This document shows positions 1 through 64,000 of a stretch of DNA of 64,000 nucleotides, piece after piece. The position numbers and the translations under genes were made by a program. Below the pieces are notes generated by a model that worked only from the letters and a program-made list of their open reading frames with translations, did not search any database and was not told the origin of the DNA. Source of the stretch: Allomeiothermus silvanus DSM 9946 (GTDB taxonomy: Bacteria; Deinococcota; Deinococci; Deinococcales; Thermaceae); the NCBI RefSeq assembly GCF_000092125.1, contig NC_014212.1:826001-890000 (forward strand), read 5' to 3'. How positions within the stretch are numbered: position 1 is the stretch's first letter; the number at the start of each line of letters is the position of its first letter.

Positions 1-1
1 T

Positions 2-292
2 AGCTTGCATAGCTTGGGGGCTGCTTTCACCGGGATCGTGCACAATGCCGTGCCGATTCTGGCGGTGTGGTTTTTGCTCGCCCCCTTCGTGCGCACCTAT
101 GCCTACCCCACCTGGCGCAACCTGCTTACCACCTGGATTCTCGCAGTTCCAGCGGGGGTGTGGCTGCGCTATATGGTTTTGGGCAAGCCCTTCGACCAGG
201 GGTTTTTGGCCTTTTTGCTGGTCACCTTGGGCGTAACCCTGGCCTTATTGCTAGCCTGGCGGGCTCTGGCCCGCTGGCTCTGGCGCCGCTAG
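2..292 (+). CDS. DUF3054 family membrane protein (C-terminal part)
   Basis: The reading frame is open from the window edge, so the true start lies upstream; the TTG at 5 is only the first possible start inside the window. The visible 96 residues are hydrophobic, with about three membrane segments and a basic end (ALARWLWRR). The pattern of a leading segment, a PTWRNLL turn, a segment ending WLRYMVLG and a last helix resembles the C-terminal half of DUF3054 proteins, small integral membrane proteins of unknown function. It meets the next gene tail to tail with a 4-nt overlap. Family assignment is by resemblance only. Confidence 0.6.
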   Translation, partial: SLHSLGAAFTGIVHNAVPILAVWFLLAPFVRTYAYPTWRNLLTTWILAVPAGVWLRYMVLGKPFDQGFLAFLLVTLGVTLALLLAWRALARWLWRR

Positions 293-1920
293 GCGGTCGC
301 CTTCAGGAGCAGTACGCCATCCCCGGCCAGTAGCAGCGTGCCGGAGAGATTCTCCCCCGAAAACGCCGGGGTTGCCAGGAGCACCTTCCAGCTAGCCTCG
401 GGTGGCAGGTGGAGGGGCCGGGCGGTGCTCGAGAAGTTCAGTGCGACGAGGATCCGGTCTTCCCCTAACCGCCGCTCGTAGCACAGAACTGCCTGCTCGG
501 CTGGCAGGCGCTCGTAGGAGCCTAGCCTTAAGGCGGGTTCGGACTTGCGCAGCCGGAGCAGGGCTTTGTACCAGTGGAGGAGGGAGGCGGGGTCGTTTTG
601 CTGGGCCGCCACGTTCACCGAGGGGTACAGGGGGTTGACCGGCAGCCAGGGCTCGGCGCTGGAGAAACCCGCCTTGGGCTCAGCGCTCCACTGCATCGGC
701 GTGCGCACCGGGTCGCGCCCCGGGTGGAAAGGCCAGTATTTTCTGCCCAGCGGGTCCTGCAGCCGCGCGCGGGGAATGGGGGTGTTGCTCATCCCGATCT
801 CCTCGCCGTAGTAGAGAAACGGGGTGCCGCGCAGGGTCAGGAGCATCGCCGCTGCGACCTTGGCCCTAGGCAGCGAGTTCCCGTAACGGCTAAAGGAGCG
901 CGGCTGGTCGTGGTTGGAGAGGGTGTAGTTGGGCCAGTCGTCTGGCGACAGGGCTTTTTCGAAGCGTTCGATGGCTTTGGCAAAGGATTCGGCTTTCCAG
1001 GGGCAGTAGGTGAAGGCGAAATTGAAGGCCATGTGCAGCCCCCGTCCCCGGTCGTAGTAGGCGGCCACCAACTCGGGGTTGCCCGGTGGGGGGGTGAAGA
1101 CCTCGCCTACCGTGAAGCCTCCGTACGCATCGGCGATCTGGCGGATCTCGCGCATGATCTCGAGGGTCTCAGGGCGGTCTTTGTCGTAAAGGTGGTGCTG
1201 CCACTCGTAAGGACGCAGCCCGCCGAAGAGCTTCAAGGGGTTGTCGCGCCACCGGTCGTCCTTGATGAACCAGTTCACCACATCCAGCCGGAAGCCGTCC
1301 ACCCCTAGCTCGAGCCAGTAGCGCATCACCGCAAACATAGCGGCCCGAAGCTCGGGGTTGCGCCAGTTGACGTCGGGCTGTTGGGGCAAGAAGCTATGCA
1401 GATAGAACTGCCCGGTAGGCTCGTGCCATTCCCAGGCCCGTCCGCCGAAGACCCCCAACCAGTTGTTGGGAGGGGCGCGCCTGCCAGAGGGGGTCGGCTT
1501 CCCATCATGCCAGATGTACCAGTGGCGCTTGGGGTTATCCCGACGGCTGCTGGCCTCGACAAACCAAGGGTGCAGGTGCGAGGTATGGTTCAAGACCAAA
1601 TCCAGCAAGATGCGAATCCCCCGCCGGTGGGCTTCCGCCAAAAGAGCCTGGAAGTCCTCGAGTGTGCCGAATTCGGGGGCAATGCCCCGGTAGTCGCTCA
1701 CGTCGTAACCGAAGTCGTACATCGGGGAGGGGTTGATGGGGGAGAGCCACAGGGCGTCCACCCCCAGATCCGCCAGGTAGTCGAGCCTCGAGAGGATACC
1801 CGGTAGGTCACCGATTCCATCTCCGTTCGAGTCCTGAAAACTGCGCGGATAGATCTGGTAGATGACCCCGGTCTTCCACCAGGGAACCTTGGATTGTTTT
1901 GGGGGAATGGTTGGACTCAT
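289..1920 (-). CDS. GH13 alpha-glucosidase / oligo-1,6-glucosidase
   Basis: Glycoside hydrolase family 13 enzyme expected to release glucose from short alpha-glucosides (maltose, isomaltose or sucrose type) in the cytoplasm; no signal peptide is visible. It opens with WWKTGVIYQIYPRSFQDSNGDG, the usual entry to the (beta/alpha)8 barrel. The four conserved regions are present: LDLVLNHTS, GFRLDVVNWF with the nucleophile Asp, VGEVF with the acid/base Glu, and LSNHDQPRS with the third Asp. At 543 residues the length is normal. I chose the ATG at 1920; an in-frame TTG at 1938 would add six residues but has no better start signals. The exact substrate cannot be read from sequence. Confidence 0.88.
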   Translation of the reverse strand: MSPTIPPKQSKVPWWKTGVIYQIYPRSFQDSNGDGIGDLPGILSRLDYLADLGVDALWLSPINPSPMYDFGYDVSDYRGIAPEFGTLEDFQALLAEAHRRGIRILLDLVLNHTSHLHPWFVEASSRRDNPKRHWYIWHDGKPTPSGRRAPPNNWLGVFGGRAWEWHEPTGQFYLHSFLPQQPDVNWRNPELRAAMFAVMRYWLELGVDGFRLDVVNWFIKDDRWRDNPLKLFGGLRPYEWQHHLYDKDRPETLEIMREIRQIADAYGGFTVGEVFTPPPGNPELVAAYYDRGRGLHMAFNFAFTYCPWKAESFAKAIERFEKALSPDDWPNYTLSNHDQPRSFSRYGNSLPRAKVAAAMLLTLRGTPFLYYGEEIGMSNTPIPRARLQDPLGRKYWPFHPGRDPVRTPMQWSAEPKAGFSSAEPWLPVNPLYPSVNVAAQQNDPASLLHWYKALLRLRKSEPALRLGSYERLPAEQAVLCYERRLGEDRILVALNFSSTARPLHLPPEASWKVLLATPAFSGENLSGTLLLAGDGVLLLKATA

Positions 1921-2001
1921 GACAAGGAGGTGCAGCAAGGCTCTTGCACCTGGCTACATCATAAAAGCTGGATTGGCCTTAAAGACCAAGCTCGGCTATG
2001 C

Positions 2002-2030
2002 TTTGAAACGCCCATGCCTGAGCGTATGAT
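2002..2030 (+). promoter_or_regulatory. Leaderless promoter of the HIBADH-type gene
   Basis: TTTGAA at 2002-2007 and TATGAT at 2025-2030 are 17 bp apart. The -10 box ends 6 nt before the ATG at 2037, so the transcript should start at or next to the start codon. No ribosome binding site is present. Confidence 0.6.
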
Positions 2031-2036
2031 TGGCCT

Positions 2037-2918
2037 ATGTCGGATCAAAAAGTCGGGTTTATCGGGTTGGGGGCGATGGGCTGGCCGATCGCCGGGCATT
2101 TGGCTAAGCGCTTCGAGACCCTGGTGTGGAACCGCACCTTCGCCAAGGCTGAGGCCCATGCCAGGGAGTTCGGCTCGAGGGCGGTTCCTCTGGAGAAAAT
2201 CGCCGAGGCTGAGGTGATCTTTACCTGCGTGCCGGTTTCTCAAGACGTAGACGACCTCGCTCGAGCCCTCCTGCCGCACCTACACCCGGGCACCTTGTGG
2301 ATTGACCACACCTCGGGCGAGCCCGAGCAAGCCAAGCAGACCGCGCTAAAGCTGGCCGAGCAGGGGGTCCGCTACCTCGATGCGCCGCTCTCAGGGGGAG
2401 TAGTGGGGGCAGAGAACGCCCGTTCTACGGTGATGGTAGGGGGGGAGGCCGCCGACTTCGAACGGGCGCGGCCTTTTTTAGAAACCTATTGCGCCAAGAT
2501 TGTTCACGTGGGGCCATTGGGGGCAGGGCACGCGGTCAAGGCGGTGAATAACGCCCTCCTGGCGGTGAACCTGTGGGCTTTGAGCGAGGGAATGGTGGCG
2601 CTGGTCAAACAGGGGGTGAACCCAGGATTGGCCCTGGAAGCCATCAACGCTTCTTCCGGGCGCAGTAACGTAAGCGAGAACCTTTTCCCTAGCCGGGTCG
2701 TGACCCGGAGCTTCCCCAACACCTTCGCGTTGGGCCTGCTGGCCAAGGATCTGGGTATTTGCACGGATGTCATCGAGGCTGCCGGTACGCCCGCCCCCGT
2801 GCTGCGGCAGGTTAGAGAGTTTTTCGCGATCGCCAAGCGCGAGATAGGATCTTCCGAGGTGGACCATACCGCAGTGGCGCAGCTCTTGGAAAGGTGGAGC
2901 GGGGTCGAGATTCGATAA
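2037..2918 (+). CDS. 3-hydroxyisobutyrate dehydrogenase family NAD(P)-dependent reductase
   Basis: Beta-hydroxyacid dehydrogenase, 293 residues. The N-terminal Rossmann motif VGFIGLGAMGWPIAGHLAK binds NAD(P); the next segment (TLVWNRTFAKAEA) is typical of NADP-preferring members. LDAPLSGGVVGAENARSTVMVGG is the substrate-loop signature, and the catalytic Lys lies in GAGHAVKAVNNALLAVN. The C-terminal all-helical domain contains FALGLLAKDLGI. Members reduce or oxidise 3-hydroxyisobutyrate, glyoxylate/succinic semialdehyde or tartronate semialdehyde, and the substrate cannot be decided here. The gene stands alone between two minus-strand genes and has its own leaderless promoter. Confidence 0.88.
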   Translation: MSDQKVGFIGLGAMGWPIAGHLAKRFETLVWNRTFAKAEAHAREFGSRAVPLEKIAEAEVIFTCVPVSQDVDDLARALLPHLHPGTLWIDHTSGEPEQAKQTALKLAEQGVRYLDAPLSGGVVGAENARSTVMVGGEAADFERARPFLETYCAKIVHVGPLGAGHAVKAVNNALLAVNLWALSEGMVALVKQGVNPGLALEAINASSGRSNVSENLFPSRVVTRSFPNTFALGLLAKDLGICTDVIEAAGTPAPVLRQVREFFAIAKREIGSSEVDHTAVAQLLERWSGVEIR

Positions 2919-2933
2919 TTCGTTGATATCGGC

Positions 2934-5678
2934 CTAGAAATTTCCCGCATAGCGGATACCGCCCAAGAGGTGCTGAAGGAAATTGGTGTTCTCGTAGTCC
3001 GGTGGGTTAGCCCCGCCTACCGTGTACCACGAGCGCCCTCCATCGTAGGCTTTGTACCAGGAGAACGGGTGATTAGCTCCCATTGTCCCGCCGCTTACGT
3101 TGCGGTCATCGAAGACGATTAGCACCGAGGCTCCTCCCTGTTTAGGGTCCCGGTCATAGTTATAGGCCTCATCGGTAAAATTCCAAACGGAGGGGAGACC
3201 TTGGGTTGAGAGGTGGCTGCTGATAACTTGGAGGGTGAGGGGTTGGGTGTTGATTTCAGACTGGTACATGGCCCCTACTAGGTTTTCGTACCAGGCCCAG
3301 CCCCGCATCGTGTCGGCAGCGTTATGCACCCCCACAAAGCCGCCTCCTTGCTCGATGTACTGCTGGAAGGCTTGCTTCTGGTTGGTGTCGAGCACGTCCC
3401 CCGAGGTGTTGAGGAAGATCACCGCTTTGTACTGGGCGAGGTTGCTCGGGGTAAAAACGCTCGAGTCTTCGGTGGTGTCCACGCCGAAGCTGTTGTGCAT
3501 GCCTAGGTCTTTGATCGCCTGGATGCCATCGGCGATCGAGCCGTGGCGGTAACCCAGGGTTTTGGAGAACACCAGCACCTTGTTGCTAGCGGTAGAGAAG
3601 GGAGTGTTTTCGTAGAGGATCACCGGGACATCCCCGAAGGCGGTCACCCCGAAGATATCGTAATCACCATCGTTGCCAATGTCCGCTACGTGGGTGTTGT
3701 GCAAGAAGTCGTTGCCCACTACTTTAGCCGTCCAGTTATTGCTTGAACCATCGTTGAGATAGACGATCAAGCGGCCCTGGTCGCGGAACTCTGAACCCAC
3801 CACGTCCAAATTGCCATCCCGGTTCATGTCTACTACGTCCAGGCTGTGGACGCTATCGAGGTTGCGGTCAATAAGGTGTTTGGTCCAGTTGAGGCTGGTG
3901 GGGTCAGCAGGGGCCTCAAACCAGGCGATGTCCCCTATTGACTCCGAAACCGATAGGACCACGTCGAGGCGGCCATCCTTATTGAGATCCGCTACCCGCA
4001 CCGCTGCGAAGGCATCCCAGTCAGAAAATTTATACTTTTTCCAGGAACCGGCGGTTTTAGCAGTTTCGCCGCCGGGGTTCTCGAGCCAGTAACCTCCAAT
4101 TACCAGGTCAGGCTTGCCGTCACGGTTCAAGTCGCCCGTGTCCAGTCCGTTACGCCCGTATCCGGGATCAAGGTCGACCTTGGACCAGGAATCCTTGTTG
4201 TTTTGGAAGAAGACGCTCACTACCGAGTCGGTCTCGCCGCGCATGGCGATATCGGGTTTGCCATCCCCGTTGAAGTCGGCAATCACGATGTCGTGGGTGC
4301 CGGCGGAGCCCAGGTTATGAGCCGTCCAGGAGGCTCCCCGGTTTTGGTTTTCATACCAGGTAGTACCGATTACCACGTCTATATCACCGTCGCCGTCGAT
4401 GTCTCCGACTGCGCTCCCGCTCTGGCTGCCTCCGCTCGAGCTGATGGTCCCCTTGGTCCAATTAGGAGCCGCGTACCACACCACCGGTCCATTGGCCCCG
4501 CTCACGATCAAGTCGGGCAGACCGTCGCCGTTGAGGTCGGCGGTATTCTTCATCCAGGGATCTCTGGGGCTGTTAGGGTCTACGACCTTGCGGTCGAAGT
4601 TGAGGCTCCCAATGGGAGGAAGCGAAGATGGATTGTAGGTAACGCTCAGCGAGGTGCTACCTTTATTATTCGCGTCATCATACGCGTTGAGGGTGATGGT
4701 GTTATTCCCCGGTTGCAGGCTGCCCACGGAGAAGTTGAAGTTGACACTGGTTGCTGGCGAAATTCCCACGTCCTGCTCGGCTGTACCGTTGAGTTGATAA
4801 GTGAGCCGGCTGACCCCTACATTGCCGCTAGCTTGGCCTTGTACGCTGATGTTAGGACTGTGGGTGCTCGAGCCACTCGCCGGACTACTGACCGAGAGGC
4901 TAGGTTTACTGGTATCTGAAGAGGAGCCCGAGTAAACGACGCGGGTAGAAGCGGAGTCTTTGTTACCGGCGGCATCGTAGGCGTTGAAGATGATGGTGTT
5001 GCTGCCGGGGAGTAGACCGCTGACGGTAGCGGTGAAGTCGACACTAGCTCCAGGGGTGAAGGAGATGTTCTGCTCGGCTTTCCCGTTGAGCTGGTAAGCG
5101 ATGCGGGTGACTGCGAGGTTGTCCTTAGCTTTACCTTGCACGCTCACGCTCGAGCTGCTCACCGTGCTACCCGGGGTGGGGCTGAGGATGGAGATATCGG
5201 GGCGGAGGGTATCTTGGGTACCTCCTGTAGTGCCATAGGTGATAGAGAGCGTAGCGCTGCCGATGTTGCCGGCGGCGTCATAGGCGTTGACGACGATGAC
5301 GTTCTGGCCGGTTTGGAGCTGCACATTGAAGCTGAAGGGCACTCTGGCGGCGGGGGTGATGGGCACGTTTTGCTCGAGGCTGCCACCCAGCTGATAGGTG
5401 ACCCGGGTTACGGCCTGATCGTCGGTAGCGGTGCCCTGGACGGTGAGGCTGAGGCTAACGGCGGTTCCTCCTACCGGGTTCTCCAGGGTGATGGTGGGGC
5501 TGGTCTGGTCATCGGTGTTGGGTCGGGCTTGCTGGTTACATCCCACTACGAGCAATAGAAGTAAGCTCAGAAGCCATACAACATCGAGTTTTGCTCCGAT
5601 ACCCACTCTCGTCACTAGCACTTTTCCTCCACTTGTCGAAGTCGAATGGGTATCCTTATCAATACCTTGAATATTCAT
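2934..5678 (-). CDS. Lipoprotein: three Ig-like repeats, FG-GAP/VCBS region, C-terminal ThuA domain
   Basis: A large exported protein. A hydrophobic segment (residues about 33-47) ends in the lipobox LLVVGC, so it should be lipid-anchored outside the membrane. It is followed by three near-repeats of about 90 residues (each with TYQL-G--EQ, then N-YDAAGN-like text) that look like bacterial Ig-like domains. Next come seven or more FG-GAP/VCBS-like blades with DxNxDGxxD calcium motifs (DLNGDGLPD, DIDGDGDID, DFNGDGKPD, DLNRDGKPD, DLNKDGRLD, DMNRDGNLD). The last about 230 residues (VLVFSKTLGYRHGS, GGGFVGVHNAAD, WYTVGG) match the ThuA-like glutamine-amidotransferase fold. Substrate is probably a polysaccharide or glycoconjugate (inference). 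The real start may be inside the first 30 residues, which are polar and poorly conserved. Confidence 0.82.
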   Translation of the reverse strand: MNIQGIDKDTHSTSTSGGKVLVTRVGIGAKLDVVWLLSLLLLLVVGCNQQARPNTDDQTSPTITLENPVGGTAVSLSLTVQGTATDDQAVTRVTYQLGGSLEQNVPITPAARVPFSFNVQLQTGQNVIVVNAYDAAGNIGSATLSITYGTTGGTQDTLRPDISILSPTPGSTVSSSSVSVQGKAKDNLAVTRIAYQLNGKAEQNISFTPGASVDFTATVSGLLPGSNTIIFNAYDAAGNKDSASTRVVYSGSSSDTSKPSLSVSSPASGSSTHSPNISVQGQASGNVGVSRLTYQLNGTAEQDVGISPATSVNFNFSVGSLQPGNNTITLNAYDDANNKGSTSLSVTYNPSSLPPIGSLNFDRKVVDPNSPRDPWMKNTADLNGDGLPDLIVSGANGPVVWYAAPNWTKGTISSSGGSQSGSAVGDIDGDGDIDVVIGTTWYENQNRGASWTAHNLGSAGTHDIVIADFNGDGKPDIAMRGETDSVVSVFFQNNKDSWSKVDLDPGYGRNGLDTGDLNRDGKPDLVIGGYWLENPGGETAKTAGSWKKYKFSDWDAFAAVRVADLNKDGRLDVVLSVSESIGDIAWFEAPADPTSLNWTKHLIDRNLDSVHSLDVVDMNRDGNLDVVGSEFRDQGRLIVYLNDGSSNNWTAKVVGNDFLHNTHVADIGNDGDYDIFGVTAFGDVPVILYENTPFSTASNKVLVFSKTLGYRHGSIADGIQAIKDLGMHNSFGVDTTEDSSVFTPSNLAQYKAVIFLNTSGDVLDTNQKQAFQQYIEQGGGFVGVHNAADTMRGWAWYENLVGAMYQSEINTQPLTLQVISSHLSTQGLPSVWNFTDEAYNYDRDPKQGGASVLIVFDDRNVSGGTMGANHPFSWYKAYDGGRSWYTVGGANPPDYENTNFLQHLLGGIRYAGNF

Positions 5679-5720
5679 ACTGCCAATAGAGCAACTCTAA
5701 CTGAGAGTTTCCTTAACAGA

Positions 5721-6812
5721 TAGGAGTTACGCAGTTGCAGTTGACTGGACATTCTTCTGTGTGCTAGGAGGAGAGTGCTTAGCCAAGCTTCTCCAAAGGG
5801 GGTGATGCCCATGAACCCACCGAAGTGCGATGACCTGGACTACATCCACTTTCTCATCGCCGCTCAGCGGGTCTTCACCTGTACCGAGGCCGCTCGCTGT
5901 AGTCCAAAGGAGAAGAGCCCTCCCGCCCATGATGCCTTTACCCGCCTGCTGCAAAGACAGCCGCCCGACACGGCGGCGCTGTGGCAGGAGGCCAAGGCCT
6001 TCGTGAAGCTCAGGGAGGGGCTGCTGATCCTGGACGACACCACCCTGGATAAGCCCTACGCTCGGGACATGGATCTGGTGAGTTACCACTGGAGCGGCAA
6101 ACACCAAAGGGTGGTTAGGGGCATCGCCCTCATGACCCTGCTGTGGACGGAGGGGCAGGCCCTGATCCCCTGCGACTTTCGGGTCTACGACAAGCCCCAG
6201 GATGGGAAGAGCAAAAACGACCACTTTCAGACCATGCTCCAGAAAGCGAAGGAGCGGGGGTTTCAGCCGGAATATGTCCTGATGGACAGCTGGTATGCCA
6301 GCTTGGAGAACCTCAAGGCCATAGTCAGCTTTGGCTGGCGGTTTCTGACGCGGCTGAAGGGCAACCGCCTGGTCAACCCGGAGGGGAAGGGAAATGTACC
6401 CATCCGTGAGGTGGAAATCCCTGGGGAGGGGAGGGTGGTTCATCTTCGGGGTTTTGGGTTCGTGAGGGTGTTCCGAACGCTCTCCAAGGACGGGGAGGCG
6501 GAGTACTGGGCCACGAACCATCTGGGGATGAGCGAAGAGAAGCGGGCGGAGTTAGAGCGGCAAGGATGGGGGATCGAAGTGTACCATCGGGGGCTCAAGC
6601 AGTGCTGTGGGGTGGAGCGGGCCCAGGTGAGGAAGGCGGTCTCCATCCTGCGGCACCTCCTCCTGGCTTTGCGGGCCTTCCTCCGGCTGGAGGTCTACCG
6701 GCTGCGCAGGGGGGTGAGCTGGTACGAGGCCAAGGCGTCCATTGTTCGCGAGGCAATACGAAGTTATCTCGCCCATCCCCTCCACATCCTTCAGCCAACT
6801 GCGTAAGTCCTA
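5721..6812 (+). mobile_element. Complete insertion sequence with one DDE transposase (IS701/IS4-like)
   Basis: The element is about 1092 bp. Its ends are 17-bp inverted repeats with one mismatch: TAGGAGTTACGCAGTTG at 5721-5737 and its complement TAGGACTTACGCAGTTG at 6796-6812. It is flanked by the direct repeat ACAGA (5716-5720 and 6813-6817); one extra shared A makes the exact edge uncertain by one base. It lies just upstream of the lipoprotein gene and downstream of phoU, so no gene is visibly broken, but the region upstream of the lipoprotein promoter was replaced. Confidence 0.85.
5775..6806 (+). CDS. DDE transposase (IS701/IS4-like)
   Basis: A 343-residue transposase filling the element. 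The first catalytic Asp pair is in LLILDDTTLDKPYA, followed by YHWSGKHQRVVRGIAL and LIPCDFRVYD. The second Asp is probably in YVLMDSWYAS, and the C-terminal Glu in GWGIEVYHRGLKQ, within the Y-x2-R-x3-[E/x]-x6-K-like region of IS4-type enzymes. The ORF has no frameshift, so it may be functional. AGGAGGA lies just before the GTG at 5775 but very close to it; ATG starts at 5805 and 5811 are alternatives. The stop overlaps the right inverted repeat. Family choice between IS701 and other IS4-related groups is tentative. Confidence 0.85.
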   Translation: MLSQASPKGVMPMNPPKCDDLDYIHFLIAAQRVFTCTEAARCSPKEKSPPAHDAFTRLLQRQPPDTAALWQEAKAFVKLREGLLILDDTTLDKPYARDMDLVSYHWSGKHQRVVRGIALMTLLWTEGQALIPCDFRVYDKPQDGKSKNDHFQTMLQKAKERGFQPEYVLMDSWYASLENLKAIVSFGWRFLTRLKGNRLVNPEGKGNVPIREVEIPGEGRVVHLRGFGFVRVFRTLSKDGEAEYWATNHLGMSEEKRAELERQGWGIEVYHRGLKQCCGVERAQVRKAVSILRHLLLALRAFLRLEVYRLRRGVSWYEAKASIVREAIRSYLAHPLHILQPTA

Positions 6813-6936
6813 ACAGAGTTAACAAAACCCGCTTTCCGGTTATTTAAAGGTAATAGTTGTTGACAAGCCAAGTAGCGGCTCGAACGTATGCAGATAAATA
6901 ATCTAAAGGGGCTCTGCAAATATATATGGATCTATT

Positions 6937-7599
6937 CTAATAAATATCTTCTGGCTTTTTTTCCATCTTTCCAGTAAGCCAGTACAGCACCCGCTCGGCC
7001 ACGTTCTCGAGGTGATCCCCGAGCCGTTCGTAGCTGCGGGCGATGCGCATGAGGGTGAGGGCTTTGGAGATGGTGCGGGGGTCTTCCATCATGTAGGTGA
7101 GGAGCTCGCGGGTCACCTCCTCGTAGAGCCCGTCCACCTCATCGTCGCGGCGCAGCAATTCTTTGGCCGCATTGAGGTCACGCTCGGCCAGGGCCTTGGC
7201 CAGCAGATCGAGCATAAGGGTGAGGCGGCGGCCCATCTCGGGCAGGGTGATGTAGTTCTTGAGAGGGGGTTCTTTGGAAAGCAGGATCACATCCTCGGCC
7301 ACGTGCTTGGCGTAGTCCCCAGCCCGCTCGAGGTCGGTCAGGGCCTTGATCACGGTCAAGGCGAAGCGTAGGTCGGAGGCCACCAACTGTTGCCGGGCCA
7401 TCAAGGTGATGGCTTCGCTCTCAATCTTCAGCTCGAGGGTATCTACCTGTTCGTCTTGCGCAATGACTTCCTGGGCCAGCCGAGGGTCTTGCCTATAGAG
7501 GGCCTCGGCGCTTTTCTCGGTCATCTCGCGCACTAGCGAGATGAGCCGGATACTCTCTTCGGTCAGCTTGTTGAGTTCACGTTCCAGGGCTTCGCGCAT
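6937..7599 (-). CDS. phoU: Phosphate-signalling protein PhoU
   Basis: A 220-residue, all-helical protein with two PhoU three-helix bundles. The first runs about residues 15-105, with LELKIESEAITLMARQQ and DLRFALTVIKALTDLERAGD; the second about 115-205, with RRDDEVDGLYEEV and RIARSYERLGDHLENVAERV. The (E/D)xxxD metal-cluster motifs of the family are visible. PhoU negatively controls the PhoR/PhoB system and Pst phosphate uptake. It is the last gene of a phoB-phoR-phoU operon, 21 nt after phoR. No pstSCAB genes are in the window. Confidence 0.93.
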   Translation of the reverse strand: MREALERELNKLTEESIRLISLVREMTEKSAEALYRQDPRLAQEVIAQDEQVDTLELKIESEAITLMARQQLVASDLRFALTVIKALTDLERAGDYAKHVAEDVILLSKEPPLKNYITLPEMGRRLTLMLDLLAKALAERDLNAAKELLRRDDEVDGLYEEVTRELLTYMMEDPRTISKALTLMRIARSYERLGDHLENVAERVLYWLTGKMEKKPEDIY

Positions 7600-7620
7600 G
7601 ATTGCTCCTTTGGGTATAGC

Positions 7621-8703
7621 CTAGCGGGGAACTCCCCTGCTTTGCGGTGAATAAACGTCTCTTTCAGCGTTCGTCCGGAAATGCGGAAACGTCAGGCCAA
7701 AGGCATTTCCCCGGCTTCGCCCCGCCTCCCAGGTACGGCCATAGGCCACTCCGCCCCAACTCCCGGCCAGCCGCTGCACCAAAGCCAACCCCAAACCACT
7801 CCCCCGTACACTGGCGGCGTGAACACCCCGGCTCCCCGCCCGGAACAAGCTTTCGTAGTCGGGAAGCGGATGGCCCAGGTCGCGCACTTCTAGCCGCAGA
7901 TGAGGCGCAGAGGAAAGGCCGGGCTGGGCTTCAGGCAAGACTTCCTCGCTCACCACTTTTACCTCGCCGGGAGGGCCGTACTTGAGGGCGTTTTCTAGCA
8001 GATTCAAAAGCGCCTGATATACCGCGTCAGGGTTGGCCCGTACCGTGTGGGGGATCTCCCAGGTGATCCAGGAGCCCTTTTCCGCCATCTGAGGGGCTAG
8101 AAAGCGCTCGAGCCGGGGTTGTAACTCATTGAGGGCAAAGGTGCGCTCTTGGCTGGGCAGGCGATTGAGCGGAAGGTCCTCGACCAGCCTCGAGAGCCGT
8201 AGGGCCTCGTGTCGGATCATCTCGAGGGCTTCCTTGGCCTCGGGCTGAGGCAACCCTTCCAGTAGCGCATCGAGCAAGGAAAGCATCCCTGCGACCGGGG
8301 TGCGGAACTCGTGAGCCAGGGTTCGGCTAGCCTCCTCGAGGGCTTCTTGGCGAGTTTTTTCCTGGGTCTTGTCCCACAAGAGCAGGTAGCCTGCCGGGTC
8401 AGCCTTGGCCCATAGGGTGCGTCCGCGGACTTCCACCAGGGTCTCCCCCCCCAGGTGGCAGAGGACTTCCAGTCGGTGATCGCGTAGGGCCAGCAGCAAG
8501 GATCGGCCCATCACTCGCTCGCGTTCTACCCCGAGCATGGCCGCGGCTGCGGGGTTCAGGTAGGTGAGGCGTTCCTCGCTGAAGAGCACCAAACCTTCGC
8601 GGGCCTGTTCCCAGGCTGCTTCCAGAGCCTTGCTTTGCTTGGCGCCGAGCGCATCCATAGCGATATTCACTATCGTAGCAAGCCCTGGTAAGCGGAGTGC
8701 CAT
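7621..8703 (-). CDS. phoR: PhoR-type sensor histidine kinase without membrane segments
   Basis: A PAS-like N-terminal part (about residues 25-110) is followed by a HisKA domain with the phosphoacceptor His in LAHEFRTPVAGML and a HATPase domain. The HATPase has an N box (QALLNLLENALKYGP), a G1 box (LEVRDLGHPL) and a G2 box (GSGLGLALVQRLAG). It sits 7 nt after phoB and 21 nt before phoU, so the likely role is sensing phosphate status and phosphorylating PhoB. No transmembrane segment or periplasmic loop is visible, so the signal probably arrives in the cytoplasm through PhoU/Pst contacts (inference). An internal ATG at 8658 is an alternative start. Confidence 0.87.
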   Translation of the reverse strand: MALRLPGLATIVNIAMDALGAKQSKALEAAWEQAREGLVLFSEERLTYLNPAAAAMLGVERERVMGRSLLLALRDHRLEVLCHLGGETLVEVRGRTLWAKADPAGYLLLWDKTQEKTRQEALEEASRTLAHEFRTPVAGMLSLLDALLEGLPQPEAKEALEMIRHEALRLSRLVEDLPLNRLPSQERTFALNELQPRLERFLAPQMAEKGSWITWEIPHTVRANPDAVYQALLNLLENALKYGPPGEVKVVSEEVLPEAQPGLSSAPHLRLEVRDLGHPLPDYESLFRAGSRGVHAASVRGSGLGLALVQRLAGSWGGVAYGRTWEAGRSRGNAFGLTFPHFRTNAERDVYSPQSRGVPR

Positions 8704-8710
8704 GGGGAAC

Positions 8711-9382
8711 TTATTCCCTGAAGCGGTAGCCCACCCCGCGCAGCGTCTCGAGGAAGCGCGGCAGCTTGGGGTCTTCCTGAAGTTTCTCGCGCAGTTGTGC
8801 CACGTGCTGGTCTACGGTGCGGGCGGTGCCCATGAACTCTGGCCCCCACACCCGCTCGAGCAGCTCCTCGCGGCTGTAGACCCGTCCTGGGTGACGGGCC
8901 AGGAAGGCCAGCAGGTCGAACTCGCGCCGGGTGAGGTCGAGGGGCCGACCATCCAGGCTGGCCTGGTGGCGCTCGAGGTCCAAAGCTAGCCCACCTCGCT
9001 CAATCCGTCCGCTTTTCCCGCTGCGGCGCAGTAAGGCCTGGATGCGGGCTAAGAGTTCGGGGGTCGAGAAGGGCTTGGTTAAATAGTCGTCGGCCCCGCG
9101 GGTGAGCCCTTCCACTCGGTCACCCTCCCCGGCTCGCGCGGTGAGCATCAGCACCGGCAGGTTCTCATAGCGACCATCGCGGCGCAGGCGCTCCAACAGC
9201 CGTACCCCCGGCTCGTCGGGCAACATCCAGTCCAGTACCACCAGATCGGCCTGGGGCAGCTGCTCCCAGGCTTCGGTGGCGGTGGCGGCCTCCAGAACTT
9301 GGTGCCCGGCTCGGCTCAGGGATAGGCGTAGGCCCATCCGTACGGCAGGCTCATCCTCGACCACCAGAAGCTTCGGCATCAT
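8711..9382 (-). CDS. phoB: PhoB-type OmpR-family response regulator
   Basis: The receiver domain (1-120) has the acidic pocket VVEDEP, the phosphoacceptor Asp in VVLDWMLPDEPG, the Thr in VLMLTARA and the Lys in DDYLTKPFS. The C-terminal winged-helix DNA-binding domain (about 130-222) contains LTRREFDLLAFLARHPGRVY and RTVDQHVAQLREKL, ending LRGVGYRFRE. It heads the phoB-phoR-phoU operon. Two ATG codons in tandem (9382 and 9379) can serve as start. The operon probably controls phosphate-starvation genes and may regulate itself through the adjacent direct repeat. Confidence 0.9.
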   Translation of the reverse strand: MMPKLLVVEDEPAVRMGLRLSLSRAGHQVLEAATATEAWEQLPQADLVVLDWMLPDEPGVRLLERLRRDGRYENLPVLMLTARAGEGDRVEGLTRGADDYLTKPFSTPELLARIQALLRRSGKSGRIERGGLALDLERHQASLDGRPLDLTRREFDLLAFLARHPGRVYSREELLERVWGPEFMGTARTVDQHVAQLREKLQEDPKLPRFLETLRGVGYRFRE

Positions 9383-9387
9383 GGTTT

Positions 9388-9420
9388 AGTGTAAAGCCCG
9401 GCTTGTCAGGGGAGTGTCAG
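9388..9420 (-). promoter_or_regulatory. phoB promoter with Pho-box-like direct repeat
   Basis: On the minus strand a -10 box TACACT (9388-9393) ends 5 nt before the first phoB ATG. Its -35 zone is occupied by two CTGACA units (9404-9409 and 9415-9420) exactly 11 bp apart. Eleven-bp direct repeats placed over the -35 region are how PhoB/PhoP-type regulators bind, so this is a candidate autoregulatory site. Confidence 0.5.
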
Positions 9421-9450
9421 GGGGCCATGCCCCCGGTTCTGGCTTATGCT
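9420..9450 (+). promoter_or_regulatory. dnaE promoter and palindrome
   Basis: TATGCT at 9445-9450 lies 9 nt before the ATG at 9460, with no ribosome binding site, suggesting a leaderless dnaE transcript. Just upstream is the perfect palindrome GGGGGC-CAT-GCCCCC (9420-9434), in the expected -35 region of dnaE and next to the phoB repeats. Its role is unknown. Confidence 0.45.
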
Positions 9451-9459
9451 ATAGCCAGA

Positions 9460-12400
9460 ATGTTGCACGACCCAGCCAACCCCACCCACCGCGACGATTG
9501 CCCTTCCTGCCAATTCGCCCACTTGCACCAGCACACCCAGTTCTCGCTTCTGGACGGCGCGGCCCGCCTCAAGGACCTCATCAAGTGGGTCAAGCAGGTA
9601 AGCCCTGAGGAGCCCATGCTGGCTATGACCGACCACGGCAACCTGTTCGGGGCCGTGCAGTTTTACAAGTACGCCACCGAGGCCGAGGTCAAGCCCATCA
9701 TCGGCTACGAGGCCTATGTGGCTGCCGAGAGTCGCTTCGACCGCAAGCAGGGGAAAGGGCTCGACGGGGGCTACTTCCACCTCACATTGCTGGCCAAGGA
9801 CTTCGAGGGCTACCAGAACCTCTGCCGCCTGGCCAGCCGGGCTTACCTCGAGGGCTTCTACGGTAAACCCCGCATCGACCGGGAAATCCTGCGCGAGCAT
9901 AACGCGGGCATCATCGCGCTTTCGGGCTGCTTGGGGGCGGAGATCCCGCAGTTCATCCTGCAAGAGCGCCACGAGGATGCCGAGCGGCGCCTGCTGGAGT
10001 ACCTCTCGATCTTTGGGGATAAGCGCTATTTCATCGAGGTTCAAGACCACGGCCTCCCCGAGCAGAAGAAGGTCAACCGGGTGCTTAAGGAGTTCGCCGA
10101 CAAATACGGTCTGGGCATCGTAGCTACCAACGACGGGCACTACGTGCGCAAAGAGGACGCCGAGGCTCATGCGGTGGTGCTGGCGGTGCAGTCGAAGGCT
10201 ACCTGGGACGATCCTAACCGCTGGAAGTTCCCCTGCGACGAGTTCTACGTCAAAACCCCCCAGGAGATGCGCTCTACCCTCGAGGGCGAACGCGAGCTAT
10301 GGGGTAAGCGCTTCGATGAGCTGTTCGATAACTCGCTCGAGATCGGGCGCATGTGCAACGTCGAGCTGGTACCCAAGAAGGTGCAGTACCGCATCCCCAA
10401 GTACCCCCTACCCGAGGGGCGCACCGAGGTGACCTACCTCCGCGAGCTCACCTTCAGTGGCCTCCTCAAGCGCTACCCCGACAGGGTCACCGACGACCTC
10501 TACCGCGAGTTCCTGCGCAGGCTGGGCCGGCCGGTGCCCCATGGTGACGGGGAGGTGTTGGCCAAAGCCCTGGCCGAACTCGAGGACCTCGAGGCCACCC
10601 GCGCCTACCTGCCCGAACTCAAGGAGGGCACCCCGTGGGGGCCTTGGGAGATCCTCTCCCGCGCCGTCTACGAGCTCGCCGTGGTCGAGCGCATGGGCTT
10701 CCCCGGTTATTTACTTATCGTGCAGGACTTTATCAACTGGGCCAAGAGCCAGGGCATCAGCGTAGGGCCGGGACGTGGCTCGGCGGCAGGGAGCTTGGTG
10801 GCGTACGCCACCCGCATCACCAACATCGACCCGCTAGCCTATGACCTGCTCTTCGAGCGCTTCTTGAACCCGGCCCGAGTCTCCATGCCCGACATCGACA
10901 CCGACTTCTCCGATGCGCGCCGCGGTGAGGTCATCGAGTACGTGCGGTCTCGCTACGGCGATGAGATGGTGGCGCAGATCGGAACGTTCGGAACCTTGGC
11001 CTCCAAGGCCGCCATCAAGGACGCGGCACGGGTCTTCGGGTTGCCGGTGAAGAAGGCTGACGAGTTGGCCAAGCTTATTCCGGTGGTGTTCGGCAAGCCC
11101 ACGCCCTTAGAGAAGGCCATCGAGACCATCCCCGACCTCAGGGCGGAGATGGAGAAAGACCCCCTGGTAGCGCGGGTGATGGAGGTGGCGAAGAAGCTCG
11201 AGGGCTTGAACCGCCAGTCCAGTGTGCACGCGGCGGGGGTAGTGATCTCGGATGTGCCGCTTCAGGACTATATCCCCCTGATGCGGGCGGGCGATGGCGA
11301 GGGCAAGGTCACCCAGTACGACATGGGCTCGGTGGAGGCCTTGGGATTCCTCAAGATGGACTTTTTGGGCCTGCGCACGCTCTCTTTCCTCGACGAGTGC
11401 AAGCGCATCGTGAAGGAATCCAAGGGCGTAGACATCGACTATGACGCTATTCCCATCGACGATGAGAAGACCTTTGAGCTGTTGGGGCGTGGCGAGACCA
11501 AGGGCATCTTTCAGCTCGACTCGGCCGGCATGACCTCCACCGTGCGCGGGCTCAAGCCGCGGCGCATCCAGGACATCATTGCGTTGGGGGCTTTGTATCG
11601 CCCCGGCCCGATGGAAAACATCCCCACCTACATCCGCCGCCACCATGGGCGGGAGGCGGTGGCCTACCCGCAGTTCCCCAACGCGGCCAAGTACCTCGAG
11701 CCCATCCTGCGCGAGACCTACGGGATCCCGGTCTACCAGGAGCAGATCATGCAGATCGCCTCGGCGGCTGCCGGGTACAGCCTAGGCGAGGCCGATTTGC
11801 TGCGGAGGGCGATGGGCAAGAAGAAGATGGAGGAGATGGTCAAGCACCGCGCCCAGTTCAAGAAGGGTGCGGCACAGCGGGGCATTCCCGAGGACGAAGC
11901 CGACCGGCTCTTCGACCTGCTCGAGGCCTTCGCCAACTACGGCTTCAATAAGTCGCACTCGGCAGCTTACGCGATCCTTACCTACCAGACCGCCTACGTC
12001 AAAGCCCACTACCCGGTGGAGTTCCATGCGGCCTTGCTCACCGTCGAGCGCCACGACTCGGACAAGGTGGCCGAGTATATCCGGGCCGCGCGAGCGATGG
12101 GGGTGGAGGTGCTGCCGCCGGACATCAACCGCTCCTCCTTCAGCTTCAGCGCGGTCGGCCAGAACGTGCTGTTCGGGCTTTCGGCGGTAAAGAACGTAGG
12201 GGAAGCGCCTACCGAGGCCATCATTCGCGAACGCGAGCGGGGAGGACGCTTCAAATCCCTGCCGGACTTTCTCAAGCGGGTAGACTCCGCCGTCGCCAAC
12301 AAACGGGTGGCGGAGTCGTTGATCAAAGCCGGGGCTTTTGACGAATTGGGCGAGCGTGGGCAGATGCTCGCCGCCCTCGACGACCTGCTCAAGTGGGCCC

Positions 12401-13215
12401 AGGCCGAGCGCGAGAGCGCCAACTCGGGCATGATGGGCCTCTTTGCTGATGCTCAAAGCGAGCCCACTTTGCCCAAAGTGCCCCCCCTGGATGAGATCAC
12501 CCGGCTTCGCTACGAGAAGGAGGCCCTAGGCATCTACGTCACCGGCCACCCGCTTCAGCGCTACGAGGGGCTGCGCGAGGCCGCCAGCTGCACTATTGAG
12601 GACCTCCCCGACTACTTCCACAGCCAGAAAAACGGCAAGTCCCGCATCCGGGTGCTCCTGGCCGGGCTCGTTGAGGGCATTGTCCGCAAGCCCACCAAAT
12701 CCGGGGGGATGATGTGCAAGTTCATGCTGGGGGATGAGACCGGTGCGGTGGAGGTGGTGGCCTTTGGGCGCTCGTATGACAAGGTCTCGCCGCGGGTGCG
12801 CGAGGATGCCCCGGTGTTGCTGGTGGCCGAGGTGGAGCCGGACGGAGAAGGGGAAACCTTACGGGTGGTGGCCCAGGACGTGTACCCCTACAACGAACTC
12901 GAGGGACTCCCCAAGGTGATGGAACTCGAGCTGGACCTAGCCCTCCTGGACGATGAGAAGATCAACGAATTGGGGAGCCTTTTTGACGAGTACACCGGCC
13001 TCGTGCCGGTGCATCTAAAAATTCAAGGTAGCGATTGCTGGGCTTTGATAGAGGTCCGGCCTCGTGTAGACGAGAATGCCAAGGATGCCTTGGCCGGACT
13101 CGACTGGGTGAGGGCCAAGCTGATCCCCGACCGGGACGCCCTGCTGGCGGTGGCGGCAGCCCCGGCTCGAGGGCAGAACGGCGGCGATCCCCAAGGGCCG
13201 GTGGTGCCGTTTTAG
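9460..13215 (+). CDS. dnaE: DNA polymerase III alpha subunit
   Basis: Replicative DNA polymerase catalytic subunit, 1251 residues from the chosen ATG; it reads very like the Thermus DnaE. The N-terminal PHP domain begins FAHLHQHTQFSLLDGAA and keeps metal-binding motifs (AMTDHGNLFG, ALSGCLGAEIP, NDGHYV). The polymerase core has GPGRGSAAGSLVAYA and the catalytic aspartates in MPDIDTDFSD, with the third in LKMDFLGLRTL. Helix-hairpin-helix and OB-fold regions follow (VLLAGLVEGIVRKPTKSGGMM), ending in AVPF-like PVVPF. The reading frame is open upstream to a TTG at 9403, but that stretch holds the promoter, so the start at 9460 is preferred. It diverges from phoB. Confidence 0.95.
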   Translation: MLHDPANPTHRDDCPSCQFAHLHQHTQFSLLDGAARLKDLIKWVKQVSPEEPMLAMTDHGNLFGAVQFYKYATEAEVKPIIGYEAYVAAESRFDRKQGKGLDGGYFHLTLLAKDFEGYQNLCRLASRAYLEGFYGKPRIDREILREHNAGIIALSGCLGAEIPQFILQERHEDAERRLLEYLSIFGDKRYFIEVQDHGLPEQKKVNRVLKEFADKYGLGIVATNDGHYVRKEDAEAHAVVLAVQSKATWDDPNRWKFPCDEFYVKTPQEMRSTLEGERELWGKRFDELFDNSLEIGRMCNVELVPKKVQYRIPKYPLPEGRTEVTYLRELTFSGLLKRYPDRVTDDLYREFLRRLGRPVPHGDGEVLAKALAELEDLEATRAYLPELKEGTPWGPWEILSRAVYELAVVERMGFPGYLLIVQDFINWAKSQGISVGPGRGSAAGSLVAYATRITNIDPLAYDLLFERFLNPARVSMPDIDTDFSDARRGEVIEYVRSRYGDEMVAQIGTFGTLASKAAIKDAARVFGLPVKKADELAKLIPVVFGKPTPLEKAIETIPDLRAEMEKDPLVARVMEVAKKLEGLNRQSSVHAAGVVISDVPLQDYIPLMRAGDGEGKVTQYDMGSVEALGFLKMDFLGLRTLSFLDECKRIVKESKGVDIDYDAIPIDDEKTFELLGRGETKGIFQLDSAGMTSTVRGLKPRRIQDIIALGALYRPGPMENIPTYIRRHHGREAVAYPQFPNAAKYLEPILRETYGIPVYQEQIMQIASAAAGYSLGEADLLRRAMGKKKMEEMVKHRAQFKKGAAQRGIPEDEADRLFDLLEAFANYGFNKSHSAAYAILTYQTAYVKAHYPVEFHAALLTVERHDSDKVAEYIRAARAMGVEVLPPDINRSSFSFSAVGQNVLFGLSAVKNVGEAPTEAIIRERERGGRFKSLPDFLKRVDSAVANKRVAESLIKAGAFDELGERGQMLAALDDLLKWAQAERESANSGMMGLFADAQSEPTLPKVPPLDEITRLRYEKEALGIYVTGHPLQRYEGLREAASCTIEDLPDYFHSQKNGKSRIRVLLAGLVEGIVRKPTKSGGMMCKFMLGDETGAVEVVAFGRSYDKVSPRVREDAPVLLVAEVEPDGEGETLRVVAQDVYPYNELEGLPKVMELELDLALLDDEKINELGSLFDEYTGLVPVHLKIQGSDCWALIEVRPRVDENAKDALAGLDWVRAKLIPDRDALLAVAAAPARGQNGGDPQGPVVPF

Positions 13216-13320
13216 CAACTGCCGCGAGTTCGCTGACCCGAAGCCCGATCCGTCACAAAGCGCTTATTGGGGGGATTCTGTCGTATCGCCTTTGCTACCG
13301 CAGGGACTTTGTCAACCAAC

Positions 13321-13345
13321 AGACGGCACAAAAGACCGTCTTTTT
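13321..13345 (+). terminator. Intrinsic terminator after dnaE
   Basis: AGACGG (13321-13326) and CCGTCT (13336-13341) form a short stem with a 9-nt loop followed by a T run. It lies about 105 bp after the dnaE stop. The preceding 13216-13320 contains no recognisable gene. Confidence 0.55.
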
Positions 13346-13396
13346 AGGGGTTGATGCGCATTCAAAGATCCCTCGCCCTGAGACCCTAAAGATATA

Positions 13397-13419
13397 CCCC
13401 CTGCTCAGCAGGCAGGGGG
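13397..13419. repeat. Hairpin downstream of the small secreted-protein gene
   Basis: CCCCCTGC and GCAGGGGG pair across a 7-nt loop. It follows the 3' end of the minus-strand gene at 13452 but lacks a clear T run, so it may be a weak terminator or just a stable structure. Confidence 0.35.
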
Positions 13420-13451
13420 GGTCGTGATAGCCAGGGTGATATAGCGCGATC

Positions 13452-13706
13452 TCAGGCCATATGGCGCGGGTAATGCGGCTGAGGCTTGGATGCATAGACC
13501 GGGGTGGAGCAGGGCTCGAGGCCCATCGGGTCAGGCAAGAGCCATTCGCGCAGGGAAGGGGGATTACCCTGAGGTTGGGGTCGCCAGAGGGTGGCTTTGG
13601 GGGTTGGGCCAGCGGTCGGGCGCACGATGGGAAGGCCCGGGCCCATGCTGAACCCTAGTACCCACAGGGCCACTAGCAGGTACGGTTTTTGCAGTAACCC
13701 CTTCAT
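13452..13706 (-). CDS. Small proline-rich secreted or membrane protein, unknown
   Basis: An 84-residue reading frame with MKGLLQKPYLLVALWVLGFS at its start, which looks like a signal peptide or single membrane anchor. The rest is proline-rich and polar (PTAGPTPKATLWRPQPQG) with one Cys. ATCAGG stands just before the ATG, a poor ribosome site. I do not recognise the family. It might be a real small envelope protein, or a chance frame in this poorly occupied stretch. Confidence 0.4.
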   Translation of the reverse strand: MKGLLQKPYLLVALWVLGFSMGPGLPIVRPTAGPTPKATLWRPQPQGNPPSLREWLLPDPMGLEPCSTPVYASKPQPHYPRHMA

Positions 13707-13877
13707 CCTGATGACAGCGTAAAACGAAGGGTGTTAAAGGAGCGTTACAAGTTATAATCCCGGTTTGCCTAACACGAATAATCATTCCCACGGGCTTCCC
13801 TACTTATCTGTCCTGGGCGCTAGAAATCTAATTTCCCAAATAAAAAACTAAACTAAGTTTAGATATTTTTTCCAGCC

Positions 13878-14195
13878 TCAAGCACGCATGGCTGGAGGGG
13901 TGGGCGGGGCCTCGGGGTCTTCCCAAGCCAGCTCTACCAGGTCGATCAATTCCTCGATGGGCACGTTGAAACTGCGCGAGAGTCGGGCCATCTCCCGTCC
14001 CAGCCGATGAAGCTGCGCCATGGGCCCCCCAGCCTCGCTGGAATCGCGCGAGAGGCTGGCTTCGCTGCTTTGCTGGGCCGCTAGTTCTTCAGCGATCTCC
14101 ATTAGCCAGCTCAGCAGCTCCTGGGCTTGCTCGTCGCTCAGGCCTTCCGTAAGTCCTTCGTCTTCTAAAAGCTTTTCGGCAATGCGGTTGACCAT
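13878..14195 (-). CDS. Conserved hypothetical helical protein, 105 aa
   Basis: An acidic, helix-rich cytoplasmic protein with no signal peptide or membrane segment. It starts MVNRIAEKLLEDEGLTEGL, has a central run LLSWLMEIAEELAAQQ and a C-terminal half LGREMARLSRSFNVPIEELIDLVELAWED. GAGGT lies 7 nt upstream of the ATG. The composition looks like a regulator or adaptor protein, but I recognise no domain. It lies downstream of the ftsB-like gene on the same strand, 100 bp away. Confidence 0.65.
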   Translation of the reverse strand: MVNRIAEKLLEDEGLTEGLSDEQAQELLSWLMEIAEELAAQQSSEASLSRDSSEAGGPMAQLHRLGREMARLSRSFNVPIEELIDLVELAWEDPEAPPTPPAMRA

Positions 14196-14295
14196 CCCTA
14201 TACCTCGTTAGGTCCTCGGAATCTAGCATACCGCTTGCTAAAGAATTGTTTGCTTCGCCCCAGCATCCGCATCGGGTCGCGGATTATTGGCAGGG

Positions 14296-14565
14296 TTATG
14301 GGGCCGAGGGCACCAGCAGTTCATCTTTTCGCACGTAGCCCATACGCCGAACCAGCGCGTCGCGGTACTCGGAGGTTTGGGCCGCTGCTACCTCGTCTGC
14401 GAGCCGGGCTAAGCGGGCTTCGAGGTGGGTCACCTGGGCACGGGTGCTGTTGATCTCGCCCCGCAGTTCTTGGGTTCGTTTGACCTCGAGGCCCACCAAC
14501 CATAGCAAGTGCAACGATCCCAGCGCGAACAGCAGGTGCAAAAAACGGTATACGGGGCGCTCCAC
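14296..14565 (-). CDS. FtsB/DivIC-like septum formation initiator
   Basis: A short bitopic membrane protein of 89 residues: a cytoplasmic start VERPVYRFLH, one membrane helix (LLFALGSLHLLWLVGLEV), then a coiled coil (RTQELRGEINSTRAQVTHLE through LARLADEVAAAQ) and the end YRDALVRRMGYVRKDELLV. This is the architecture of FtsB/DivIC, which links FtsL and FtsQ in the divisome outside the membrane. The GTG start at 14565 lies 9 nt after a -10 box TATACT (14575-14580), so translation is probably leaderless. An IS481-type element is inserted 18 bp upstream of that -10 box, and its transposase frame runs in phase through this gene. Confidence 0.75.
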   Translation of the reverse strand: MERPVYRFLHLLFALGSLHLLWLVGLEVKRTQELRGEINSTRAQVTHLEARLARLADEVAAAQTSEYRDALVRRMGYVRKDELLVPSAP

Positions 14566-15666
14566 GACATCTGTAGTATACAGGAGTTGCCTAGGGCAGG
14601 CTTTGTAATCGGTCAACACATTTGAGACTCTTTGAGGAACCGACTCCTCTTGCATCTTAGCCAAAAACTCCAGCGGAGCAAGACCCCCCAGGGCCATGTG
14701 AGGCCTTCGGCGGTTGTAGTAGTCCAGGTAGGTATCCAGCTCTGCCTGCAGCTCGCTGAGCGGGGTGGGCAAAGGCCGGGTGTAGAACTCCTCCTTGAAG
14801 GTCCGCTGCATCCGCTCCACGTGACCATTGAGTTTAGGACTCCTCGGCGGTAGCACAAACAAGGCAATCCCCAGAGCACAGCAGGCCTCCTCAAACTCGG
14901 CCATGAACTCGCTGCCCCCATCCACCTGGATGGCCCGGATGGGAAAAGGGGCCCTGGCCAGAAGCAAGGACAAGAACCCCTCAGAAAGCTTAGCCGTGGC
15001 CCGGCTGTGCACCTCCGCCAGGACAAACCGGCTATGGAGGTCAATCGCCGAGAAGTGCTTGACCATGCTTCCCGGTCCTAAGGTCAGGGTGAGGGTGTCC
15101 ACCTGGACCAGGTCCCCAGGAGCCCTGGCCTCGTATCCTCGGGGCTTCCTTTTGGCGTAGGGCCGGTTTACCCTTCGCTTTAGCTTCCCTCTTTGAGTCC
15201 GGGCCAGGTAGCCGGCCACGCTCTCGATACGTCGGTGCTTCTCCAGGTAGGCCAGGATGCGCCCCACCGTGCGTTCGCTCATCTGGAAACCCTCCTTGCG
15301 GAGGGTAAGCCAGATGGACCAGCGTCCCCAGGTGGGGTTTTCCTTGCGGAGAGTTTCTATTCTAATGAGCAGCCCTGGGGTCCAGTGGACCTTTGTGCGC
15401 AGGTGCTTAGGGCGGCGGGAGCGGGGTTTGAGTCCAGCCAGGCCCTTTTCTTTTAGGGCTTTTTGCCAGCGGTGGTAGGTGGCCCGGCTGATCCCGACCA
15501 GGTCCTGGATCTCCTTCCAGCTCTTTTTACTTTCACGCAGGGCTTTGACCAGTCGGAGCTTGCGCAGACGTTCCTGGACCTCTGGGTCGCTTGCGTTGGC
15601 CTCGGCCAGCCTCTGTGCTTGTCTAGCGCCTCTCCATATCTCTCGGCCAACGGTGGTAAACTGCAC
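14296..15666 (-). CDS. IS481-type transposase, copy A, reading in frame into the ftsB-like gene
   Basis: The transposase has an N-terminal helix-turn-helix ([20 protein letters not shown]), a second winged-helix region, and an integrase (rve) core. The DDE triad candidates are [18 protein letters not shown] and [11 protein letters not shown]. The GTG start is preceded by AAGGAGG at 8-nt spacing. The element itself encodes 354 residues to ...VLTDY and contains no stop codon. In this copy the frame continues for 102 codons through the duplicated target, the promoter and the whole ftsB-like gene, giving a 456-residue chimera. Whether the fusion is made in the cell is unknown. Confidence 0.85.
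   Translation of the reverse strand: MQFTTVGREIWRGARQAQRLAEANASDPEVQERLRKLRLVKALRESKKSWKEIQDLVGISRATYHRWQKALKEKGLAGLKPRSRRPKHLRTKVHWTPGLLIRIETLRKENPTWGRWSIWLTLRKEGFQMSERTVGRILAYLEKHRRIESVAGYLARTQRGKLKRRVNRPYAKRKPRGYEARAPGDLVQVDTLTLTLGPGSMVKHFSAIDLHSRFVLAEVHSRATAKLSEGFLSLLLARAPFPIRAIQVDGGSEFMAEFEEACCALGIALFVLPPRSPKLNGHVERMQRTFKEEFYTRPLPTPLSELQAELDTYLDYYNRRRPHMALGGLAPLEFLAKMQEESVPQRVSNVLTDYKACPRQLLYTTDVVERPVYRFLHLLFALGSLHLLWLVGLEVKRTQELRGEINSTRAQVTHLEARLARLADEVAAAQTSEYRDALVRRMGYVRKDELLVPSAP
14575..14580 (-). promoter_or_regulatory. -10 box of the ftsB-like gene
   Basis: TATACT on the minus strand. The expected -35 position (17-18 bp upstream) coincides with the duplicated target site of the inserted element at 14599-14603, so the upstream promoter half is now partly IS sequence. 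Confidence 0.55.
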
Positions 15667-15743
15667 CTGGGGAACCTCCTTTCCTGGTCGGTTCCCCTCT
15701 TTTTATCCCAGCTTAGAGTCTCACATGTGTTTGTCCGGGTTCA
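14604..15743 (-). mobile_element. IS481-type element, copy A (1140 bp)
   Basis: The transposase-start end is TGAACCCGGACAAACACATG and so on at 15743 reading left; the other end reads GAGTCTCAAATGTGTTGACC then GATTACA, finishing at 14604. The ends form imperfect inverted repeats with TG...CA termini. The target duplication is GGCTT on the plus strand (14599-14603 and 15744-15748). The copy lies directly upstream of the ftsB-like gene and in the same orientation. Confidence 0.95.
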
Positions 15744-15816
15744 GGCTTTGCTTGCGTCTTGTCGGGCGATCTTCGATAAACTAGAGGTTACTCAGTGACG
15801 CATTAGTCGTTTCAAA

Positions 15817-15846
15817 TTGCACAAAACCCAAAGAGCGTAGTATGCT
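15817..15846 (+). promoter_or_regulatory. Promoter of the Fur-family gene
   Basis: TTGCAC (15817-15822) and TATGCT (15841-15846) are 18 bp apart, followed by a leader of about 24 nt. A purine-rich AAAGGTGG (15862-15869) is the ribosome site before the ATG at 15877. Confidence 0.65.
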
Positions 15847-15876
15847 GGACTGAGGATCAAGAAAGGTGGGTGAACC

Positions 15877-16317
15877 ATGGCGAAAACTAAGGAACGGGAG
15901 GTGTATCGCGGGCGATTAAAGGGAGTTGGACTCCGCCACACCCTGCCCCGTGAGCGGATTCTGGCCTATTTGGATCGCAAAAATATACACCCAACCCCCG
16001 AGGAACTCTACCAGGGATTGAAGAAAAAGGGTTATGCCATCGGTCTTTCCACGGTGTACTTGAATCTTCAGGTGTTGCGCGACGCGGGTCTTTTGTGGGA
16101 GTTCAAGGACCAACAAGGCAATACCCGCTACGATGGCTTTACCGAAAAACATCACCATCTCTTCTGCCTCAACTGCGGCAAGATTGAGGACATACTTACC
16201 AAGGATTTGCCCGAGTTTAACGCCGAGCCGATTCAAAAAGCCATCGAGTCCCGCATGGGCTGGTTTGTAGAGGATCCCCGCCTCGAGCTGCGCGGATTCT
16301 GCCCGGATTGCCAGTAA
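15877..16317 (+). CDS. Fur-family metalloregulator (Fur/PerR type)
   Basis: A 146-residue DNA-binding repressor. The N-terminal winged helix includes RHTLPRERILAYL, the usual R-x-T-x-x-R-xx-IL motif, and STVYLNLQVLRDAGLL. The C-terminal dimerisation domain carries metal ligands HHHLFCLNCGKIED, and a structural-zinc pair of CxxC motifs (CLNC near residue 98, CPDC at the end). These regulators sense iron, peroxide or zinc, and the sequence does not decide which. It has its own promoter and a strong terminator. A VIT-type transporter gene elsewhere in the window (42.1 kb) has a Fur-box-like upstream palindrome and might be a target (inference). Confidence 0.88.
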   Translation: MAKTKEREVYRGRLKGVGLRHTLPRERILAYLDRKNIHPTPEELYQGLKKKGYAIGLSTVYLNLQVLRDAGLLWEFKDQQGNTRYDGFTEKHHHLFCLNCGKIEDILTKDLPEFNAEPIQKAIESRMGWFVEDPRLELRGFCPDCQ

Positions 16318-16323
16318 AACCTC

Positions 16324-16353
16324 AAGGGGCAGCCGGGGCTGCCCCTTAGATTT
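16324..16353. terminator. Strong hairpin between convergent genes, probably bidirectional
   Basis: AAGGGGCAGC (16324-16333) and GCTGCCCCTT (16338-16347) form a perfect 10-bp stem with a CGGG loop, followed by AGATTT. It separates the Fur-family gene from the convergent minus-strand gene. Confidence 0.75.
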
Positions 16354-16779
16354 CTACGGCTGGCGGGGCTCCGGAACCTTGGTGGGGATCTGTACCACCA
16401 AGGCGTTGCGGAACCACAAGTCGCAGTCTCCTACGCCCCGGCTACGCACCTCCACTCGGAAGGGGCTTTGCTGTCCCGAGAGCAAAAAGCGTTCACCGAT
16501 GGGGCTCGAGTTGGTCCCCAGCAGCCTACGCCCGCTGCCAATTACCCGTAGGTGGGCCCGAAGGCCGCTTAGGGTCTGGTTGCTGATGTTGCGTACCACG
16601 CCCTGAGCCACGATCCACCCGCCGGTCTGAGTACAGCTCCAGGTAAGAACTTCAAGCTTGTAGTCAGTAGGCGCGACCAAAGTCGTACTTGCGAGCGCCC
16701 AGCCCGCGGATTTAGCTACGCCTGGACCTGTTCCCACCATCGCCACCGATACCAGCAAGAGGCTAACCCAACGCACCAT
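16354..16779 (-). CDS. Secreted protein with FxLYD-like beta-domain, unknown role
   Basis: A 141-residue protein with a signal peptide (MVRWVSLLLVSVAMVGTGPG). The mature part is a single beta-rich unit: TTLVAPTDYKLEVLTWSCTQ, GWIVAQGVVRNISNQTLSGL, FRVEVRSRGVGDCDLWFRNA. The pattern 'xGxVxNxSxxxLxxLxxxxxV' is typical of FxLYD-type extracellular domains. Two Cys residues could form a disulfide. It follows pepA by 22 nt on the same strand, so it is probably co-transcribed with it. Function is not known. Confidence 0.65.
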   Translation of the reverse strand: MVRWVSLLLVSVAMVGTGPGVAKSAGWALASTTLVAPTDYKLEVLTWSCTQTGGWIVAQGVVRNISNQTLSGLRAHLRVIGSGRRLLGTNSSPIGERFLLSGQQSPFRVEVRSRGVGDCDLWFRNALVVQIPTKVPEPRQP

Positions 16780-16801
16780 AGCTACTCCTAAAGGCCGTCT
16801 C

Positions 16802-18277
16802 TTACTCTTCTGCGATTCCCGGGGCCACCATCTCTACCAGGGTGCGCACCCCAAACCCTGTTCCCCCCGCCGGGCCGAGGCTGTGGGGATTAGTAGTATA
16901 TGCCGGTCCAGCGATATCCAGGTGAACCAGGGGTTTCTCAGTGAACTCCGACAGGAAGAGCCCGGCCATGATGGCCCCGCCGTGCCGGGCCCCGCTCACA
17001 TTCTTGAGATCGGCGGTGGTGCTTTTGAGCAACTCACGATAATCCTCCTCCAACGGCAGCGGCCAGACCTGTTCCCCGGCCCGAAGGGCGGCCTCCTGCA
17101 CCTCCTTACCTAACCGATCGTCGGTAGCGAATAGCCCGGCTATCCCCTGTCCCAAGGCCACCACGCAGGCCCCGGTAAGGGTGGAGAGTTCCACGATGGC
17201 CTCTGCGCCTTCCCGGTCGGCATAGGTGAGGGCATCGGCCAGGGTGAGTCGGCCTTCGGCGTCGGTGTTCATCACCTCAATGGTTTTGCCGGAAAGGCTT
17301 TTGAGCACGTCACTAACGCGGTAAGCGCTACCCGAGACCATGTTCTCGGCAGCAGCGATATAAGCCCGTACCTCGGCGTTGGGCCCGATCCGGGCGATGG
17401 CCCGCATGGCTCCCATCACCGCCGCAGCGCCAGCCATATCGGATTTCATGGTGGTCATGCTTTCGCTGGGTTTGAGCGAGTAGCCGCCAGTGTCGAAGGT
17501 GAGTCCCTTGCCCACATAGGCCAGCACCCGGGAAGGTTTGCCGCGGGGCTTGTAGGTGATCTGAATAAAGCGGGGCGGGTTGGCCGAACCCTGGGCCACC
17601 CCGTAAAAAGCTCCCATCCCCTCTTGCTGGATCTGTCGTTCGTCCCAGACCATAACCTGCAACCCGGTCTCACGGCCCAATTCGCGGGCCCGCTCGGCCA
17701 GCTCGGCTGGGGTCAGCACGTTGGGCGGCTCGTTCACCAGGTCGCGGGCGTAGTTAACCGCCTCAGCCACGATCTCGGCGCGATCTACAGCCGGTCCGCT
17801 CGAGCGGGCTAGCCACAGGCGCAACCTTTTGACTTCGGGGTCGGATTTATATTTTTTGAACTCATAAGCGCCCAGAATGGCCCCTTCAGCCAGGGCGTAG
17901 CTGGCCTCCTTTTTGCCGAACTTCTCAGCCAAGAAGGTCTCGGTGACGGCTTCCTTGAAGCCTAGTTTAGTGATGGCTGCCACCAGCTTGGCCCCGGCTT
18001 TGCGTACGGTCTCCAGGCTCACCCCGCGTTTTTTGGCCCCCAGCCCAAAAAGCATTACGAACTCCGGCTCGTTTCCTCCGGAGGCCGACACTGGCAACAG
18101 CAAGGTTTCGCCAAAATCCCCGCGAAACTTGAGTTCCTCCATCATCTGGGTGATCTGCTCCCTTGTTGCCAGACGCTGACCCCCCTCGGTAAGTTCGCCA
18201 CCCCACACGCCAACTACCCGTAAGCGGGTGGGGATCTCTTCGACATACCTCCGCGCAGATTTCAAACGGATTTCCAT
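16802..18277 (-). CDS. pepA: Leucyl aminopeptidase (M17)
   Basis: A cytosolic dizinc aminopeptidase that removes N-terminal residues from peptides; 491 residues from the chosen start. The C-terminal catalytic domain holds VGKGLTFDTGGYSLKP (metal-binding Lys and Asp), MKSDMAGAAAVMG, the family signature NTDAEGRLTLADAL, and HLDIAGPAY near the end. The start is the ATG at 18277: TATAGT (18287-18292 on the minus strand) ends 9 nt before it, and the upstream extension MFQDAMPNICDF... does not resemble the family. The downstream secreted-protein gene is only 22 nt away. Confidence 0.92.
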   Translation of the reverse strand: MEIRLKSARRYVEEIPTRLRVVGVWGGELTEGGQRLATREQITQMMEELKFRGDFGETLLLPVSASGGNEPEFVMLFGLGAKKRGVSLETVRKAGAKLVAAITKLGFKEAVTETFLAEKFGKKEASYALAEGAILGAYEFKKYKSDPEVKRLRLWLARSSGPAVDRAEIVAEAVNYARDLVNEPPNVLTPAELAERARELGRETGLQVMVWDERQIQQEGMGAFYGVAQGSANPPRFIQITYKPRGKPSRVLAYVGKGLTFDTGGYSLKPSESMTTMKSDMAGAAAVMGAMRAIARIGPNAEVRAYIAAAENMVSGSAYRVSDVLKSLSGKTIEVMNTDAEGRLTLADALTYADREGAEAIVELSTLTGACVVALGQGIAGLFATDDRLGKEVQEAALRAGEQVWPLPLEEDYRELLKSTTADLKNVSGARHGGAIMAGLFLSEFTEKPLVHLDIAGPAYTTNPHSLGPAGGTGFGVRTLVEMVAPGIAEE

Positions 18278-18466
18278 ACGGCTGCGACTATACCATGGGC
18301 CAAACTGAAAAAACCATGGACGTTTGCTGAGAAGAGCGAGAAAATCGCATATATTTGGCATTGCATCCTGAAACAAGGAAGCACGCCGGTCGCAGAGGTA
18401 GGTCGTACTCCTCGAGCAGCGCTCGTTTTAGGGGTCGCTGCACAAAACTCATCCCGCCGTGGCAGA

Positions 18467-19354
18467 ATGGTCGGGATGAAAACGCTTGGTGGTTCGGCGG
18501 CCCTCGAGGGCGTCATGATGAAATCCCCGGAAGCCTGGGCCTTGGCGGTGCGGCTTCCGGACGGCCAAATCCACGTGGAGCGCCACGAGGAACTGGGAAT
18601 CGCGCAAAGGTACAAGTGGGCTCGCTGGCCTTTTTTGCGGGGGATCGTGGCCCTCTTCGACTCCTTGCAAGTTTCTTACCGGGCCCTCTCGCGCAGCGCC
18701 GAGCTGGCCGGGGAGGAAGAGGAGCAACTCTCGCGGGGGGCACTCTATACCACCATGGCCGTCTCGCTGGCGGTGAGCATCGCGGTCTTTATTGTGCTGC
18801 CGGGTTTTTTGTCGGGCTTGGTGATCAACGCGGCACAGCATCCGGTGGTTTACAACCTGGTAGCCGGTCTGATCAAAGCCGTGATCCTGATCGGTTATCT
18901 GCTTTTTATCGGTCGGATCCCGGACATCCAGCGCTACTTCATGTACCACGGGGCTGAGCACAAGGCCATCGCCGCTTACGAGCAGGGGCTGGAACTCACC
19001 GTGGCCAACGTGCGGGCCCAGCCCGCCTATCACCCCCGCTGCGGCACCACTTTTATCGCTTTCGTGATCCTGGCCAGCGTGGTGGTGTATAGCTTTATCC
19101 CCAACCCCGACAGCCTGGCCTGGCGGCTTTTGGGCCGGGTGGTACTCCTGCCGGTGGTGGCGGGATTGGCCTTCGAGCTTTTGCGCTGGTCGGCCACCCA
19201 CTCCGACCCCATTTCCAAATTGCTCCGGGCCATCGGCTTCCGCTTCCAGATGCTCACCGTCAAGGAGCCCACCGACGACATGATCGAGGTCTCGATCGCC
19301 AGCACCCAGGCAGCCATCGGGGAGGGGAAGCCCGAAGCGGTGCCGGTGGCGTGA
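18467..19354 (+). CDS. DUF1385 (YqhQ-like) membrane protein
   Basis: A 295-residue integral membrane protein. It starts GGSAALEGVMMKSPEAWALAV, a family hallmark, followed by WPFLRGIVALFDSL. About four membrane helices lie between residues 95 and 240. The conserved polar signature is MYHGAEHKAIAAYE, followed by HPRCGTTF. These His/Glu/Cys residues suggest a metal-dependent enzyme, but no reaction is established for the family. Start may be ATG 18467 or 18476. The preceding 18278-18466 contains only the pepA promoter and no gene I can support. Confidence 0.83.
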   Translation: MVGMKTLGGSAALEGVMMKSPEAWALAVRLPDGQIHVERHEELGIAQRYKWARWPFLRGIVALFDSLQVSYRALSRSAELAGEEEEQLSRGALYTTMAVSLAVSIAVFIVLPGFLSGLVINAAQHPVVYNLVAGLIKAVILIGYLLFIGRIPDIQRYFMYHGAEHKAIAAYEQGLELTVANVRAQPAYHPRCGTTFIAFVILASVVVYSFIPNPDSLAWRLLGRVVLLPVVAGLAFELLRWSATHSDPISKLLRAIGFRFQMLTVKEPTDDMIEVSIASTQAAIGEGKPEAVPVA

Positions 19355-19358
19355 GGTG

Positions 19359-19490
19359 GCCGATAGCCGGGCGGGGGTCGTACGTTCTACGCCGTATGCG
19401 AGACGCAAGACGCTTGGCCCTGGACAAACCATGAGCCACACGCCACAAGCTATACGCCTTTCGCTTTTGGCTATCGACGTACGGGAAGTG
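19359..19490. repeat. Intergenic repeat element with inverted CGATAGCC/GGCTATCG ends
   Basis: CGATAGCC near 19359 and GGCTATCG near 19479 are inverted copies, each near a CGTACG palindrome. The left half holds CGTACGTTCTACG (19379-19391), close to the 13-mer CGTACGTCCTACG found in two other intergenic regions of the window (24609 and 30162). It looks like a non-coding dispersed repeat between the DUF1385 gene and mnmA. Confidence 0.5.
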
Positions 19491-19529
19491 TGCTCCACTT
19501 CCTAAAGCCATCGGGTACACTTAATGCTT

Positions 19530-20639
19530 GTGAGCAAGGGGCGTGTGCTCGTAGCCATGTCCGGCGGGGTGGACTCGTCGGTGTCGGCGGCTTTGCTGAA
19601 AGCGCAGGGCTACGAGGTGATCGGGGCCATGATGCGCTTTTGGCCCGACAACAAGAAGGACGACTGCTTCGAGACCTGCTGCTCGCCGGACGCCGCTTAC
19701 GAGGCCAGGCGGGTCGCGGACATCGTGGGCGTGCCCTTTTACCTGCTCGACTACCGCGAGGAGTTCCAGGAGAAGATCATCGACCCCTTTATCGCCGGGT
19801 ATGCGGCAGGGGAGACCCCCAACCCCTGTGTGAACTGCAACACCCGGGTCAAGTTCGACTCCCTGCTCAAAAAGGCCCGCATGCTGGGCTGCGATTTTGT
19901 GGCGACCGGGCATTACGTGATCCGCGAGGGGAACGCCCTGTTCCGCGGCGACCCCAAGAAGGATCAAACCTACTTCCTCTGGGGCACACCCAAAGAGGCC
20001 ATCCCGCACATGATGTTCCCGGTGGGGCACCTGGAGAAGCCCCAGGTGCGGGCCATCGCCGAACAGTATGGCTTGCCCACCGCCAAGAAGCCCGAGAGCC
20101 AGAACATCTGCTTCGTGCAGGGAGACTTGAAGGAGTTCCTGAGCAACCACCTCACCGCCAGGCCGGGGCCCTTAGTAGACCTCGAGACCGGCGAGGTGAT
20201 CGGCGAGCACGCTGGGGCGCAGTTCTACACGGTGGGCCAGAAGAAGGGGCTAGGGCTTTTCAAGACCCACCTCGAGCGCTACGTGGTGCGGGTCAACCCT
20301 GCCACCAACGAGGTGATCGTGGGGCCACGGGAGGCGTGCTTGTGGAGCGGTCTCGAGGCGAGAGAGGTGAACCTGCTGGTCGAGCCGGAGGAACTGCCCG
20401 AGACCCTCGAGGTGCAGGTGCGCTACCGCACCAAGCCCGTGCTAGGGAAGGTCGAGCGCCTTGGGGATGGAGGCATGACCGTTCGACTCGCCGAACCGCA
20501 GTTCGCCGTGACCCCCGGCCAGAGCATGGTGCTCTACCAAGGGGATCGCCTGCTGGGGGGCGGGTTCATCCAGAGGCCGCTGTATAACGGGCTCGAGACA
20601 GGGTTCCGCGGGACGCCCCGTACCTTGGTTACCGGGTAA
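19530..20639 (+). CDS. mnmA: tRNA-specific 2-thiouridylase MnmA
   Basis: The enzyme activates U34 of Lys, Glu and Gln tRNAs with ATP and inserts sulfur to make 2-thiouridine. The PP-loop is VAMSGGVDSSVSA. The catalytic Cys pair lies in NPCVNCNTRVKFD and SQNICFVQGDLKEFL; the tRNA/ATP site ATGHYV and the beta-barrel C-terminus are present. Length of 369 residues is normal. I prefer the GTG at 19530: TACACT (19516-19521) ends 8 nt before it, while the ATG at 19524 is only 2 nt from the -10 box. This tRNA modification suits a thermophile. Confidence 0.94.
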   Translation: MSKGRVLVAMSGGVDSSVSAALLKAQGYEVIGAMMRFWPDNKKDDCFETCCSPDAAYEARRVADIVGVPFYLLDYREEFQEKIIDPFIAGYAAGETPNPCVNCNTRVKFDSLLKKARMLGCDFVATGHYVIREGNALFRGDPKKDQTYFLWGTPKEAIPHMMFPVGHLEKPQVRAIAEQYGLPTAKKPESQNICFVQGDLKEFLSNHLTARPGPLVDLETGEVIGEHAGAQFYTVGQKKGLGLFKTHLERYVVRVNPATNEVIVGPREACLWSGLEAREVNLLVEPEELPETLEVQVRYRTKPVLGKVERLGDGGMTVRLAEPQFAVTPGQSMVLYQGDRLLGGGFIQRPLYNGLETGFRGTPRTLVTG

Positions 20640-20730
20640 CCAGACCGGAAGAGCTCGAGCCCAAAGTTCGTGCGTAGCACCGGCCTAGGTACTTCCCAAA
20701 CCGTGCGCATATCTGCCGTATGCTGGAGGC

Positions 20731-21366
20731 ATGGCCGTACAACAAGCCATCGCCTGTGTCGACCTCGAGAACTGGCTGAGCGAGGCCTTGCAGCAGCGCA
20801 CTCGTAGTTTCCAAGACGAACTGGGGACCACATACGCTTACCTCGAGGGGGCCTACGGTGGAGAAACTCTCCTGCTGTGGCTGCCCCGAGGTACCTTGGG
20901 TGAGGTTGTATCGGCTTTGTTGCCCCACTCCTTCAAGGGCCGGATGGTGCTGGCCATAGACGCTTCGCCCGGCCACGCGGTTCCCTTTGCGCGGGCCTTA
21001 TATTGGGTGGCTCCCCGACGGGTGCTGTTGGTGCAGCCGGGGCATTCCGGCGTGGGCTTTCGTACCCCCGGCCAGAAGGAGATCGCCGAGGGGGAGTGGG
21101 TGCCCTGGTCGGACGAACGCTCGGCCCGCACCCTGCGGGTGATGGCCCCTACCGGGGTGGAATACCTTGAGACCCGCTGCTACCCCCCGTGTGAAGCCGA
21201 ACCCCCCCATCCAGACCTCCCAGAGATTCCCGGGCCGCACCTCCTCGGGTTTGGCTGGGAGCGGGGGATACCCACGTATGGGCTTGGTCTGGTAGGCTTA
21301 TCAGAGAGCTTAGGCGCCCTCCTGAGCAACTGGAGGCTCCTTAAGGAGAGTGGATGGAAAGTCTAA
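20731..21366 (+). CDS. Conserved hypothetical protein, 211 aa (RecA-like or ADP-binding fold possible)
   Basis: A soluble protein of alternating beta and alpha segments: YGGETLLLWLPRGTLGEVV, GRMVLAIDASPGHAVPFARAL, APRRVLLVQPGHSGV. It has no Walker A motif. The order and spacing resemble the core of ImuA/RecA-like proteins in Thermaceae, but this is weak. TATGCT ends 6 nt before the ATG, so the transcript is leaderless. It overlaps the next gene by 13 nt and is probably translated together with it. I do not assign a function. Confidence 0.6.
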   Translation: MAVQQAIACVDLENWLSEALQQRTRSFQDELGTTYAYLEGAYGGETLLLWLPRGTLGEVVSALLPHSFKGRMVLAIDASPGHAVPFARALYWVAPRRVLLVQPGHSGVGFRTPGQKEIAEGEWVPWSDERSARTLRVMAPTGVEYLETRCYPPCEAEPPHPDLPEIPGPHLLGFGWERGIPTYGLGLVGLSESLGALLSNWRLLKESGWKV

Positions 21367-21590
21367 CCAACACCCAAGGCTACTTGCTGGCGGCCCTCTT
21401 CACCATTGGCGCAGTGCTGGTGACCACCCTGATCTACCTGGCCATCAACCCCCGCAGCGTGGCGACCAAGAGTGAATCCGCCGATCTGCGCTACATCGGT
21501 TTTGCCCTACTCCTGATTATCCTCTCAGCGGGAACCATTGCCTCGCTTTTATATCTGGGCAAGCTGGGGCTCGAGATGCCAAAGCTCTAA
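21354..21590 (+). CDS. Small two-helix membrane protein
   Basis: A 78-residue protein with two clear membrane helices (YLLAALFTIGAVLVTTLIYLA and IGFALLLIILSAGTIASLLYL) joined by a polar loop with NPRSVATKSESADLR. GGAGAG lies upstream of the ATG inside the previous gene. The overlap with that gene suggests coupling. Family unknown; a similar layout occurs in small subunits of membrane complexes, but nothing specific can be claimed. Confidence 0.65.
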   Translation: MESLTNTQGYLLAALFTIGAVLVTTLIYLAINPRSVATKSESADLRYIGFALLLIILSAGTIASLLYLGKLGLEMPKL

Positions 21591-22021
21591 GCCGATTTCT
21601 CGCCGCTCGGGGGTTCGTCGGCTGTTTCTTTCTCCAGGTACTGAAGATCGGCCTCGAGCTGGCGCCGGGTGTACTCCAGCACCGGCTCCCACTCGCGCGG
21701 CCAGCGGCTGGTGAGAAACTCCAGGCAGGGTAGGGCCTCTTTGCGGATCAGCGCGGCCTCTTGGTTGCGGCGGCGTTTTCCCCCTTTGGCAGCGCTCTGG
21801 GCTAGAGCCTCGAGCCGGCGCACCCAGCAGGTACGGGCCACCCCTCCGGTGGCTTCGCACAAAAGCCCGGGGGCTCCGGGGCAGCGTTGGAGGACCTCGG
21901 CCTCTGCCCCAGCGAGTTTGGGATGACCGATCAGGGCAGGCCCCAGCGGCCCGGCAAATAAAGCGGCGAGCCGCCGGTAGCGCCGGTTACGGGAGCGGCG
22001 GATCCAAGCCTCGCCTAGCAT
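21587..22021 (-). CDS. Conserved hypothetical basic protein, 144 aa
   Basis: A basic N-terminus (MLGEAWIRRSRNRRYRRLAALF) and a helical remainder with three Cys residues (LQRCPGAPGLLCEA, RTCWVRRLEAL), then an acidic tail ending PPSGEKSA. TAGGCT ends 6 nt before the ATG, giving a leaderless start. It converges on the preceding gene with a 4-nt overlap. I recognise no domain; the Cys spacing does not match a known zinc ribbon. Confidence 0.55.
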   Translation of the reverse strand: MLGEAWIRRSRNRRYRRLAALFAGPLGPALIGHPKLAGAEAEVLQRCPGAPGLLCEATGGVARTCWVRRLEALAQSAAKGGKRRRNQEAALIRKEALPCLEFLTSRWPREWEPVLEYTRRQLEADLQYLEKETADEPPSGEKSA

Positions 22022-22115
22022 ATCCGTAGCCTAGCTCGAGCGAGGGGGTATAAACGTCCTAGGAAGCTCCCTTGGGTCACGCTGCGGTCAGGTCGAATTG
22101 GATTAGACTCCTGTT

Positions 22116-23135
22116 ATGGGTTTGGAGCTATTGCACCGGGCTTTGGGGGCTGAGTTCCGCCAGACCGAAGGGGGAGAGATCCCTTGGGGTTACGGGGAGC
22201 TAAAAGCAGAAGTGGCTGCTTTTTATCAGGGGGCAGCATTACTTGACTTCCCCGAAACAGGTCTGCTGCAAGTCGGCGGCATGGACTGCCGTGATTTTAT
22301 CCATAACCAGTGCACCTCGGACGTGCGGGGTCTGCCGCAAGGGGGTTTTCTTAAGACCCTTTTTCTCAATAGCCGGGGCCAGATCGAATTCCTGGGCTCG
22401 GTGTACCAGCGGGGCCAAACCCTCTGGATTGCGGCAGCCCGGACCCAAGCCCTGCTCGAGCGCTTCAACCGCTACATCGTTTTCGATCAGGTCGAGTTAT
22501 CCGATCTCTCTCAAGCCTACACCCAGTTGCGTTTGCAGGGGCCAGCCGCGCTCGAGGTGGGAGGGCAACTAGGCCAGCCCCCGGCCAAGTGGAGCTTGGT
22601 GGAGCATCACCAGGTGGTGCTGGCCCGCGACGAATGGGGCTTGGACATCCTGGTCCCCCGTGACCTAGCGGAAGAGGTGTTCAACCAGCTTTTGCAGGCC
22701 GGGGCGACCCCGGCAGGCCGCGAGGCTTACCGGGTCTGGCGGGTCGAACAGGGGGTGGCCGATCTCGAGGATGCCTTGGGTGAACTCCCGCAGGAGGTGG
22801 GGCTCGAGGCAAGGGTCAGCTACAAAAAGGGTTGCTACTTGGGTCAGGAGATTATGGCCCGGCTCGAGGCCCGGGGCAACACCCGCTACCAACTGATGGG
22901 GTTGCTGGGTCAACAGCCGCTGCCCCCCGAAGCTGAGGTCTGGCGGGAGGGTAAGAAGGTGGGCCGGGTCACCACGGCGACGGATTCCCCCCGGCTGGGT
23001 CCGGTGGCGCTGGCCCTACTGCGCAAGGGACTCGTCCCGGGAGATCAGGTCGAGGTGGGAGCGGCCAGCCCGCGGTTGCTGCGAAACCCCATCTCCGCCA
23101 CCGTCTCGGCCTTGCCCCTATTGGCGCCGGTATAG
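22116..23135 (+). CDS. ygfZ: YgfZ/GcvT-like folate-binding protein
   Basis: A 339-residue homologue of glycine-cleavage T protein without that activity. YgfZ proteins bind tetrahydrofolate and help iron-sulfur cluster enzymes such as MiaB. The YgfZ signature KGCYLGQEIMARLEARG, with the conserved Cys, is at about residues 240-256. FIHNQCTSDVRGL and NSRGQIEFLG in the N-terminal half match the folate-binding fold. TAGACT ends 6 nt before the ATG (leaderless). The gene stands alone, followed by 269 bp (23136-23404) in which I see no gene or clear element. Confidence 0.85.
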   Translation: MGLELLHRALGAEFRQTEGGEIPWGYGELKAEVAAFYQGAALLDFPETGLLQVGGMDCRDFIHNQCTSDVRGLPQGGFLKTLFLNSRGQIEFLGSVYQRGQTLWIAAARTQALLERFNRYIVFDQVELSDLSQAYTQLRLQGPAALEVGGQLGQPPAKWSLVEHHQVVLARDEWGLDILVPRDLAEEVFNQLLQAGATPAGREAYRVWRVEQGVADLEDALGELPQEVGLEARVSYKKGCYLGQEIMARLEARGNTRYQLMGLLGQQPLPPEAEVWREGKKVGRVTTATDSPRLGPVALALLRKGLVPGDQVEVGAASPRLLRNPISATVSALPLLAPV

Positions 23136-23404
23136 GATGTGATGCCCGGACGTCGGCAAAAGGGTTGGGGAGGGGTGCCGCTTTACCGCGCGAGACCTCG
23201 CCTTTTTCGTTTCGCGGGGGGTACGGTTACAGGTTGGCGGGTCGCTGGGCTCCTTCTGCTTTCAAAAAGCGCGGGAAAAGTTGCCATCCTGACGAGCTGT
23301 TCCCGCGGGTGCCTGAGTGCGATTGGGCTTTGGGTGGGTGAAGGTTGGGGCGGGCTGCGAGGGTTGGCAAGAGTTAAGGTTTATGCTATCTTGGTGAGGT
23401 AATT

Positions 23405-24604
23405 ATGTTTTTAGCAGAAATTATCGGCGTGGGCAGTGAACTTATCTATGGGGATACCCTGGATACCAACACCTCGGATATCGCGGTGAGCCTGCTTCCA
23501 TACGCGCTCGAGGTCAAGCGTACCCTGCGTGTGGCCGATGATATACCCGAACTTGTGACCAATATCCGCGAGGCCTGGGGCCGCTCCCGGTTGGTGGTGC
23601 TCTCGGGTGGGCTAGGCCCTACCGCCGACGACGTGACCCGCGAAGCTATTGCTGAGGCGCTGGGAGAACCGCTCGAGCTGGATCAAACCGTTCTTGACGC
23701 TATCGAGGCTTTTTTCAAAAGCCGGGGTCGGGTCATGGCCGAGGTAAACCGCAAACAGGCCATGAAGATTCCGTCGGCCGCTTGGCTCGCCAACCCACGC
23801 GGAACCGCCCCCGGCTGGTGGGTACATAAAGACGGCAAGGATCTGGTGGCCCTCCCCGGCCCGCCCGCCGAGTGGAAGCCGATGTGGCAGGAGTTGCTGC
23901 CCAAGCTTGCGCTTCCCCCGGCCTACTACTACCAGAAAACCTTCAAGACCTTCGGCATCGGCGAATCCGACATCGCCCAGGCCATAGGCGAATTGTTCAA
24001 ACGGGAAAAGGGACTCGAGGTGGGCAGCTACGCCAAACCTTCGGGGGTCGAGGTGGTGATCCGGGGCCACAACCCGGCGGCTCCCGCCCTGGCCGAGGCT
24101 ATCCGGAAGCGGCTCAAGAACGTCTGGGGCGAGGATGACGACACCTTACCCCAGGTGGTGCTGCGCAAGCTCGAGGCGAGGGGGGCCACCCTTGCCACCC
24201 TCGAGTCCCTCACCGGGGGGATGCTGGGGAGCCTCATCACCGAGGTTCCCGGGGCCAGCAAGGTCTACCTGGGCGGGATGGTGGCCTACTCGGCTTTGGC
24301 CAAGGCCCGCTTTGGCGTTCCTGAGGCGATCCTCGAGGCCTACGGCACCGTTTCCGAAGCGGCTGCCAGGGCTATGGCCGAGGCCGCGCGGGAAGTTTTG
24401 GGCTCGACTCATGCCCTCGCCACTACCGGCGTGGCCGGTCCGGATGCGCTCGAGGGCAAACCGGTCGGAACCGTTCACATTGGCCTGGCTGGCCCGGGTG
24501 AGACCAAGGTTTTTTCCTACCACCTGCCCGTGGTCTCCCGACAAACCCTACGCCAGCGCACCGCCTACGTAGCGCTGGGGCTCTTGGTAAGGGAGCTGGG
24601 ATGA
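23405..24604 (+). CDS. cinA: CinA (competence/damage-inducible protein; NMN amidase and ADP-ribose pyrophosphatase family)
   Basis: The N-terminal COG1058/MoCF-like domain (1-165) starts [19 protein letters not shown] and contains [20 protein letters not shown]. The C-terminal CinA/PncC domain (about 245-399) has [29 protein letters not shown] and [22 protein letters not shown]. In the family the first domain hydrolyses ADP-ribose and the second deamidates nicotinamide mononucleotide. TATGCT at 23382-23387 and GAGGT just before the ATG give the start. It heads cinA-thpR-recA, an order linked to DNA uptake and recombination. Confidence 0.93.
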
Positions 24605-24608
24605 ATCT

Positions 24609-24705
24609 CGTACGTCCTACGTCTCAAGCGGATCGCAAGAAATGCTTTGGCGATTGCGCTACGAGACCATCTCCTGACGCACGACGTAAGGCGTATGACG
24701 TAGGG
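24609..24705. repeat. Dispersed CGTACGTCCTACG repeat, second site
   Basis: CGTACGTCCTACG (24609-24621) is identical to the copy at 30162. CCTACGTC (24615-24622) has its inverted counterpart GACGTAGG near 24697-24704, so the whole cinA-thpR spacer can fold on itself. Confidence 0.5.
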
Positions 24706-24716
24706 TGGGGGTTTGT

Positions 24717-25235
24717 ATGAGGCTTTTCTATGCTGTCTTTGTGCCGAAAAACCTGTGTGATATCCTAGCCCTGGCGCAGGAGAAGGTGCGATCCTACAGC
24801 GGCTGGAAGCCTACCCGGCCTGATCAGTTTCATGTGACGCTGATGTTTTTGGGCGAGGTTGACGAAACCCGGCTTCCCGAACTGAGACGAGTCGGCGAGG
24901 AAGCGGCGGCAGGGGTGGCACCCTTTACCGCCCGGGTGCGCGGCACTGGCTTCTTCCCCGAGCGGGGGTCGCCCCGGGTCTGGTTCGCTAAAGCCGAGGG
25001 CGCGGGCTTCGAGCCGCTGGCCGCTGGGCTGCGGATGGCTCTGCCGGAGTTTGCCGAGGCCCAAAGCTTCAAAGCGCACATCACCCTGGCCCGCCGCAAG
25101 GGGCCAGCCCCCCGTCCGGAATCGGTGGTCTTCGATCTGGCGTTCCGGGTTCAGGAAGCCAGCTTGGTCCACTCGGAGCTATCGTCATCGGGTTCTACAT
25201 ATCAGGTACTCGAGCAGTTTCCCCTGGCGGGCTAG
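24717..25235 (+). CDS. thpR: RNA 2',3'-cyclic phosphodiesterase (2'-5' RNA ligase family)
   Basis: A 172-residue 2H phosphoesterase. The two HxT/S motifs are HVTLMFLGE (about residue 40) and HITLARRKG (about 120), and they face each other in the active site. The start MRLFYAVFVPK is characteristic, so ATG 24717 is chosen over the GTG at 24705. Members hydrolyse 2',3'-cyclic phosphate ends of RNA and can join 2'-5' bonds in vitro. It sits between cinA and recA, 27 nt before recA. Confidence 0.92.
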   Translation: MRLFYAVFVPKNLCDILALAQEKVRSYSGWKPTRPDQFHVTLMFLGEVDETRLPELRRVGEEAAAGVAPFTARVRGTGFFPERGSPRVWFAKAEGAGFEPLAAGLRMALPEFAEAQSFKAHITLARRKGPAPRPESVVFDLAFRVQEASLVHSELSSSGSTYQVLEQFPLAG

Positions 25236-25262
25236 CCCGCAGCAAATCGAGGAGCGTGTAGC

Positions 25263-26312
25263 ATGGATAAAGAGAAGCAAAAAGCCTTGGAAGGAGCTTT
25301 GAAGTCCATCGAGAAGCAGTTTGGCAAGGGCGCGGTGATGCGGCTGGGCGAGTCGCCTCGCCAGCAGGTGGACGTGATCTCTACGGGGAGCCTGGGTCTG
25401 GATATGGCCCTGGGCATTGGTGGGATTCCCCGGGGGCGCATCATCGAGATCTACGGTCCGGAGTCGGGCGGCAAGACCACCCTCTCCCTCTCCATCGTAG
25501 CCGAGGCCCAGCGCAAAGGCGGAGTGGCAGCTTTTGTGGATGCCGAACACGCCCTTGACCCGATTTACGCCAAGAGCCTAGGGGTCAACATCGACGATCT
25601 TCTGGTCAGCCAGCCGGATACCGGCGAACAGGCCCTGGAGATCGTCGAACTCTTGACCCGCTCGGGAGCAATAGATGTCATCGTAGTGGACTCGGTGGCA
25701 GCTTTGGTGCCTCAGGCCGAGATTGAGGGGCAGATGGGCGACGCTTTCGTGGGCATCCAGGCCCGGCTGATGAGCCAGGCCCTGCGTAAGCTCACCGCGG
25801 CGCTATCCAAGAGCAACACGGCGTGCATCTTCATCAACCAAATCCGCGAGAAGGTAGGGGTGATGTACGGTAACCCCGAGACCACCCCGGGCGGGCGGGC
25901 CCTTAAGTTTTATGCCTCGGTACGCCTGGATGTGCGCAAGCAGGGCCAGCCGATCAAAGTCGGCAACGATGCCATAGGCAACCGGGTCAAGGTCAAGGTT
26001 ACCAAGAACAAGCTGGCCCCGCCTTTCCGCGAGCACGAGATCGAGCTGTACTTCGGCAAGGGCATTGACCCCATGGCGGATCTGGTAACGGTGGCGATTG
26101 CTACTGGAGTAATTGAGAAATCCGGCTCGTGGCTCTCCTATGGCGAGACCCGGCTAGGTCAGGGCAAGGAAAAAGCTGCCGACCTCCTCCGCACCGCGCC
26201 CCAGATGGCTCAGGAGATTCGTGAGAAAGTTTTGGCGCAAGCGGGTAAAATGCCCCTAGTGGTAGCGGGCGAAGAGGAATCGGAGCCCGAAGCTGCTGAA
26301 GCTGAAGCCTAA
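25263..26312 (+). CDS. recA: RecA recombinase
   Basis: A 349-residue ATP-dependent strand-exchange protein. Walker A is [11 protein letters not shown], Walker B is [12 protein letters not shown], loop L1 follows [10 protein letters not shown], and loop L2 contains [23 protein letters not shown]. The acidic C-terminal tail ([17 protein letters not shown]) is normal. GAGCGTGTAGC precedes the ATG, and the previous gene ends 27 nt before, so it is probably co-transcribed with thpR. No SOS-type operator is evident. Confidence 0.97.
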
Positions 26313-26389
26313 CGGGTCTGAAAGCCCTGTTGGAGCGCCCCGAGTTGATGCGGAGGTTTGGTGTGAATCATCCGAACTTTGCTCTGTCT

Positions 26390-26413
26390 GGCTGCGAAAC
26401 TATCCCCGCAGCC
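26390..26413. repeat. Hairpin between recA and rny
   Basis: GGCTGCG (26390-26396) and CGCAGCC (26407-26413) pair across a 10-nt loop. It lies 78 bp after recA without a T run. The rest of 26313-26566 has no gene I can support. Confidence 0.35.
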
Positions 26414-26566
26414 AGGCGGGACGTCGCGAGTTTGGAAGCCCCTATGGGAGAAGTAGCCAACTATCCGGGAGTGCGGATGGACGCTAGCGGGTCCAGGAGA
26501 GATGAGATAGCTCGTTAGCGTCACAACGAATTCGACTCGGGGCCTCCTACGCTTAGGAGGCGCCTG

Positions 26567-28330
26567 ATGAATTTAACCCTCTTAGATATCGTGCTGCTCC
26601 TGCTGGTGCTGGTGCTGGGAGGGGTCATTGTGCTGCTCATGCAGCGGATGGCCCGCCTTGCCGAAGAGCAGAAAGCCGGAGCATCGGAAGCCCAGCGGAT
26701 ACTCGCCGACGCCCGCCGGGAAGCCCAGGTCATGCTCGAGGCCGCCAGGTCTGAGTCCCGCGAACTGCTGGCTGCTGCCCGATCGGAGGCCCAGGCCATG
26801 CGCGAGGCCGCACAAACCGAGATCGAGCGTACCCGCCAGAACCTCGAGGCCCGCATGCAGGCCCAGCTCAAAGAGGAGCGCGAACGCCTCGAGGCCGGGG
26901 TGCAAGCCAGCATTCGGGCCGCCGAGACCACCCTCAAGCGCGACCAGGAGGCCATCGAGCGTGAGAAAGAAGCCCTAAGGCGCGAGCAAGAGCGGCTCCA
27001 GGCAGAGCTGAATAGCGTCCGGGCGGAGCGCGAAGAGCAAAAGCGTGAACTCGAGCGTCTGGCTCGCCGCAGCGAACAGCTCGACGCCCGGGCCATCAAG
27101 CTCGACCAACAAGAGGAAAAGCTCGAGGCCTTCGAGAAGACCCTCTACGCGCGCGAAGCTGAACTCTCAAGCCGCGAAAAACTGATAGACCAGCGGCTTC
27201 AGGAGGTAGCCGGGATGAGCCAGGAGGAGGCCCGCAACCTGCTCCTCTCGCGCCTGGACGCCGAACTCGAGGAGGAGAAGGCCCACCGGGTCAAGGCCAG
27301 CCTGGAAAAAGCCCGGCTCGAGGTCAAGCGCGAGGCCCAGAAGCTCTTGGCCCAGGCCGCCCAGCGCCAGGCCTCCGAGACTGCGGCAGCCTTGGCGGTC
27401 TCGGTGGTTCCCATTCCCTCCGACGCCATGAAAGGCCGCATTATCGGGCGTGAGGGTCGCAATATCCGCACGTTCGAGGCGCTCACCGGGGTAGACCTTA
27501 TCATCGACGACACCCCCGAGGCGGTGTTGCTCTCTAGCTTTAACCCCATCCGCCGTGAGATCGCCAAGATGGCCTTGGAGCAACTGGTCCAGGACGGGCG
27601 CATCCACCCCAGCCGGATCGAGGAGGTGGTGGAGAAAGCCAAGAGCGAGATGAAGACCTATATCTACGAGCGGGGCGAGGAAGCCGCGCTCGAGGCTGGA
27701 GTGGTTGGGCTGAAGCCCGGCCTGGTTCAGCTCCTCGGGCGTTTGCACTTTCGCTCAAGCTATGGTCAGAACGTGCTCAAGCACTCCGTCCAGGTAGCCC
27801 ACCTTACGGGGATTATGGCTGCTGAACTAGGGCTAGATGCCGCCATGGGCCGCCGGGCCGGGTTGTTGCACGACCTGGGCAAGTCGGTGGACCGCGAGAT
27901 CGAGGGAACCCACGTCGAGATCGGCATTACCTTAGCGGGCCGCTTCGGTGAGCCTAAAGAAGTGATCGACGCCATTGCCCACCACCATGACCCGGAAAAC
28001 GGTGAAACCCTCTACTCGGTGCTGACTGCCGCTGCCGACGCTATCAGCGCGGCTCGTCCGGGAGCAAGACGCGAATCCCTGGAGGAGTACATCCAGCGGC
28101 TCGAGCAGCTCGAGCGTATTGCCCTCAGCTTCCCCGGCGTGGAAAGCGCCTTTGCAGTGCAGGCCGGACGGGAGGTACGGGTCATCGTCAAGCCCGACAA
28201 GATCAATGACGCCAAAGCTACCTTGCTGGCCCGCGAGATCGCCGGGCGCATTGAGCGGGACATGAACTACCCTGGGCAGGTGCAGGTGACGGTGGTGCGG
28301 GAGAGCCGGGCGGTGGAGTACGCGAAGTAG
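26567..28330 (+). CDS. rny: Ribonuclease Y
   Basis: A membrane-anchored endoribonuclease that starts mRNA decay; 587 residues. One N-terminal membrane helix (LLDIVLLLLVLVLGGVIVLLM) is followed by a long charged coiled coil to about residue 280. The KH domain has the GxxG loop in MKGRIIGREGRNIRTF. The HD domain (about 375-470) has the metal-binding HD in AGLLHDLGKSVDREIEGTH and AIAHHHDPE. GGAGGCGCCTG before the ATG is a good ribosome site, one of few on this strand. The C-terminal domain ends VTVVRESRAVEYAK. Confidence 0.95.
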   Translation: MNLTLLDIVLLLLVLVLGGVIVLLMQRMARLAEEQKAGASEAQRILADARREAQVMLEAARSESRELLAAARSEAQAMREAAQTEIERTRQNLEARMQAQLKEERERLEAGVQASIRAAETTLKRDQEAIEREKEALRREQERLQAELNSVRAEREEQKRELERLARRSEQLDARAIKLDQQEEKLEAFEKTLYAREAELSSREKLIDQRLQEVAGMSQEEARNLLLSRLDAELEEEKAHRVKASLEKARLEVKREAQKLLAQAAQRQASETAAALAVSVVPIPSDAMKGRIIGREGRNIRTFEALTGVDLIIDDTPEAVLLSSFNPIRREIAKMALEQLVQDGRIHPSRIEEVVEKAKSEMKTYIYERGEEAALEAGVVGLKPGLVQLLGRLHFRSSYGQNVLKHSVQVAHLTGIMAAELGLDAAMGRRAGLLHDLGKSVDREIEGTHVEIGITLAGRFGEPKEVIDAIAHHHDPENGETLYSVLTAAADAISAARPGARRESLEEYIQRLEQLERIALSFPGVESAFAVQAGREVRVIVKPDKINDAKATLLAREIAGRIERDMNYPGQVQVTVVRESRAVEYAK

Positions 28331-28387
28331 CCGAACGTTCGGCGTAATACCCGGCCAGCAGGCGACCCCTCAGGAATTTTTGAAGGC

Positions 28388-28990
28388 TTACGAGGAAGCC
28401 GGGCGCCTCAACTTCAGCAATTCCCGCCCCACCGCCGCATAGCTGGCCCAGCCTAGCGGCGCCCGCTCGTCGCGCACCTCCCGCACCGCCACCCCGGCCA
28501 GCACCGCCTTCTCGAAGGCGGCGTAGCGGGGGATGAAGGTCTTGAAGTAAGGAATCCGGAGGTCTTGCAAAGTCTCGAGCGCCGCTTCCCCATCCCGTGA
28601 GGGCGGAGGCGGAACCAAGGTCACCAGCACCCGGTAGGAATAGCCCTCGAGTTCGGGCAACAGGCGCTCGAGGGTTGCCATCGCTAGAGTCCCTGGCGCG
28701 GTAGGCACGACGATCAGGTCAGCTTTCTCGCCGAGTTCGAAGAGGGCCTTGGCTTTGGGCTGGGCTCGAGTGTCGTAGACCACATACTCGAAGCGTTTGG
28801 GCCGGGCTTCCTCAGGATCGCTCACAGCGAAGGGGAACCCCGCTCCTCGATGGGCCCAGGTCAGAGCACCTTGGGCGGGATCGGCGTCTACCAAGAGGGT
28901 CGGACCCAAGTCGCTGAAGAAGGTTGCTAGGTGGACCGAGGTCGTGGTTTTGCCCACGCCCCCTTTGAGGGAAGTCACCAGAACCCGCAC
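28388..28990 (-). CDS. ParA/MinD-like ATPase
   Basis: A 200-residue deviant Walker A ATPase. The P-loop KGGVGKTTTSVHLA has the signature Lys two residues after the first Gly group; LLVDADPAQGALTW holds the A' motif; YVVYDTRAQPK is the position of Walker B. It is shorter than chromosomal Soj. No parB partner lies beside it, so it may position another cargo (inference). I chose the GTG at 28990, which directly precedes RVLVTSLKGG; the upstream residues to 29047 are basic and non-family. It diverges from mreB. Confidence 0.82.
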   Translation of the reverse strand: MRVLVTSLKGGVGKTTTSVHLATFFSDLGPTLLVDADPAQGALTWAHRGAGFPFAVSDPEEARPKRFEYVVYDTRAQPKAKALFELGEKADLIVVPTAPGTLAMATLERLLPELEGYSYRVLVTLVPPPPSRDGEAALETLQDLRIPYFKTFIPRYAAFEKAVLAGVAVREVRDERAPLGWASYAAVGRELLKLRRPASS

Positions 28991-29110
28991 GATGATTAAA
29001 AAATAGCATGACCCCGCCGGAGTTGTTTTCCGCCGCTTAGGCGTCATATGCTACGCTTCGGCTACAAGTTGGCTCACTGCATCTCAACTTGGGCTATAGA
29101 ATGGGGCGAT

Positions 29111-30148
29111 ATGTTTAGGGGCGAAGACATCGGGATTGACCTAGGTACCGCTTCCGTGCTGATCTATGTGCGCGGCAAGGGGATTGTGTTGCGCGAACCA
29201 TCGGTGATTGCGATGGTGCAAGGCAGCAAGGATGTTAAAGCGGTAGGTGCGGAGGCTTACCGGATGCTAGGCCGCACGCCGGGCAACATCGTGGCGGCCA
29301 GGCCGCTCAAAGATGGGGTAATCGCTGACTATACCCTCACCGAGCGGATGCTGACCCTGTTCATGCGCAAGGTGCTTTCGCCGGTCTCTTCGCGCTTTTT
29401 CAAGCCGCAGGTGATGGTGGGGGTTCCCTCCGGCGTAACCGAGGTCGAGCGCCAGGCCGTAGTGCGAGCAGTGGTGGAGGCTGGGGCGCGGCGGGCCTTT
29501 CTCATCGATGAACCCTTGGCGGCGGCCATCGGGGCGGGGATCGCCATTGCTGAGCCTACCGGGAGCATGGTAGTAGACATCGGGGGGGGTTCTACCGATA
29601 TCGCGGTGATCAGCTTAGGGGGAATTGTCAACGCGCAGAGCCTTAAGATCGCCGGGAACGAGTTCGATGAAGCCATCGCTAGCTTTATCCGCAACAAGTA
29701 CAACCTGCTGATCGGGGAGCGCACCGCTGAAGATCTCAAGATCAAGGTGGGGGCGGCCAAGATCCTGCCTGACGATGAGCCGGTGGTAGCCGAGGTGCGC
29801 GGGCGCGACTTGGTCTCGGGGCTCCCTAAGACCGTGGAGGTCTCGGCTCAAAACGTCACCGAGGCCCTGCAAGACCCACTCGACAAGATCATCCAAGGGG
29901 TCAAGCAGGTACTCGAGACCACCCCTCCCGAACTGGTCGCCGACATCATCGACCGGGGTATCTTGCTCACCGGCGGAGGAGCCTTGCTGCGCAACCTCGA
30001 CATCGTGCTCCAGGAGGCCACCGGTGTGCCGGTGGTAGTGGCCGAGAACGCGGTGGAAGCGGTGGCGGTGGGCACGGGCAAGGCTTTGGACATGCTCCAC
30101 GTTTTGCAAGATGCGCTGGTTTCCTCGGATGCGGTGCTGAGAAGATAA
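29111..30148 (+). CDS. mreB: Rod-shape protein MreB
   Basis: A bacterial actin homologue that guides cell-wall synthesis on the inner face of the membrane. The ATP-binding motifs are phosphate-1 IGIDLGTASVLIYV, phosphate-2 MVVDIGGGSTDIAVI and adenosine ILLTGGGALLRNLD. FRGEDIGID at the start is typical, supporting ATG 29111; TATAGA (29095-29100) lies 10 nt before it. Length 345 is normal. No mreC/mreD follows; instead the lipid A-type cluster begins 75 bp downstream. Confidence 0.93.
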   Translation: MFRGEDIGIDLGTASVLIYVRGKGIVLREPSVIAMVQGSKDVKAVGAEAYRMLGRTPGNIVAARPLKDGVIADYTLTERMLTLFMRKVLSPVSSRFFKPQVMVGVPSGVTEVERQAVVRAVVEAGARRAFLIDEPLAAAIGAGIAIAEPTGSMVVDIGGGSTDIAVISLGGIVNAQSLKIAGNEFDEAIASFIRNKYNLLIGERTAEDLKIKVGAAKILPDDEPVVAEVRGRDLVSGLPKTVEVSAQNVTEALQDPLDKIIQGVKQVLETTPPELVADIIDRGILLTGGGALLRNLDIVLQEATGVPVVVAENAVEAVAVGTGKALDMLHVLQDALVSSDAVLRR

Positions 30149-30161
30149 AGATGTCCTGCGC

Positions 30162-30212
30162 CGTACGTCCTACGCGCTGGGCCTTCTTTTGACGTACGAC
30201 CTGCGACGTACG
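30162..30212. repeat. Dispersed CGTACGTCCTACG repeat, third site
   Basis: CGTACGTCCTACG at 30162-30174 is followed by GACGTACG and GCGACGTACG (30191-30212), making a set of direct and inverted CGTACG units in the mreB-lpxD spacer. Confidence 0.5.
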
Positions 30213-30222
30213 CTGCCAGACG

Positions 30223-31221
30223 ATGCGCTTATCCCAAATCGCCGCGCACTTAGGAGGCCGCCTGGAGGGGCCGGACCTCGAGGTATCCCGTCTGGCCACG
30301 CCCGAGGGGGCCAAACCTGGGGAACTGGTGGTGGTGCGGGAACCCCGGTGGCTCGAGGCGGCCCTGGCCTCGGGGGCAGCGCTGGTGCTGGGTGAGGGCA
30401 TCCCCTGGCCGCAAACCCCGGCCCATTCGGTTATTTTTGTTTCCCAGATGGAAAGAGTCTGGCCCCGATTGCTCGCGCTCTTCGAGCGTCCTCTGCGTTG
30501 GGCAGAGCCCGGTATTCACCCCAGCGCCGTGGTCGAGTCCGGTGCTCAGGTGCACCCCACGGCAGCTATCGGGGCTTATGCCCTGATCCGTTCGGGGGCC
30601 CGCATTGGGGCAGGGGCGGTGGTAGCGCCCTATGCCTATGTGGGTGAAGGGGCGGAGGTAGGGGAGGGAGCGGTGCTCGAGCCGCGGGTCACCCTATACC
30701 CCCATAGCCGGGTTGGCCCCCGCTGCTGGATCGGCACGGGGGCGGTGGTGGGGGTGGTCGGGTTCGGTTTCCAAGACGGGGTGCGTCTACCCCATACCGG
30801 GCGGGTGGTGCTCGAGGAGGGGGTGGAACTCGGCGCGGGGAGCATCGTTCAGCGCAGCGTGGTAGGGGAGACCCGGATTGGCGCTCACAGCAAGATCGGC
30901 GAGCTGGTGCTCATCGGCCACAACGTTCAGATCGGACGGGAAGTGGTGATGGTGGGCGCGAGCGCGGTGGGGGGCAGTGTGAGAATCGAGGACCGGGTGG
31001 TGATGGCGGGCCAGGTAGTTCTGGCGGACCATGTCCGGGTCGGGCAGGGGGCTCGGGTCGCCGGGAGCAGTGCGGTCTCCAAGGATATCCCTCCTGGCGA
31101 GACCTGGGCTGGGGGGATTCCGGCCCGGCCTATCCGCGAGCACTGGCGACGCTTGGCCGTGCTGGATTGGTTGGTGGGCGTGGAAAAAAAGATTCGTAGG
31201 CTTATTGACAAGCTGAGTTGA
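30223..31221 (+). CDS. lpxD: UDP-3-O-acylglucosamine N-acyltransferase (LpxD)
   Basis: A trimeric left-handed beta-helix acyltransferase that adds the second acyl chain to UDP-3-acyl-glucosamine in lipid A synthesis. The N-terminal uridine-binding domain (1-100) is followed by many hexapeptide repeats ([38 protein letters not shown]). The catalytic His is probably in [12 protein letters not shown], and GFGFQDG matches the GFGYANDG-like family motif. A helical C-terminus follows [12 protein letters not shown]. It is the first gene of the cluster lpxD-lpxC-Gfo/Idh-fabZ-lpxA-lpxB-like. Acyl-chain specificity is not known. Confidence 0.9.
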
Positions 31222-31230
31222 GGTTGGGCC

Positions 31231-32037
31231 ATGGTGGAACTCGAGGGAATAGGCCTACACACCGGGCAACCGGCCAAGGTTCGGTTTTTTGCCGAGGAAG
31301 GCCCGGTGCGCCTACGGGTAGGGGGGCAGACCTTTCGCCCACTGGCGAGCCGGGTCAGCGACACGACCCGCTGCACCGTGCTAGAGGCAGAAGGGGTGCG
31401 CCTGATGACGGTCGAGCACCTCCTGGCGGCGCTGTACTTGTGGGGGATATGGGAGGGATTACTGATCGAGGTGCAAGGGCCAGAGGTACCTATTCTCGAC
31501 GGCAGCGCGAAGGAGTGGATGCAAGCGCTCGCAGCTTTTCCCCCGCGGGGGCCAAAGCCTCGTCCGATTCCCGAGCCGTTCAAGCTGCAAGAAGATAAGA
31601 GCCTGGTGAGCGTTGAGCCCGCTGCTGTTTTTTCCCTCAACGTAACTATCGCGTTTCCCCATCCCAAAATCGGCTACCAAAGCTTCGCCAGCCCGCCGCG
31701 AATGTTGATGGAGGTGGTCGATGCCCGTACCTTCGGCTTTCTGGCGGAGGTCAACGCCCTTAAGGCCCAAGGCTTGATCCGGGGGGCCTCGCTGGAAAAC
31801 GCCCTGGTGTTTAGCGACCTCGCTCCGCTCAACACCCCCCGGGGCCTGGATGAGCCGGTGCGGCACAAGGCCCTGGATTTTTTGGGAGACCTCTACCTGG
31901 CCGGAGCCCCTTGGACCGGGCGGTTTAGCGTGCACCGGGGTTCCCACCGGCTGCACGTGCGCTTGGCGACCCGGCTCGAGCGGTGGCTGGCTGGAACCGA
32001 ACCAGATCCTGGTGGACGCGACGGTTATTCCCCCTGA
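31231..32037 (+). CDS. lpxC: UDP-3-O-acyl-N-acetylglucosamine deacetylase (LpxC)
   Basis: The zinc amidase of the committed lipid A step. It starts VELEGIGLHTGQPAKVRF, as usual. Zinc ligands are His in MTVEHLLAALYLWG and the His/Asp pair in VRHKALDFLGDLYLAG; VPILDGSAKEW lines the active site; the catalytic Glu is next to the first zinc His. The general-base His is probably in HRGSHRLHVRL. At 268 residues it is somewhat shorter than enterobacterial LpxC (about 305). GAGG lies before the ATG and lpxD ends 9 nt upstream. Confidence 0.9.
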   Translation: MVELEGIGLHTGQPAKVRFFAEEGPVRLRVGGQTFRPLASRVSDTTRCTVLEAEGVRLMTVEHLLAALYLWGIWEGLLIEVQGPEVPILDGSAKEWMQALAAFPPRGPKPRPIPEPFKLQEDKSLVSVEPAAVFSLNVTIAFPHPKIGYQSFASPPRMLMEVVDARTFGFLAEVNALKAQGLIRGASLENALVFSDLAPLNTPRGLDEPVRHKALDFLGDLYLAGAPWTGRFSVHRGSHRLHVRLATRLERWLAGTEPDPGGRDGYSP

Positions 32038-32137
32038 AAAACCCTTCAGGCTGAATTAAGGATCAAGGGTGTATGATCCGGCCAGGATTGCCGTGCTCGA
32101 GTTGAGCGGGCAAAGAAGTATCTGAGTAAAGGAGCTT

Positions 32138-33094
32138 ATGGAGCTGAAAGTAGGAGTCGTTGGAGTAGGAGTGATGGGCACCTACCACGCGCAGATCTAT
32201 GCCGGGCTGCCAGGGGTGCGGCTCGTCGGCGTGGCCGACCCTGATCCCGAGCGTCGCCGGGCGATCGAGCAGGACTTGGAAGTCCCCGCCTACCCCGAGG
32301 CCGAGGCCCTGCTGGGCAAAGTCCAGGCGGTTTCCATCGCCTCGCCTACGCTCTTGCACTATCCCCAGGTGCGGATGTTTTTGCAGGCCGGGGTGCACGT
32401 GCTGGTGGAAAAACCCATAACCCCTACCCTCTCTCAAGCCAAGGAACTGGTCAACTTGGCAGCACACGAGGGGCGGGTGCTCCAGGTGGGGCACGTGATG
32501 CGTTTTTACAAAGCGGTGAACGAGCTACCGCGGATGCTCAAACGGCCCTGGATGCTCGAGACCCGCCGCTTGGGCAACAACCGGCGCATCCGGGACATCG
32601 GGGTGATCCTCGACTTGATGATCCATGACCTGGACCTGGTGCTCTTGCTCTTGCGTGAGCGGCCTTATCGCTACAGTGTGGTTGGCCAAGAAGTAGACGG
32701 CCTAGACGAGTATGCCAACGCCGTGTTGGACTTCCCTTCAGGGGTGCGGGCGGTGCTCACTGCCAGCCGGGTTTCTCCTCAAAGCGAACGCTCGCTTTCG
32801 CTGACCCAAGACGGAGAGGTGATCCGCCTAGAATTCGCTAGCGAGTACACCGAGATAGCTATCCACCGCTTTCCCGCCAAGTATCACGACCCAGGTGGGA
32901 ACGGGCGGGTGGAAGAACAAGTCGAACGCATGGCCATTCAAAATGATAATCCCTTGCGCCGCCAACTAAAGCACTTCGTGGACCGCATCCAACGGGGGAC
33001 GCCACCCCTAGTCACCCTCGAGGACGACCTGCTGGCGTTGGAGTTGGCTATCGAACTAACCCGTGCGCTCAAGCCTGTTCCGACCCACCATTAG
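32138..33094 (+). CDS. Gfo/Idh/MocA-family oxidoreductase in the lpx cluster
   Basis: A 318-residue NAD(P)-dependent sugar oxidoreductase. The Rossmann motif is VGVVGVGVMGTYHAQIYAGL; the signature VLVEKPITPTLSQAKEL has the EKP Lys. DIGVILDLMIHDLDLVL holds the catalytic His region. AAAGGAG stands 5 nt before the ATG, and TATGAT upstream (about 32071) may be an internal promoter. Some lipid A pathways use a Gfo/Idh enzyme (GnnA) to oxidise UDP-GlcNAc at C3 before amination; the aminotransferase partner GnnB is not in the window, so this role is only possible. Confidence 0.85.
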   Translation: MELKVGVVGVGVMGTYHAQIYAGLPGVRLVGVADPDPERRRAIEQDLEVPAYPEAEALLGKVQAVSIASPTLLHYPQVRMFLQAGVHVLVEKPITPTLSQAKELVNLAAHEGRVLQVGHVMRFYKAVNELPRMLKRPWMLETRRLGNNRRIRDIGVILDLMIHDLDLVLLLLRERPYRYSVVGQEVDGLDEYANAVLDFPSGVRAVLTASRVSPQSERSLSLTQDGEVIRLEFASEYTEIAIHRFPAKYHDPGGNGRVEEQVERMAIQNDNPLRRQLKHFVDRIQRGTPPLVTLEDDLLALELAIELTRALKPVPTHH

Positions 33095-33131
33095 ATGAAC
33101 TTCTCGAGCCCTCCTGTCCCCTAGACTTCGG

Positions 33132-33137
33132 TACAAT
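33132..33137 (+). promoter_or_regulatory. -10 box before fabZ
   Basis: TACAAT ends 5 nt before a GTG (33143) and 8 nt before the ATG (33146) of fabZ, suggesting a separate leaderless transcript inside the lpx cluster. Confidence 0.45.
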
Positions 33138-33145
33138 CGGCGGTG

Positions 33146-33574
33146 ATGGATATCCTCGAGATTCTTAAGTTCCTGCCGCACCGCTATCCCTTTTTGCTGA
33201 TTGACCGGGTGCTAGAGGCTGATGAAAAGCACTTCAAAGCCCTTAAAAACGTGACCATCAACGAGCCGCACTTCACCGGGCACTTTCCTGGTTATCCCAT
33301 CATGCCCGGAGTGCTGATCCTGGAGAGCATGGCCCAGGCCTCCATCGCGGTGGTGGCCAAGCAGCCTGGAGTGCAGCCGGGCGGATTGGTGTTTTTAGTA
33401 GCGGTGGAGGACGCGCGCTTCAAAAAGCCAGTGGTTCCAGGAGACACGCTGGTTTTGCAGGGGGAGTTGCTCACCTTCCGCCGCGGGCTAGGCAAAGTGC
33501 GGGTGCAAGCCCTGGTGGACGAGGAAGTGCATGCCGAAGCTACCCTTACCTTCGTGGTGCGAGGGGAGGGGTGA
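33146..33574 (+). CDS. fabZ: 3-hydroxyacyl-ACP dehydratase FabZ
   Basis: A 142-residue hot-dog-fold enzyme of fatty-acid elongation. The catalytic His is in FLPHRYPFLLIDRV, and the catalytic Glu in PGVLILESMAQASIAV; FTGHFPGYPIMPGV is the substrate-tunnel motif. It removes water from 3-hydroxyacyl-ACP, the same intermediate used by LpxA and LpxD, which explains its place in lpx clusters. GTG 33143 would add one residue. It overlaps or abuts lpxA. Confidence 0.94.
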   Translation: MDILEILKFLPHRYPFLLIDRVLEADEKHFKALKNVTINEPHFTGHFPGYPIMPGVLILESMAQASIAVVAKQPGVQPGGLVFLVAVEDARFKKPVVPGDTLVLQGELLTFRRGLGKVRVQALVDEEVHAEATLTFVVRGEG

Positions 33575-33588
33575 CGCACGCCGCTCGT

Positions 33589-34374
33589 ATGACTAATCTC
33601 CACATTCATCCAACGGCTGTGGTTTCCCCCTCAGCCCAGATCGGTGCGGGGGTGGAGATCGGCCCTTACTGCGTGGTGGAAGGACCCTGCGTGCTGGAGG
33701 CAGGGGTCATCTTGGGAGCACACGTGGTCATACGGCCTTACGTGCGGCTGGGGGCGGGGGTGCGCGTCGCACCCCATGCGGTGCTTGGCGGAGAGCCCCA
33801 GGACCTCAGCTTCAAGGGCCAGGAGACATGGCTCGAGGTTGGGGAACGCACGGTAATTCGTGAGGGCGTCATCCTCCACCGCTCTACCCGCGAAGACCGG
33901 CCTACCCGCATCGGCGCGGACTGCTACCTGATGGCCCATAGCCACGTGGCCCACGACTGCCAGGTGGGGGACGGGGTGATCTTGACTAACGCCGTGAACC
34001 TAGCCGGCCATGTAGAAGTGGGAGAAAAAGCTGTTCTAGGCGGGATGACCGGTGTGCACCAGTTTGTGCGGATCGGGGCGTATGCCATGGTCGGCGGAGC
34101 CTCCAAAGTAGGCAAGGACATATTGCCCTTCGCGCTAGCGGACGGGCGGCCCGCTCGACACTACCGGCTCAACACCGTGGGGCTGCGCCGCCATGGGATT
34201 GGGGGAGGGCGCTACCGGGCGCTCGAGCAGGCCTTTCGCACCCTTCGTGAGGGCGGGCTCCTGAATGGCTTGCCCTTAACCGAGGAGGTTGCACGGCTAA
34301 GGGCATTCCTGGAGGCTCCCTCTAAACGGGGGATTGCCGCTTTTGTCTACCCTCAAGCGAAGTGGGAGGAATAA
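33589..34374 (+). CDS. lpxA: UDP-N-acetylglucosamine O-acyltransferase (LpxA)
   Basis: The first enzyme of lipid A synthesis, moving a 3-hydroxyacyl chain from ACP to the 3-OH of UDP-GlcNAc. Hexapeptide repeats run from IHPTAVVSPSAQIGAG; the catalytic His is in LMAHSHVAHDCQVG; NAVNLAGHVEVG and GGMTGVHQFVRIG are conserved, and the helical C-terminus starts after NTVGLRRHGI. If the wider frame is used, a GTG at 33571 overlaps the fabZ stop; ATG 33589 gives the normal N-terminus. The end overlaps the upstream part of the next frame. Confidence 0.92.
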   Translation: MTNLHIHPTAVVSPSAQIGAGVEIGPYCVVEGPCVLEAGVILGAHVVIRPYVRLGAGVRVAPHAVLGGEPQDLSFKGQETWLEVGERTVIREGVILHRSTREDRPTRIGADCYLMAHSHVAHDCQVGDGVILTNAVNLAGHVEVGEKAVLGGMTGVHQFVRIGAYAMVGGASKVGKDILPFALADGRPARHYRLNTVGLRRHGIGGGRYRALEQAFRTLREGGLLNGLPLTEEVARLRAFLEAPSKRGIAAFVYPQAKWEE

Positions 34375-34411
34375 TCCTCGGCGGGTTGCTTTACAGAGCC
34401 AACACGTCTTT

Positions 34412-35581
34412 ATGGACGAGATTCTCCTTCTTACCAATGGCCCGGGAGAGCTTTCTACCTGGGTTCCCCCGGTGGTGCGGCGGCTGCGCGAGCGGTTGCC
34501 GCAAACCAGGCTCGAGCTTTTTCTCATTGCTGACCAGTTCGCCAGCGGCCAGGAGCGGCACAAGGCCCGTGAACTCCCTTTGGATGCGATAGGAGAGCGG
34601 CGCGAGTTGCTAAGGCGGCTGCTCTCGCGCTCACATAAGAGGAAGGGGTTGGTTCTGATGCTAGGGGGAGCCCCGCGCGATGCGGTGTTGCTCGCGCGCG
34701 CGACCGGCTACCCGGCCTTCTCCTACAGCTTCAACGGGGGTAACTGGCATCCACAGCTTTGCCGTTTCTTTGTAGACTCCCAGCGCACCCAGGCCGAGGC
34801 CTTGCGGCGGGGGGCCGATCCCAGACGCCTTCAGGTGGTGGGAAACTTAGTCCTGGATGCTATCGCTGAGGCCCATCTTGCGCCCTATATAGGGGCGGAC
34901 GTGCTGCTCTTTCCCGGCAGCCGCCCCTTCGCCGCGCGGTATCTGCTGGGGTTCATGCTGCGCTCGGCCGAGCTGATGGCCCAGCAAAAGCCAGGGCTGC
35001 GCTTCGCCTGGGTACGCAGCCGTTTGCTACCCGACGCGGTAGTGGAGGAGGCGCTGGCTGCTGGCGGATCCCGGGCCTTTGGTGGGGTGAGCGCCCGGTT
35101 GCGGGAGGGCTGGCTGGTCTCCGAGCACGGCCTCGAGGTCCGTGTCGTGGATGAAGCCTCACGATACTCAGCCATGCGGCAAGCCAAGTTGGCCTTGACC
35201 ATCCCCGGCACCAACACCCTGGAAATGGCTTTTTCCGGTCTTCCGGCGGTGGTGCTGTTGCCCTTGCATAAACCCGAGCTGATCCCGCTCGAGGGCCTCT
35301 TACACTGGGTTGGGATGCTGCCTGGCGGTCACTGGCTCAAGCGGCAGGCTATTCTCACAGCTGAGCCGCGCATCGCCCACTTGGCTTTGCCCAACCAGTG
35401 GCTGGGTGAGCGGGTCTACCCCGAGCTGCGCGGGGTTTTTGGCCCGGAATCGGTGGCTCAGGTGGGGCTCGATCTGCTTTCTCCACAGCAGCAAGAGCAT
35501 GTGCGCTCGCGGCTACAAACCCTGGAGGCCTGGCCCGGGGCCGAGGCTTTGGTCGAGGCGATCCTGAACCACCCGCACTAG
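34412..35581 (+). CDS. Lipid-A-disaccharide synthase-related glycosyltransferase (LpxB-like)
   Basis: A 389-residue GT-B-type protein. It begins MDEILLLTNGPGELSTWVPP, with the GPGE motif typical of a branch of LpxB-related proteins. LLFPGSRPFAARYLLGFML corresponds to the SR motif after the central linker, and LALTIPGTNTLEMAFSGLPAV to the nucleotide-sugar site of LpxB (GTATLE in the enterobacterial enzyme). It is divergent from classical LpxB, so the sugar donor and acceptor may differ. ATG 34412 is chosen; the frame is open upstream into lpxA. It closes the lpx cluster. Confidence 0.78.
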   Translation: MDEILLLTNGPGELSTWVPPVVRRLRERLPQTRLELFLIADQFASGQERHKARELPLDAIGERRELLRRLLSRSHKRKGLVLMLGGAPRDAVLLARATGYPAFSYSFNGGNWHPQLCRFFVDSQRTQAEALRRGADPRRLQVVGNLVLDAIAEAHLAPYIGADVLLFPGSRPFAARYLLGFMLRSAELMAQQKPGLRFAWVRSRLLPDAVVEEALAAGGSRAFGGVSARLREGWLVSEHGLEVRVVDEASRYSAMRQAKLALTIPGTNTLEMAFSGLPAVVLLPLHKPELIPLEGLLHWVGMLPGGHWLKRQAILTAEPRIAHLALPNQWLGERVYPELRGVFGPESVAQVGLDLLSPQQQEHVRSRLQTLEAWPGAEALVEAILNHPH

Positions 35582-36021
35582 CGGGGATAGATCCGCAAGG
35601 GTTCTTCCTCGAGGTTGACCAGCACGGTGAGCTCTACGCTCTGAACCCCGCTGGGGGTCAGGGCCTCGGCCACAAACTGGAATACCGCCATGTTGGGGTT
35701 GCGCTTGGGCTCAGCCTCGCGGAAAGTGATCTGGTAGTCGTCCCGTTCGCCCGGGCGCAGAGTATCCAGCCACAGGTTATAACGCCCGGCGTCTAGCAAA
35801 GGGGCCTCCTCTCCCGGCGCGATGGAGATGTAGAGCTCACCCATGATCTTGTGCCCTTGTCCAAAGCGTCCTGTGGAGAAGCCTATCCGCTGCACCGCCA
35901 CGTGGCTGGGCCCGAGGTTCAGCAGCGAGATGGGGTCGATGGGATCGGTGGTGCGGGTGCGAGGGGGAGAGAGCAGTACCAGCTGTCCTTCGGCGGCCAA
36001 TACCCGTTTCAATACATCCAC
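35578..36021 (-). CDS. Conserved hypothetical beta-rich protein, 147 aa
   Basis: A protein with mainly beta-strand pattern: EGQLVLLSPPRTRTTDPIDP, GELYISIAPGEEAPLL, YNLWLDTLRPGERDDYQITF, VQSVELTVLVNLEEEPLRIY. No membrane segment or signal peptide is seen with the GTG start at 36021. It could be a single Ig-like or CARDB-like domain. It converges on the lpxB-like gene with a 4-nt overlap and diverges from the ABC exporter. I do not assign a function. Confidence 0.6.
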   Translation of the reverse strand: MDVLKRVLAAEGQLVLLSPPRTRTTDPIDPISLLNLGPSHVAVQRIGFSTGRFGQGHKIMGELYISIAPGEEAPLLDAGRYNLWLDTLRPGERDDYQITFREAEPKRNPNMAVFQFVAEALTPSGVQSVELTVLVNLEEEPLRIYPR

Positions 36022-36145
36022 CCCTTTCCGGTTCGGGGAACGATGCTACGGCAAGGTCAGTCAGGGCAGCGCTAGACCGGGAGAACCTACCTCGAGTTTA
36101 CCCCAGCGCACGGACGATGCGGAACGTTGGGTATCCTGGGAGGGC

Positions 36146-37840
36146 ATGGGTTTATGGCACCTGTTCCGCTCCTACCGCGCCTGGCTATTGCTGGCCGGTG
36201 TAATTGCCCTGTTACCCGCGGTATCCCAAGCCGTACTTGCTACTTTGGTCCGTCCGCTATATGACCAGGTGCTAGTGGGCGGGCGCTACGAGCTGTTGGG
36301 CTCGCTGCTACTGAGAGGTAGCGGACTCTTGCTGCTAATGGTGCTGGGCGGTTACTTGTTTGAGGCGTATCTGGGGTATTTGGCAGTGTGGATTCCCGCC
36401 TCACTGCGCGAACGGCTAGGTCAATCCCTGTTGCGGGCCGAGCTTTCCCGGCTGCCCGGCTCGGCGGCCCTGGCTGGGCGCATCCTGGCGGACTTGCGCG
36501 AACTCGAGGGCTTTATCCTCCACGCCCTGGGGATGGGACTGCTGCAGGGGATGAGCCTTTTGGCCTTGTTAGTGGCCCTCTTCGGCCTCAATTTGACCCT
36601 TACGCTGAGCTTGCTGTTGCTCCTGCCGCTGCTAGCCCTGCTGACGGGCTTGGTGGGCCGCTTGGTGGGCCAGGCCAGCGGGCGTACCCAAGCCCAAGCC
36701 GAGCGGGTAGCCCTCACCCTGGCCGAGGTCTTTGGGCGGCTCGAGCTGGTACGGGCCTTGGGGCTCGAGCGCTTCGCCCAAGACCGGTTGGATAAAGAGA
36801 GCCGGCGCTTCTACCGGTTAGGGTTACGCCGAGCGCTATATACGGCGCTGCATTTGCCCATTTCTCAGGTGTTCACCGGGCTGGCCTTGGGGTTACTGCT
36901 CGGGCTCGGCATCCGCGAGGTAGGGGCCGGGAACCTCACCCCGGGCGGGCTCACCGCCTATCTGACCCTATTGGGTTTGGCGGTAGCTCCCTTGCAGGTG
37001 ATCCCCAAAACCGGCCTGCTGTGGGCCCAGGCCAACGCGGCAGCAGGGCGGCTGCTCGAGCTGTTTTCGCTCCCTCCCGCCCCCCCCGAAGGCCAGGAAA
37101 CCGGCCCGGTGGAAGGCTATCTTCGTTTCGAGAAGGTATCCTTTGCTTACCCCGACGGAAAGCCTGCTTTGCGAGAAGTAAGCTTTAGCCTGGCACCGGG
37201 AACCCTCACCGCCCTAGTCGGCCCCAGCGGGGCGGGCAAGAGCACCCTCTTGCGGCTGGCGCTGGGGCTTTACCGGCCTACTTCCGGAGAGGTTTTGCTC
37301 GATGGGAAGCCTCTTTCGAGCTACCGTCACGCAGCGTTGGCCCAGGCTCTGGCTTGGGTTCCGCAGGAGCCTTTGTTTTTCGGGGGAAGCCTGGCGGAAA
37401 ACCTGGCCGCGCTAGCTCCGGGAATAGACCCCGAGCAGGCCCAGGCGGCTTTACAGGCAGTAGGGCTATGGAAGGAACTGCCCCAGGGCTTGCACAGCGA
37501 CCCCGCCGCGCTCTCGGTGGGGCAGCGGCAACGTTTGGCCATCGCAGCGGCCCTGCTGCGCGACGCCAAAGTACTGGTCCTGGACGAGGCGACGAGCGCC
37601 CTCGATCTCTCCGCTGAGGCCCAGGTGATGGCTGCGCTCGAGCAGGCCCGCCCCGGGCGCACCCTACTGGTGGTGGCGCACCGGCTGGCCAGCGTCCAGC
37701 ACGCCGACCGCATCCTGGTACTCCAGGACGGGCGGCTCGTGGAGGCAGGACGACACCAGGAACTGCTCCAGCAAGGCGGGGAGTATGCCCGGCTGTGGCA
37801 GGCTGGCGGCATGCTCAATATTTCCCATCCAGCCGAATAA
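36146..37840 (+). CDS. MsbA-like ABC exporter (fused permease and ATPase)
   Basis: A 564-residue half-transporter. The N-terminal membrane domain (about 1-310) has six helices. The ATPase domain has Walker A GPSGAGKSTLL, Q-loop WVPQEPLFFG, signature LSVGQRQRLAIA, Walker B VLVLDEATSALD and the H-loop VAHRLASV. It forms a homodimer or pairs with another half. Position after an lpx cluster suggests export of a lipid A-like glycolipid, as MsbA does (inference). TATCCT ends 8 nt before the ATG at 36146, which is the basis for this start; the upstream frame reads as non-family sequence. Confidence 0.9.
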   Translation: MGLWHLFRSYRAWLLLAGVIALLPAVSQAVLATLVRPLYDQVLVGGRYELLGSLLLRGSGLLLLMVLGGYLFEAYLGYLAVWIPASLRERLGQSLLRAELSRLPGSAALAGRILADLRELEGFILHALGMGLLQGMSLLALLVALFGLNLTLTLSLLLLLPLLALLTGLVGRLVGQASGRTQAQAERVALTLAEVFGRLELVRALGLERFAQDRLDKESRRFYRLGLRRALYTALHLPISQVFTGLALGLLLGLGIREVGAGNLTPGGLTAYLTLLGLAVAPLQVIPKTGLLWAQANAAAGRLLELFSLPPAPPEGQETGPVEGYLRFEKVSFAYPDGKPALREVSFSLAPGTLTALVGPSGAGKSTLLRLALGLYRPTSGEVLLDGKPLSSYRHAALAQALAWVPQEPLFFGGSLAENLAALAPGIDPEQAQAALQAVGLWKELPQGLHSDPAALSVGQRQRLAIAAALLRDAKVLVLDEATSALDLSAEAQVMAALEQARPGRTLLVVAHRLASVQHADRILVLQDGRLVEAGRHQELLQQGGEYARLWQAGGMLNISHPAE

Positions 37841-37863
37841 AACTGCGCCCAGCTCTTGTGCGC

Positions 37864-37893
37864 TTGCGGACAAATATATAGAAGCTCTACAAT
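37864..37893 (+). promoter_or_regulatory. Promoter of the LuxR-type gene
   Basis: TTGCGG (37864-37869) and TACAAT (37888-37893) are 18 bp apart. The leader is about 20 nt, with GTGGAG near the ATG at 37915. Confidence 0.6.
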
Positions 37894-37914
37894 GAGAATA
37901 CCCTAGGGTGGAGC

Positions 37915-38436
37915 ATGGTCTACTCTGGCAATACGACCTTGCAGTTGCATGGGCAGGCCCTTTGTGCTTCTCTACAGCACAGCTCTGATGTCCATCTGGT
38001 GCTCGATGCCCCTTGGGGTTACGCGTTGGTCTCGCTCGAGGATCTGCCACGCCCGGTGATGGTCGTGACCGGGGTGGGCTCGTCTCCCTACCTGCGCGAT
38101 CTGCTTGACCTGGAGCCCGAGGGCTTGTTGGCCCGTTCGGTCGGCCCTCAAGACGTTATCGCCGGGCTGACTCGAGTCGCCAGCGGTGAGCGCTTTTACG
38201 AAGGCCCGCCCCTGGTGGATGACCTACAGCCTTGTGAGCGCGCGGTGCTCCGCCGGGTGGCGTTCGGCCTGGAAAACGGCGAGATCGCCCAAGAGCTTGG
38301 CCTCAGCTTGCGTACCATTGAAAACCGCATTGTCAGGCTAAAGGAGAAGCTGCAAGTCAGAAACCGCGTAGAACTGGCCCTTTATTACTTGGGCATGCAC
38401 CCCCGGTTGTGGGCTTGCGGAAAACTCACGCTCTGA
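37915..38436 (+). CDS. LuxR-type transcriptional regulator with degenerate receiver
   Basis: A 173-residue DNA-binding protein. The C-terminal HTH (about 100-160) has the LuxR/NarL pattern: LQPCERAVLRRVAFGLENGEIAQELGLSLRTIENRIVRLKEKL. The N-terminal part looks like a receiver fold (MVVTGVGSSPYLRDLL, VGPQDVIAGLTRVASGERFY) but lacks the acidic pocket and a clear phosphoacceptor Asp, so control is probably not by classical phosphorylation. It lies directly upstream of the tandem-thioredoxin operon, separated by a terminator, and may regulate it (inference). Confidence 0.8.
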   Translation: MVYSGNTTLQLHGQALCASLQHSSDVHLVLDAPWGYALVSLEDLPRPVMVVTGVGSSPYLRDLLDLEPEGLLARSVGPQDVIAGLTRVASGERFYEGPPLVDDLQPCERAVLRRVAFGLENGEIAQELGLSLRTIENRIVRLKEKLQVRNRVELALYYLGMHPRLWACGKLTL

Positions 38437-38450
38437 GGGTGAGTTTTCGC
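38421..38450 (+). terminator. Terminator overlapping the LuxR-type stop codon
   Basis: AAAACTCAC (38421-38429) and GTGAGTTTT (38439-38447) form a perfect 9-bp stem; the stop codon is in the loop. The A-rich and T-rich arms allow termination in both directions. Confidence 0.7.
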
Positions 38451-38487
38451 CCTTTCCTTCTTTTAGACTCCCTCCTACCCTTAAGCC

Positions 38488-39210
38488 ATGCTTCTTAGAT
38501 GGCTTTTATTTGTGATGTTGGGTAGCTTCGGTATGGCGCAGAGCGTGCCCATAGGGTACGGGCTCGAAGAAGGCACGCAGATTCTTGTGTTCGTCGTCCC
38601 TAATTGTGCGCCATGCGAGTCTTTAGCAGCGCTCAAAGACTTTCCCATCACCTTTGTGGGTCGTGCTGAGCAGATGCCGTATAACCCCTATCGGCAAGAC
38701 AAGGGCGACTTGCTGGCCCGTGCGTTGCGGATTCATACGGCCCCAACCCTAGTAGTTCTGAAAGACGGCTGGGAGGTCAAGCGAATCACCGGCAAGATCA
38801 ATCCCACCCCGAAGACCCTGGGTTTGCTGATAGATGCTGCTGAGGCGGGGCTACTCAGCCCGCAATACGCGATGCCCCTAGCCCTGGGGCAGCCCGCACC
38901 CGCACCCTACCAAGACTTTACCGGCTTGCTCATCTTCGGTTACGAGGGATGTTCCTGGTGTCAACGGGAAAAAGACACCTGGGCTAGGCTCTGTCAACAA
39001 TCCGTACGCCTGAAGATCATCTATAGCGAAGGGAAATGGCCCGAAGCCTGTAAGGGAGAACTGAATACCGCGCTGTTCAGCACTTTTGGCATCCCAGGCA
39101 CGCCCACCCACGTGTATCTACGAGAGGGCAGGGTGGTCTGGGTTGATGTGGGCTACCGCAGTGACCTAGAGGAAGTGGCTCAGGCGCTGGGAGCAATGGA
39201 GGTGAAGTAA
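38488..39210 (+). CDS. Secreted protein with two thioredoxin-like units
   Basis: A 240-residue protein with a signal peptide (MLLRWLLFVMLGSFGMAQS). It then contains two thioredoxin-like units in tandem. The first has ILVFVVPNCAPCESLAALKD with a CxxC and a cis-Pro-like TAPTLVVLKDG; the second has LLIFGYEGCSWCQREKDTW with a CxxC and the cis-Pro turn GIPGTPTHVYLREG. Both units therefore keep the redox pair and the loop facing it. It probably reduces or shuffles disulfides outside the membrane. Its stop codon overlaps the ATG of the Cys-rich gene (TAATGA), so the two are translationally coupled. The tandem arrangement is uncommon; I know no name for it. Confidence 0.82.
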   Translation: MLLRWLLFVMLGSFGMAQSVPIGYGLEEGTQILVFVVPNCAPCESLAALKDFPITFVGRAEQMPYNPYRQDKGDLLARALRIHTAPTLVVLKDGWEVKRITGKINPTPKTLGLLIDAAEAGLLSPQYAMPLALGQPAPAPYQDFTGLLIFGYEGCSWCQREKDTWARLCQQSVRLKIIYSEGKWPEACKGELNTALFSTFGIPGTPTHVYLREGRVVWVDVGYRSDLEEVAQALGAMEVK

Positions 39211-39464
39211 TGAAAGGTTGGCGGTTGGTGTTGTTTCTTTTAGTGGGTCTGTGCTTTAGTGGGCTCAGCTTGGCCCAAGAACAGGCCAGTAACTATTGGC
39301 AGGATGCCAAGCAAGTTACAGACAACAAAGCAGTTAATCCGACCCCTCAAGCTAATGACCCTGGAGAGGGTGGCGGGAGTAGTGGGGGTGGAAGTGGTGG
39401 AGGCGGTTCCGGTGGTCAAGTCTGCAGAACCGTATGCAGAGTGGTTTGCGAGGTTCCGTCAATA

Positions 39465-40827
39465 GGTGTGTAAACCTGCTCAGGCAGCGACCTCCTCCTG
39501 GGTGACCTCGATGCCGTCCTCGTAGCGCACCCCGGCGTGGACCTTGGCCAGCAACTCCGGGGCATTCAACCGCCGGAACCTCTTTTGGGCCACCATCAGC
39601 ATCTTCCAGATCACTGCCGTGGCCCGTTCCACCTTCTTGAACCGCTTGGCCGCATCCGTCCGCAGCCGCAGTGCGGCGAAGGGCGATTCGATCACGTTCG
39701 TGGTCCGCAGGTGGCGCCAGTGCTCCTTGGGGTACCGGTAGAAGGTCACCATCCGCTCCCAGTCCCGCCCCAGCGTCTGCGCCGCCTTGCCGTAGCCGTG
39801 CCGGTGACACCAGGCCTCGAACTCCTTGCCCTTCCGTTCCGCCTCCGCCCGGGTCGGCGCGTAGGCGATGGCCCCCAGCATGGGCTTGGCCACGGCCTGC
39901 TGGTGGCGCGGCAACTGCTCCAGCACATTGAGCACCTTGTGGTTCCAGCACCGCTGCTCGTCGGCCTCCGGCCACACGTTGCGCAGTGCCCCCCAGATCC
40001 CCAGGTGCCCGTCCCCGATCACCAGCCGCGGCGCGTTCATCCCCCGCTCCCGCAGGTCCCGCAGCACTTCCGACCAGCTCTCCACCGACTCCCGGTACCC
40101 GGGTACGACCGCCACCACCACCTTGCGGCCATCCGACAAGGCGGCGATGGCCACCAAGAGCGCCGCCCGCTCGCGCTCCAAGCCCGCCTTCACGTACACC
40201 CCGTCCACCCACAGGTAGACCACCGCCCGGTCGTCCAGCCGCTGCGTGCGCCAGGCCTCCCACTCCGCCTGCCACCGCTCCTTCAGGCGGGCTACCGTCC
40301 GGGCCGAAAGCGCCGCCTCCTCTCCGAGCAGCCCCCGCAGGGCCAGGTCGAAGTCGCCCTCGGCCAGCCCGTGCAGGTACAGCTCGGGCAACAGCTCCGA
40401 GACCTCCCTCGTGCGCCGGGCGAACAGGGGGAGAATCCGGCTCTCGAACCGCTCCTCCACCCCCCGGACCCGGGGCCGCCGCACCTCGATGGTGCCCATG
40501 GAGGTCGTCAGCTTCCGCGGCTTGCCGTAGCCGTTGCGGTAACCGCACGCATCGACGGCCGCCCGCCTCTCATACCGGGCACGGCCCAGAAATTCCGTCA
40601 CTTCCTCCTCCAGCAGCCCCTGCATCAACTCCCGGATCTTCCCCCTCAGCCAATCCCGCAACGTCTCCCAGGTGGGAGATGACGAACGGGCCTCAAGGTG
40701 TTCGCCTATCGGCGAAGCAGCCACTTTGGTACGCTTCCCCATGGCGGTGTGCCTCCTCCCTCGGGCTTCAAGCCCTCACTTTTTTGCCAGGAGGAAGGAT
40801 ACACCGCCCTCAGCGTATTTCCACACC
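39465..40827 (-). mobile_element. IS256-family insertion sequence
   Basis: About 1363 bp. Inverted ends match at 15 of 20 positions: GGTGTGTAAACCTGCTCAGG at 39465 and GGTGTGGAAATACGCTGAGG on the other strand from 40827. One transposase fills it. The flanking 8-9 bases differ on the two sides, so no target duplication can be shown; the flanks may have been altered or rearranged. Exact edges are uncertain by a few bases. Confidence 0.8.
39480..40742 (-). CDS. IS256-family transposase
   Basis: A 420-residue mutator-type transposase. Features: N-terminal WETLRDWLRGKIRELMQGLL, CGYRNGYGKPRKLTTSMG, VRRPRVRG, the first catalytic Asp in VYLWVDGVYVKAG, the second in PRLVIGDGHLGIWGAL, the CWNHKVLNVLEQLP motif, and the catalytic Glu in TTNVIESPFAALRLRT. 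The frame is intact, so the element may be active. The stop codon lies within the terminal inverted repeat. It reads opposite to the gene it interrupts. Confidence 0.93.
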   Translation of the reverse strand: MGKRTKVAASPIGEHLEARSSSPTWETLRDWLRGKIRELMQGLLEEEVTEFLGRARYERRAAVDACGYRNGYGKPRKLTTSMGTIEVRRPRVRGVEERFESRILPLFARRTREVSELLPELYLHGLAEGDFDLALRGLLGEEAALSARTVARLKERWQAEWEAWRTQRLDDRAVVYLWVDGVYVKAGLERERAALLVAIAALSDGRKVVVAVVPGYRESVESWSEVLRDLRERGMNAPRLVIGDGHLGIWGALRNVWPEADEQRCWNHKVLNVLEQLPRHQQAVAKPMLGAIAYAPTRAEAERKGKEFEAWCHRHGYGKAAQTLGRDWERMVTFYRYPKEHWRHLRTTNVIESPFAALRLRTDAAKRFKKVERATAVIWKMLMVAQKRFRRLNAPELLAKVHAGVRYEDGIEVTQEEVAA

Positions 40828-40976
40828 CCTTGATGGTATCTCGTGGTTTGCAAAACTGTCGCTATCACGTCCTGTGTAGAAGTATTCAAGGCCCCAAATT
40901 GGGTAACGGTTTGTAGTGTGACCCTCACAGAGATGTGCGATGATATTTGTGAGAACATCTGTAGCGGGGGTAACTG

Positions 40977-41315
40977 ATGCGCTTTGTTCGGTATCTGCCT
41001 GACTTGGCTGTGCTGGCTTCACTAGCCCTGGTTCCTTTGGCGGTCTATTGGGTATTTCCCAACCAGGGGGTTTCTGATAAGTCCCCTGGTTTTTATGGCT
41101 TGCCTTTGCTGTTTGGATTGCTTGTAGCAGCCCGTCCGGTAGCCTGGCTCGTGACCTCGGTGTGGGCCTGGCTTATTTTGCTGATCGCCATCGTATGGAC
41201 GGTAATAACCCTCAGGCAACTATCCCCAGCCGATCTGCCTTTAGTGCTGCTTCTAGGCGTATTGGGCTTAGCGGTTGGGCTTGCATATGGGAAGCACCAT
41301 AAACCGGCAGCTTAG
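40977..41315 (+). CDS. Small membrane protein, third gene of the Cys-rich operon
   Basis: A 112-residue protein with about four membrane helices (DLAVLASLALVPLAVYWVF, GLPLLFGLLVAARPVAWLV, AWLILLIAIVWTVITL, LPLVLLLGVLGLAVGLAYG) and a basic end GKHHKPAA. Its ATG overlaps the stop of the interrupted Cys-rich gene (TGATG), showing that it belonged to the same operon before the IS256 insertion. No family is recognised. Expression may now depend on a promoter in or near the element. Confidence 0.65.
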   Translation: MRFVRYLPDLAVLASLALVPLAVYWVFPNQGVSDKSPGFYGLPLLFGLLVAARPVAWLVTSVWAWLILLIAIVWTVITLRQLSPADLPLVLLLGVLGLAVGLAYGKHHKPAA

Positions 41316-41339
41316 ACGGGCCCACGGGAAGGTGTTTAT

Positions 41340-41638
41340 ATGCAGGTAAAGCACGACTCAGACGGTATAGTCGCTTCCCTCTTTGACCTCTTCTTTGGAA
41401 ATCTACTGATTTAACCTCGCGCACGGTGAGAGTTCTCTACCTGGTGGCCCTCGGCGTTATTCTTTTCACCCAGATCAAGGTCCTTGTTCAGCAAGCTAGG
41501 TCAATGGATCTGCTCTGATTACTAACCGCGTACCTACCGATTTGGGTTTTGGTTGTGCTGCTGAATATCTTCTGGGCTCGAGTGCTCTTGGAAGCCTTGT
41601 TGCTGATCGCACCGCGAGCCGCTTCCAAGGGAGGCTGA
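41340..41638 (+). pseudogene. Decayed DUF4282-like membrane protein gene
   Basis: The start (ATG 41340) reads DGIVASLFDLFFGNLLI and then hits a stop. The continuation is in another frame: LTSRTVRVLYLVALGVILF, an in-frame TGA at 41516-41518, then [25 protein letters not shown] to 41638. The two helices and the LxxRxxRVLY/ARVxLE motifs resemble DUF4282 membrane proteins. One frameshift and one stop mean it is probably dead. Family assignment is by eye. Confidence 0.5.
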
Positions 41639-41666
41639 GGGGGCGATACTGGCCCGCCTATAGGCG

Positions 41667-42158
41667 CTACGAGCCAGCCCCTATCCGTCCCAGCCAGACC
41701 CCAATGGCGAACACCACCCCGCCCCCCACGATCACCTGGACAATGGTCCGTCCCAGAGGGCTTTTCATATAGTGGAAACGGATGTAGGCGATGGTAAGGA
41801 GCTCGAGCACCACCACCGCGTAAGCCAGAAGCAGTGCGGCATGCAGATTAGGAATAAGGAACGGCAGGGTGTGAAACATCCCGCCTAAGAAAGTGGCTAT
41901 GCCGGTGATTCCACCGCGGACCAGGGGGCTGCCGCGTCCACTGATCACCCCATCGTCGGAAAGGGCTTCGGCTAAGCCCATACTAATTCCTGCTCCCAGC
42001 GAAGCGGCAAACCCTACGAAAAACGCGTCATGGGGATTCCCGGTGAGGGTTGCAGTGGCAAAGATGGGGGCTAGAGTAGAAACAGAACCATCCATCAACC
42101 CCAACAAGCCGGGCTGGATAATCTGCAGTATGGTTTTGTGCTCCGCAGAGTGGGTCAT
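41667..42158 (-). CDS. VIT1/CCC1-type metal transporter, short form
   Basis: A 163-residue membrane protein with about four to five helices. [20 protein letters not shown] is the family's first helix with the Asp-Gly turn, and [23 protein letters not shown] matches the second helix with its acidic residues. VIT/CCC1 proteins move Fe(II) or Mn(II) across membranes. The upstream region holds an iron-box-like palindrome and a -10 box TATTAT (42165-42170) ending 6 nt before the ATG. An IS481-type copy is inserted 20 bp upstream of that -10 box. Confidence 0.72.
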
Positions 42159-43258
42159 AAATTGATAATAGTAATTATTAGCGATAACAAGTCAATGTAA
42201 TCGGTCAACACATTTGAGACTCTTTGAGGAACCGACTCCTCTTGCATCTTAGCCAAAAACTCCAGCGGAGCAAGACCCCCCAGGGCCATGTGAGGCCTTC
42301 GGCGGTTGTAGTAGTCCAGGTAGGTATCCAGCTCTGCCTGCAGCTCGCTGAGCGGGGTGGGCAAAGGCCGGGTGTAGAACTCCTCCTTGAAGGTCCGCTG
42401 CATCCGCTCCACGTGACCATTGAGTTTAGGACTCCTCGGCGGTAGCACAAACAAGGCAATCCCCAGAGCACAGCAGGCCTCCTCAAACTCGGCCATGAAC
42501 TCGCTGCCCCCATCCACCTGGATGGCCCGGATGGGAAAAGGGGCCCTGGCCAGAAGCAAGGACAAGAACCCCTCAGAAAGCTTAGCCGTGGCCCGGCTGT
42601 GCACCTCCGCCAGGACAAACCGGCTATGGAGGTCAATCGCCGAGAAGTGCTTGACCATGCTTCCCGGTCCTAAGGTCAGGGTGAGGGTGTCCACCTGGAC
42701 CAGGTCCCCAGGAGCCCTGGCCTCGTATCCTCGGGGCTTCCTTTTGGCGTAGGGCCGGTTTACCCTTCGCTTTAGCTTCCCTCTTTGAGTCCGGGCCAGG
42801 TAGCCGGCCACGCTCTCGATACGTCGGTGCTTCTCCAGGTAGGCCAGGATGCGCCCCACCGTGCGTTCGCTCATCTGGAAACCCTCCTTGCGGAGGGTAA
42901 GCCAGATGGACCAGCGTCCCCAGGTGGGGTTTTCCTTGCGGAGAGTTTCTATTCTAATGAGCAGCCCTGGGGTCCAGTGGACCTTTGTGCGCAGGTGCTT
43001 AGGGCGGCGGGAGCGGGGTTTGAGTCCAGCCAGGCCCTTTTCTTTTAGGGCTTTTTGCCAGCGGTGGTAGGTGGCCCGGCTGATCCCGACCAGGTCCTGG
43101 ATCTCCTTCCAGCTCTTTTTACTTTCACGCAGGGCTTTGACCAGTCGGAGCTTGCGCAGACGTTCCTGGACCTCTGGGTCGCTTGCGTTGGCCTCGGCCA
43201 GCCTCTGTGCTTGTCTAGCGCCTCTCCATATCTCTCGGCCAACGGTGGTAAACTGCAC
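42155..43258 (-). CDS. IS481-type transposase, copy B
   Basis: The encoded protein is identical to copy A up to VLTDY (354 residues). The frame then continues for 13 host codons ([13 protein letters not shown]) through the VIT-type promoter and stops exactly over that gene's ATG. The stop codon is therefore host DNA. HTH and DDE motifs are intact and AAGGAGG precedes the GTG start. Confidence 0.92.
42161..42185 (-). promoter_or_regulatory. Fur-box-like palindrome over the VIT-type gene promoter
   Basis: The AT-rich stretch TGATAATAGTAATTATTAGC (plus strand, from 42163) has inverted TGATAAT/ATTATTA halves resembling a Fur box with a wider centre. It overlaps the -10 box and start region of the VIT-type gene, a good place for iron-dependent repression. 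Confidence 0.4.
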
Positions 43259-43335
43259 CTGGGGAACCTCCTTTCCTGGTCGGTTCCCCTCTTTTTATCC
43301 CAGCTTAGAGTCTCACATGTGTTTGTCCGGGTTCA
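42196..43335 (-). mobile_element. IS481-type element, copy B (1140 bp)
   Basis: It has the same ends and length as copy A, with target duplication GTCAA (42191-42195 and 43336-43340). On the minus strand the duplicated site reads TTGAC and is followed by T, so it rebuilds a -35-like TTGACT in front of the VIT-type gene. Confidence 0.95.
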
Positions 43336-43432
43336 GTCAACCCCTATGAGGAGCTCGCTTAAGAGGGCCTCGGGGGTACGAGCCAAAAGAACAAGGCGTG
43401 CCATCTTCACGTTTGGCGTTTAGCATGTCGTT

Positions 43433-44128
43433 ATGCACGAATACGTGAGCAAAGCCAGAGGAGGCCGGGTGGTGCAGACTCCTTTCCTCGAGCCGGAAAG
43501 CCAAGAAGAACTCCGCAGGCTCGCTAAGCAAGAAGGGCTCCAGGTGGCGGCCTTTGGCGGCTTGCCGCTGGCCGAGCGAAAGGTGATGGTGCTCTACCCC
43601 GAGGAAGTGCCCCAGGTCTCCGACCCGACACGGGTGCTCTTGGTGCGCTTTGCGGGGGACTTGGAAAGGCTTGAGGATACGTTGCGGGAGATTATGGAAC
43701 CGGGGTTGTTGGGCGACCTAGAGGCGTGTGTTTCGCTACGCGAAGGCAGCGTGGAGGTGGAAGGAGGTTTCCTGGTGGTGACCCTGCCTAAAGGCCACAA
43801 AGCCCTTATTGAAGCGGGCTTGGAGGTGCGTGAGCCCACCCCAGGCGAAATCCCCCAAAGCCGCGAGCGGGTGCGGAGCGTGGTTGTGCCTAGCCTTCGG
43901 GTAGACGCGGTGGGGGCAAAGGGTTTCGGGGTTTCCCGCAACTACTTTGCCCAGGGGGTGAAAGCCGGAAAGGTCAAGCTGGGCGGGAAAACCGCGGCTG
44001 GCAAGGACGAGGTAAAAGAAGGCGATACCCTGTTGGCCGAGGGGTTAGGGGTGCTTACGGTGCGCAAGGTGCTGGGTTCGACGAAGCGGGGGAATTATAA
44101 GCTCGAGGTAGAAGTGCACAAAGGGTGA
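43433..44128 (+). CDS. S4-domain RNA-binding protein (YlmH-like)
   Basis: A 231-residue protein. The C-terminal half is an S4 domain: VVVPSLRVDAVGAKGFGVSR, NYFAQGVKAGKVKLGGK and the GDTLLAEGLGVLTVRKV end. The N-terminal part (VQTPFLEPESQEELRRLAKQ, VLYPEEVPQ) fits the YlmH layout, a family that binds rRNA or stalled ribosomal subunits and lies near division genes in Firmicutes. Here it is alone, with TAGCAT ending 6 nt before the ATG (leaderless). Confidence 0.8.
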   Translation: MHEYVSKARGGRVVQTPFLEPESQEELRRLAKQEGLQVAAFGGLPLAERKVMVLYPEEVPQVSDPTRVLLVRFAGDLERLEDTLREIMEPGLLGDLEACVSLREGSVEVEGGFLVVTLPKGHKALIEAGLEVREPTPGEIPQSRERVRSVVVPSLRVDAVGAKGFGVSRNYFAQGVKAGKVKLGGKTAAGKDEVKEGDTLLAEGLGVLTVRKVLGSTKRGNYKLEVEVHKG

Positions 44129-44184
44129 ATTCTCGCTCCTGATGGCTGATCGGTTGGGCGGTCTGATGATTTAGGGGAACTGCT

Positions 44185-44877
44185 CTAGACCGGCAGGATC
44201 CCCTGCAACCAGTCCCGGATATCCGCTGCGACCTTATCCGCCTCGCTATCAAGGAGCAGGTCATGCTCGCTGTCGTATACCTTGTACTGTTTGTGCGCAC
44301 TTCCTAGCCGCTGGTAATACCGCCGCACCGAGGCTTCCGGGATGGTGCTGTCGTGGCGGGCCTGTAGCACCAAGGCCGGGGCCTTGACCTTGGGCAGAAG
44401 GGGGTCTACTTCGCGCTGAAGCTTGACCAGTTCGGCCACCGCCTCAGTAGGCATCCAGGGGTAGTTGGGGCTCTTGGCCTTGCGCTCGGCGTCCCTCACC
44501 GAAGCGGTGCCCTTGGCAATCGGGATGGCCCAGGAGAGATAGGGGGCCAAGTAGGCGGTTTTGTTGACGAAGCCCAGGGCCGGAACCATCGCCACCAGGG
44601 CTTGGGGAGCTTCCTCTGCGGCGATCTTCGCAGCCAGCAGGCCGCCCATCGAAAGCCCTACCACCGCTTTAGGGCTGGGGAGGGAGCGGTACGCCTCGAG
44701 CGCCACCCTATACCAATCCTGCCAGCGTACCCCCTTGAGGTCTTCGGGGCGGGTACCGTGCCCGGGCAGGGTGGGTTGGGCGATCTGGTATCCGGCTTGG
44801 CGCAGGACTTCAGGTAGCGGGCCGACTGTCAAGACTGGGTGCGAGGACAGACCGTGCAGGATGAGTACGCTAGGCAT
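44185..44877 (-). CDS. Alpha/beta hydrolase (carboxylesterase or monoacylglycerol lipase type)
   Basis: A 230-residue single-domain hydrolase. It has the oxyanion-hole motif ILHGLSSHP, the nucleophile Ser in VVGLSMGGLLAA, the acid in LVLQARHDSTIP and the His in YDSEHDLLLD. The size and the SxxP after the Asp resemble bacterial thermostable carboxylesterases. Substrate is not evident. No signal peptide. It converges on the YlmH-like gene and diverges from the DUF4388 gene. Confidence 0.87.
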   Translation of the reverse strand: MPSVLILHGLSSHPVLTVGPLPEVLRQAGYQIAQPTLPGHGTRPEDLKGVRWQDWYRVALEAYRSLPSPKAVVGLSMGGLLAAKIAAEEAPQALVAMVPALGFVNKTAYLAPYLSWAIPIAKGTASVRDAERKAKSPNYPWMPTEAVAELVKLQREVDPLLPKVKAPALVLQARHDSTIPEASVRRYYQRLGSAHKQYKVYDSEHDLLLDSEADKVAADIRDWLQGILPV

Positions 44878-44991
44878 ATGCTCTAACTTACTCCACCCCC
44901 AAGCGTCTGCCCACCGCTCTTGAAGGCCAGCACCGCAGCGCGAGCCAGGCTTTTTTCGGTAGAATCGGGCTGTCGGATAGTGGGGTGTGAG

Positions 44992-45789
44992 GTGTTAAGG
45001 GGAAACCTGGCTGATTTTCCGCTGGTGGGGCTGCTCCAGATGCTCTTTTCCTCGGGGCGGGGCGGGGCCTTGGTGGTCGAGCCACCCCCGCTTCCCGGGA
45101 GCATCTACATCCAGGCTGGGCAGATCGTCCACGCCCAAGCCGGAGGGCTGACCGGGGGCCCCGCCCTGACCTTACTGGCCGGGATACGCCGGGCTTCTTT
45201 TCGCTTTGAAGCGGAGAGCCCCCCGCCGATGGCCACCATCGAGAGTGGAGGGTTCCAGACCCAGGCGCGCTTAGCCGAGGAAGCCCAGATCTGGCAAAGC
45301 CTGAGGCATTTGCCGGAGGACTGGACCCAGGTACTGCGCATAGACCCCAAGGCACGTGAGCAGGACTTACCCCATCAGGATCTGCTCCTCTTGCGGCAGG
45401 TCGAGGGCCAGCGCATCGTGGAGGTGCTCATCTCTTTTGAGACCGGGGTGCTCGAGGCCGCCCAGACGCTCGACCGTTGGTTCGCTGCCGGATGGTTGAG
45501 CAGCAAGCCCCAGCTTCTCATCGAGCCAGCTTCGTTGGTGGTGTTATCTCTTTACGGCAACGAGCAGGGGGTGGCCTACATTGACGAGGTCCTCTACCTC
45601 CAGTGGTCGCGCCAGATCAAGCAGGATTTCCATATTTGTATGGGCCTTCCGGGTGGGGTAGAGGACGTGGCCTTCATCCCCCGGCCCCGCCCGAACTTCC
45701 AGTCGCGGATCGGGCTCTTCGAGAAAGACCTGCGCAAATACCGTCTGGCTCGAGGAACCCAGGTCGAGGTGTGGCCAGAGCTAAGTTAA
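44992..45789 (+). CDS. DUF4388 (PATAN-type) protein
   Basis: The start VLRGNLADFPLVGLLQMLFSSGRGGALVV is the DUF4388 signature, a module found with two-component and gliding or type IV pilus regulation. The rest (about residues 100-265) is a winged-helix-like and beta-rich region (LLLLRQVEGQRIVEVLISFE, FHICMGLPGGVEDVAFIPRP). The frame is open upstream to 44920, but TAGAAT at 44960 and family length favour the GTG at 44992 or 44980. Partners are not evident. Confidence 0.7.
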   Translation: MLRGNLADFPLVGLLQMLFSSGRGGALVVEPPPLPGSIYIQAGQIVHAQAGGLTGGPALTLLAGIRRASFRFEAESPPPMATIESGGFQTQARLAEEAQIWQSLRHLPEDWTQVLRIDPKAREQDLPHQDLLLLRQVEGQRIVEVLISFETGVLEAAQTLDRWFAAGWLSSKPQLLIEPASLVVLSLYGNEQGVAYIDEVLYLQWSRQIKQDFHICMGLPGGVEDVAFIPRPRPNFQSRIGLFEKDLRKYRLARGTQVEVWPELS

Positions 45790-45882
45790 GTGCCTCCGGA
45801 TTGAGGGGAGAGGCTCTACATAGGACGGGTTCGTTCAGTTGACCCCAGCTAGGCCGGTTAGCTCGTTTAGAGTGAGGACGAT

Positions 45883-47259
45883 ATGGACGTGCTAGCCATC
45901 AACGCGGTGCTCAACCGGGTGGTGTTTGGCCTCGAGGCCAAATTCGTCTTCCTGGCGGTCGGTCTGGTGCTGACGGTGGCGCTCGGTTTTATTCAGTTCC
46001 GCCGGTTAGGGGTCATTGTCTCGGAGACCCTGGGGGCTATCCGCGAGCGGGCGCAAGGCTTTGGTGGGCAGATCACCCCCTTTCAGGCCGCGATGGTTGC
46101 CATCGCGGCTACCGTGGGCACCGGGCACTTCATCGGCATGATCGCCGCCATCCTCACCGGAGGGCCCGGGGCGGTGTTTTGGATGTGGCTGGGCTACCTC
46201 TTGGGGATGGCGACCAAGTTCGCTGAGGCCACCTTGGCGGTGCACTTTCGCCGCATGTACACCGATGGTAGCGTTTCGGGGGGGCCGATGTTCTACATCT
46301 CGCGAGGGCTCCGTGACCGGTTTGGCCGCTTGGGGGCCTTTCTGGGCGGGGCCTTTGCCCTTTTCGCCGCGATCGCCGCTTTTGGTATTGGAAACCTTTC
46401 GCAAGCCGGGGCAGTGGGCAACTCTTTGCAATCGGCCTTTAACATCCCCCCTGCGATTACCGGATTAGGGGTTGCCGTCGTGGTGGGGCTCATTATCGGC
46501 GGGGGAATCCGGCGCATTGCCGCCTTTGCACAATTCATCGTGCCGGTCAAGCTGCTACTGTTGGCCTTGGCGATCATCCCGCTGTTGGTGGTGTATGCGG
46601 GGCAGATTCCTACGGCCTTAGCTCAAATCTTCAGTGCGGCCTTTAATCTCCAGGCTTTTGCAGGAGGGGCTTTAGGCAGCTATATCGCCATGGTCAACGC
46701 TGGCTTGGGGCGGGGCATCTTTGCCAATGAGGCCGGGTTGGGTTCAGCTCCTATCGCCCACGCCCAGGCCCAAGTGGATCACCCGGTACGGCAGGGGTTC
46801 TGGGGGGTGGCGGAGATGCTGGTCTCGCTCGTCGTCACCACCTTGATGGCGCTCACCTTCCTGGCCTCCGGGCTTTGGCAGCGTGAGGGGGTGGGGGCTG
46901 CTCCCCAGGCTGCGGTGACGATGTTTCAGGCACATCCTTTAGGCGTAGGGGATATTATCCTGGCCTTGACCTTGGCTGCCTTGGCTTTCGGGACCATGGT
47001 TTCGTGGGCCTTTTACGGCGAGGAGGCAGCCAGTTACCTTTTTGGGGAGGGGATACGCTGGCCTTACCGGATTACTTTTGTGGTGATAGCCTTCGTCGCC
47101 CCCATTGGTGGCTTCAATGCTTTTATCGATATCTCCGATACCCTCAACGGGTTTATGGCTATCCCCAACCTGCTAGCTTTGCTGCTGCTGGCTCCGCTGG
47201 TTGCCCGGTTGGTGCGGGAGTTCTTCCAGGGTGAACCGTGGCGGGTTCCTGAGGATTGA
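45883..47259 (+). CDS. Sodium:alanine symporter (AGCS family)
   Basis: A 458-residue transporter with about ten membrane helices. Family motifs include ITPFQAAMVAIAATVGTGHFIGMIAAI, GGPGAVFWMWLGYLLGMATKF, GSVSGGPMFYISRGL and GIFANEAGLGSAPIAHAQAQ. It takes up alanine or glycine with sodium. GAGGACG before the ATG is a modest ribosome site. It has no neighbours that refine the substrate. Confidence 0.92.
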   Translation: MDVLAINAVLNRVVFGLEAKFVFLAVGLVLTVALGFIQFRRLGVIVSETLGAIRERAQGFGGQITPFQAAMVAIAATVGTGHFIGMIAAILTGGPGAVFWMWLGYLLGMATKFAEATLAVHFRRMYTDGSVSGGPMFYISRGLRDRFGRLGAFLGGAFALFAAIAAFGIGNLSQAGAVGNSLQSAFNIPPAITGLGVAVVVGLIIGGGIRRIAAFAQFIVPVKLLLLALAIIPLLVVYAGQIPTALAQIFSAAFNLQAFAGGALGSYIAMVNAGLGRGIFANEAGLGSAPIAHAQAQVDHPVRQGFWGVAEMLVSLVVTTLMALTFLASGLWQREGVGAAPQAAVTMFQAHPLGVGDIILALTLAALAFGTMVSWAFYGEEAASYLFGEGIRWPYRITFVVIAFVAPIGGFNAFIDISDTLNGFMAIPNLLALLLLAPLVARLVREFFQGEPWRVPED

Positions 47260-47343
47260 GTGCTGCGCCCTAAACCCCCTTAGGCATCCGCTGGGGGCAC
47301 TGGGGCACACAGTAGGTTGGTCGCTACGTTTTAGACTCTCTTT

Positions 47344-47922
47344 GTGGATGAAGCGTATAAACGGGTGGTAGTTGGTCTATCTGGGGCTTCGGGGATGCCG
47401 TATGCGCTCGATTTGCTACACACCCTGCGCCGGATTCCTCACCTACAGATTCACCTGGTCATGACCCAGGGGGCCAAGCGGGTGTTGGTCGAGGAAGCCG
47501 AGACCACCGTGGAGGCCGTGGAGGCTTTGGCTCATGCCGTTCACCGCTCCCCTGACCTGGGCGCTCCGATTGCCTCGGGCAGCTTTCGCACGGTGGGGAT
47601 GGTAGTCATACCCTGTAGTGCCACCACCCTTGCCAAGATCGCCTGGGGGCTGGCGGACAACCTGCTGACCCGTGCGGCCTACGTCACCCTCAAAGAGCGA
47701 CGCCCGCTGATCCTGGTGCCCCGCGAGGCCCCCCTGCCATTGCCGAGCCTCGAGGCCATGGTCAAGGCGGCCCAAGCCGGGGCCACCATCCTCCCGGCCA
47801 GCCCCGGCTTCTACCACAAACCCCAAAACATCGAGGACCTGTTGGGGTTTATCACCCAGCGGATCTTGGACTTGCTAGATATTCCGTATCCGCGCTCGGC
47901 CCGCTGGAAGGACGAAGGGTAG
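47344..47922 (+). CDS. ubiX: UbiX-type flavin prenyltransferase
   Basis: A 192-residue flavoprotein that makes prenylated FMN, the cofactor of UbiD decarboxylases. The FMN site motifs are VVGLSGASGMPYALDLL and VVIPCSATTLAKIAWGLADNL; LILVPREAPLPL is the conserved phosphate/prenyl motif; PASPGFYHKPQ is near the end. TAGACT ends 6 nt before the GTG start (leaderless). No ubiD is in the window; the product may serve quinone synthesis. Confidence 0.93.
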   Translation: MDEAYKRVVVGLSGASGMPYALDLLHTLRRIPHLQIHLVMTQGAKRVLVEEAETTVEAVEALAHAVHRSPDLGAPIASGSFRTVGMVVIPCSATTLAKIAWGLADNLLTRAAYVTLKERRPLILVPREAPLPLPSLEAMVKAAQAGATILPASPGFYHKPQNIEDLLGFITQRILDLLDIPYPRSARWKDEG

Positions 47923-47942
47923 GGCATAGGCCCGTCACCCGC

Positions 47943-48722
47943 CTAGCGCAGGAAGAACATCGCGTACACCACCCCGATGAGGATGCGATAGATGGCAAAG
48001 GGCACGAAGGTGTTGCGGCTGACGAACTCCAAGAGCCAGCGCACCGTGAGTAGCGCGGTGATGAACGCGGCAACGAACCCTATCGCCATCAGCCCATACC
48101 CTTCATGGGGGAAGGTATTGGCGCTTTTATAGAGGTCATAGCCCGAAGCAGCCAGCATGGTCGGCACTGCCAGGATAAAGGAGAACTCCGCCGCAGCCCG
48201 CCGCGAGAGCCCTGAGAGCATCCCCCCCACGATGGTGGCGGCGCTGCGCGAGGTACCGGGAAAGATGGCCGCCAGGCCCTGGAAGGTTCCGATCAAAAGG
48301 GCTCGCCCCAGGGGCATCTGGTCTACATTGTCGTAGCGCTGGTGGCCTTGCAGCCAGCGGTCCACAAGAAGCAGCACTACCCCCACCCCCACCAGAGCCA
48401 CTACCACGATGAGGTCGTTGCCCAGGATGTGGTCTTTGATCACCCGGTAGAGCCCGAAGCCGATGATTCCGGTGGGGATAAAGGCCACAACGATGCGCTT
48501 CCATACCTCGAAATCCCGCAGGAAACGCTTTAGGTACAGGCTCAGCACCGCCAGGATGGCCCCCAGTTGGATCACGATGAGGAAGCTCTTGGCAAAATTG
48601 TCGCTCTCCACGGGGATCTTGAGCAGGTGGGCGGCCAGGGTGAGGTGACCGGTAGAGGAGACCGGCAGAAACTCGGTAAGACCTTCGATAACTCCTAAAA
48701 CGAGCGCTTCAAAAGCCGTCAT
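47943..48722 (-). CDS. uppP: Undecaprenyl-diphosphatase UppP
   Basis: A 259-residue membrane phosphatase that recycles undecaprenyl diphosphate for cell-wall synthesis. The two active-site motifs are [17 protein letters not shown] and [14 protein letters not shown], and eight membrane helices can be counted. Length and motifs are standard. It converges with ubiX and diverges from ispD, another gene of isoprenoid metabolism. Confidence 0.95.
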
Positions 48723-48801
48723 ACAGCCCTAATCCTTCATGCCCTTGATGAGCGGAGCCTGAAGCCCATCCGTACCGCCCGGCCCGTAGTACGATGCTCG
48801 C

Positions 48802-49443
48802 GTGAAGGTTTCGGTGCTGTTGCCCGCGGCGGGATCGGGGGAGCGGCTGGGCCGGGGGCCCAAGGCCTGGCTCGAGGTCGGTGGGCGAACCCTCTTGGAC
48901 TGGGCCCTCGCCGCGTTCGCCTGGGCCGATGAACGGTTGGTAGCGCTGCCTGCGGGGTATAGCCTGGATCACCCCGGGGTACGTTTTTTGCCGGGGGGCC
49001 GAACCCGTCAGGAGAGCGTATACACCCTTTTGCTCGAGGCCCGCGGAGAAGTGGTGCTGGTGCACGACGTGGCCCGACCTTTCCTAGCCCCAGCCGTCGC
49101 CCAGCGGGTGCTCCAAGCGGCCCATCGGCACGGCGCTGCCGCCCCCGTGGTCTTGGTGCCCGACACCCTCATCCAAGATGTAGATGGGTTCTACGGCCCC
49201 CCTGCGCCGCGCGAGGCCTACCGCTTGGTGCAGACCCCGCAGGGTTTTGGGCGGGAGCTTTTGCTCGAGGCCCACCGCAAAGCACGCCAAGAAGGGCTCG
49301 AGGCTACCGACGACGCGCAATTGGTGTTGGCCCTGGGGCACCCGGTGGCCCTGGTGGAAGGCGACCGCCGGGCTTTCAAGATCACCTACCCCGAGGATCT
49401 TCTACTGGCGGAGGGGTTGGCCCGGGTTTGGCAAGAGCCATGA
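48802..49443 (+). CDS. ispD: 2-C-methyl-D-erythritol 4-phosphate cytidylyltransferase
   Basis: The third enzyme of the MEP isoprenoid pathway, 213 residues. The nucleotide-binding start VLLPAAGSGERLGRGPKAWL, VLVHDVARPFL and ATDDAQLVLALG are the family motifs. TACGAT ends 6 nt before the GTG start (leaderless). It overlaps ispE by 4 nt, so they form a two-gene operon. Confidence 0.94.
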   Translation: MKVSVLLPAAGSGERLGRGPKAWLEVGGRTLLDWALAAFAWADERLVALPAGYSLDHPGVRFLPGGRTRQESVYTLLLEARGEVVLVHDVARPFLAPAVAQRVLQAAHRHGAAAPVVLVPDTLIQDVDGFYGPPAPREAYRLVQTPQGFGRELLLEAHRKARQEGLEATDDAQLVLALGHPVALVEGDRRAFKITYPEDLLLAEGLARVWQEP

Positions 49444-50267
49444 TCGAACGGTTTTCCCCGGCTAAGGTCAACCTGGGCCTGTCGGTACTGGGCAGGCGGG
49501 CGGATGGCTACCACCAGCTGCACACCCTCTTTGCCGCGCTAGATGTGGGCGACCGGATTACCCTCGAGCCCATCCCGCAGGGCATAGAACTCCGGGTCTT
49601 GGGGGCCGACTTGCCCAGCGGCCCGGCGAACCTGGCCTACCAGGCGGCTAGAGATTACCTAGAGGCCGCCGGAAACCCGGGTGGGGTGCGGATTGTTCTC
49701 GAGAAGCACCTGCCCATTGCCGCCGGGCTGGGCGGGGGCTCGGGGAATGCGGCCACAGTCCTGCTTGGCCTGAGGCAGTTCTACCCTGCGCCGGTGGATC
49801 TGCTCCCCCTAGCCCGAAACCTAGGAGCAGACGTAGCGTTCTTCCTGCGGGGGGGGCTGGCCGAAGCACGGGGGATCGGGGAGCTGCTCTCCCCCCTCGA
49901 GCCCCTCCAGGTCCCTCTGGTCCTGGTCAACCCCGGCCTAGCGGTCTCCGCCGCTGAGGCCTACCAAGCCATGAAGCCCGACGACTATAGTCCCGAGCTA
50001 CCCGTTGCATCCATCTTGGCGGCCCTCAAGAGGGGAGAGGAGCCAGGGTGGTGGAATAGCCTCGAGGCCCCCGTCTTCCGCCTCCGCCCCGAGCTGGCCG
50101 AACTCAAAGCGACTCTGCGGGCTTTCGGACTGCGGGGCGTGCTGATGTCCGGTTCCGGCTCGACCTTCTTCGCCCTGGCCTCAGACCTAGCCCAAGCACA
50201 GCATCTCGCCGCTCGGTTGCGAGAACGCTTCCCCCGCTTTTGGATTCGCCCGGCCCAAACCGCCTAA
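49440..50267 (+). CDS. ispE: 4-(cytidine 5'-diphospho)-2-C-methyl-D-erythritol kinase
   Basis: The next MEP pathway enzyme, a GHMP kinase of 275 residues. It begins IERFSPAKVNLGLSVLGRR; the phosphate loop is AAGLGGGSGNAATVLLG; GADVAFFLRGG and the C-terminal LMSGSGSTFFAL are conserved. ATG 49440 overlaps the ispD stop, giving translational coupling. Confidence 0.95.
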   Translation: MIERFSPAKVNLGLSVLGRRADGYHQLHTLFAALDVGDRITLEPIPQGIELRVLGADLPSGPANLAYQAARDYLEAAGNPGGVRIVLEKHLPIAAGLGGGSGNAATVLLGLRQFYPAPVDLLPLARNLGADVAFFLRGGLAEARGIGELLSPLEPLQVPLVLVNPGLAVSAAEAYQAMKPDDYSPELPVASILAALKRGEEPGWWNSLEAPVFRLRPELAELKATLRAFGLRGVLMSGSGSTFFALASDLAQAQHLAARLRERFPRFWIRPAQTA

Positions 50268-50307
50268 GATCAGGCTATCCTCAGCCGAAGGGTGTAAGAT
50301 CATACTT

Positions 50308-50405
50308 GTCACCGGGGGAGCCCGGCCCTATGCGGCCTGGGCTGAGAGGGCGAAAGCCCGACTCTTGGAACCTGATCCGGGTCATACCGGCGTAGGGAGA
50401 GTGAC
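50308..50405 (+). ncRNA. TPP riboswitch (THI element)
   Basis: The thiamine pyrophosphate aptamer has its conserved parts in order: GGGGAGCCC, CTGAGAGGGCG, the closing CCCGAC, and GAACCTGATCCGGGTCATACCGGCGTAGGGA. The P1 stem is GTCAC (50308-50312) with GTGAC (50401-50405). TAAGAT (50295-50300) just upstream can serve as -10 box. It precedes a thiamine uptake operon, its usual target. Confidence 0.95.
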
Positions 50406-50415
50406 CAGAGAAAGG

Positions 50416-50444
50416 CCCCTTCTCGGTGACACGAAGGGGGTTTT
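50416..50444 (+). terminator. Expression platform of the TPP riboswitch
   Basis: CCCCTTC (50416-50422) and GAAGGGG (50433-50439) form a hairpin followed by GTTTT and then the ATG at 50445. The GAAGGGG arm is also the only ribosome binding site. The hairpin loop has CGGTGAC (50424-50430), complementary to GTCACCG (50308-50314) of the aptamer's first strand, so ligand-free RNA can open the hairpin. Confidence 0.7.
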
Positions 50445-51530
50445 ATGTTTTGGAACACACAGCGCAACACGTTGGCCGGATGGACTCTCGGCATCGTTGG
50501 GTTACTGGGCCTGCTCATGGCCCCGGCCTTGGCCCAGCCCACTACGCTCACCGTCTTGACCCACGAGAGTTTCAGCCTCGATAAAGGGCTTATCGCCCGG
50601 TTCGAGAAAGAATCGGGGATCCGGCTTCGCTTCCTTAAGGCCGGGGACGCGGGCGAGACCCTGAACCGGGCCATCCTGACCAAGGCCGCGCCGGTGGCGG
50701 ACGTACTGTACGGCTTCGACAATTCGCTGCTCTCCAAGGCGCTAGCGGCGGGCATCCTCGAGCCCTACCCCTCCCCCCAGCGCAGCACCCTGCGGCCTGA
50801 GCTCCTCCTCGACCCGACCTACCGGGCCCTCCCCGTGGACTTTGGCTACGTGGCCCTCAACTACGACAAAGCCTACTTCAAGGACAAGCCGTTGCCCCAA
50901 ACCCTCGCCGACCTGGCCCGCCCCGAGTTCGCCAAGCTCCTGGTAGTGGAAAACCCGGCCACCTCGAGCCCCGGCCTGGCCTTCCTGCTTGCGACGGTGG
51001 CGACTTTGGGCCAGGACGGCTACCTGGATTTTTGGGAGGGGTTGCGCAAGGGCGGGGTGCGGGTCGAGAAGGGCTGGAGCGAGGCCTACAACGTGGCCTT
51101 CAGCAAGAACGGGGGGGACCGCCCGCTGGTGGTCTCGTACGCCACCAGCCCCGCCGCTGAACTGTTCTACTCCGAGAAGAAGCTCGCCGAGCCCCCTACC
51201 GGCAACCTGCTGTTGCCGGGGAGCAGCTTCTTGCAGATCGAGTTCGTGGGCATCCTCAAGGGGAGCAAACACCCCGCTGCCGCCCGCAAGTTCGTGGACT
51301 GGCTTCTCTCCAAGCCGGTGCAGGAGAATATCCCCACCCAGATGTGGGTCTACCCGGCCCGCAAGGACGCGGCTTTGCCGGAGGTCTTCAAGTGGGCGGA
51401 AGTTCCCAAGGAACCCGCCAAGCTCCCTCCCCAGCAGATCGCCCAGGGGGCTGAGCGCTGGGTACGCGAGTGGACCGAGGTGGTGCTGCAGGGCCAGAGT
51501 GCCCTTACGGTGCGCAACGCCCGGCGCTGA
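50445..51530 (+). CDS. thiB: Thiamine ABC transporter substrate-binding protein
   Basis: A 361-residue periplasmic-type binding protein. The signal peptide (WTLGIVGLLGLLMAPALAQ) is followed by TTLTVLTHESFSLDKGLIARFEKESG, the thiamine-binding ThiB/TbpA start. TSSPGLAFLLATVATLGQDGYLDFW and PLVVSYATSPAAELFY are characteristic. The TPP riboswitch directly upstream supports thiamine or its phosphates as ligand. It precedes the permease gene. Confidence 0.92.
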   Translation: MFWNTQRNTLAGWTLGIVGLLGLLMAPALAQPTTLTVLTHESFSLDKGLIARFEKESGIRLRFLKAGDAGETLNRAILTKAAPVADVLYGFDNSLLSKALAAGILEPYPSPQRSTLRPELLLDPTYRALPVDFGYVALNYDKAYFKDKPLPQTLADLARPEFAKLLVVENPATSSPGLAFLLATVATLGQDGYLDFWEGLRKGGVRVEKGWSEAYNVAFSKNGGDRPLVVSYATSPAAELFYSEKKLAEPPTGNLLLPGSSFLQIEFVGILKGSKHPAAARKFVDWLLSKPVQENIPTQMWVYPARKDAALPEVFKWAEVPKEPAKLPPQQIAQGAERWVREWTEVVLQGQSALTVRNARR

Positions 51531-51563
51531 GGCAGTTGCTTGGGCCTGCTCGAGACTACCTGG

Positions 51564-53096
51564 ATGCCCCGACGCTTTCGGTCTTTTGCCTGGCTGGCCT
51601 GGCCGGTGTGGGCTTTCCTGGCCCTGGCCCTTTTCTACCCGCTGTGGCAGATTCTCGCCTTGGGGGTGGGGGAGGGGTTAGGCCCCACCCTGGCCAACCC
51701 CTACTACTGGGGCCGCCTGGCTTGGAGCCTGGCCTACGGGCTGGGCTCGAGTTTGCTGGTGATCGCCCTGGCGCTTCCGCTGGCCTACGCCTTCCGTTAC
51801 CGTTTCCCCGGGCGTGACCTCTGGCTCTCCCTGGCGACGGTTCCTTTTGTGCTTCCCACCATAGTGGTGGCGCTGGGCTTCCTGGCCTTGGTAGGACCGC
51901 ATGGGGTGCTGGGGATCAACCTCTACGGCACGCCCTGGATTCTCTTCTGGGCCAGCGCTTTTTACAACCTTGGGCTGGTGTTGCGGATGCTGGTGGCGGT
52001 TTTGCCAGCCCTCGAGCCCCCCTTGGCCGCCGCCCGCACCCTGGGAGCCCCTCCGCTGCGGGCCTACTGGCGGGTAGGGGCTCCCCTACTGGCCCCGGCC
52101 CTCCTCGCCGGGGGCGGCCTGACGTTTTTGTACAGCTTCAGCAGTTTTGGCCTACCCCTGCTGCTGGGTGGGTCGCGGTACGCCACAATCGAGGTCGAGG
52201 TCTACGGGCTGTTGGCCTACCGCCTGGCCTTTCCCGAGGCCACCGCCTTGATCCTGCTGCAACTGGCGGTGTTAGCCCTGGTGAGCTTTCTTTACCTGAA
52301 CGCCCAGACCCGGCTCTCGCTCTCCTTGGCCCCTTCCGCTTTGCCCAAAGCCCTACCCAGTGCCGCGGCCTGGCGTCTGGCGGCGGGGGTATGGCTGTTT
52401 TTCCTGGCCCTGTACGCCCCGCTTTTGGCCCTGCTGGCTCGAGCCTTGGCTGCCCCGGAGGCGTTGGCCTCGGCCTGGACGGGCGGGGACTTCACCCCCG
52501 GCGCGCTGGCCCTGGCCAACACCCTGCGCTTCGCCGGGCTCAGCTTGCTGGTGGCTTTGCCGGTGGGCTTTGCCTATGCCTACGCGGTCTGGCGGGGGGA
52601 TAAGGGCCTCGATCTGGCGGGCCTCTTCCCGCTCATGGTGAGCCCGGTGGCGGTGGGGCTAGGGTATCTGCTGGCTTACCCTAGCCTGAGCGGTTCGCTC
52701 TTGATCCTGATCGGGGCTTATGCGCTGCTGAGCTACCCGCTGTTGGCCCGGGCCCTACTACCGGCTTTGCGGGCCCTGCCCAAGGGGGTGCTCGAGGCCG
52801 CCCGGGTGCTGGGAGCCAGCCCCTGGCGCAGGCTTTGGCGGGTGGAGTGGCCCTTGCTGCGGCCTGCGCTCCTCTCGGGTACAGCCTTGGCCTTGGCGGC
52901 GGTGGTGGGGGAGTTCGGGGCCACGCTGGTGCTGCGGCGGCCTGAATGGACCACGCTCTCGCTGGCCATCTACGAGCGCTTGGGAAAGCCGGGGGCGGAG
53001 CCCTTCCGGGAGGCGCTGGCGCTGGCGGGATTGCTGGCGGTGCTGGCGGGGGGAGTGTTTTTGCTGTTGGACCGGGGGCGGAGGGCGGTCGGTTAG
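51564..53096 (+). CDS. thiP: Thiamine ABC transporter permease
   Basis: A 510-residue permease with two fused halves of about six helices each. The two EAA loops are AARTLGAPPLRAYWRVGAPLLAP and AARVLGASPWRRLWRVEWPLLRP. A TTG at 51540 is a possible earlier start; the ATG at 51564 gives a normal N-terminus. It follows thiB by 33 nt. No ATPase gene (thiQ) follows, so the energy-coupling subunit must come from elsewhere. Confidence 0.9.
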   Translation: MPRRFRSFAWLAWPVWAFLALALFYPLWQILALGVGEGLGPTLANPYYWGRLAWSLAYGLGSSLLVIALALPLAYAFRYRFPGRDLWLSLATVPFVLPTIVVALGFLALVGPHGVLGINLYGTPWILFWASAFYNLGLVLRMLVAVLPALEPPLAAARTLGAPPLRAYWRVGAPLLAPALLAGGGLTFLYSFSSFGLPLLLGGSRYATIEVEVYGLLAYRLAFPEATALILLQLAVLALVSFLYLNAQTRLSLSLAPSALPKALPSAAAWRLAAGVWLFFLALYAPLLALLARALAAPEALASAWTGGDFTPGALALANTLRFAGLSLLVALPVGFAYAYAVWRGDKGLDLAGLFPLMVSPVAVGLGYLLAYPSLSGSLLILIGAYALLSYPLLARALLPALRALPKGVLEAARVLGASPWRRLWRVEWPLLRPALLSGTALALAAVVGEFGATLVLRRPEWTTLSLAIYERLGKPGAEPFREALALAGLLAVLAGGVFLLLDRGRRAVG

Positions 53097-53106
53097 AGAA
53101 AAGAGG

Positions 53107-53140
53107 GGGCGTGGGGGGGTACATGGACTCCCCCACGCCC
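53107..53140. repeat. Hairpin after thiP
   Basis: GGGCGTGGGGG (53107-53117) and CCCCCACGCCC (53130-53140) form a perfect 11-bp stem 10 bp past the thiP stop. It lacks a T run but may still end or protect the thiBP transcript. Confidence 0.5.
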
Positions 53141-53238
53141 GCCAGAGGCGGAGATAACAGCGACCAGGAGAGAGCGTTCTTGAAACTTGGAGTAGGGGGT
53201 TCCATCGGGGTAAAACTCCAACCAAACACCCGTGGCAT

Positions 53239-53260
53239 CCGCCCCGCCTTGGCGGGGCGG
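53239..53260. repeat. GC-rich hairpin in the thiP-ligase gap
   Basis: CCGCCCCGCC and GGCGGGGCGG pair perfectly around a TT loop. It marks the start of a 250-bp run of repeats. Confidence 0.5.
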
Positions 53261-53313
53261 GAAGCATTGCCATATGCATGCCGATACGGAGTCAAGGGGC
53301 TCGGACGGAGCCT

Positions 53314-53367
53314 ACCCGGCTGTCGCCGCGAAACTACGCCACCCGGCTATCGCCGCGAAACTGCACC
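53314..53367. repeat. Tandem 27-bp repeat (two units)
   Basis: Two adjacent 27-bp units begin ACCCGGCTGTCGCCGCGAAA and ACCCGGCTATCGCCGCGAAA and differ at three positions. A shorter relative, TCGCCGCGAA, recurs at 53418 inside the next hairpin. Confidence 0.65.
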
Positions 53368-53405
53368 TCGGGGATGGGTGCTGCACTGGCAGCCCCATGA
53401 GAACC

Positions 53406-53479
53406 GAGATGCTTCTTTCGCCGCGAAGCGGGGTGAAGCCCCGCTCTACCCCGCCTACCGGCGGCGAAAGAAGCGTCTC
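53406..53479. repeat. Long hairpin with a nested stem
   Basis: GAGATGCTTCTTTCGCCGC (53406-53424) pairs over 19 positions with 53461-53479, with a single G-U wobble. Inside lies a second stem GCGGGG-TGAA-CCCCGC type (about 53428-53444). The intergenic stretch 53097-53589 has no gene I can support, so this is the main structure in it. Confidence 0.65.
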
Positions 53480-53589
53480 AGAGCGGGGAGTCGTCACTAT
53501 ATGCTGAAGCCCGCTGAGTTTTGTAGGCACCGGCTCGGGAGCCTCGAGACCCGGCCCTAAGGTGGGTGGGGTTGGCCTGAGTAGTAGTT

Positions 53590-55062
53590 CTACGCAACCC
53601 CCTCGGGTGGGGTAGGCTTTTGCCCCAGCAAAGCCCAGGCGGCGGCAATCAAGACCAGGTGCAAAGGCTCGACCTGGGGTACGGGGAACCAGAAGAGGTA
53701 GTAGATAAAGATGGCTAGTAAACCCATGGCGAGAGATCGTTGCAACAACCGCCCTCTCCAACCCCTCAGTACCGGGTACAGATACAAGCCCAACCATACC
53801 AATGCGCCTAGCAGGCCAAAGGCCAACAGCCGGTCCAGGATTAGATTGTGAGCCTTATCGAGAAAATACATGAGTATCTTGGCCGCTTTCCCTGAACCGG
53901 TCCAGTTTTCAAATTCGACCAGAAACGAGCGGGATCGTAGAGGGTCATTGGCGCGCCATAGCGGCTTTATCTCCTTTACCCGCGCTTGTGGCGGCCACCC
54001 GTACTCTAAGCGGTATTCCTCTAGCAGATGTTCGATGGGAATATGGCGGATAAGAGCCAGGCGGAAGGCGTCAGGACCCCCGCCGAGCACAGGCCAGCCA
54101 GGGATGGTGCGGGTAGCCTCCCAGGCGAGCTTCCAGATGATGATACGGGTTTGACCCGTGGTGAGATCAGCATAACTACGGTCGAAACCCAGGCGGTTTG
54201 GCAGCAACTCCTTGGCAGCGAAGAAGCTAAGGAGTACTAAGCTGCTGGCCCACAAAAGGCGTGGTTGTCGCTGAATCAAGTTCCAGATGAGCAAAATACC
54301 TATAAGCGCCAGCAGCGAAGCTTTGTTAGTGGTGACCCCCAAACCCGCTGCGATGAGCAGCACTTGCAAGAGCAGCCAGGCGCGTTTCCTCTCTTCAGTC
54401 AGAAGCCACATCCCCAAGCCGACAAAAACCAGCGGTAGCAGGAAACCCGCAGCCATGCCGGGGTGGCCGATAGTACCGACCGGGGCCTCATAGGGAACAC
54501 CCCGAACCAAAGGGCCAATGAACTCCGCACCCAGTTTTTGTGCCATGAGGATTGCTGCCTCCAGGCTTCCCCCCAGCACCATCACGCGCAGTGCGATGAT
54601 GGCGGTTGACGAAGTCCCTGCGTTAGCAGAGGAAGTTTCCTGCCGCAGCACCCGGTAGGCAAAAATCCCGAAAAGAACAAGCCCGACTTGGTATAAGAGG
54701 CCATCCAGACGTCCCCGGCCACCCAGAATGACGGATGAGGCATCGTCATCCTGGGCGTTCAAAGAACTAGGTATGACACTGGCAAGGTAAACCAGCAGCA
54801 GAATAACAAAAGGGCTACGGTAGGCTGCCATGCCCCGCTGGGCCTGCAGGAGCCCCAGGATACCCACAAACAGCAGCAAAAGTATGCGCGGGAGGATCCA
54901 CACCTCTTCAGGGTTGACCCATGCAGCACCGAAATAAAGAGGCCGGACGATAAAGGGGTATAGCAACAGCACCCCGGTCAGTAAGAAGAACCAGAAGCGC
55001 TCAGCTTGCAAATTATGTGTCCACCAGGTCTTTTGCAAGAAAAACTCCGTGCATTCTGGCAT
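53590..55062 (-). CDS. O-antigen ligase-family membrane protein, candidate pilin oligosaccharyltransferase
   Basis: A 490-residue protein with about twelve membrane helices and a long external loop (about residues 300-400). That loop holds TGQTRIIIWKLAWEATRTIPGWPVLGGGPDAF and later DKAHNLILDRLLAFG, the Wzy_C core with R, W, GxGP-like and H residues. The family joins glycans to lipid A, or, as PglL/TfpO types, to Ser/Thr of pilins. It starts (ATG 55062) right at the stop of the second pilin gene, so pilin glycosylation is the most likely role (inference). Upstream in-frame codons to 55233 overlap the pilin gene and are not used. Confidence 0.78.
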   Translation of the reverse strand: MPECTEFFLQKTWWTHNLQAERFWFFLLTGVLLLYPFIVRPLYFGAAWVNPEEVWILPRILLLLFVGILGLLQAQRGMAAYRSPFVILLLVYLASVIPSSLNAQDDDASSVILGGRGRLDGLLYQVGLVLFGIFAYRVLRQETSSANAGTSSTAIIALRVMVLGGSLEAAILMAQKLGAEFIGPLVRGVPYEAPVGTIGHPGMAAGFLLPLVFVGLGMWLLTEERKRAWLLLQVLLIAAGLGVTTNKASLLALIGILLIWNLIQRQPRLLWASSLVLLSFFAAKELLPNRLGFDRSYADLTTGQTRIIIWKLAWEATRTIPGWPVLGGGPDAFRLALIRHIPIEHLLEEYRLEYGWPPQARVKEIKPLWRANDPLRSRSFLVEFENWTGSGKAAKILMYFLDKAHNLILDRLLAFGLLGALVWLGLYLYPVLRGWRGRLLQRSLAMGLLAIFIYYLFWFPVPQVEPLHLVLIAAAWALLGQKPTPPEGVA

Positions 55063-55063
55063 G

Positions 55064-55432
55064 CTAGCGCAGCCAGTATATGGCCGAGATACTTTGTCCG
55101 GTGGCATCGGTGACCGTGACGATATAGCGGTTATCGCTCGGATCGCGGACGATGTGGCACGATTGGATGCCCTTAGGGTACTGTGCGGGTGCCCCTTCGC
55201 TTTGCAACAGCGGCTCCTTGCAGTCTCCCCCATCGAGTGAGGAGGCGTCGGCTCCCTTGGTGTCCACCATGGCGATCCACTGGATCACCTGCTTAAGGTA
55301 AAGCCGGGCGGCTGTTTCCATGCTGCGCTTGCGAGATTGCAGCAGGTTAGGAAGGAGTACCGCGGCCAGGATGGCGATAATGGCTACCGCGACGAGCAGC
55401 TCTGGAAGCGTGAATCCCCCGACCCTTCTCAC
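55064..55432 (-). CDS. Type IV pilin-like protein (second of two)
   Basis: The prepilin leader is MRRVGG followed by FTLPELLVAVAIIAILAAVL, with the Gly-Phe cleavage site and Glu5 (PilD processing). The 122-residue protein continues with LLQSRKRSMETAARLYLKQVIQWIAM and a beta domain with a Cys pair (GGDCKEP, IQSCHIV). AAGGAGTGATCCT before the GTG at 55432 is a good ribosome site and fixes the start. It is a minor pilin or variant beside the main pilin gene. Confidence 0.85.
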   Translation of the reverse strand: MRRVGGFTLPELLVAVAIIAILAAVLLPNLLQSRKRSMETAARLYLKQVIQWIAMVDTKGADASSLDGGDCKEPLLQSEGAPAQYPKGIQSCHIVRDPSDNRYIVTVTDATGQSISAIYWLR

Positions 55433-55452
55433 AGGATCACTCCTTGTTAGGC

Positions 55453-55475
55453 AAAAGGCCGGGGAGAACCCCCGG
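55453..55475 (-). terminator. Partial terminator between the two pilin genes
   Basis: On the minus strand CCGGGG and CCCCGG (55470-55475 and 55459-55464) form a stem followed, after GCC, by TTTT. It could lower the level of the downstream pilin and ligase relative to the first pilin. Confidence 0.55.
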
Positions 55476-55498
55476 ACCCCTTGCAACAGGTGAGGTTT

Positions 55499-55858
55499 TT
55501 AGTAGACCGCCGTTACAACGGTGCCATTTACCGAGGTAACGGTGATGGTGGAGCGGCCTGTGGTGGAGTTATAGGCGATGCTGCAGTTTTGAACGGCAGC
55601 GGGGAAGTTTGCGGGCGCTCCTTCGGAGATGAGCTTGTCGTCCTTGCAGCTAGTGATACCAGTGATACCAACCCCCGCGGTATCTGCAGCGGCCAGCCAG
55701 GTGGCGACTTGCCGGGCATAAGATGCGGCAGCCTGGTCGTTGGCGCGCTTACGGGCGTTGAGCACGTTGGGGATCAGCACCGCGGCCAAAATGGCGATGA
55801 TCGCGATGACGATCAACAGCTCGATGAGGGTGAAGCCTTGGGTCTTGTTCTTGCGCAT
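55499..55858 (-). CDS. Major type IV pilin-like protein
   Basis: The leader MRKNKTQG is followed by FTLIELLIVIAIIAILAAVLIPNVLNARKRAND, the classical type IV pilin N-terminal helix with Glu5. The mature protein is short (about 111 residues) with one Cys pair (GITSCKDDK, VQNCSIA) and many Ser/Thr in the last 30 residues (YNSTTGRSTITVTSVNGT), possible O-glycan sites. AGAAGGAAGG before the ATG is a strong ribosome site. It is the first gene of a pilin-pilin-ligase operon and resembles Thermus PilA4. Confidence 0.9.
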   Translation of the reverse strand: MRKNKTQGFTLIELLIVIAIIAILAAVLIPNVLNARKRANDQAAASYARQVATWLAAADTAGVGITGITSCKDDKLISEGAPANFPAAVQNCSIAYNSTTGRSTITVTSVNGTVVTAVY

Positions 55859-55878
55859 GGTTTCCTTCCTTCTGGGTG

Positions 55879-55907
55879 CCGCGCCATGTATATGGATATG
55901 GGCGCGG
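55879..55907 (-). promoter_or_regulatory. Leader hairpin upstream of the major pilin gene
   Basis: CCGCGCC (55879-55885) and GGCGCGG (55901-55907) pair across a 15-nt AT-rich loop in the pilin leader, 20 nt before the ribosome site. It may stabilise the abundant pilin mRNA. The remaining 55908-56160 holds no gene I can support. Confidence 0.35.
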
Positions 55908-56166
55908 TATCGGGTACTGCTAGCGAGAGGGCCTAGTGCCGGTGTGACGACGAAAGGGCGACGGCCTACATCTCTATCCTAGGGTTCACCCGCCGGGGGG
56001 CTTGTGACGGATGCACCTAGGGGGCAGGAGGCGCAGGGGGACAAGAGAGCGAGAGCGAGGGATACCGGGTAGGGATGAGATACTGCGCCTCCTTAGGCAA
56101 GAGTCTGCCGCGAAGGTTTAAACAAACTGTAAAAACGCGAAGAAGCCCCTGCGGTAAGATGGGCCT

Positions 56167-56778
56167 ATGGGCGAAGCAGCCAAGGTGCTGGCCCGGCTGA
56201 CGTTCGAGGAGTACCTGGCCTTGGAAGAAAAGGCCCCCCATAAGCACGAGCTGGTGGACGGGGTGATGTACGCCATGGCCGGGGCCAGCGACCGGCATAA
56301 CGGGGTGGTGATGAACCTCGCTGCCCGGCTGTGGCAAGCGGCTAGGGGAAAGGGCTGCCGGGTCTACGCCAGCGCCATGAAACTCAAGATCAACGACGGG
56401 CGCAGCTACTACCCGGATGTGATGGTAGTGTGTACCGACGACCCTCACCCCTACTACAAAGAATCCCCCTGCCTGATCGTGGAGGTGCTCTCGGAGACCA
56501 CCGAGGCGGTGGACCGGCGGGAGAAGCTCGAGCACTACCGCCGCATCCCCAGCGTGCAGGCCTACCTGCTGGTGGACTCGAGGGCCCGCCGGGTGGAGGG
56601 CTATTACCGCCAGGGGGAGCAGTGGCTCTATACCGATGCGCTGGGGATGGGCGAGGTCAGCGTGCCCGGCCCTCCGCTGCGCCTCTCGCTGGACGAGATC
56701 TACGAAGGCCTTGATGTGCCCGACCGGCTTCCCGAAGATCCCGATGCTGAACCCGGACAAACACATGTGAGACTCTAA
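56167..56778 (+). CDS. Uma2-family endonuclease-like protein, 3' end altered by an IS
   Basis: A 203-residue protein of the PD-(D/E)XK-like Uma2 family, abundant in cyanobacteria and Thermaceae, function mostly unknown. Motifs: FEEYLALEEKAPHKHELVDGVMYAM, YYPDVMVVC with the catalytic Asp, PCLIVEVLSETTEAVDRREKLEHYRRIPSV with Glu-x-Leu, and AYLLVDSRARRVEGYYRQ. TAAGAT ends 6 nt before the ATG. An IS481-type copy is inserted at the last codon: the native end would be PEDPDA-stop, but the frame now adds EPGQTHVRL from the element. Confidence 0.85.
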   Translation: MGEAAKVLARLTFEEYLALEEKAPHKHELVDGVMYAMAGASDRHNGVVMNLAARLWQAARGKGCRVYASAMKLKINDGRSYYPDVMVVCTDDPHPYYKESPCLIVEVLSETTEAVDRREKLEHYRRIPSVQAYLLVDSRARRVEGYYRQGEQWLYTDALGMGEVSVPGPPLRLSLDEIYEGLDVPDRLPEDPDAEPGQTHVRL

Positions 56779-56824
56779 GCTGGGATAAAAAGAGGGGAAC
56801 CGACCAGGAAAGGAGGTTCCCCAG

Positions 56825-58009
<1,185 letters not shown>

Positions 58010-58012
58010 GAA

Positions 58013-58049
58013 AAGCTTCCCCGGCAACTCTGCCGGGGGGCTTCTTTTT
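58013..58049 (+). terminator. tRNA-Ala terminator
   Basis: CCCCGGCA (58019-58026) and TGCCGGGG (58031-58038) with loop ACTC, extended by AAGC/GCTT, then CTTTTT. A strong intrinsic terminator right after the tRNA. Confidence 0.9.
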
Positions 58050-58194
58050 ACCGGCTGTGCGGGGTTCGCCTGGGCCCTCCCTTTATACATCTGTATAAGC
58101 CTTATTTACATCCCTTCGGCAAGATAGGGGGCAAGTTGCTATCGGCATGCGGCCAAGGTATGGATAGGACGATTGGGGAGGAATCAAACACTCC

Positions 58195-60111
58195 ATGCGC
58201 ATTTCTCGGGGAGCTTGGCTCAATCTGAACCGCCCGGTTCACCTTCCCCGTTTGAACCTGCTCCAGCGCTTCACCCTGCTGGGGCTCGGGGTGACCTTGT
58301 TGCTAGGGGGGGTGTTTGGCTACCTGCTCAGCCAGCGGATGGCCCAGGATGCCCTGCAAGATAGCGCCCGCGAGACCGCCACGCTGGTGATGGGCGGGGT
58401 GGGGGAAGTCTCGGCGCAGGATTTCCTGCCTGGCCAAGAGACCTTCCGCACCTGGCAGCGGCGGCTAGGGGTTAAAGACCGATTGGGCGGGGTGGAGGTT
58501 CGGGTATGGAGTCCCCAAGGGGTGCTGATCTATCCCGATGACCCCCGCTCGGCTCCAGAAGGCGGGGTCGCGCAGGCCCTGGCGGGGGAGGCGGTTTCGG
58601 CTCGGGCTTCGCAAGGGCGGCTCGAGGTGTTTGTTCCGGTCCGGGTAGCGGGCCAGGTGGTGGGGGCTTACCAGATCTACCGGCCTATAGCCCCCCTCGA
58701 GGAGCGCATCTCGCGGATCCAAGCCTGGGCCTGGGGCTCTTCGCTGGGGGTGTTTGTCCTGCTGTTTTTGGCCCTCTCTGCTTTGTTGCGCGGGGCCAGC
58801 CGCGAGATCCAACGCACGGCCTTCTATGATCCCCTCACCGGCCTGCCGGGCCGCCAATTCCTTCGCGAGATCGCCGAAGCTAGCATGGCCCGCGCCCACC
58901 GCGTAGGGATGGGGATGGCCTTGGTAATTCTCGACCTGGACCGCTTCCAAGAGATCAACGACGCGTTGGGGGCTCCTTCGGGGGACCTGCTGCTCAAGAA
59001 GGTGGGTGAGCGCCTCCAAGCCGATTTGCGGGCCGGGGATATGGTCTGCCGCCTGGGAGGGGATGAGTTCGCTCTGCTGGTTAGCGACGTCAACGTGGGC
59101 GGGGTGGCTGAGGTCGCCAAGCGGATCCTGCTGAGCTTCGGCGAGCCTTTCGAGCTACCCGGACACCGGCAAAAGGTCTACGTGCAAGCCAGCTTGGGGG
59201 TGGCGCTTTACCCCGAGGACGGGGCCGACCTTGAAGAGCTTATGCACGCTGCCGATGTGGCGTTGCGTCGGGCCAAGCAGGAGGACTCGGGTTTTGCCTT
59301 TTACCGCCCCGACTACGACCACCATACCCAAGACCGGCTGGCCCTCCAGGCGGCACTGCACCAGGCCCTCAAGGAAGACGACCTGACCCTGCACTACCAG
59401 TCCATCCTGGACCTTCAGACCGGTGCCTTGGACTGGGCCGAGGCGCTATTGCGCTGGTACCGCGTGGGCGAGCTGGTCATGCCCGGCGCATTCATCCCCT
59501 TAGCCGAGGAGAGCGGTTTGATCGGGAGCCTCGACCGCTTTGTGCTGCGGCGGGCGACGCTGGAGGCGGTCCGGCTGGGCTTACAGATCTCGGTCAACCT
59601 CTCTCCCAAAAGCCTGCATGCGCCAGAGGTGGTGGAGTGGGTGCGCCAGGCCCTGGAAGAGAGCGGGCTCGAGCCCGCCCGATTGTGCCTGGAGATTACC
59701 GAGGTAGCGTTGCGCGGCGATAGCGGGGCAAGCACCCTGCAAACCGAGCGCGAGCAGGCGATAGCCAACCTCAAGGCTTTGCGGGCTTTGGGGGTGCGGA
59801 TTGCCCTGGACGACTTCGGCAGCGGTTACTCCTGGCTCTCCTGCCTCAAGCACACCCCGGTGGATTTGCTCAAAATGGCTCCGACGTTTGTGGCAGGGAT
59901 CGGCAAGGACCCCCGCGACGAGGAGATGCTTCGCTCCCTCATCGCTCTGGGGCATGGCCTGGGGCTCAAGGTGTTGGCCAAGGGGGTGGAGACCCCCGAG
60001 CAACTCGGCTGGCTCCGCGAAGCGGGCTGCGACCTGGCCCAGGGGTACGGGGTGGCCCGCCCGGTACCGCTGGAGATCTTGCGGATGGCCCCCTCCAGCC
60101 TGGCGGGGTAA
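58195..60111 (+). CDS. Membrane GGDEF-EAL protein (cyclic di-GMP turnover)
   Basis: 638 residues: one membrane helix (about 25-45), a periplasmic sensor region to about 175, a second helix, then GGDEF (about 210-375) and EAL (about 385-630) domains. GGDEF is intact ([10 protein letters not shown], with [14 protein letters not shown]), so diguanylate cyclase activity is likely; no RxxD inhibitory site is obvious before it. EAL keeps [22 protein letters not shown] and DDFGSGYS, but has LLKMAP where most have LKID, and AKGVET where most have AEGVET. Phosphodiesterase activity may be weakened. It stands alone after the tRNA. Confidence 0.93.
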
Positions 60112-60171
60112 GCAGCGCGGGCTTTGCTTTTGATAAAGCGCATCGAAATCTATACGCTAGGCGGTTGCGTA

Positions 60172-60762
60172 GTGTTGAATAGGAGCGTGCCTTCCGGCCA
60201 CGACCATCACACCGATGCCGAGCTGATGATCTGCACGGCCAGGGGGGACGAAACCGCTCTGGAGGAGCTTTACCGGCGGTATTCGCCTCGGGTCTATGCC
60301 CTGTTGCTGCGTATGCTGGGCGCGCGCGAGGAGGCCGAGGAAGTTTTGCAGGATACCTTTGTACAGATTTTCCGGGAAGCCAGGCGCTATCAACCCGACC
60401 GGGCGGGCGTGGCGGCTTTCGTCTTCACCATTGCCCGCAACCTGGCGCTTTCGCGTTTGCGCTCGAGGGCAGCCCGGCCCCAGAAAGAAGAAGACCGCGA
60501 CCTCCACGACCCCGAGCAGGAGTTAGGGCTCTGGCAGGAGAACGACCGGGAGGGGCGGGTGCTGGTCCAGCGGGCGCTAGCTGGGCTGAGCCCGGAGGAG
60601 CGACAACTGCTCGAGGAGTCCTTCTACTGGGGTTATAGCCACCCCGAACTGGCCGAGCGCCATAACGTGCCTTTGGGTACGGTCAAGACCAAAATACGCC
60701 GAGCGCTCCTCAAACTGCGGGAATTTCTGAGCGGGGCCCAGGTACGGGAGGGGGGAGAATGA
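60172..60762 (+). CDS. ECF-type RNA polymerase sigma factor
   Basis: A 196-residue group 4 sigma factor. Region 2 is DETALEELYRRYSPRVYALLLRMLGAREEAEEVLQDTFVQIFREA; region 4 is LAGLSPEERQLLEESFYWGYSHPELAERHNVPLGTVKTKIRRALLKL. Two regions are joined by an acidic linker. A GTG at 60172 after TACGCT (60153-60158) is preferred; the frame is open upstream to 60124. Its stop overlaps the anti-sigma gene ATG (ATGA), so the two are a coupled pair. Confidence 0.9.
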   Translation: MLNRSVPSGHDHHTDAELMICTARGDETALEELYRRYSPRVYALLLRMLGAREEAEEVLQDTFVQIFREARRYQPDRAGVAAFVFTIARNLALSRLRSRAARPQKEEDRDLHDPEQELGLWQENDREGRVLVQRALAGLSPEERQLLEESFYWGYSHPELAERHNVPLGTVKTKIRRALLKLREFLSGAQVREGGE

Positions 60763-61403
60763 GGGACCTGCGCGAACTCCTCCCCGATTACCTGTTGGGC
60801 CAACTGAGCCTCGCAGAAACTCGCGAGGTCGAGGCCTGGCTTGAGGCTTCCCCCCAGGCGCGAGCGGAGCTTGAAAGCCTCGAGTCCGCCCTTTTCGCGC
60901 TCCCCCAGGGGCTGGTTCCAGTGAACCCACCTCCCCACCTGTGGGGCGAGGTTACGAAGCGTTTACACAGCAAACCCCTGGGCCGCTCCCGCTCCCTTTG
61001 GGTAGGGGGGATCGCCGCAGCCTTCTTGGTGTTGGCGGGCTGGGGAATTTTTTCCTTTGCCAGCTACCGCGCCTTGCAGGCCGAACAGGCCCAGCTGGCG
61101 CACTGGCTTGCGCTCCCTGCACAGTGGCACCTTCTGAAGAACGCTGAAGGGGAGGGAATCGGTAGCATGATCTGGACCAAGGACGGCGGCTGTTTGATCG
61201 TGATGCGCGATCCTCCCCCTGCGGGAAAGGTCTACCAGGCCTGGGGGAGTGAGAAGGGCCGTAAGGTCTCGCTGGGGACTTTCCGCGGGCGGATTTATGA
61301 AACCAACTTCCTGGGCTTCGACCGCATAGGGGTGAGCCTCGAGCCCCCAGGGGGAAACCTTCAACCCACCGAGCCGCTGATTTCGATCCCGATCCAGGGT
61401 TAG
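60759..61403 (+). CDS. Anti-sigma factor, RskA-like
   Basis: A 214-residue membrane protein. The N-terminal zinc-free anti-sigma domain (RELLPDYLLGQLSLAETREVEAWLEASPQARAELE) binds the sigma factor; one helix (WVGGIAAAFLVLAGWGIFSF) crosses the membrane; the C-terminal domain (about 125-214, PPPAGKVYQAWGSEKGRKVSLG) matches the RskA C-terminal beta-domain outside. It overlaps the sigma gene by 4 nt. The signal that releases the sigma factor is unknown. Confidence 0.88.
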   Translation: MRDLRELLPDYLLGQLSLAETREVEAWLEASPQARAELESLESALFALPQGLVPVNPPPHLWGEVTKRLHSKPLGRSRSLWVGGIAAAFLVLAGWGIFSFASYRALQAEQAQLAHWLALPAQWHLLKNAEGEGIGSMIWTKDGGCLIVMRDPPPAGKVYQAWGSEKGRKVSLGTFRGRIYETNFLGFDRIGVSLEPPGGNLQPTEPLISIPIQG

Positions 61404-61441
61404 GGAAGCTGTCTTACGCCATCTGGGGTACATCGTAAATG

Positions 61442-61463
61442 CGCCCCCGGGGGTCGGGGGGCG
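61442..61463. repeat. GC hairpin after the anti-sigma gene
   Basis: CGCCCCC (61442-61448) and GGGGGCG (61457-61463) pair across an 8-nt loop. No T run follows; possibly a weak terminator. Confidence 0.4.
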
Positions 61464-61529
61464 AACTCCTTTCCACCGCGTTTCTAGAAGATGCGTACGA
61501 CCTGGGGGCGCGACAGTAATATGTAATCC

Positions 61530-62648
61530 GTGGACGCCCTCGAGTACACCCAAACCCACCTCCCTGAGTTTTTAGCCGACCTCGAGGCCTTCATCCGCCT
61601 CGAGGCTCCTTCCCATGACCTTCCTGGTTTGCGACAAGTAGCCCGTTGGATTGTCGAAAACTTCGCTCCTTTCGGCACCCTAAGCCAGGAAGAAACCCCA
61701 AACGGGCCACTGCTTACCCTAAAACGCCCAGGATCCGGCCCTAAGGTGCTGGTACTCTGCCATTTCGATACCGTGCACCCGGTGGGGGCTTTCGGATGGA
61801 AGCTCGAGGGGGACTGGGCTTTTGGCCCTGGTGTGTACGACATGAAAGGGGGTATCGTGCAGCTTCTGTGGGCCTTGCGGGCGGCGGAAGCTTTGGGGCT
61901 CAAGCTGCCCAGCCTCGAGGTCTTGTTCACCCCCGACGAGGAGGTGGGCTCGCTGGCCTCCCGTGCGGCTATCGAGGGGGCGGGGAAGCGCAACGACTTG
62001 GTGCTGGTGCTCGAGGCCCCCATGGGCAATGGCGACCTCAAGGTGGCCCGCAAGGGGGTGGGGCAGTACCGGCTCACCGCTCACGGCAAGGCCGCCCACC
62101 AGGGGGTTGAACCGGAGAAGGGGGTCAACGCCATCGTGGAGCTTGCCCACCAGATCGCCCAGGTTGTGGCCTTGCAGGACTGGGAAAAAGGCACCACCCT
62201 AGGCCCCAACGTGGTGCAGGGGGGTACGGTGAGCAACGTGGTGCCCGACGAAGCCCAGGTGCTGATTGACCTGAGGGTCTGGCAGATGGGCGAGGCAAAG
62301 CGCATAGAGGGTGCCCTCCGGGCGCTACAGCCCCACCTGCCAGGGGCACGCCTGAGCCTCGAGGGGGGGATCAACCGCCCGCCGATGGAGCCCAGTGAAG
62401 CCTCCCTGCGACTTTTTGAGCGGGCTAGGCGCGTCGGTGCACAGCTAGGGCTCAACCTGGGCGCGGGCTGGGTAGGTGGCGGATCGGACGGGAACTTCAC
62501 CGCGGCCCTGGGGGTTCCCACCCTGGACGGGCTGGGCCTTTTCGGGGCCGATGCCCACCAGAAGACCGAGCGGGTAGCGGTTTCGCAGATTCCCCAGCGG
62601 GTGGCGCTGCTGGCGGGCTTGCTGGAGGATCTGGTGGCCGATGTATGA
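61530..62648 (+). CDS. M20-family metallopeptidase (glutamate carboxypeptidase type), end cut by an IS
   Basis: A 372-residue dizinc peptidase. Metal and catalytic residues are in LCHFDTVHPVG (His, Asp), GPGVYDMKGG (bridging Asp), FTPDEEVGS (Glu pair), VLVLEAPMGNG, and the last His in FGADAHQKTERV. The dimerisation lid has KAAHQGVEPEKGVNAI. It resembles carboxypeptidase G2. TAATAT (61517-61522) ends 7 nt before the GTG start. The IS481-type copy D provides the TGA stop; without it the protein would end VADVYTK. Confidence 0.9.
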   Translation: MDALEYTQTHLPEFLADLEAFIRLEAPSHDLPGLRQVARWIVENFAPFGTLSQEETPNGPLLTLKRPGSGPKVLVLCHFDTVHPVGAFGWKLEGDWAFGPGVYDMKGGIVQLLWALRAAEALGLKLPSLEVLFTPDEEVGSLASRAAIEGAGKRNDLVLVLEAPMGNGDLKVARKGVGQYRLTAHGKAAHQGVEPEKGVNAIVELAHQIAQVVALQDWEKGTTLGPNVVQGGTVSNVVPDEAQVLIDLRVWQMGEAKRIEGALRALQPHLPGARLSLEGGINRPPMEPSEASLRLFERARRVGAQLGLNLGAGWVGGGSDGNFTAALGVPTLDGLGLFGADAHQKTERVAVSQIPQRVALLAGLLEDLVADV

Positions 62649-63785
62649 ACCCGGACAAACACATGTGAGACTCTAAGCTGGGATAAAAAGAGGGGAACCG
62701 ACCAGGAAAGGAGGTTCCCCAGGTGCAGTTTACCACCGTTGGCCGAGAGATATGGAGAGGCGCTAGACAAGCACAGAGGCTGGCCGAGGCCAACGCAAGC
62801 GACCCAGAGGTCCAGGAACGTCTGCGCAAGCTCCGACTGGTCAAAGCCCTGCGTGAAAGTAAAAAGAGCTGGAAGGAGATCCAGGACCTGGTCGGGATCA
62901 GCCGGGCCACCTACCACCGCTGGCAAAAAGCCCTAAAAGAAAAGGGCCTGGCTGGACTCAAACCCCGCTCCCGCCGCCCTAAGCACCTGCGCACAAAGGT
63001 CCACTGGACCCCAGGGCTGCTCATTAGAATAGAAACTCTCCGCAAGGAAAACCCCACCTGGGGACGCTGGTCCATCTGGCTTACCCTCCGCAAGGAGGGT
63101 TTCCAGATGAGCGAACGCACGGTGGGGCGCATCCTGGCCTACCTGGAGAAGCACCGACGTATCGAGAGCGTGGCCGGCTACCTGGCCCGGACTCAAAGAG
63201 GGAAGCTAAAGCGAAGGGTAAACCGGCCCTACGCCAAAAGGAAGCCCCGAGGATACGAGGCCAGGGCTCCTGGGGACCTGGTCCAGGTGGACACCCTCAC
63301 CCTGACCTTAGGACCGGGAAGCATGGTCAAGCACTTCTCGGCGATTGACCTCCATAGCCGGTTTGTCCTGGCGGAGGTGCACAGCCGGGCCACGGCTAAG
63401 CTTTCTGAGGGGTTCTTGTCCTTGCTTCTGGCCAGGGCCCCTTTTCCCATCCGGGCCATCCAGGTGGATGGGGGCAGCGAGTTCATGGCCGAGTTTGAGG
63501 AGGCCTGCTGTGCTCTGGGGATTGCCTTGTTTGTGCTACCGCCGAGGAGTCCTAAACTCAATGGTCACGTGGAGCGGATGCAGCGGACCTTCAAGGAGGA
63601 GTTCTACACCCGGCCTTTGCCCACCCCGCTCAGCGAGCTGCAGGCAGAGCTGGATACCTACCTGGACTACTACAACCGCCGAAGGCCTCACATGGCCCTG
63701 GGGGGTCTTGCTCCGCTGGAGTTTTTGGCTAAGATGCAAGAGGAGTCGGTTCCTCAAAGAGTCTCAAATGTGTTGACCGATTACA
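62646..63785 (+). mobile_element. IS481-type element, copy D (1140 bp)
   Basis: It has the same ends as the other copies, with target duplication ATGTA (62641-62645 and 63786-63790). Its first bases TGA create the stop codon of the M20 gene. It ends 23 bp upstream of the -10 box of the antitoxin gene. Confidence 0.96.
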
Positions 63786-63802
63786 ATGTATATACGAAAT
63801 AA
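62723..63802 (+). CDS. IS481-type transposase, copy D
   Basis: Encoded protein identical to the others to VLTDY; the last five codons (N V Y T K) are host sequence, including the native final residues and stop codon of the interrupted M20 gene in the same frame. HTH, DDE core and ribosome site are intact. Confidence 0.93.
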   Translation: MQFTTVGREIWRGARQAQRLAEANASDPEVQERLRKLRLVKALRESKKSWKEIQDLVGISRATYHRWQKALKEKGLAGLKPRSRRPKHLRTKVHWTPGLLIRIETLRKENPTWGRWSIWLTLRKEGFQMSERTVGRILAYLEKHRRIESVAGYLARTQRGKLKRRVNRPYAKRKPRGYEARAPGDLVQVDTLTLTLGPGSMVKHFSAIDLHSRFVLAEVHSRATAKLSEGFLSLLLARAPFPIRAIQVDGGSEFMAEFEEACCALGIALFVLPPRSPKLNGHVERMQRTFKEEFYTRPLPTPLSELQAELDTYLDYYNRRRPHMALGGLAPLEFLAKMQEESVPQRVSNVLTDYNVYTK

Positions 63803-63813
63803 GCGGATCAGTG

Positions 63814-63819
63814 TATACT
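63814..63819 (+). promoter_or_regulatory. -10 box of the antitoxin gene
   Basis: TATACT ends 6 nt before the GTG at 63826 (leaderless). The -35 position (63791-63796, TATACG) directly follows the duplicated target of copy D. Confidence 0.6.
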
Positions 63820-63825
63820 TGGTCT

Positions 63826-64000
63826 GTGGCTACCACCAAGGTCTTCAAAAGCGGTAACTCTCAGGCAGTGCGCATTCCCAAGAAATTTCAGTTCGCCGAG
63901 GAGGAGGTAGAAATCTTTAGACGTGGGGATGAAATCGTGCTGCGGCCCAGAAAACGCAGCTTGGCTGAGCTTATACGGGGGCTTCCCAAAGCTTCGGATG
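63826..64000 (+). CDS. VapB-like antitoxin of the AbrB/SpoVT type (partial)
   Basis: The first 58 codons of a gene running off the window. TTKVFKSGNSQAVRIPKKFQF is the swapped-hairpin DNA-binding start of MazE/VapB antitoxins, followed by EEEVEIFRRGDEIVLRPRKR and the beginning of the toxin-binding tail (SLAELIRGLPKASD). A PIN-domain VapC toxin would be expected just downstream, outside the window. Start GTG 63826 follows its -10 box by 6 nt. Confidence 0.85.
   Translation, partial: MATTKVFKSGNSQAVRIPKKFQFAEEEVEIFRRGDEIVLRPRKRSLAELIRGLPKASD

Follow-up and report, generated by a model that had tools for sequence, protein, structure and literature searches.

A probable decayed IS200/IS605-type element lacking tnpB and invaded by 27- and 30-bp repeats behind thiP in Meiothermus silvanus

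The window, by which we mean the whole stretch of 64,000 nucleotides that was analysed, corresponds to C1:826001-890000 of the Meiothermus silvanus DSM 9946 genome. The block discussed here (493 bp, window positions 53097-53589) is placed directly 3' of a gene that we take to be thiP, a name carried over from an earlier sequence-only reading, and is followed by a ligase gene. The thiP gene is preceded by a binding-protein gene and a TPP riboswitch, which supports the name. The riboswitch, upstream of thiamine-transport-like genes, was located by Rfam at 50304-50416 on the + strand (68.5 bits). Elsewhere in the window, a transposase-like ORF of 379 aa lies at 56825-57964 on the + strand; within the 324 kb that surround the window, 14-mers taken from its C-terminal coding part were counted 11 times, so this ORF represents a high-copy IS.

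The structures that the sequence-only reading had described are all present. They comprise an 11-bp stem (GGGCGTGGGGG/CCCCCACGCCC, 53107-53117 / 53130-53140), a 10-bp GC stem (53239-53248 / 53251-53260), two tandem 27-bp copies that are 89% alike (53314-53340 and 53341-53367), and a pair of 19-position arms (53406-53424 / 53461-53479, 95% complementary) enclosing a nested stem. The TCGCCGCGAA core that had been thought to link the tandem repeat to the long hairpin is also real: it is common to both tandem copies and the hairpin arm (repeat family D2), and both structures consist of copies of related short repeats. None of 200 dinucleotide shuffles folds as well as positions 53230-53500, whichever strand is taken (z = -5.41 and -4.39).

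Searching the genome for the block and its repeat, a check that had been proposed with the original description, revealed that both are dispersed. The block gives 55 matches in M. silvanus, a count that includes the block, and the 27-mer pattern has 53 matches at up to three mismatches, against none for the reversed control. Long parts of the block occur at four places in M. silvanus, namely the window, C1:310 kb, C1:553 kb and C2:309-310 kb; in the C2 copy, both ends lie either side of a broken tnpB. When the clean C1:553 kb copy was used as the query, at least a partial match (E <= 0.001; weakest match 5.9e-4) was found in 39 of 50 family genomes, so that the block is neither unique in its genome nor without counterparts in relatives. 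Another short hairpin repeat (CGATAGCCCGTCCCGAT...) occurs both inside the broken C2 tnpB (L031 near 1090-1140) and where the C1:310 kb copy is truncated on its left (L032, reverse strand near 465-500).

The same ends flank an open tnpB in eight fetched loci of relatives (L091-L093, L095-L097, L099 and L101), in which identity to the clean C1:553 kb copy is 84-95% for the right end and 73-95% for the left end. The TnpB of L092, the only one of the eight that was scanned, contains the Pfam domains OrfB_IS605, Cas12f1-like_TNB and HTH_OrfB_IS605. By eye, a TnpA-like fragment with the motif DHVHLF can be recognized between the same ends in L100. Loci L037-L040, four of a set of six, come from unrelated organisms and were left out. 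TTA(G/T) starts 32 of the 34 distinct left ends that were listed with their flanks; these ends were collected by internal motifs, which are therefore constant by construction, and the decayed end in the window is not among them. The ends have subterminal imperfect hairpins and, by eye, no terminal inverted repeats, and in the left-end listing the bases outside both ends were, again by eye, unrelated and displayed no target-site duplication. Relatives that bear tnpB or tnpA between the same ends, subterminal hairpins and a fixed short target are, at the level of sequence, the hallmarks of IS200/IS605 elements. We conclude that the left end, right end and right junction, as compared here, are shown to be those of a Thermaceae element family whose fuller members carry tnpB and, in one case, a tnpA-like fragment. 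The window copy itself has neither gene, and the same comparison assigns it to a tnpB-less subfamily in which a covarying core of ~136 nt replaces tnpB.

The left junction is formed by TTAG at 53093-53096, which is the thiP stop codon, and the exact left base is uncertain by 1-2 positions. Similarity to the sister species (G001) restarts, by eye, at 53498, the base after GTCGTCAC. Judged by this similarity, the element ends at 53497 and positions 53498-53589 are flank resembling G001. Other genes sit between thiP and this flank in G001, which therefore offers no perfect empty site for the element. The thiP-ligase gap of G001 (L137, G001:C1:481700-484700) contains small genes with a nucleotidyltransferase- and HEPN-type look (by eye).

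We therefore read the block as a decayed, non-autonomous IS200/IS605-type element whose insertion site lies 3' of the TTAG that ends thiP and which carries four short-repeat insertions, and we put the probability of this reading at roughly 0.9. Its predicted parts are as follows.

53097..53497, + strand: whole element, probably a decayed, tnpB-less IS200/IS605-type element, with ends common to many genomes
53097..53145, + strand: left end, with its subterminal hairpin at 53107-53117/53130-53140; the internal part with GCTATAATCCCCC that is present in other copies is missing
53169..53298, + strand: structured core X, eroded; match to covariance model R1 at 56.7 bits (L034:170-299), its losses being visible in an alignment of 26 matches
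53239..53260, + strand: 10-bp GC hairpin interrupting the core; some copies have it and others lack it
53297..53497, + strand: right end, 201 nt as against a 90-nt version that is common to tnpB-bearing relatives
53314..53367, - strand: two tandem 27-bp repeats of type A, inserted in the right end
53408..53434, + strand: type C 27-bp repeat beside the right-end hairpin, the ends of the insert being uncertain by a few bases
53438..53488, + strand: original right-end hairpin, GCCCCGCTCT...AGAGCGGGG, its loop opened by a 30-bp insertion
53448..53477, - strand: 30-bp repeat, a variant of type C, in the loop of the right-end hairpin and inverted relative to 53408-53434
53498..53513, + strand: flank in putative guide position, so placed by its location next to the right end and by the ISDra2 precedent (PMC8612924)

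The right end is exactly 90 nt long in 18 of 28 distinct ends, and 66-114 nt long in eight others. That of the window measures 201 nt, which equals 90 + 2x27 + 27 + 30, and that of the C1:310 kb copy measures 174 nt (90+27+27+30). In 26 of the 28 right ends, the spot occupied by the tandem repeat is a mere 2-nt junction, TT or TG; in the window 54 bases are added there, and in the C1:310 kb copy 27. The number of type A units at this one spot is thus two in the window, one in the C1:310 kb relative and zero in the other 26. The 28 ends were collected by a motif that the C2 copy did not fit, and this copy, which carries the same two hairpin insertions as the window, was not counted. Together with the length arithmetic, the 26 empty right ends identify the tandem 27-mers, the hairpin-side 27-mer and the loop 30-mer as insertions. 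The 27-mer of 53408-53434 is found, identical, at five other places in the M. silvanus genome. The 27-mer and the 30-mer are inverted to each other, which generates the 19-position stem. The right-end hairpin itself shows compensatory changes across 12 copies.

This comparison of right ends shows four inserted 27/30-bp copies: a tandem pair, one copy next to the right-end hairpin and one within it. On that evidence, the tandem repeat and the 19-position stem consist of four dispersed repeats that were inserted, and do not form one designed structure. The element probably spread after receiving the two hairpin insertions, since three loci have both of them at the same places; gene conversion is an alternative.

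In 50 family genomes we counted three types of these repeats, allowing up to three mismatches. Type A (27 bp) was found 54 times in M. silvanus, eight times in the sister species G001 and four times in the other 48 genomes; the corresponding counts are 53, 15 and 10 for type B (30 bp) and 23, 10 and 7 for type C (27 bp). All reversed controls returned zero, and none of the three types occurred in the 27 genomes of genus g4. The total for the three types in M. silvanus is ~130, a rough figure in which a few matches overlap between types. A looser expression that allowed 24-35 bp gave 16 matches in the 324-kb stretch, 15 of them convincing and all of 27 or 30 bp, against two for the reversed control; applied to 140 kb of G001, it gave none (control, one). 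A K-mer count of the 324-kb stretch was dominated by an IS copy. A generic gapped pattern intended to cover all short repeats was dropped, its spacing being wrong and its yield no better than that of the reversed control, and was replaced by the three specific patterns. It did find units of 28 bp, so that neither the 27/30-bp lengths nor the multiple-of-three rule is strict. A variant of type A, CCGGCTATCGCCGCAAACATACGCC, also occurs in ten identical copies (e.g., G000 C1:40875, 108099, 401855 and 1628803), possibly carried by an IS.

An alignment of 58 kb to G001 revealed insertions of at least 18 bp, 14 in M. silvanus and six in G001. Of the 14, only the insertion at C1:765921 corresponds to an exact 30-bp unit, and its site is empty in G001; the other 13 are not exact units. 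Several repeats lie within genes. At the repeat, the Hera helicase is exactly nine residues longer than structure 4kbf, and a Pfam match (glycosyltransferase 2) spans the repeat in another protein, as does a weak, below-cut-off match in an alanyl-tRNA-synthetase-like protein. Two further proteins, an HTH_17 protein and a histidyl-tRNA-synthetase-like one, have the repeat where the domain ends or beyond that point. Of 30 loci, several of which come from the same arrays, 19 have a frame that stays open across the repeat for at least 100 aa; several of these frames are clearly not genes, and we claim no in-gene rate from them.

In the tnpB-less copies, the core takes the place of tnpB and is better conserved than the ends (12 copies). 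Column identity averages 96% over the ten copies used for the model, a value that overstates conservation because these copies were picked by a core motif, three of them from one genome, and diverged copies exist. The model of this ~136-nt core has 66 matches in 19 of 111 Deinococcota genomes, all of one family, under search filters stricter than usual with which weak matches may be lost. Both end motifs were found on one strand in 17 of 30 fetched core matches, one motif in nine and none in four. An alignment of 26 matches to this covariance model, an approach that had been suggested with the original description, indicates that core pairs covary: in this alignment (A3), which was fitted to the model structure, 95.2% of cells are paired and both sides have changed in 21 of 43 pairs. 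None of 500 shuffles was as good as the core structure, and sliding gives at most eight pairs. In the diverged copies L179, L181, L192 and L193, both strands of helices have visibly changed (by eye).

The motif TANAAT lies directly upstream of the core in seven of the 11 copies that have that stretch. Searched at the gathering thresholds, the whole window matched only TPP and one tRNA in Rfam, with no match in the core; at E <= 1, positions 53050-53600 and four loci returned miRNA, DsrA, HgcC and others, all far below their cut-offs. The core also has no match in the fetched tnpB-bearing loci. It thus appears as a candidate RNA family without an Rfam match, present in 19 genomes of one family. 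The leading results of a literature search contained no description of the element, the core or the repeats in Meiothermus or Thermaceae. G039, of genus g4, has 22 core matches, several of them near contig ends, which suggests that the core copies of this genome have been amplified. The proposal that the block might be a structured RNA is accordingly supported by covariation for the element family; in the window copy, which still scores 56.7 bits, the 5' hairpin and the promoter-like box are missing and the closing stem is partly lost.

The element would have been moved as single-stranded DNA by TnpA supplied in trans, with its hairpins as putative TnpA recognition sites. In intact copies, core and right end may be transcribed from the TANAAT-like box; the transcript would start near GGGGACAG and run through GTCGTCAC into the flank. 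The 90-nt right end of such copies would then serve as scaffold for a TnpB guide RNA (reRNA), and this putative scaffold is kept in clean copies, in sequence and structure. If an RNA were made from the window right end, the flank at 53498-53513 would be its guide.

As for possible partners, the most similar tnpB of M. silvanus, on C2 and 84% identical, is broken. Another tnpB of the genome, with 503 codons and 57% identity to the family TnpB, is open; it adjoins a tnpA split into two matches, one of them with a stop. Two tnpA+tnpB elements (L115 and L116, at C1:1172 kb and 1902 kb) have probably been active recently, since they are identical over 1742 bp, and their left end is 81% like that of the window copy. 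They end in GTGTCAA where the window element has GTCGTCAC, so they may not mobilise it. With the 5' hairpin of its core and the promoter-like box lost, and with the most similar tnpB broken, the window copy is presumably inert, and it is best read as a dead or dying non-autonomous element.

A more far-reaching reading is that tnpB-less copies are guide-only elements, kept for an RNA composed of core, right-end scaffold and flank guide. This RNA would use TnpB proteins encoded at other loci of the genome and would thereby re-install the element after excision or act on other targets. The likeness of the right end of the clean copy to those of the eight tnpB-bearing loci agrees with this, as do the core, which covaries and is the most conserved part of the 12 aligned copies, the upstream TANAAT and the open 503-codon tnpB. 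However, the core gave no match in the fetched tnpB-bearing loci and is therefore not a needed part of TnpB guide RNA, the compared copies were picked by similarity, which inflates conservation, and the losses in the window copy mean that at best other copies act in this way. We consider this reading possible, if doubtful. The same tentative standing applies to its fuller version, in which a Thermaceae guide-only selfish element, made up of a new structured RNA and a TnpB scaffold and served by TnpB in trans, is combined with a burst of 27/30-bp mobile repeats in the M. silvanus lineage.

The other alternatives are much weaker. Short palindromic units scattered through the genome could point to a REP/REPIN-type repeat mobilised by a RAYT transposase, as the term "REP/MITE-like" in the sequence-only reading implied, but the large element has the ends of a tnpB element, and the 27/30-bp units occur in tandem and inside genes, unlike extragenic REPs. 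A Y1_Tnp search, which is not RAYT-specific, gave five matches at four places, all beside tnpB, and no lone RAYT-like gene at the cut-off. A small MITE-like mobile repeat at two nested levels is what survives of that term, and a REP origin is very improbable. We give slightly less credence still to an ordinary thi-operon leader, terminator or small RNA gene of the host. The block is highly structured and directly downstream of thiP, but the element was not seen 3' of thiP in G001, Calidithermus chliarophilus or C. roseus (L035 and L036 for the latter two; by eye), recurs elsewhere in the genome and in relatives, and has no Rfam match. Its recurrence, and its absence behind the thiP of relatives, refute such an origin for the sequence; it could conceivably have been co-opted as a terminator. 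Least credible of all is a protein-binding or CRISPR-like array. The suggestion of a binding array found no support beyond one 27-mer present in two tandem copies: copy number at the same spot varies from zero to two among element copies, the copies abut without spacers, and the unit is scattered through the genome and also lies in frame inside genes.

Read as a decayed IS200/IS605-type element, the hairpin cluster becomes a readable stack of insertions with empty sites, and both layers are nested in the window. The 0, 1 or 2 copies at one spot provide a natural experiment on how the 27/30-bp repeats move and expand, as do the two hairpin insertions common to three loci on the insertion load that a transposon end tolerates while spreading. 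If mobile, the repeats would rank with the smallest mobile units so far put forward, and could enter conserved enzymes in frame. If the core is transcribed with the right end, these elements would test the use of TnpB guides in trans by elements that lack TnpB.

The element resembles IS200/IS605 members of the IS1341 type, and their derivatives without tnpB, in its subterminal hairpins, its short T-rich left target without duplication, its right end common to tnpB-bearing members and its right-end hairpin with compensatory changes. It differs in that the subfamily has a structured core instead of tnpB, and in that the window copy is decayed and invaded. The reRNA (omega RNA) of ISDra2 TnpB offers a parallel in its right end after the tnpB 3' end, its terminal hairpins and the flank in the place of the guide (PMC8612924). 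By contrast, the window element has no tnpB, a right end of 201 rather than 90 nt and an extra core upstream.

The 27/30-bp repeats work like cyanobacterial SDRs (small dispersed repeats), being short, dispersed, tandem and possibly mobile. Unlike SDRs, they are often 27 or 30 bp long and lie in frame inside conserved enzymes; the likeness meant here is one of behaviour. Elhai and colleagues reportedly described in 2008 the nesting of cyanobacterial SDRs in other repeats. SDRs are given as about 20 bp long, tandem and possibly mobile in papers that cite them (PMC2884548; PMC3116915). Rickettsia palindromic elements likewise insert in frame in unrelated genes, and are about 150 bp long, according to a review of MITEs (PMC10969869), compared with 27-30 bp for the repeats described here.
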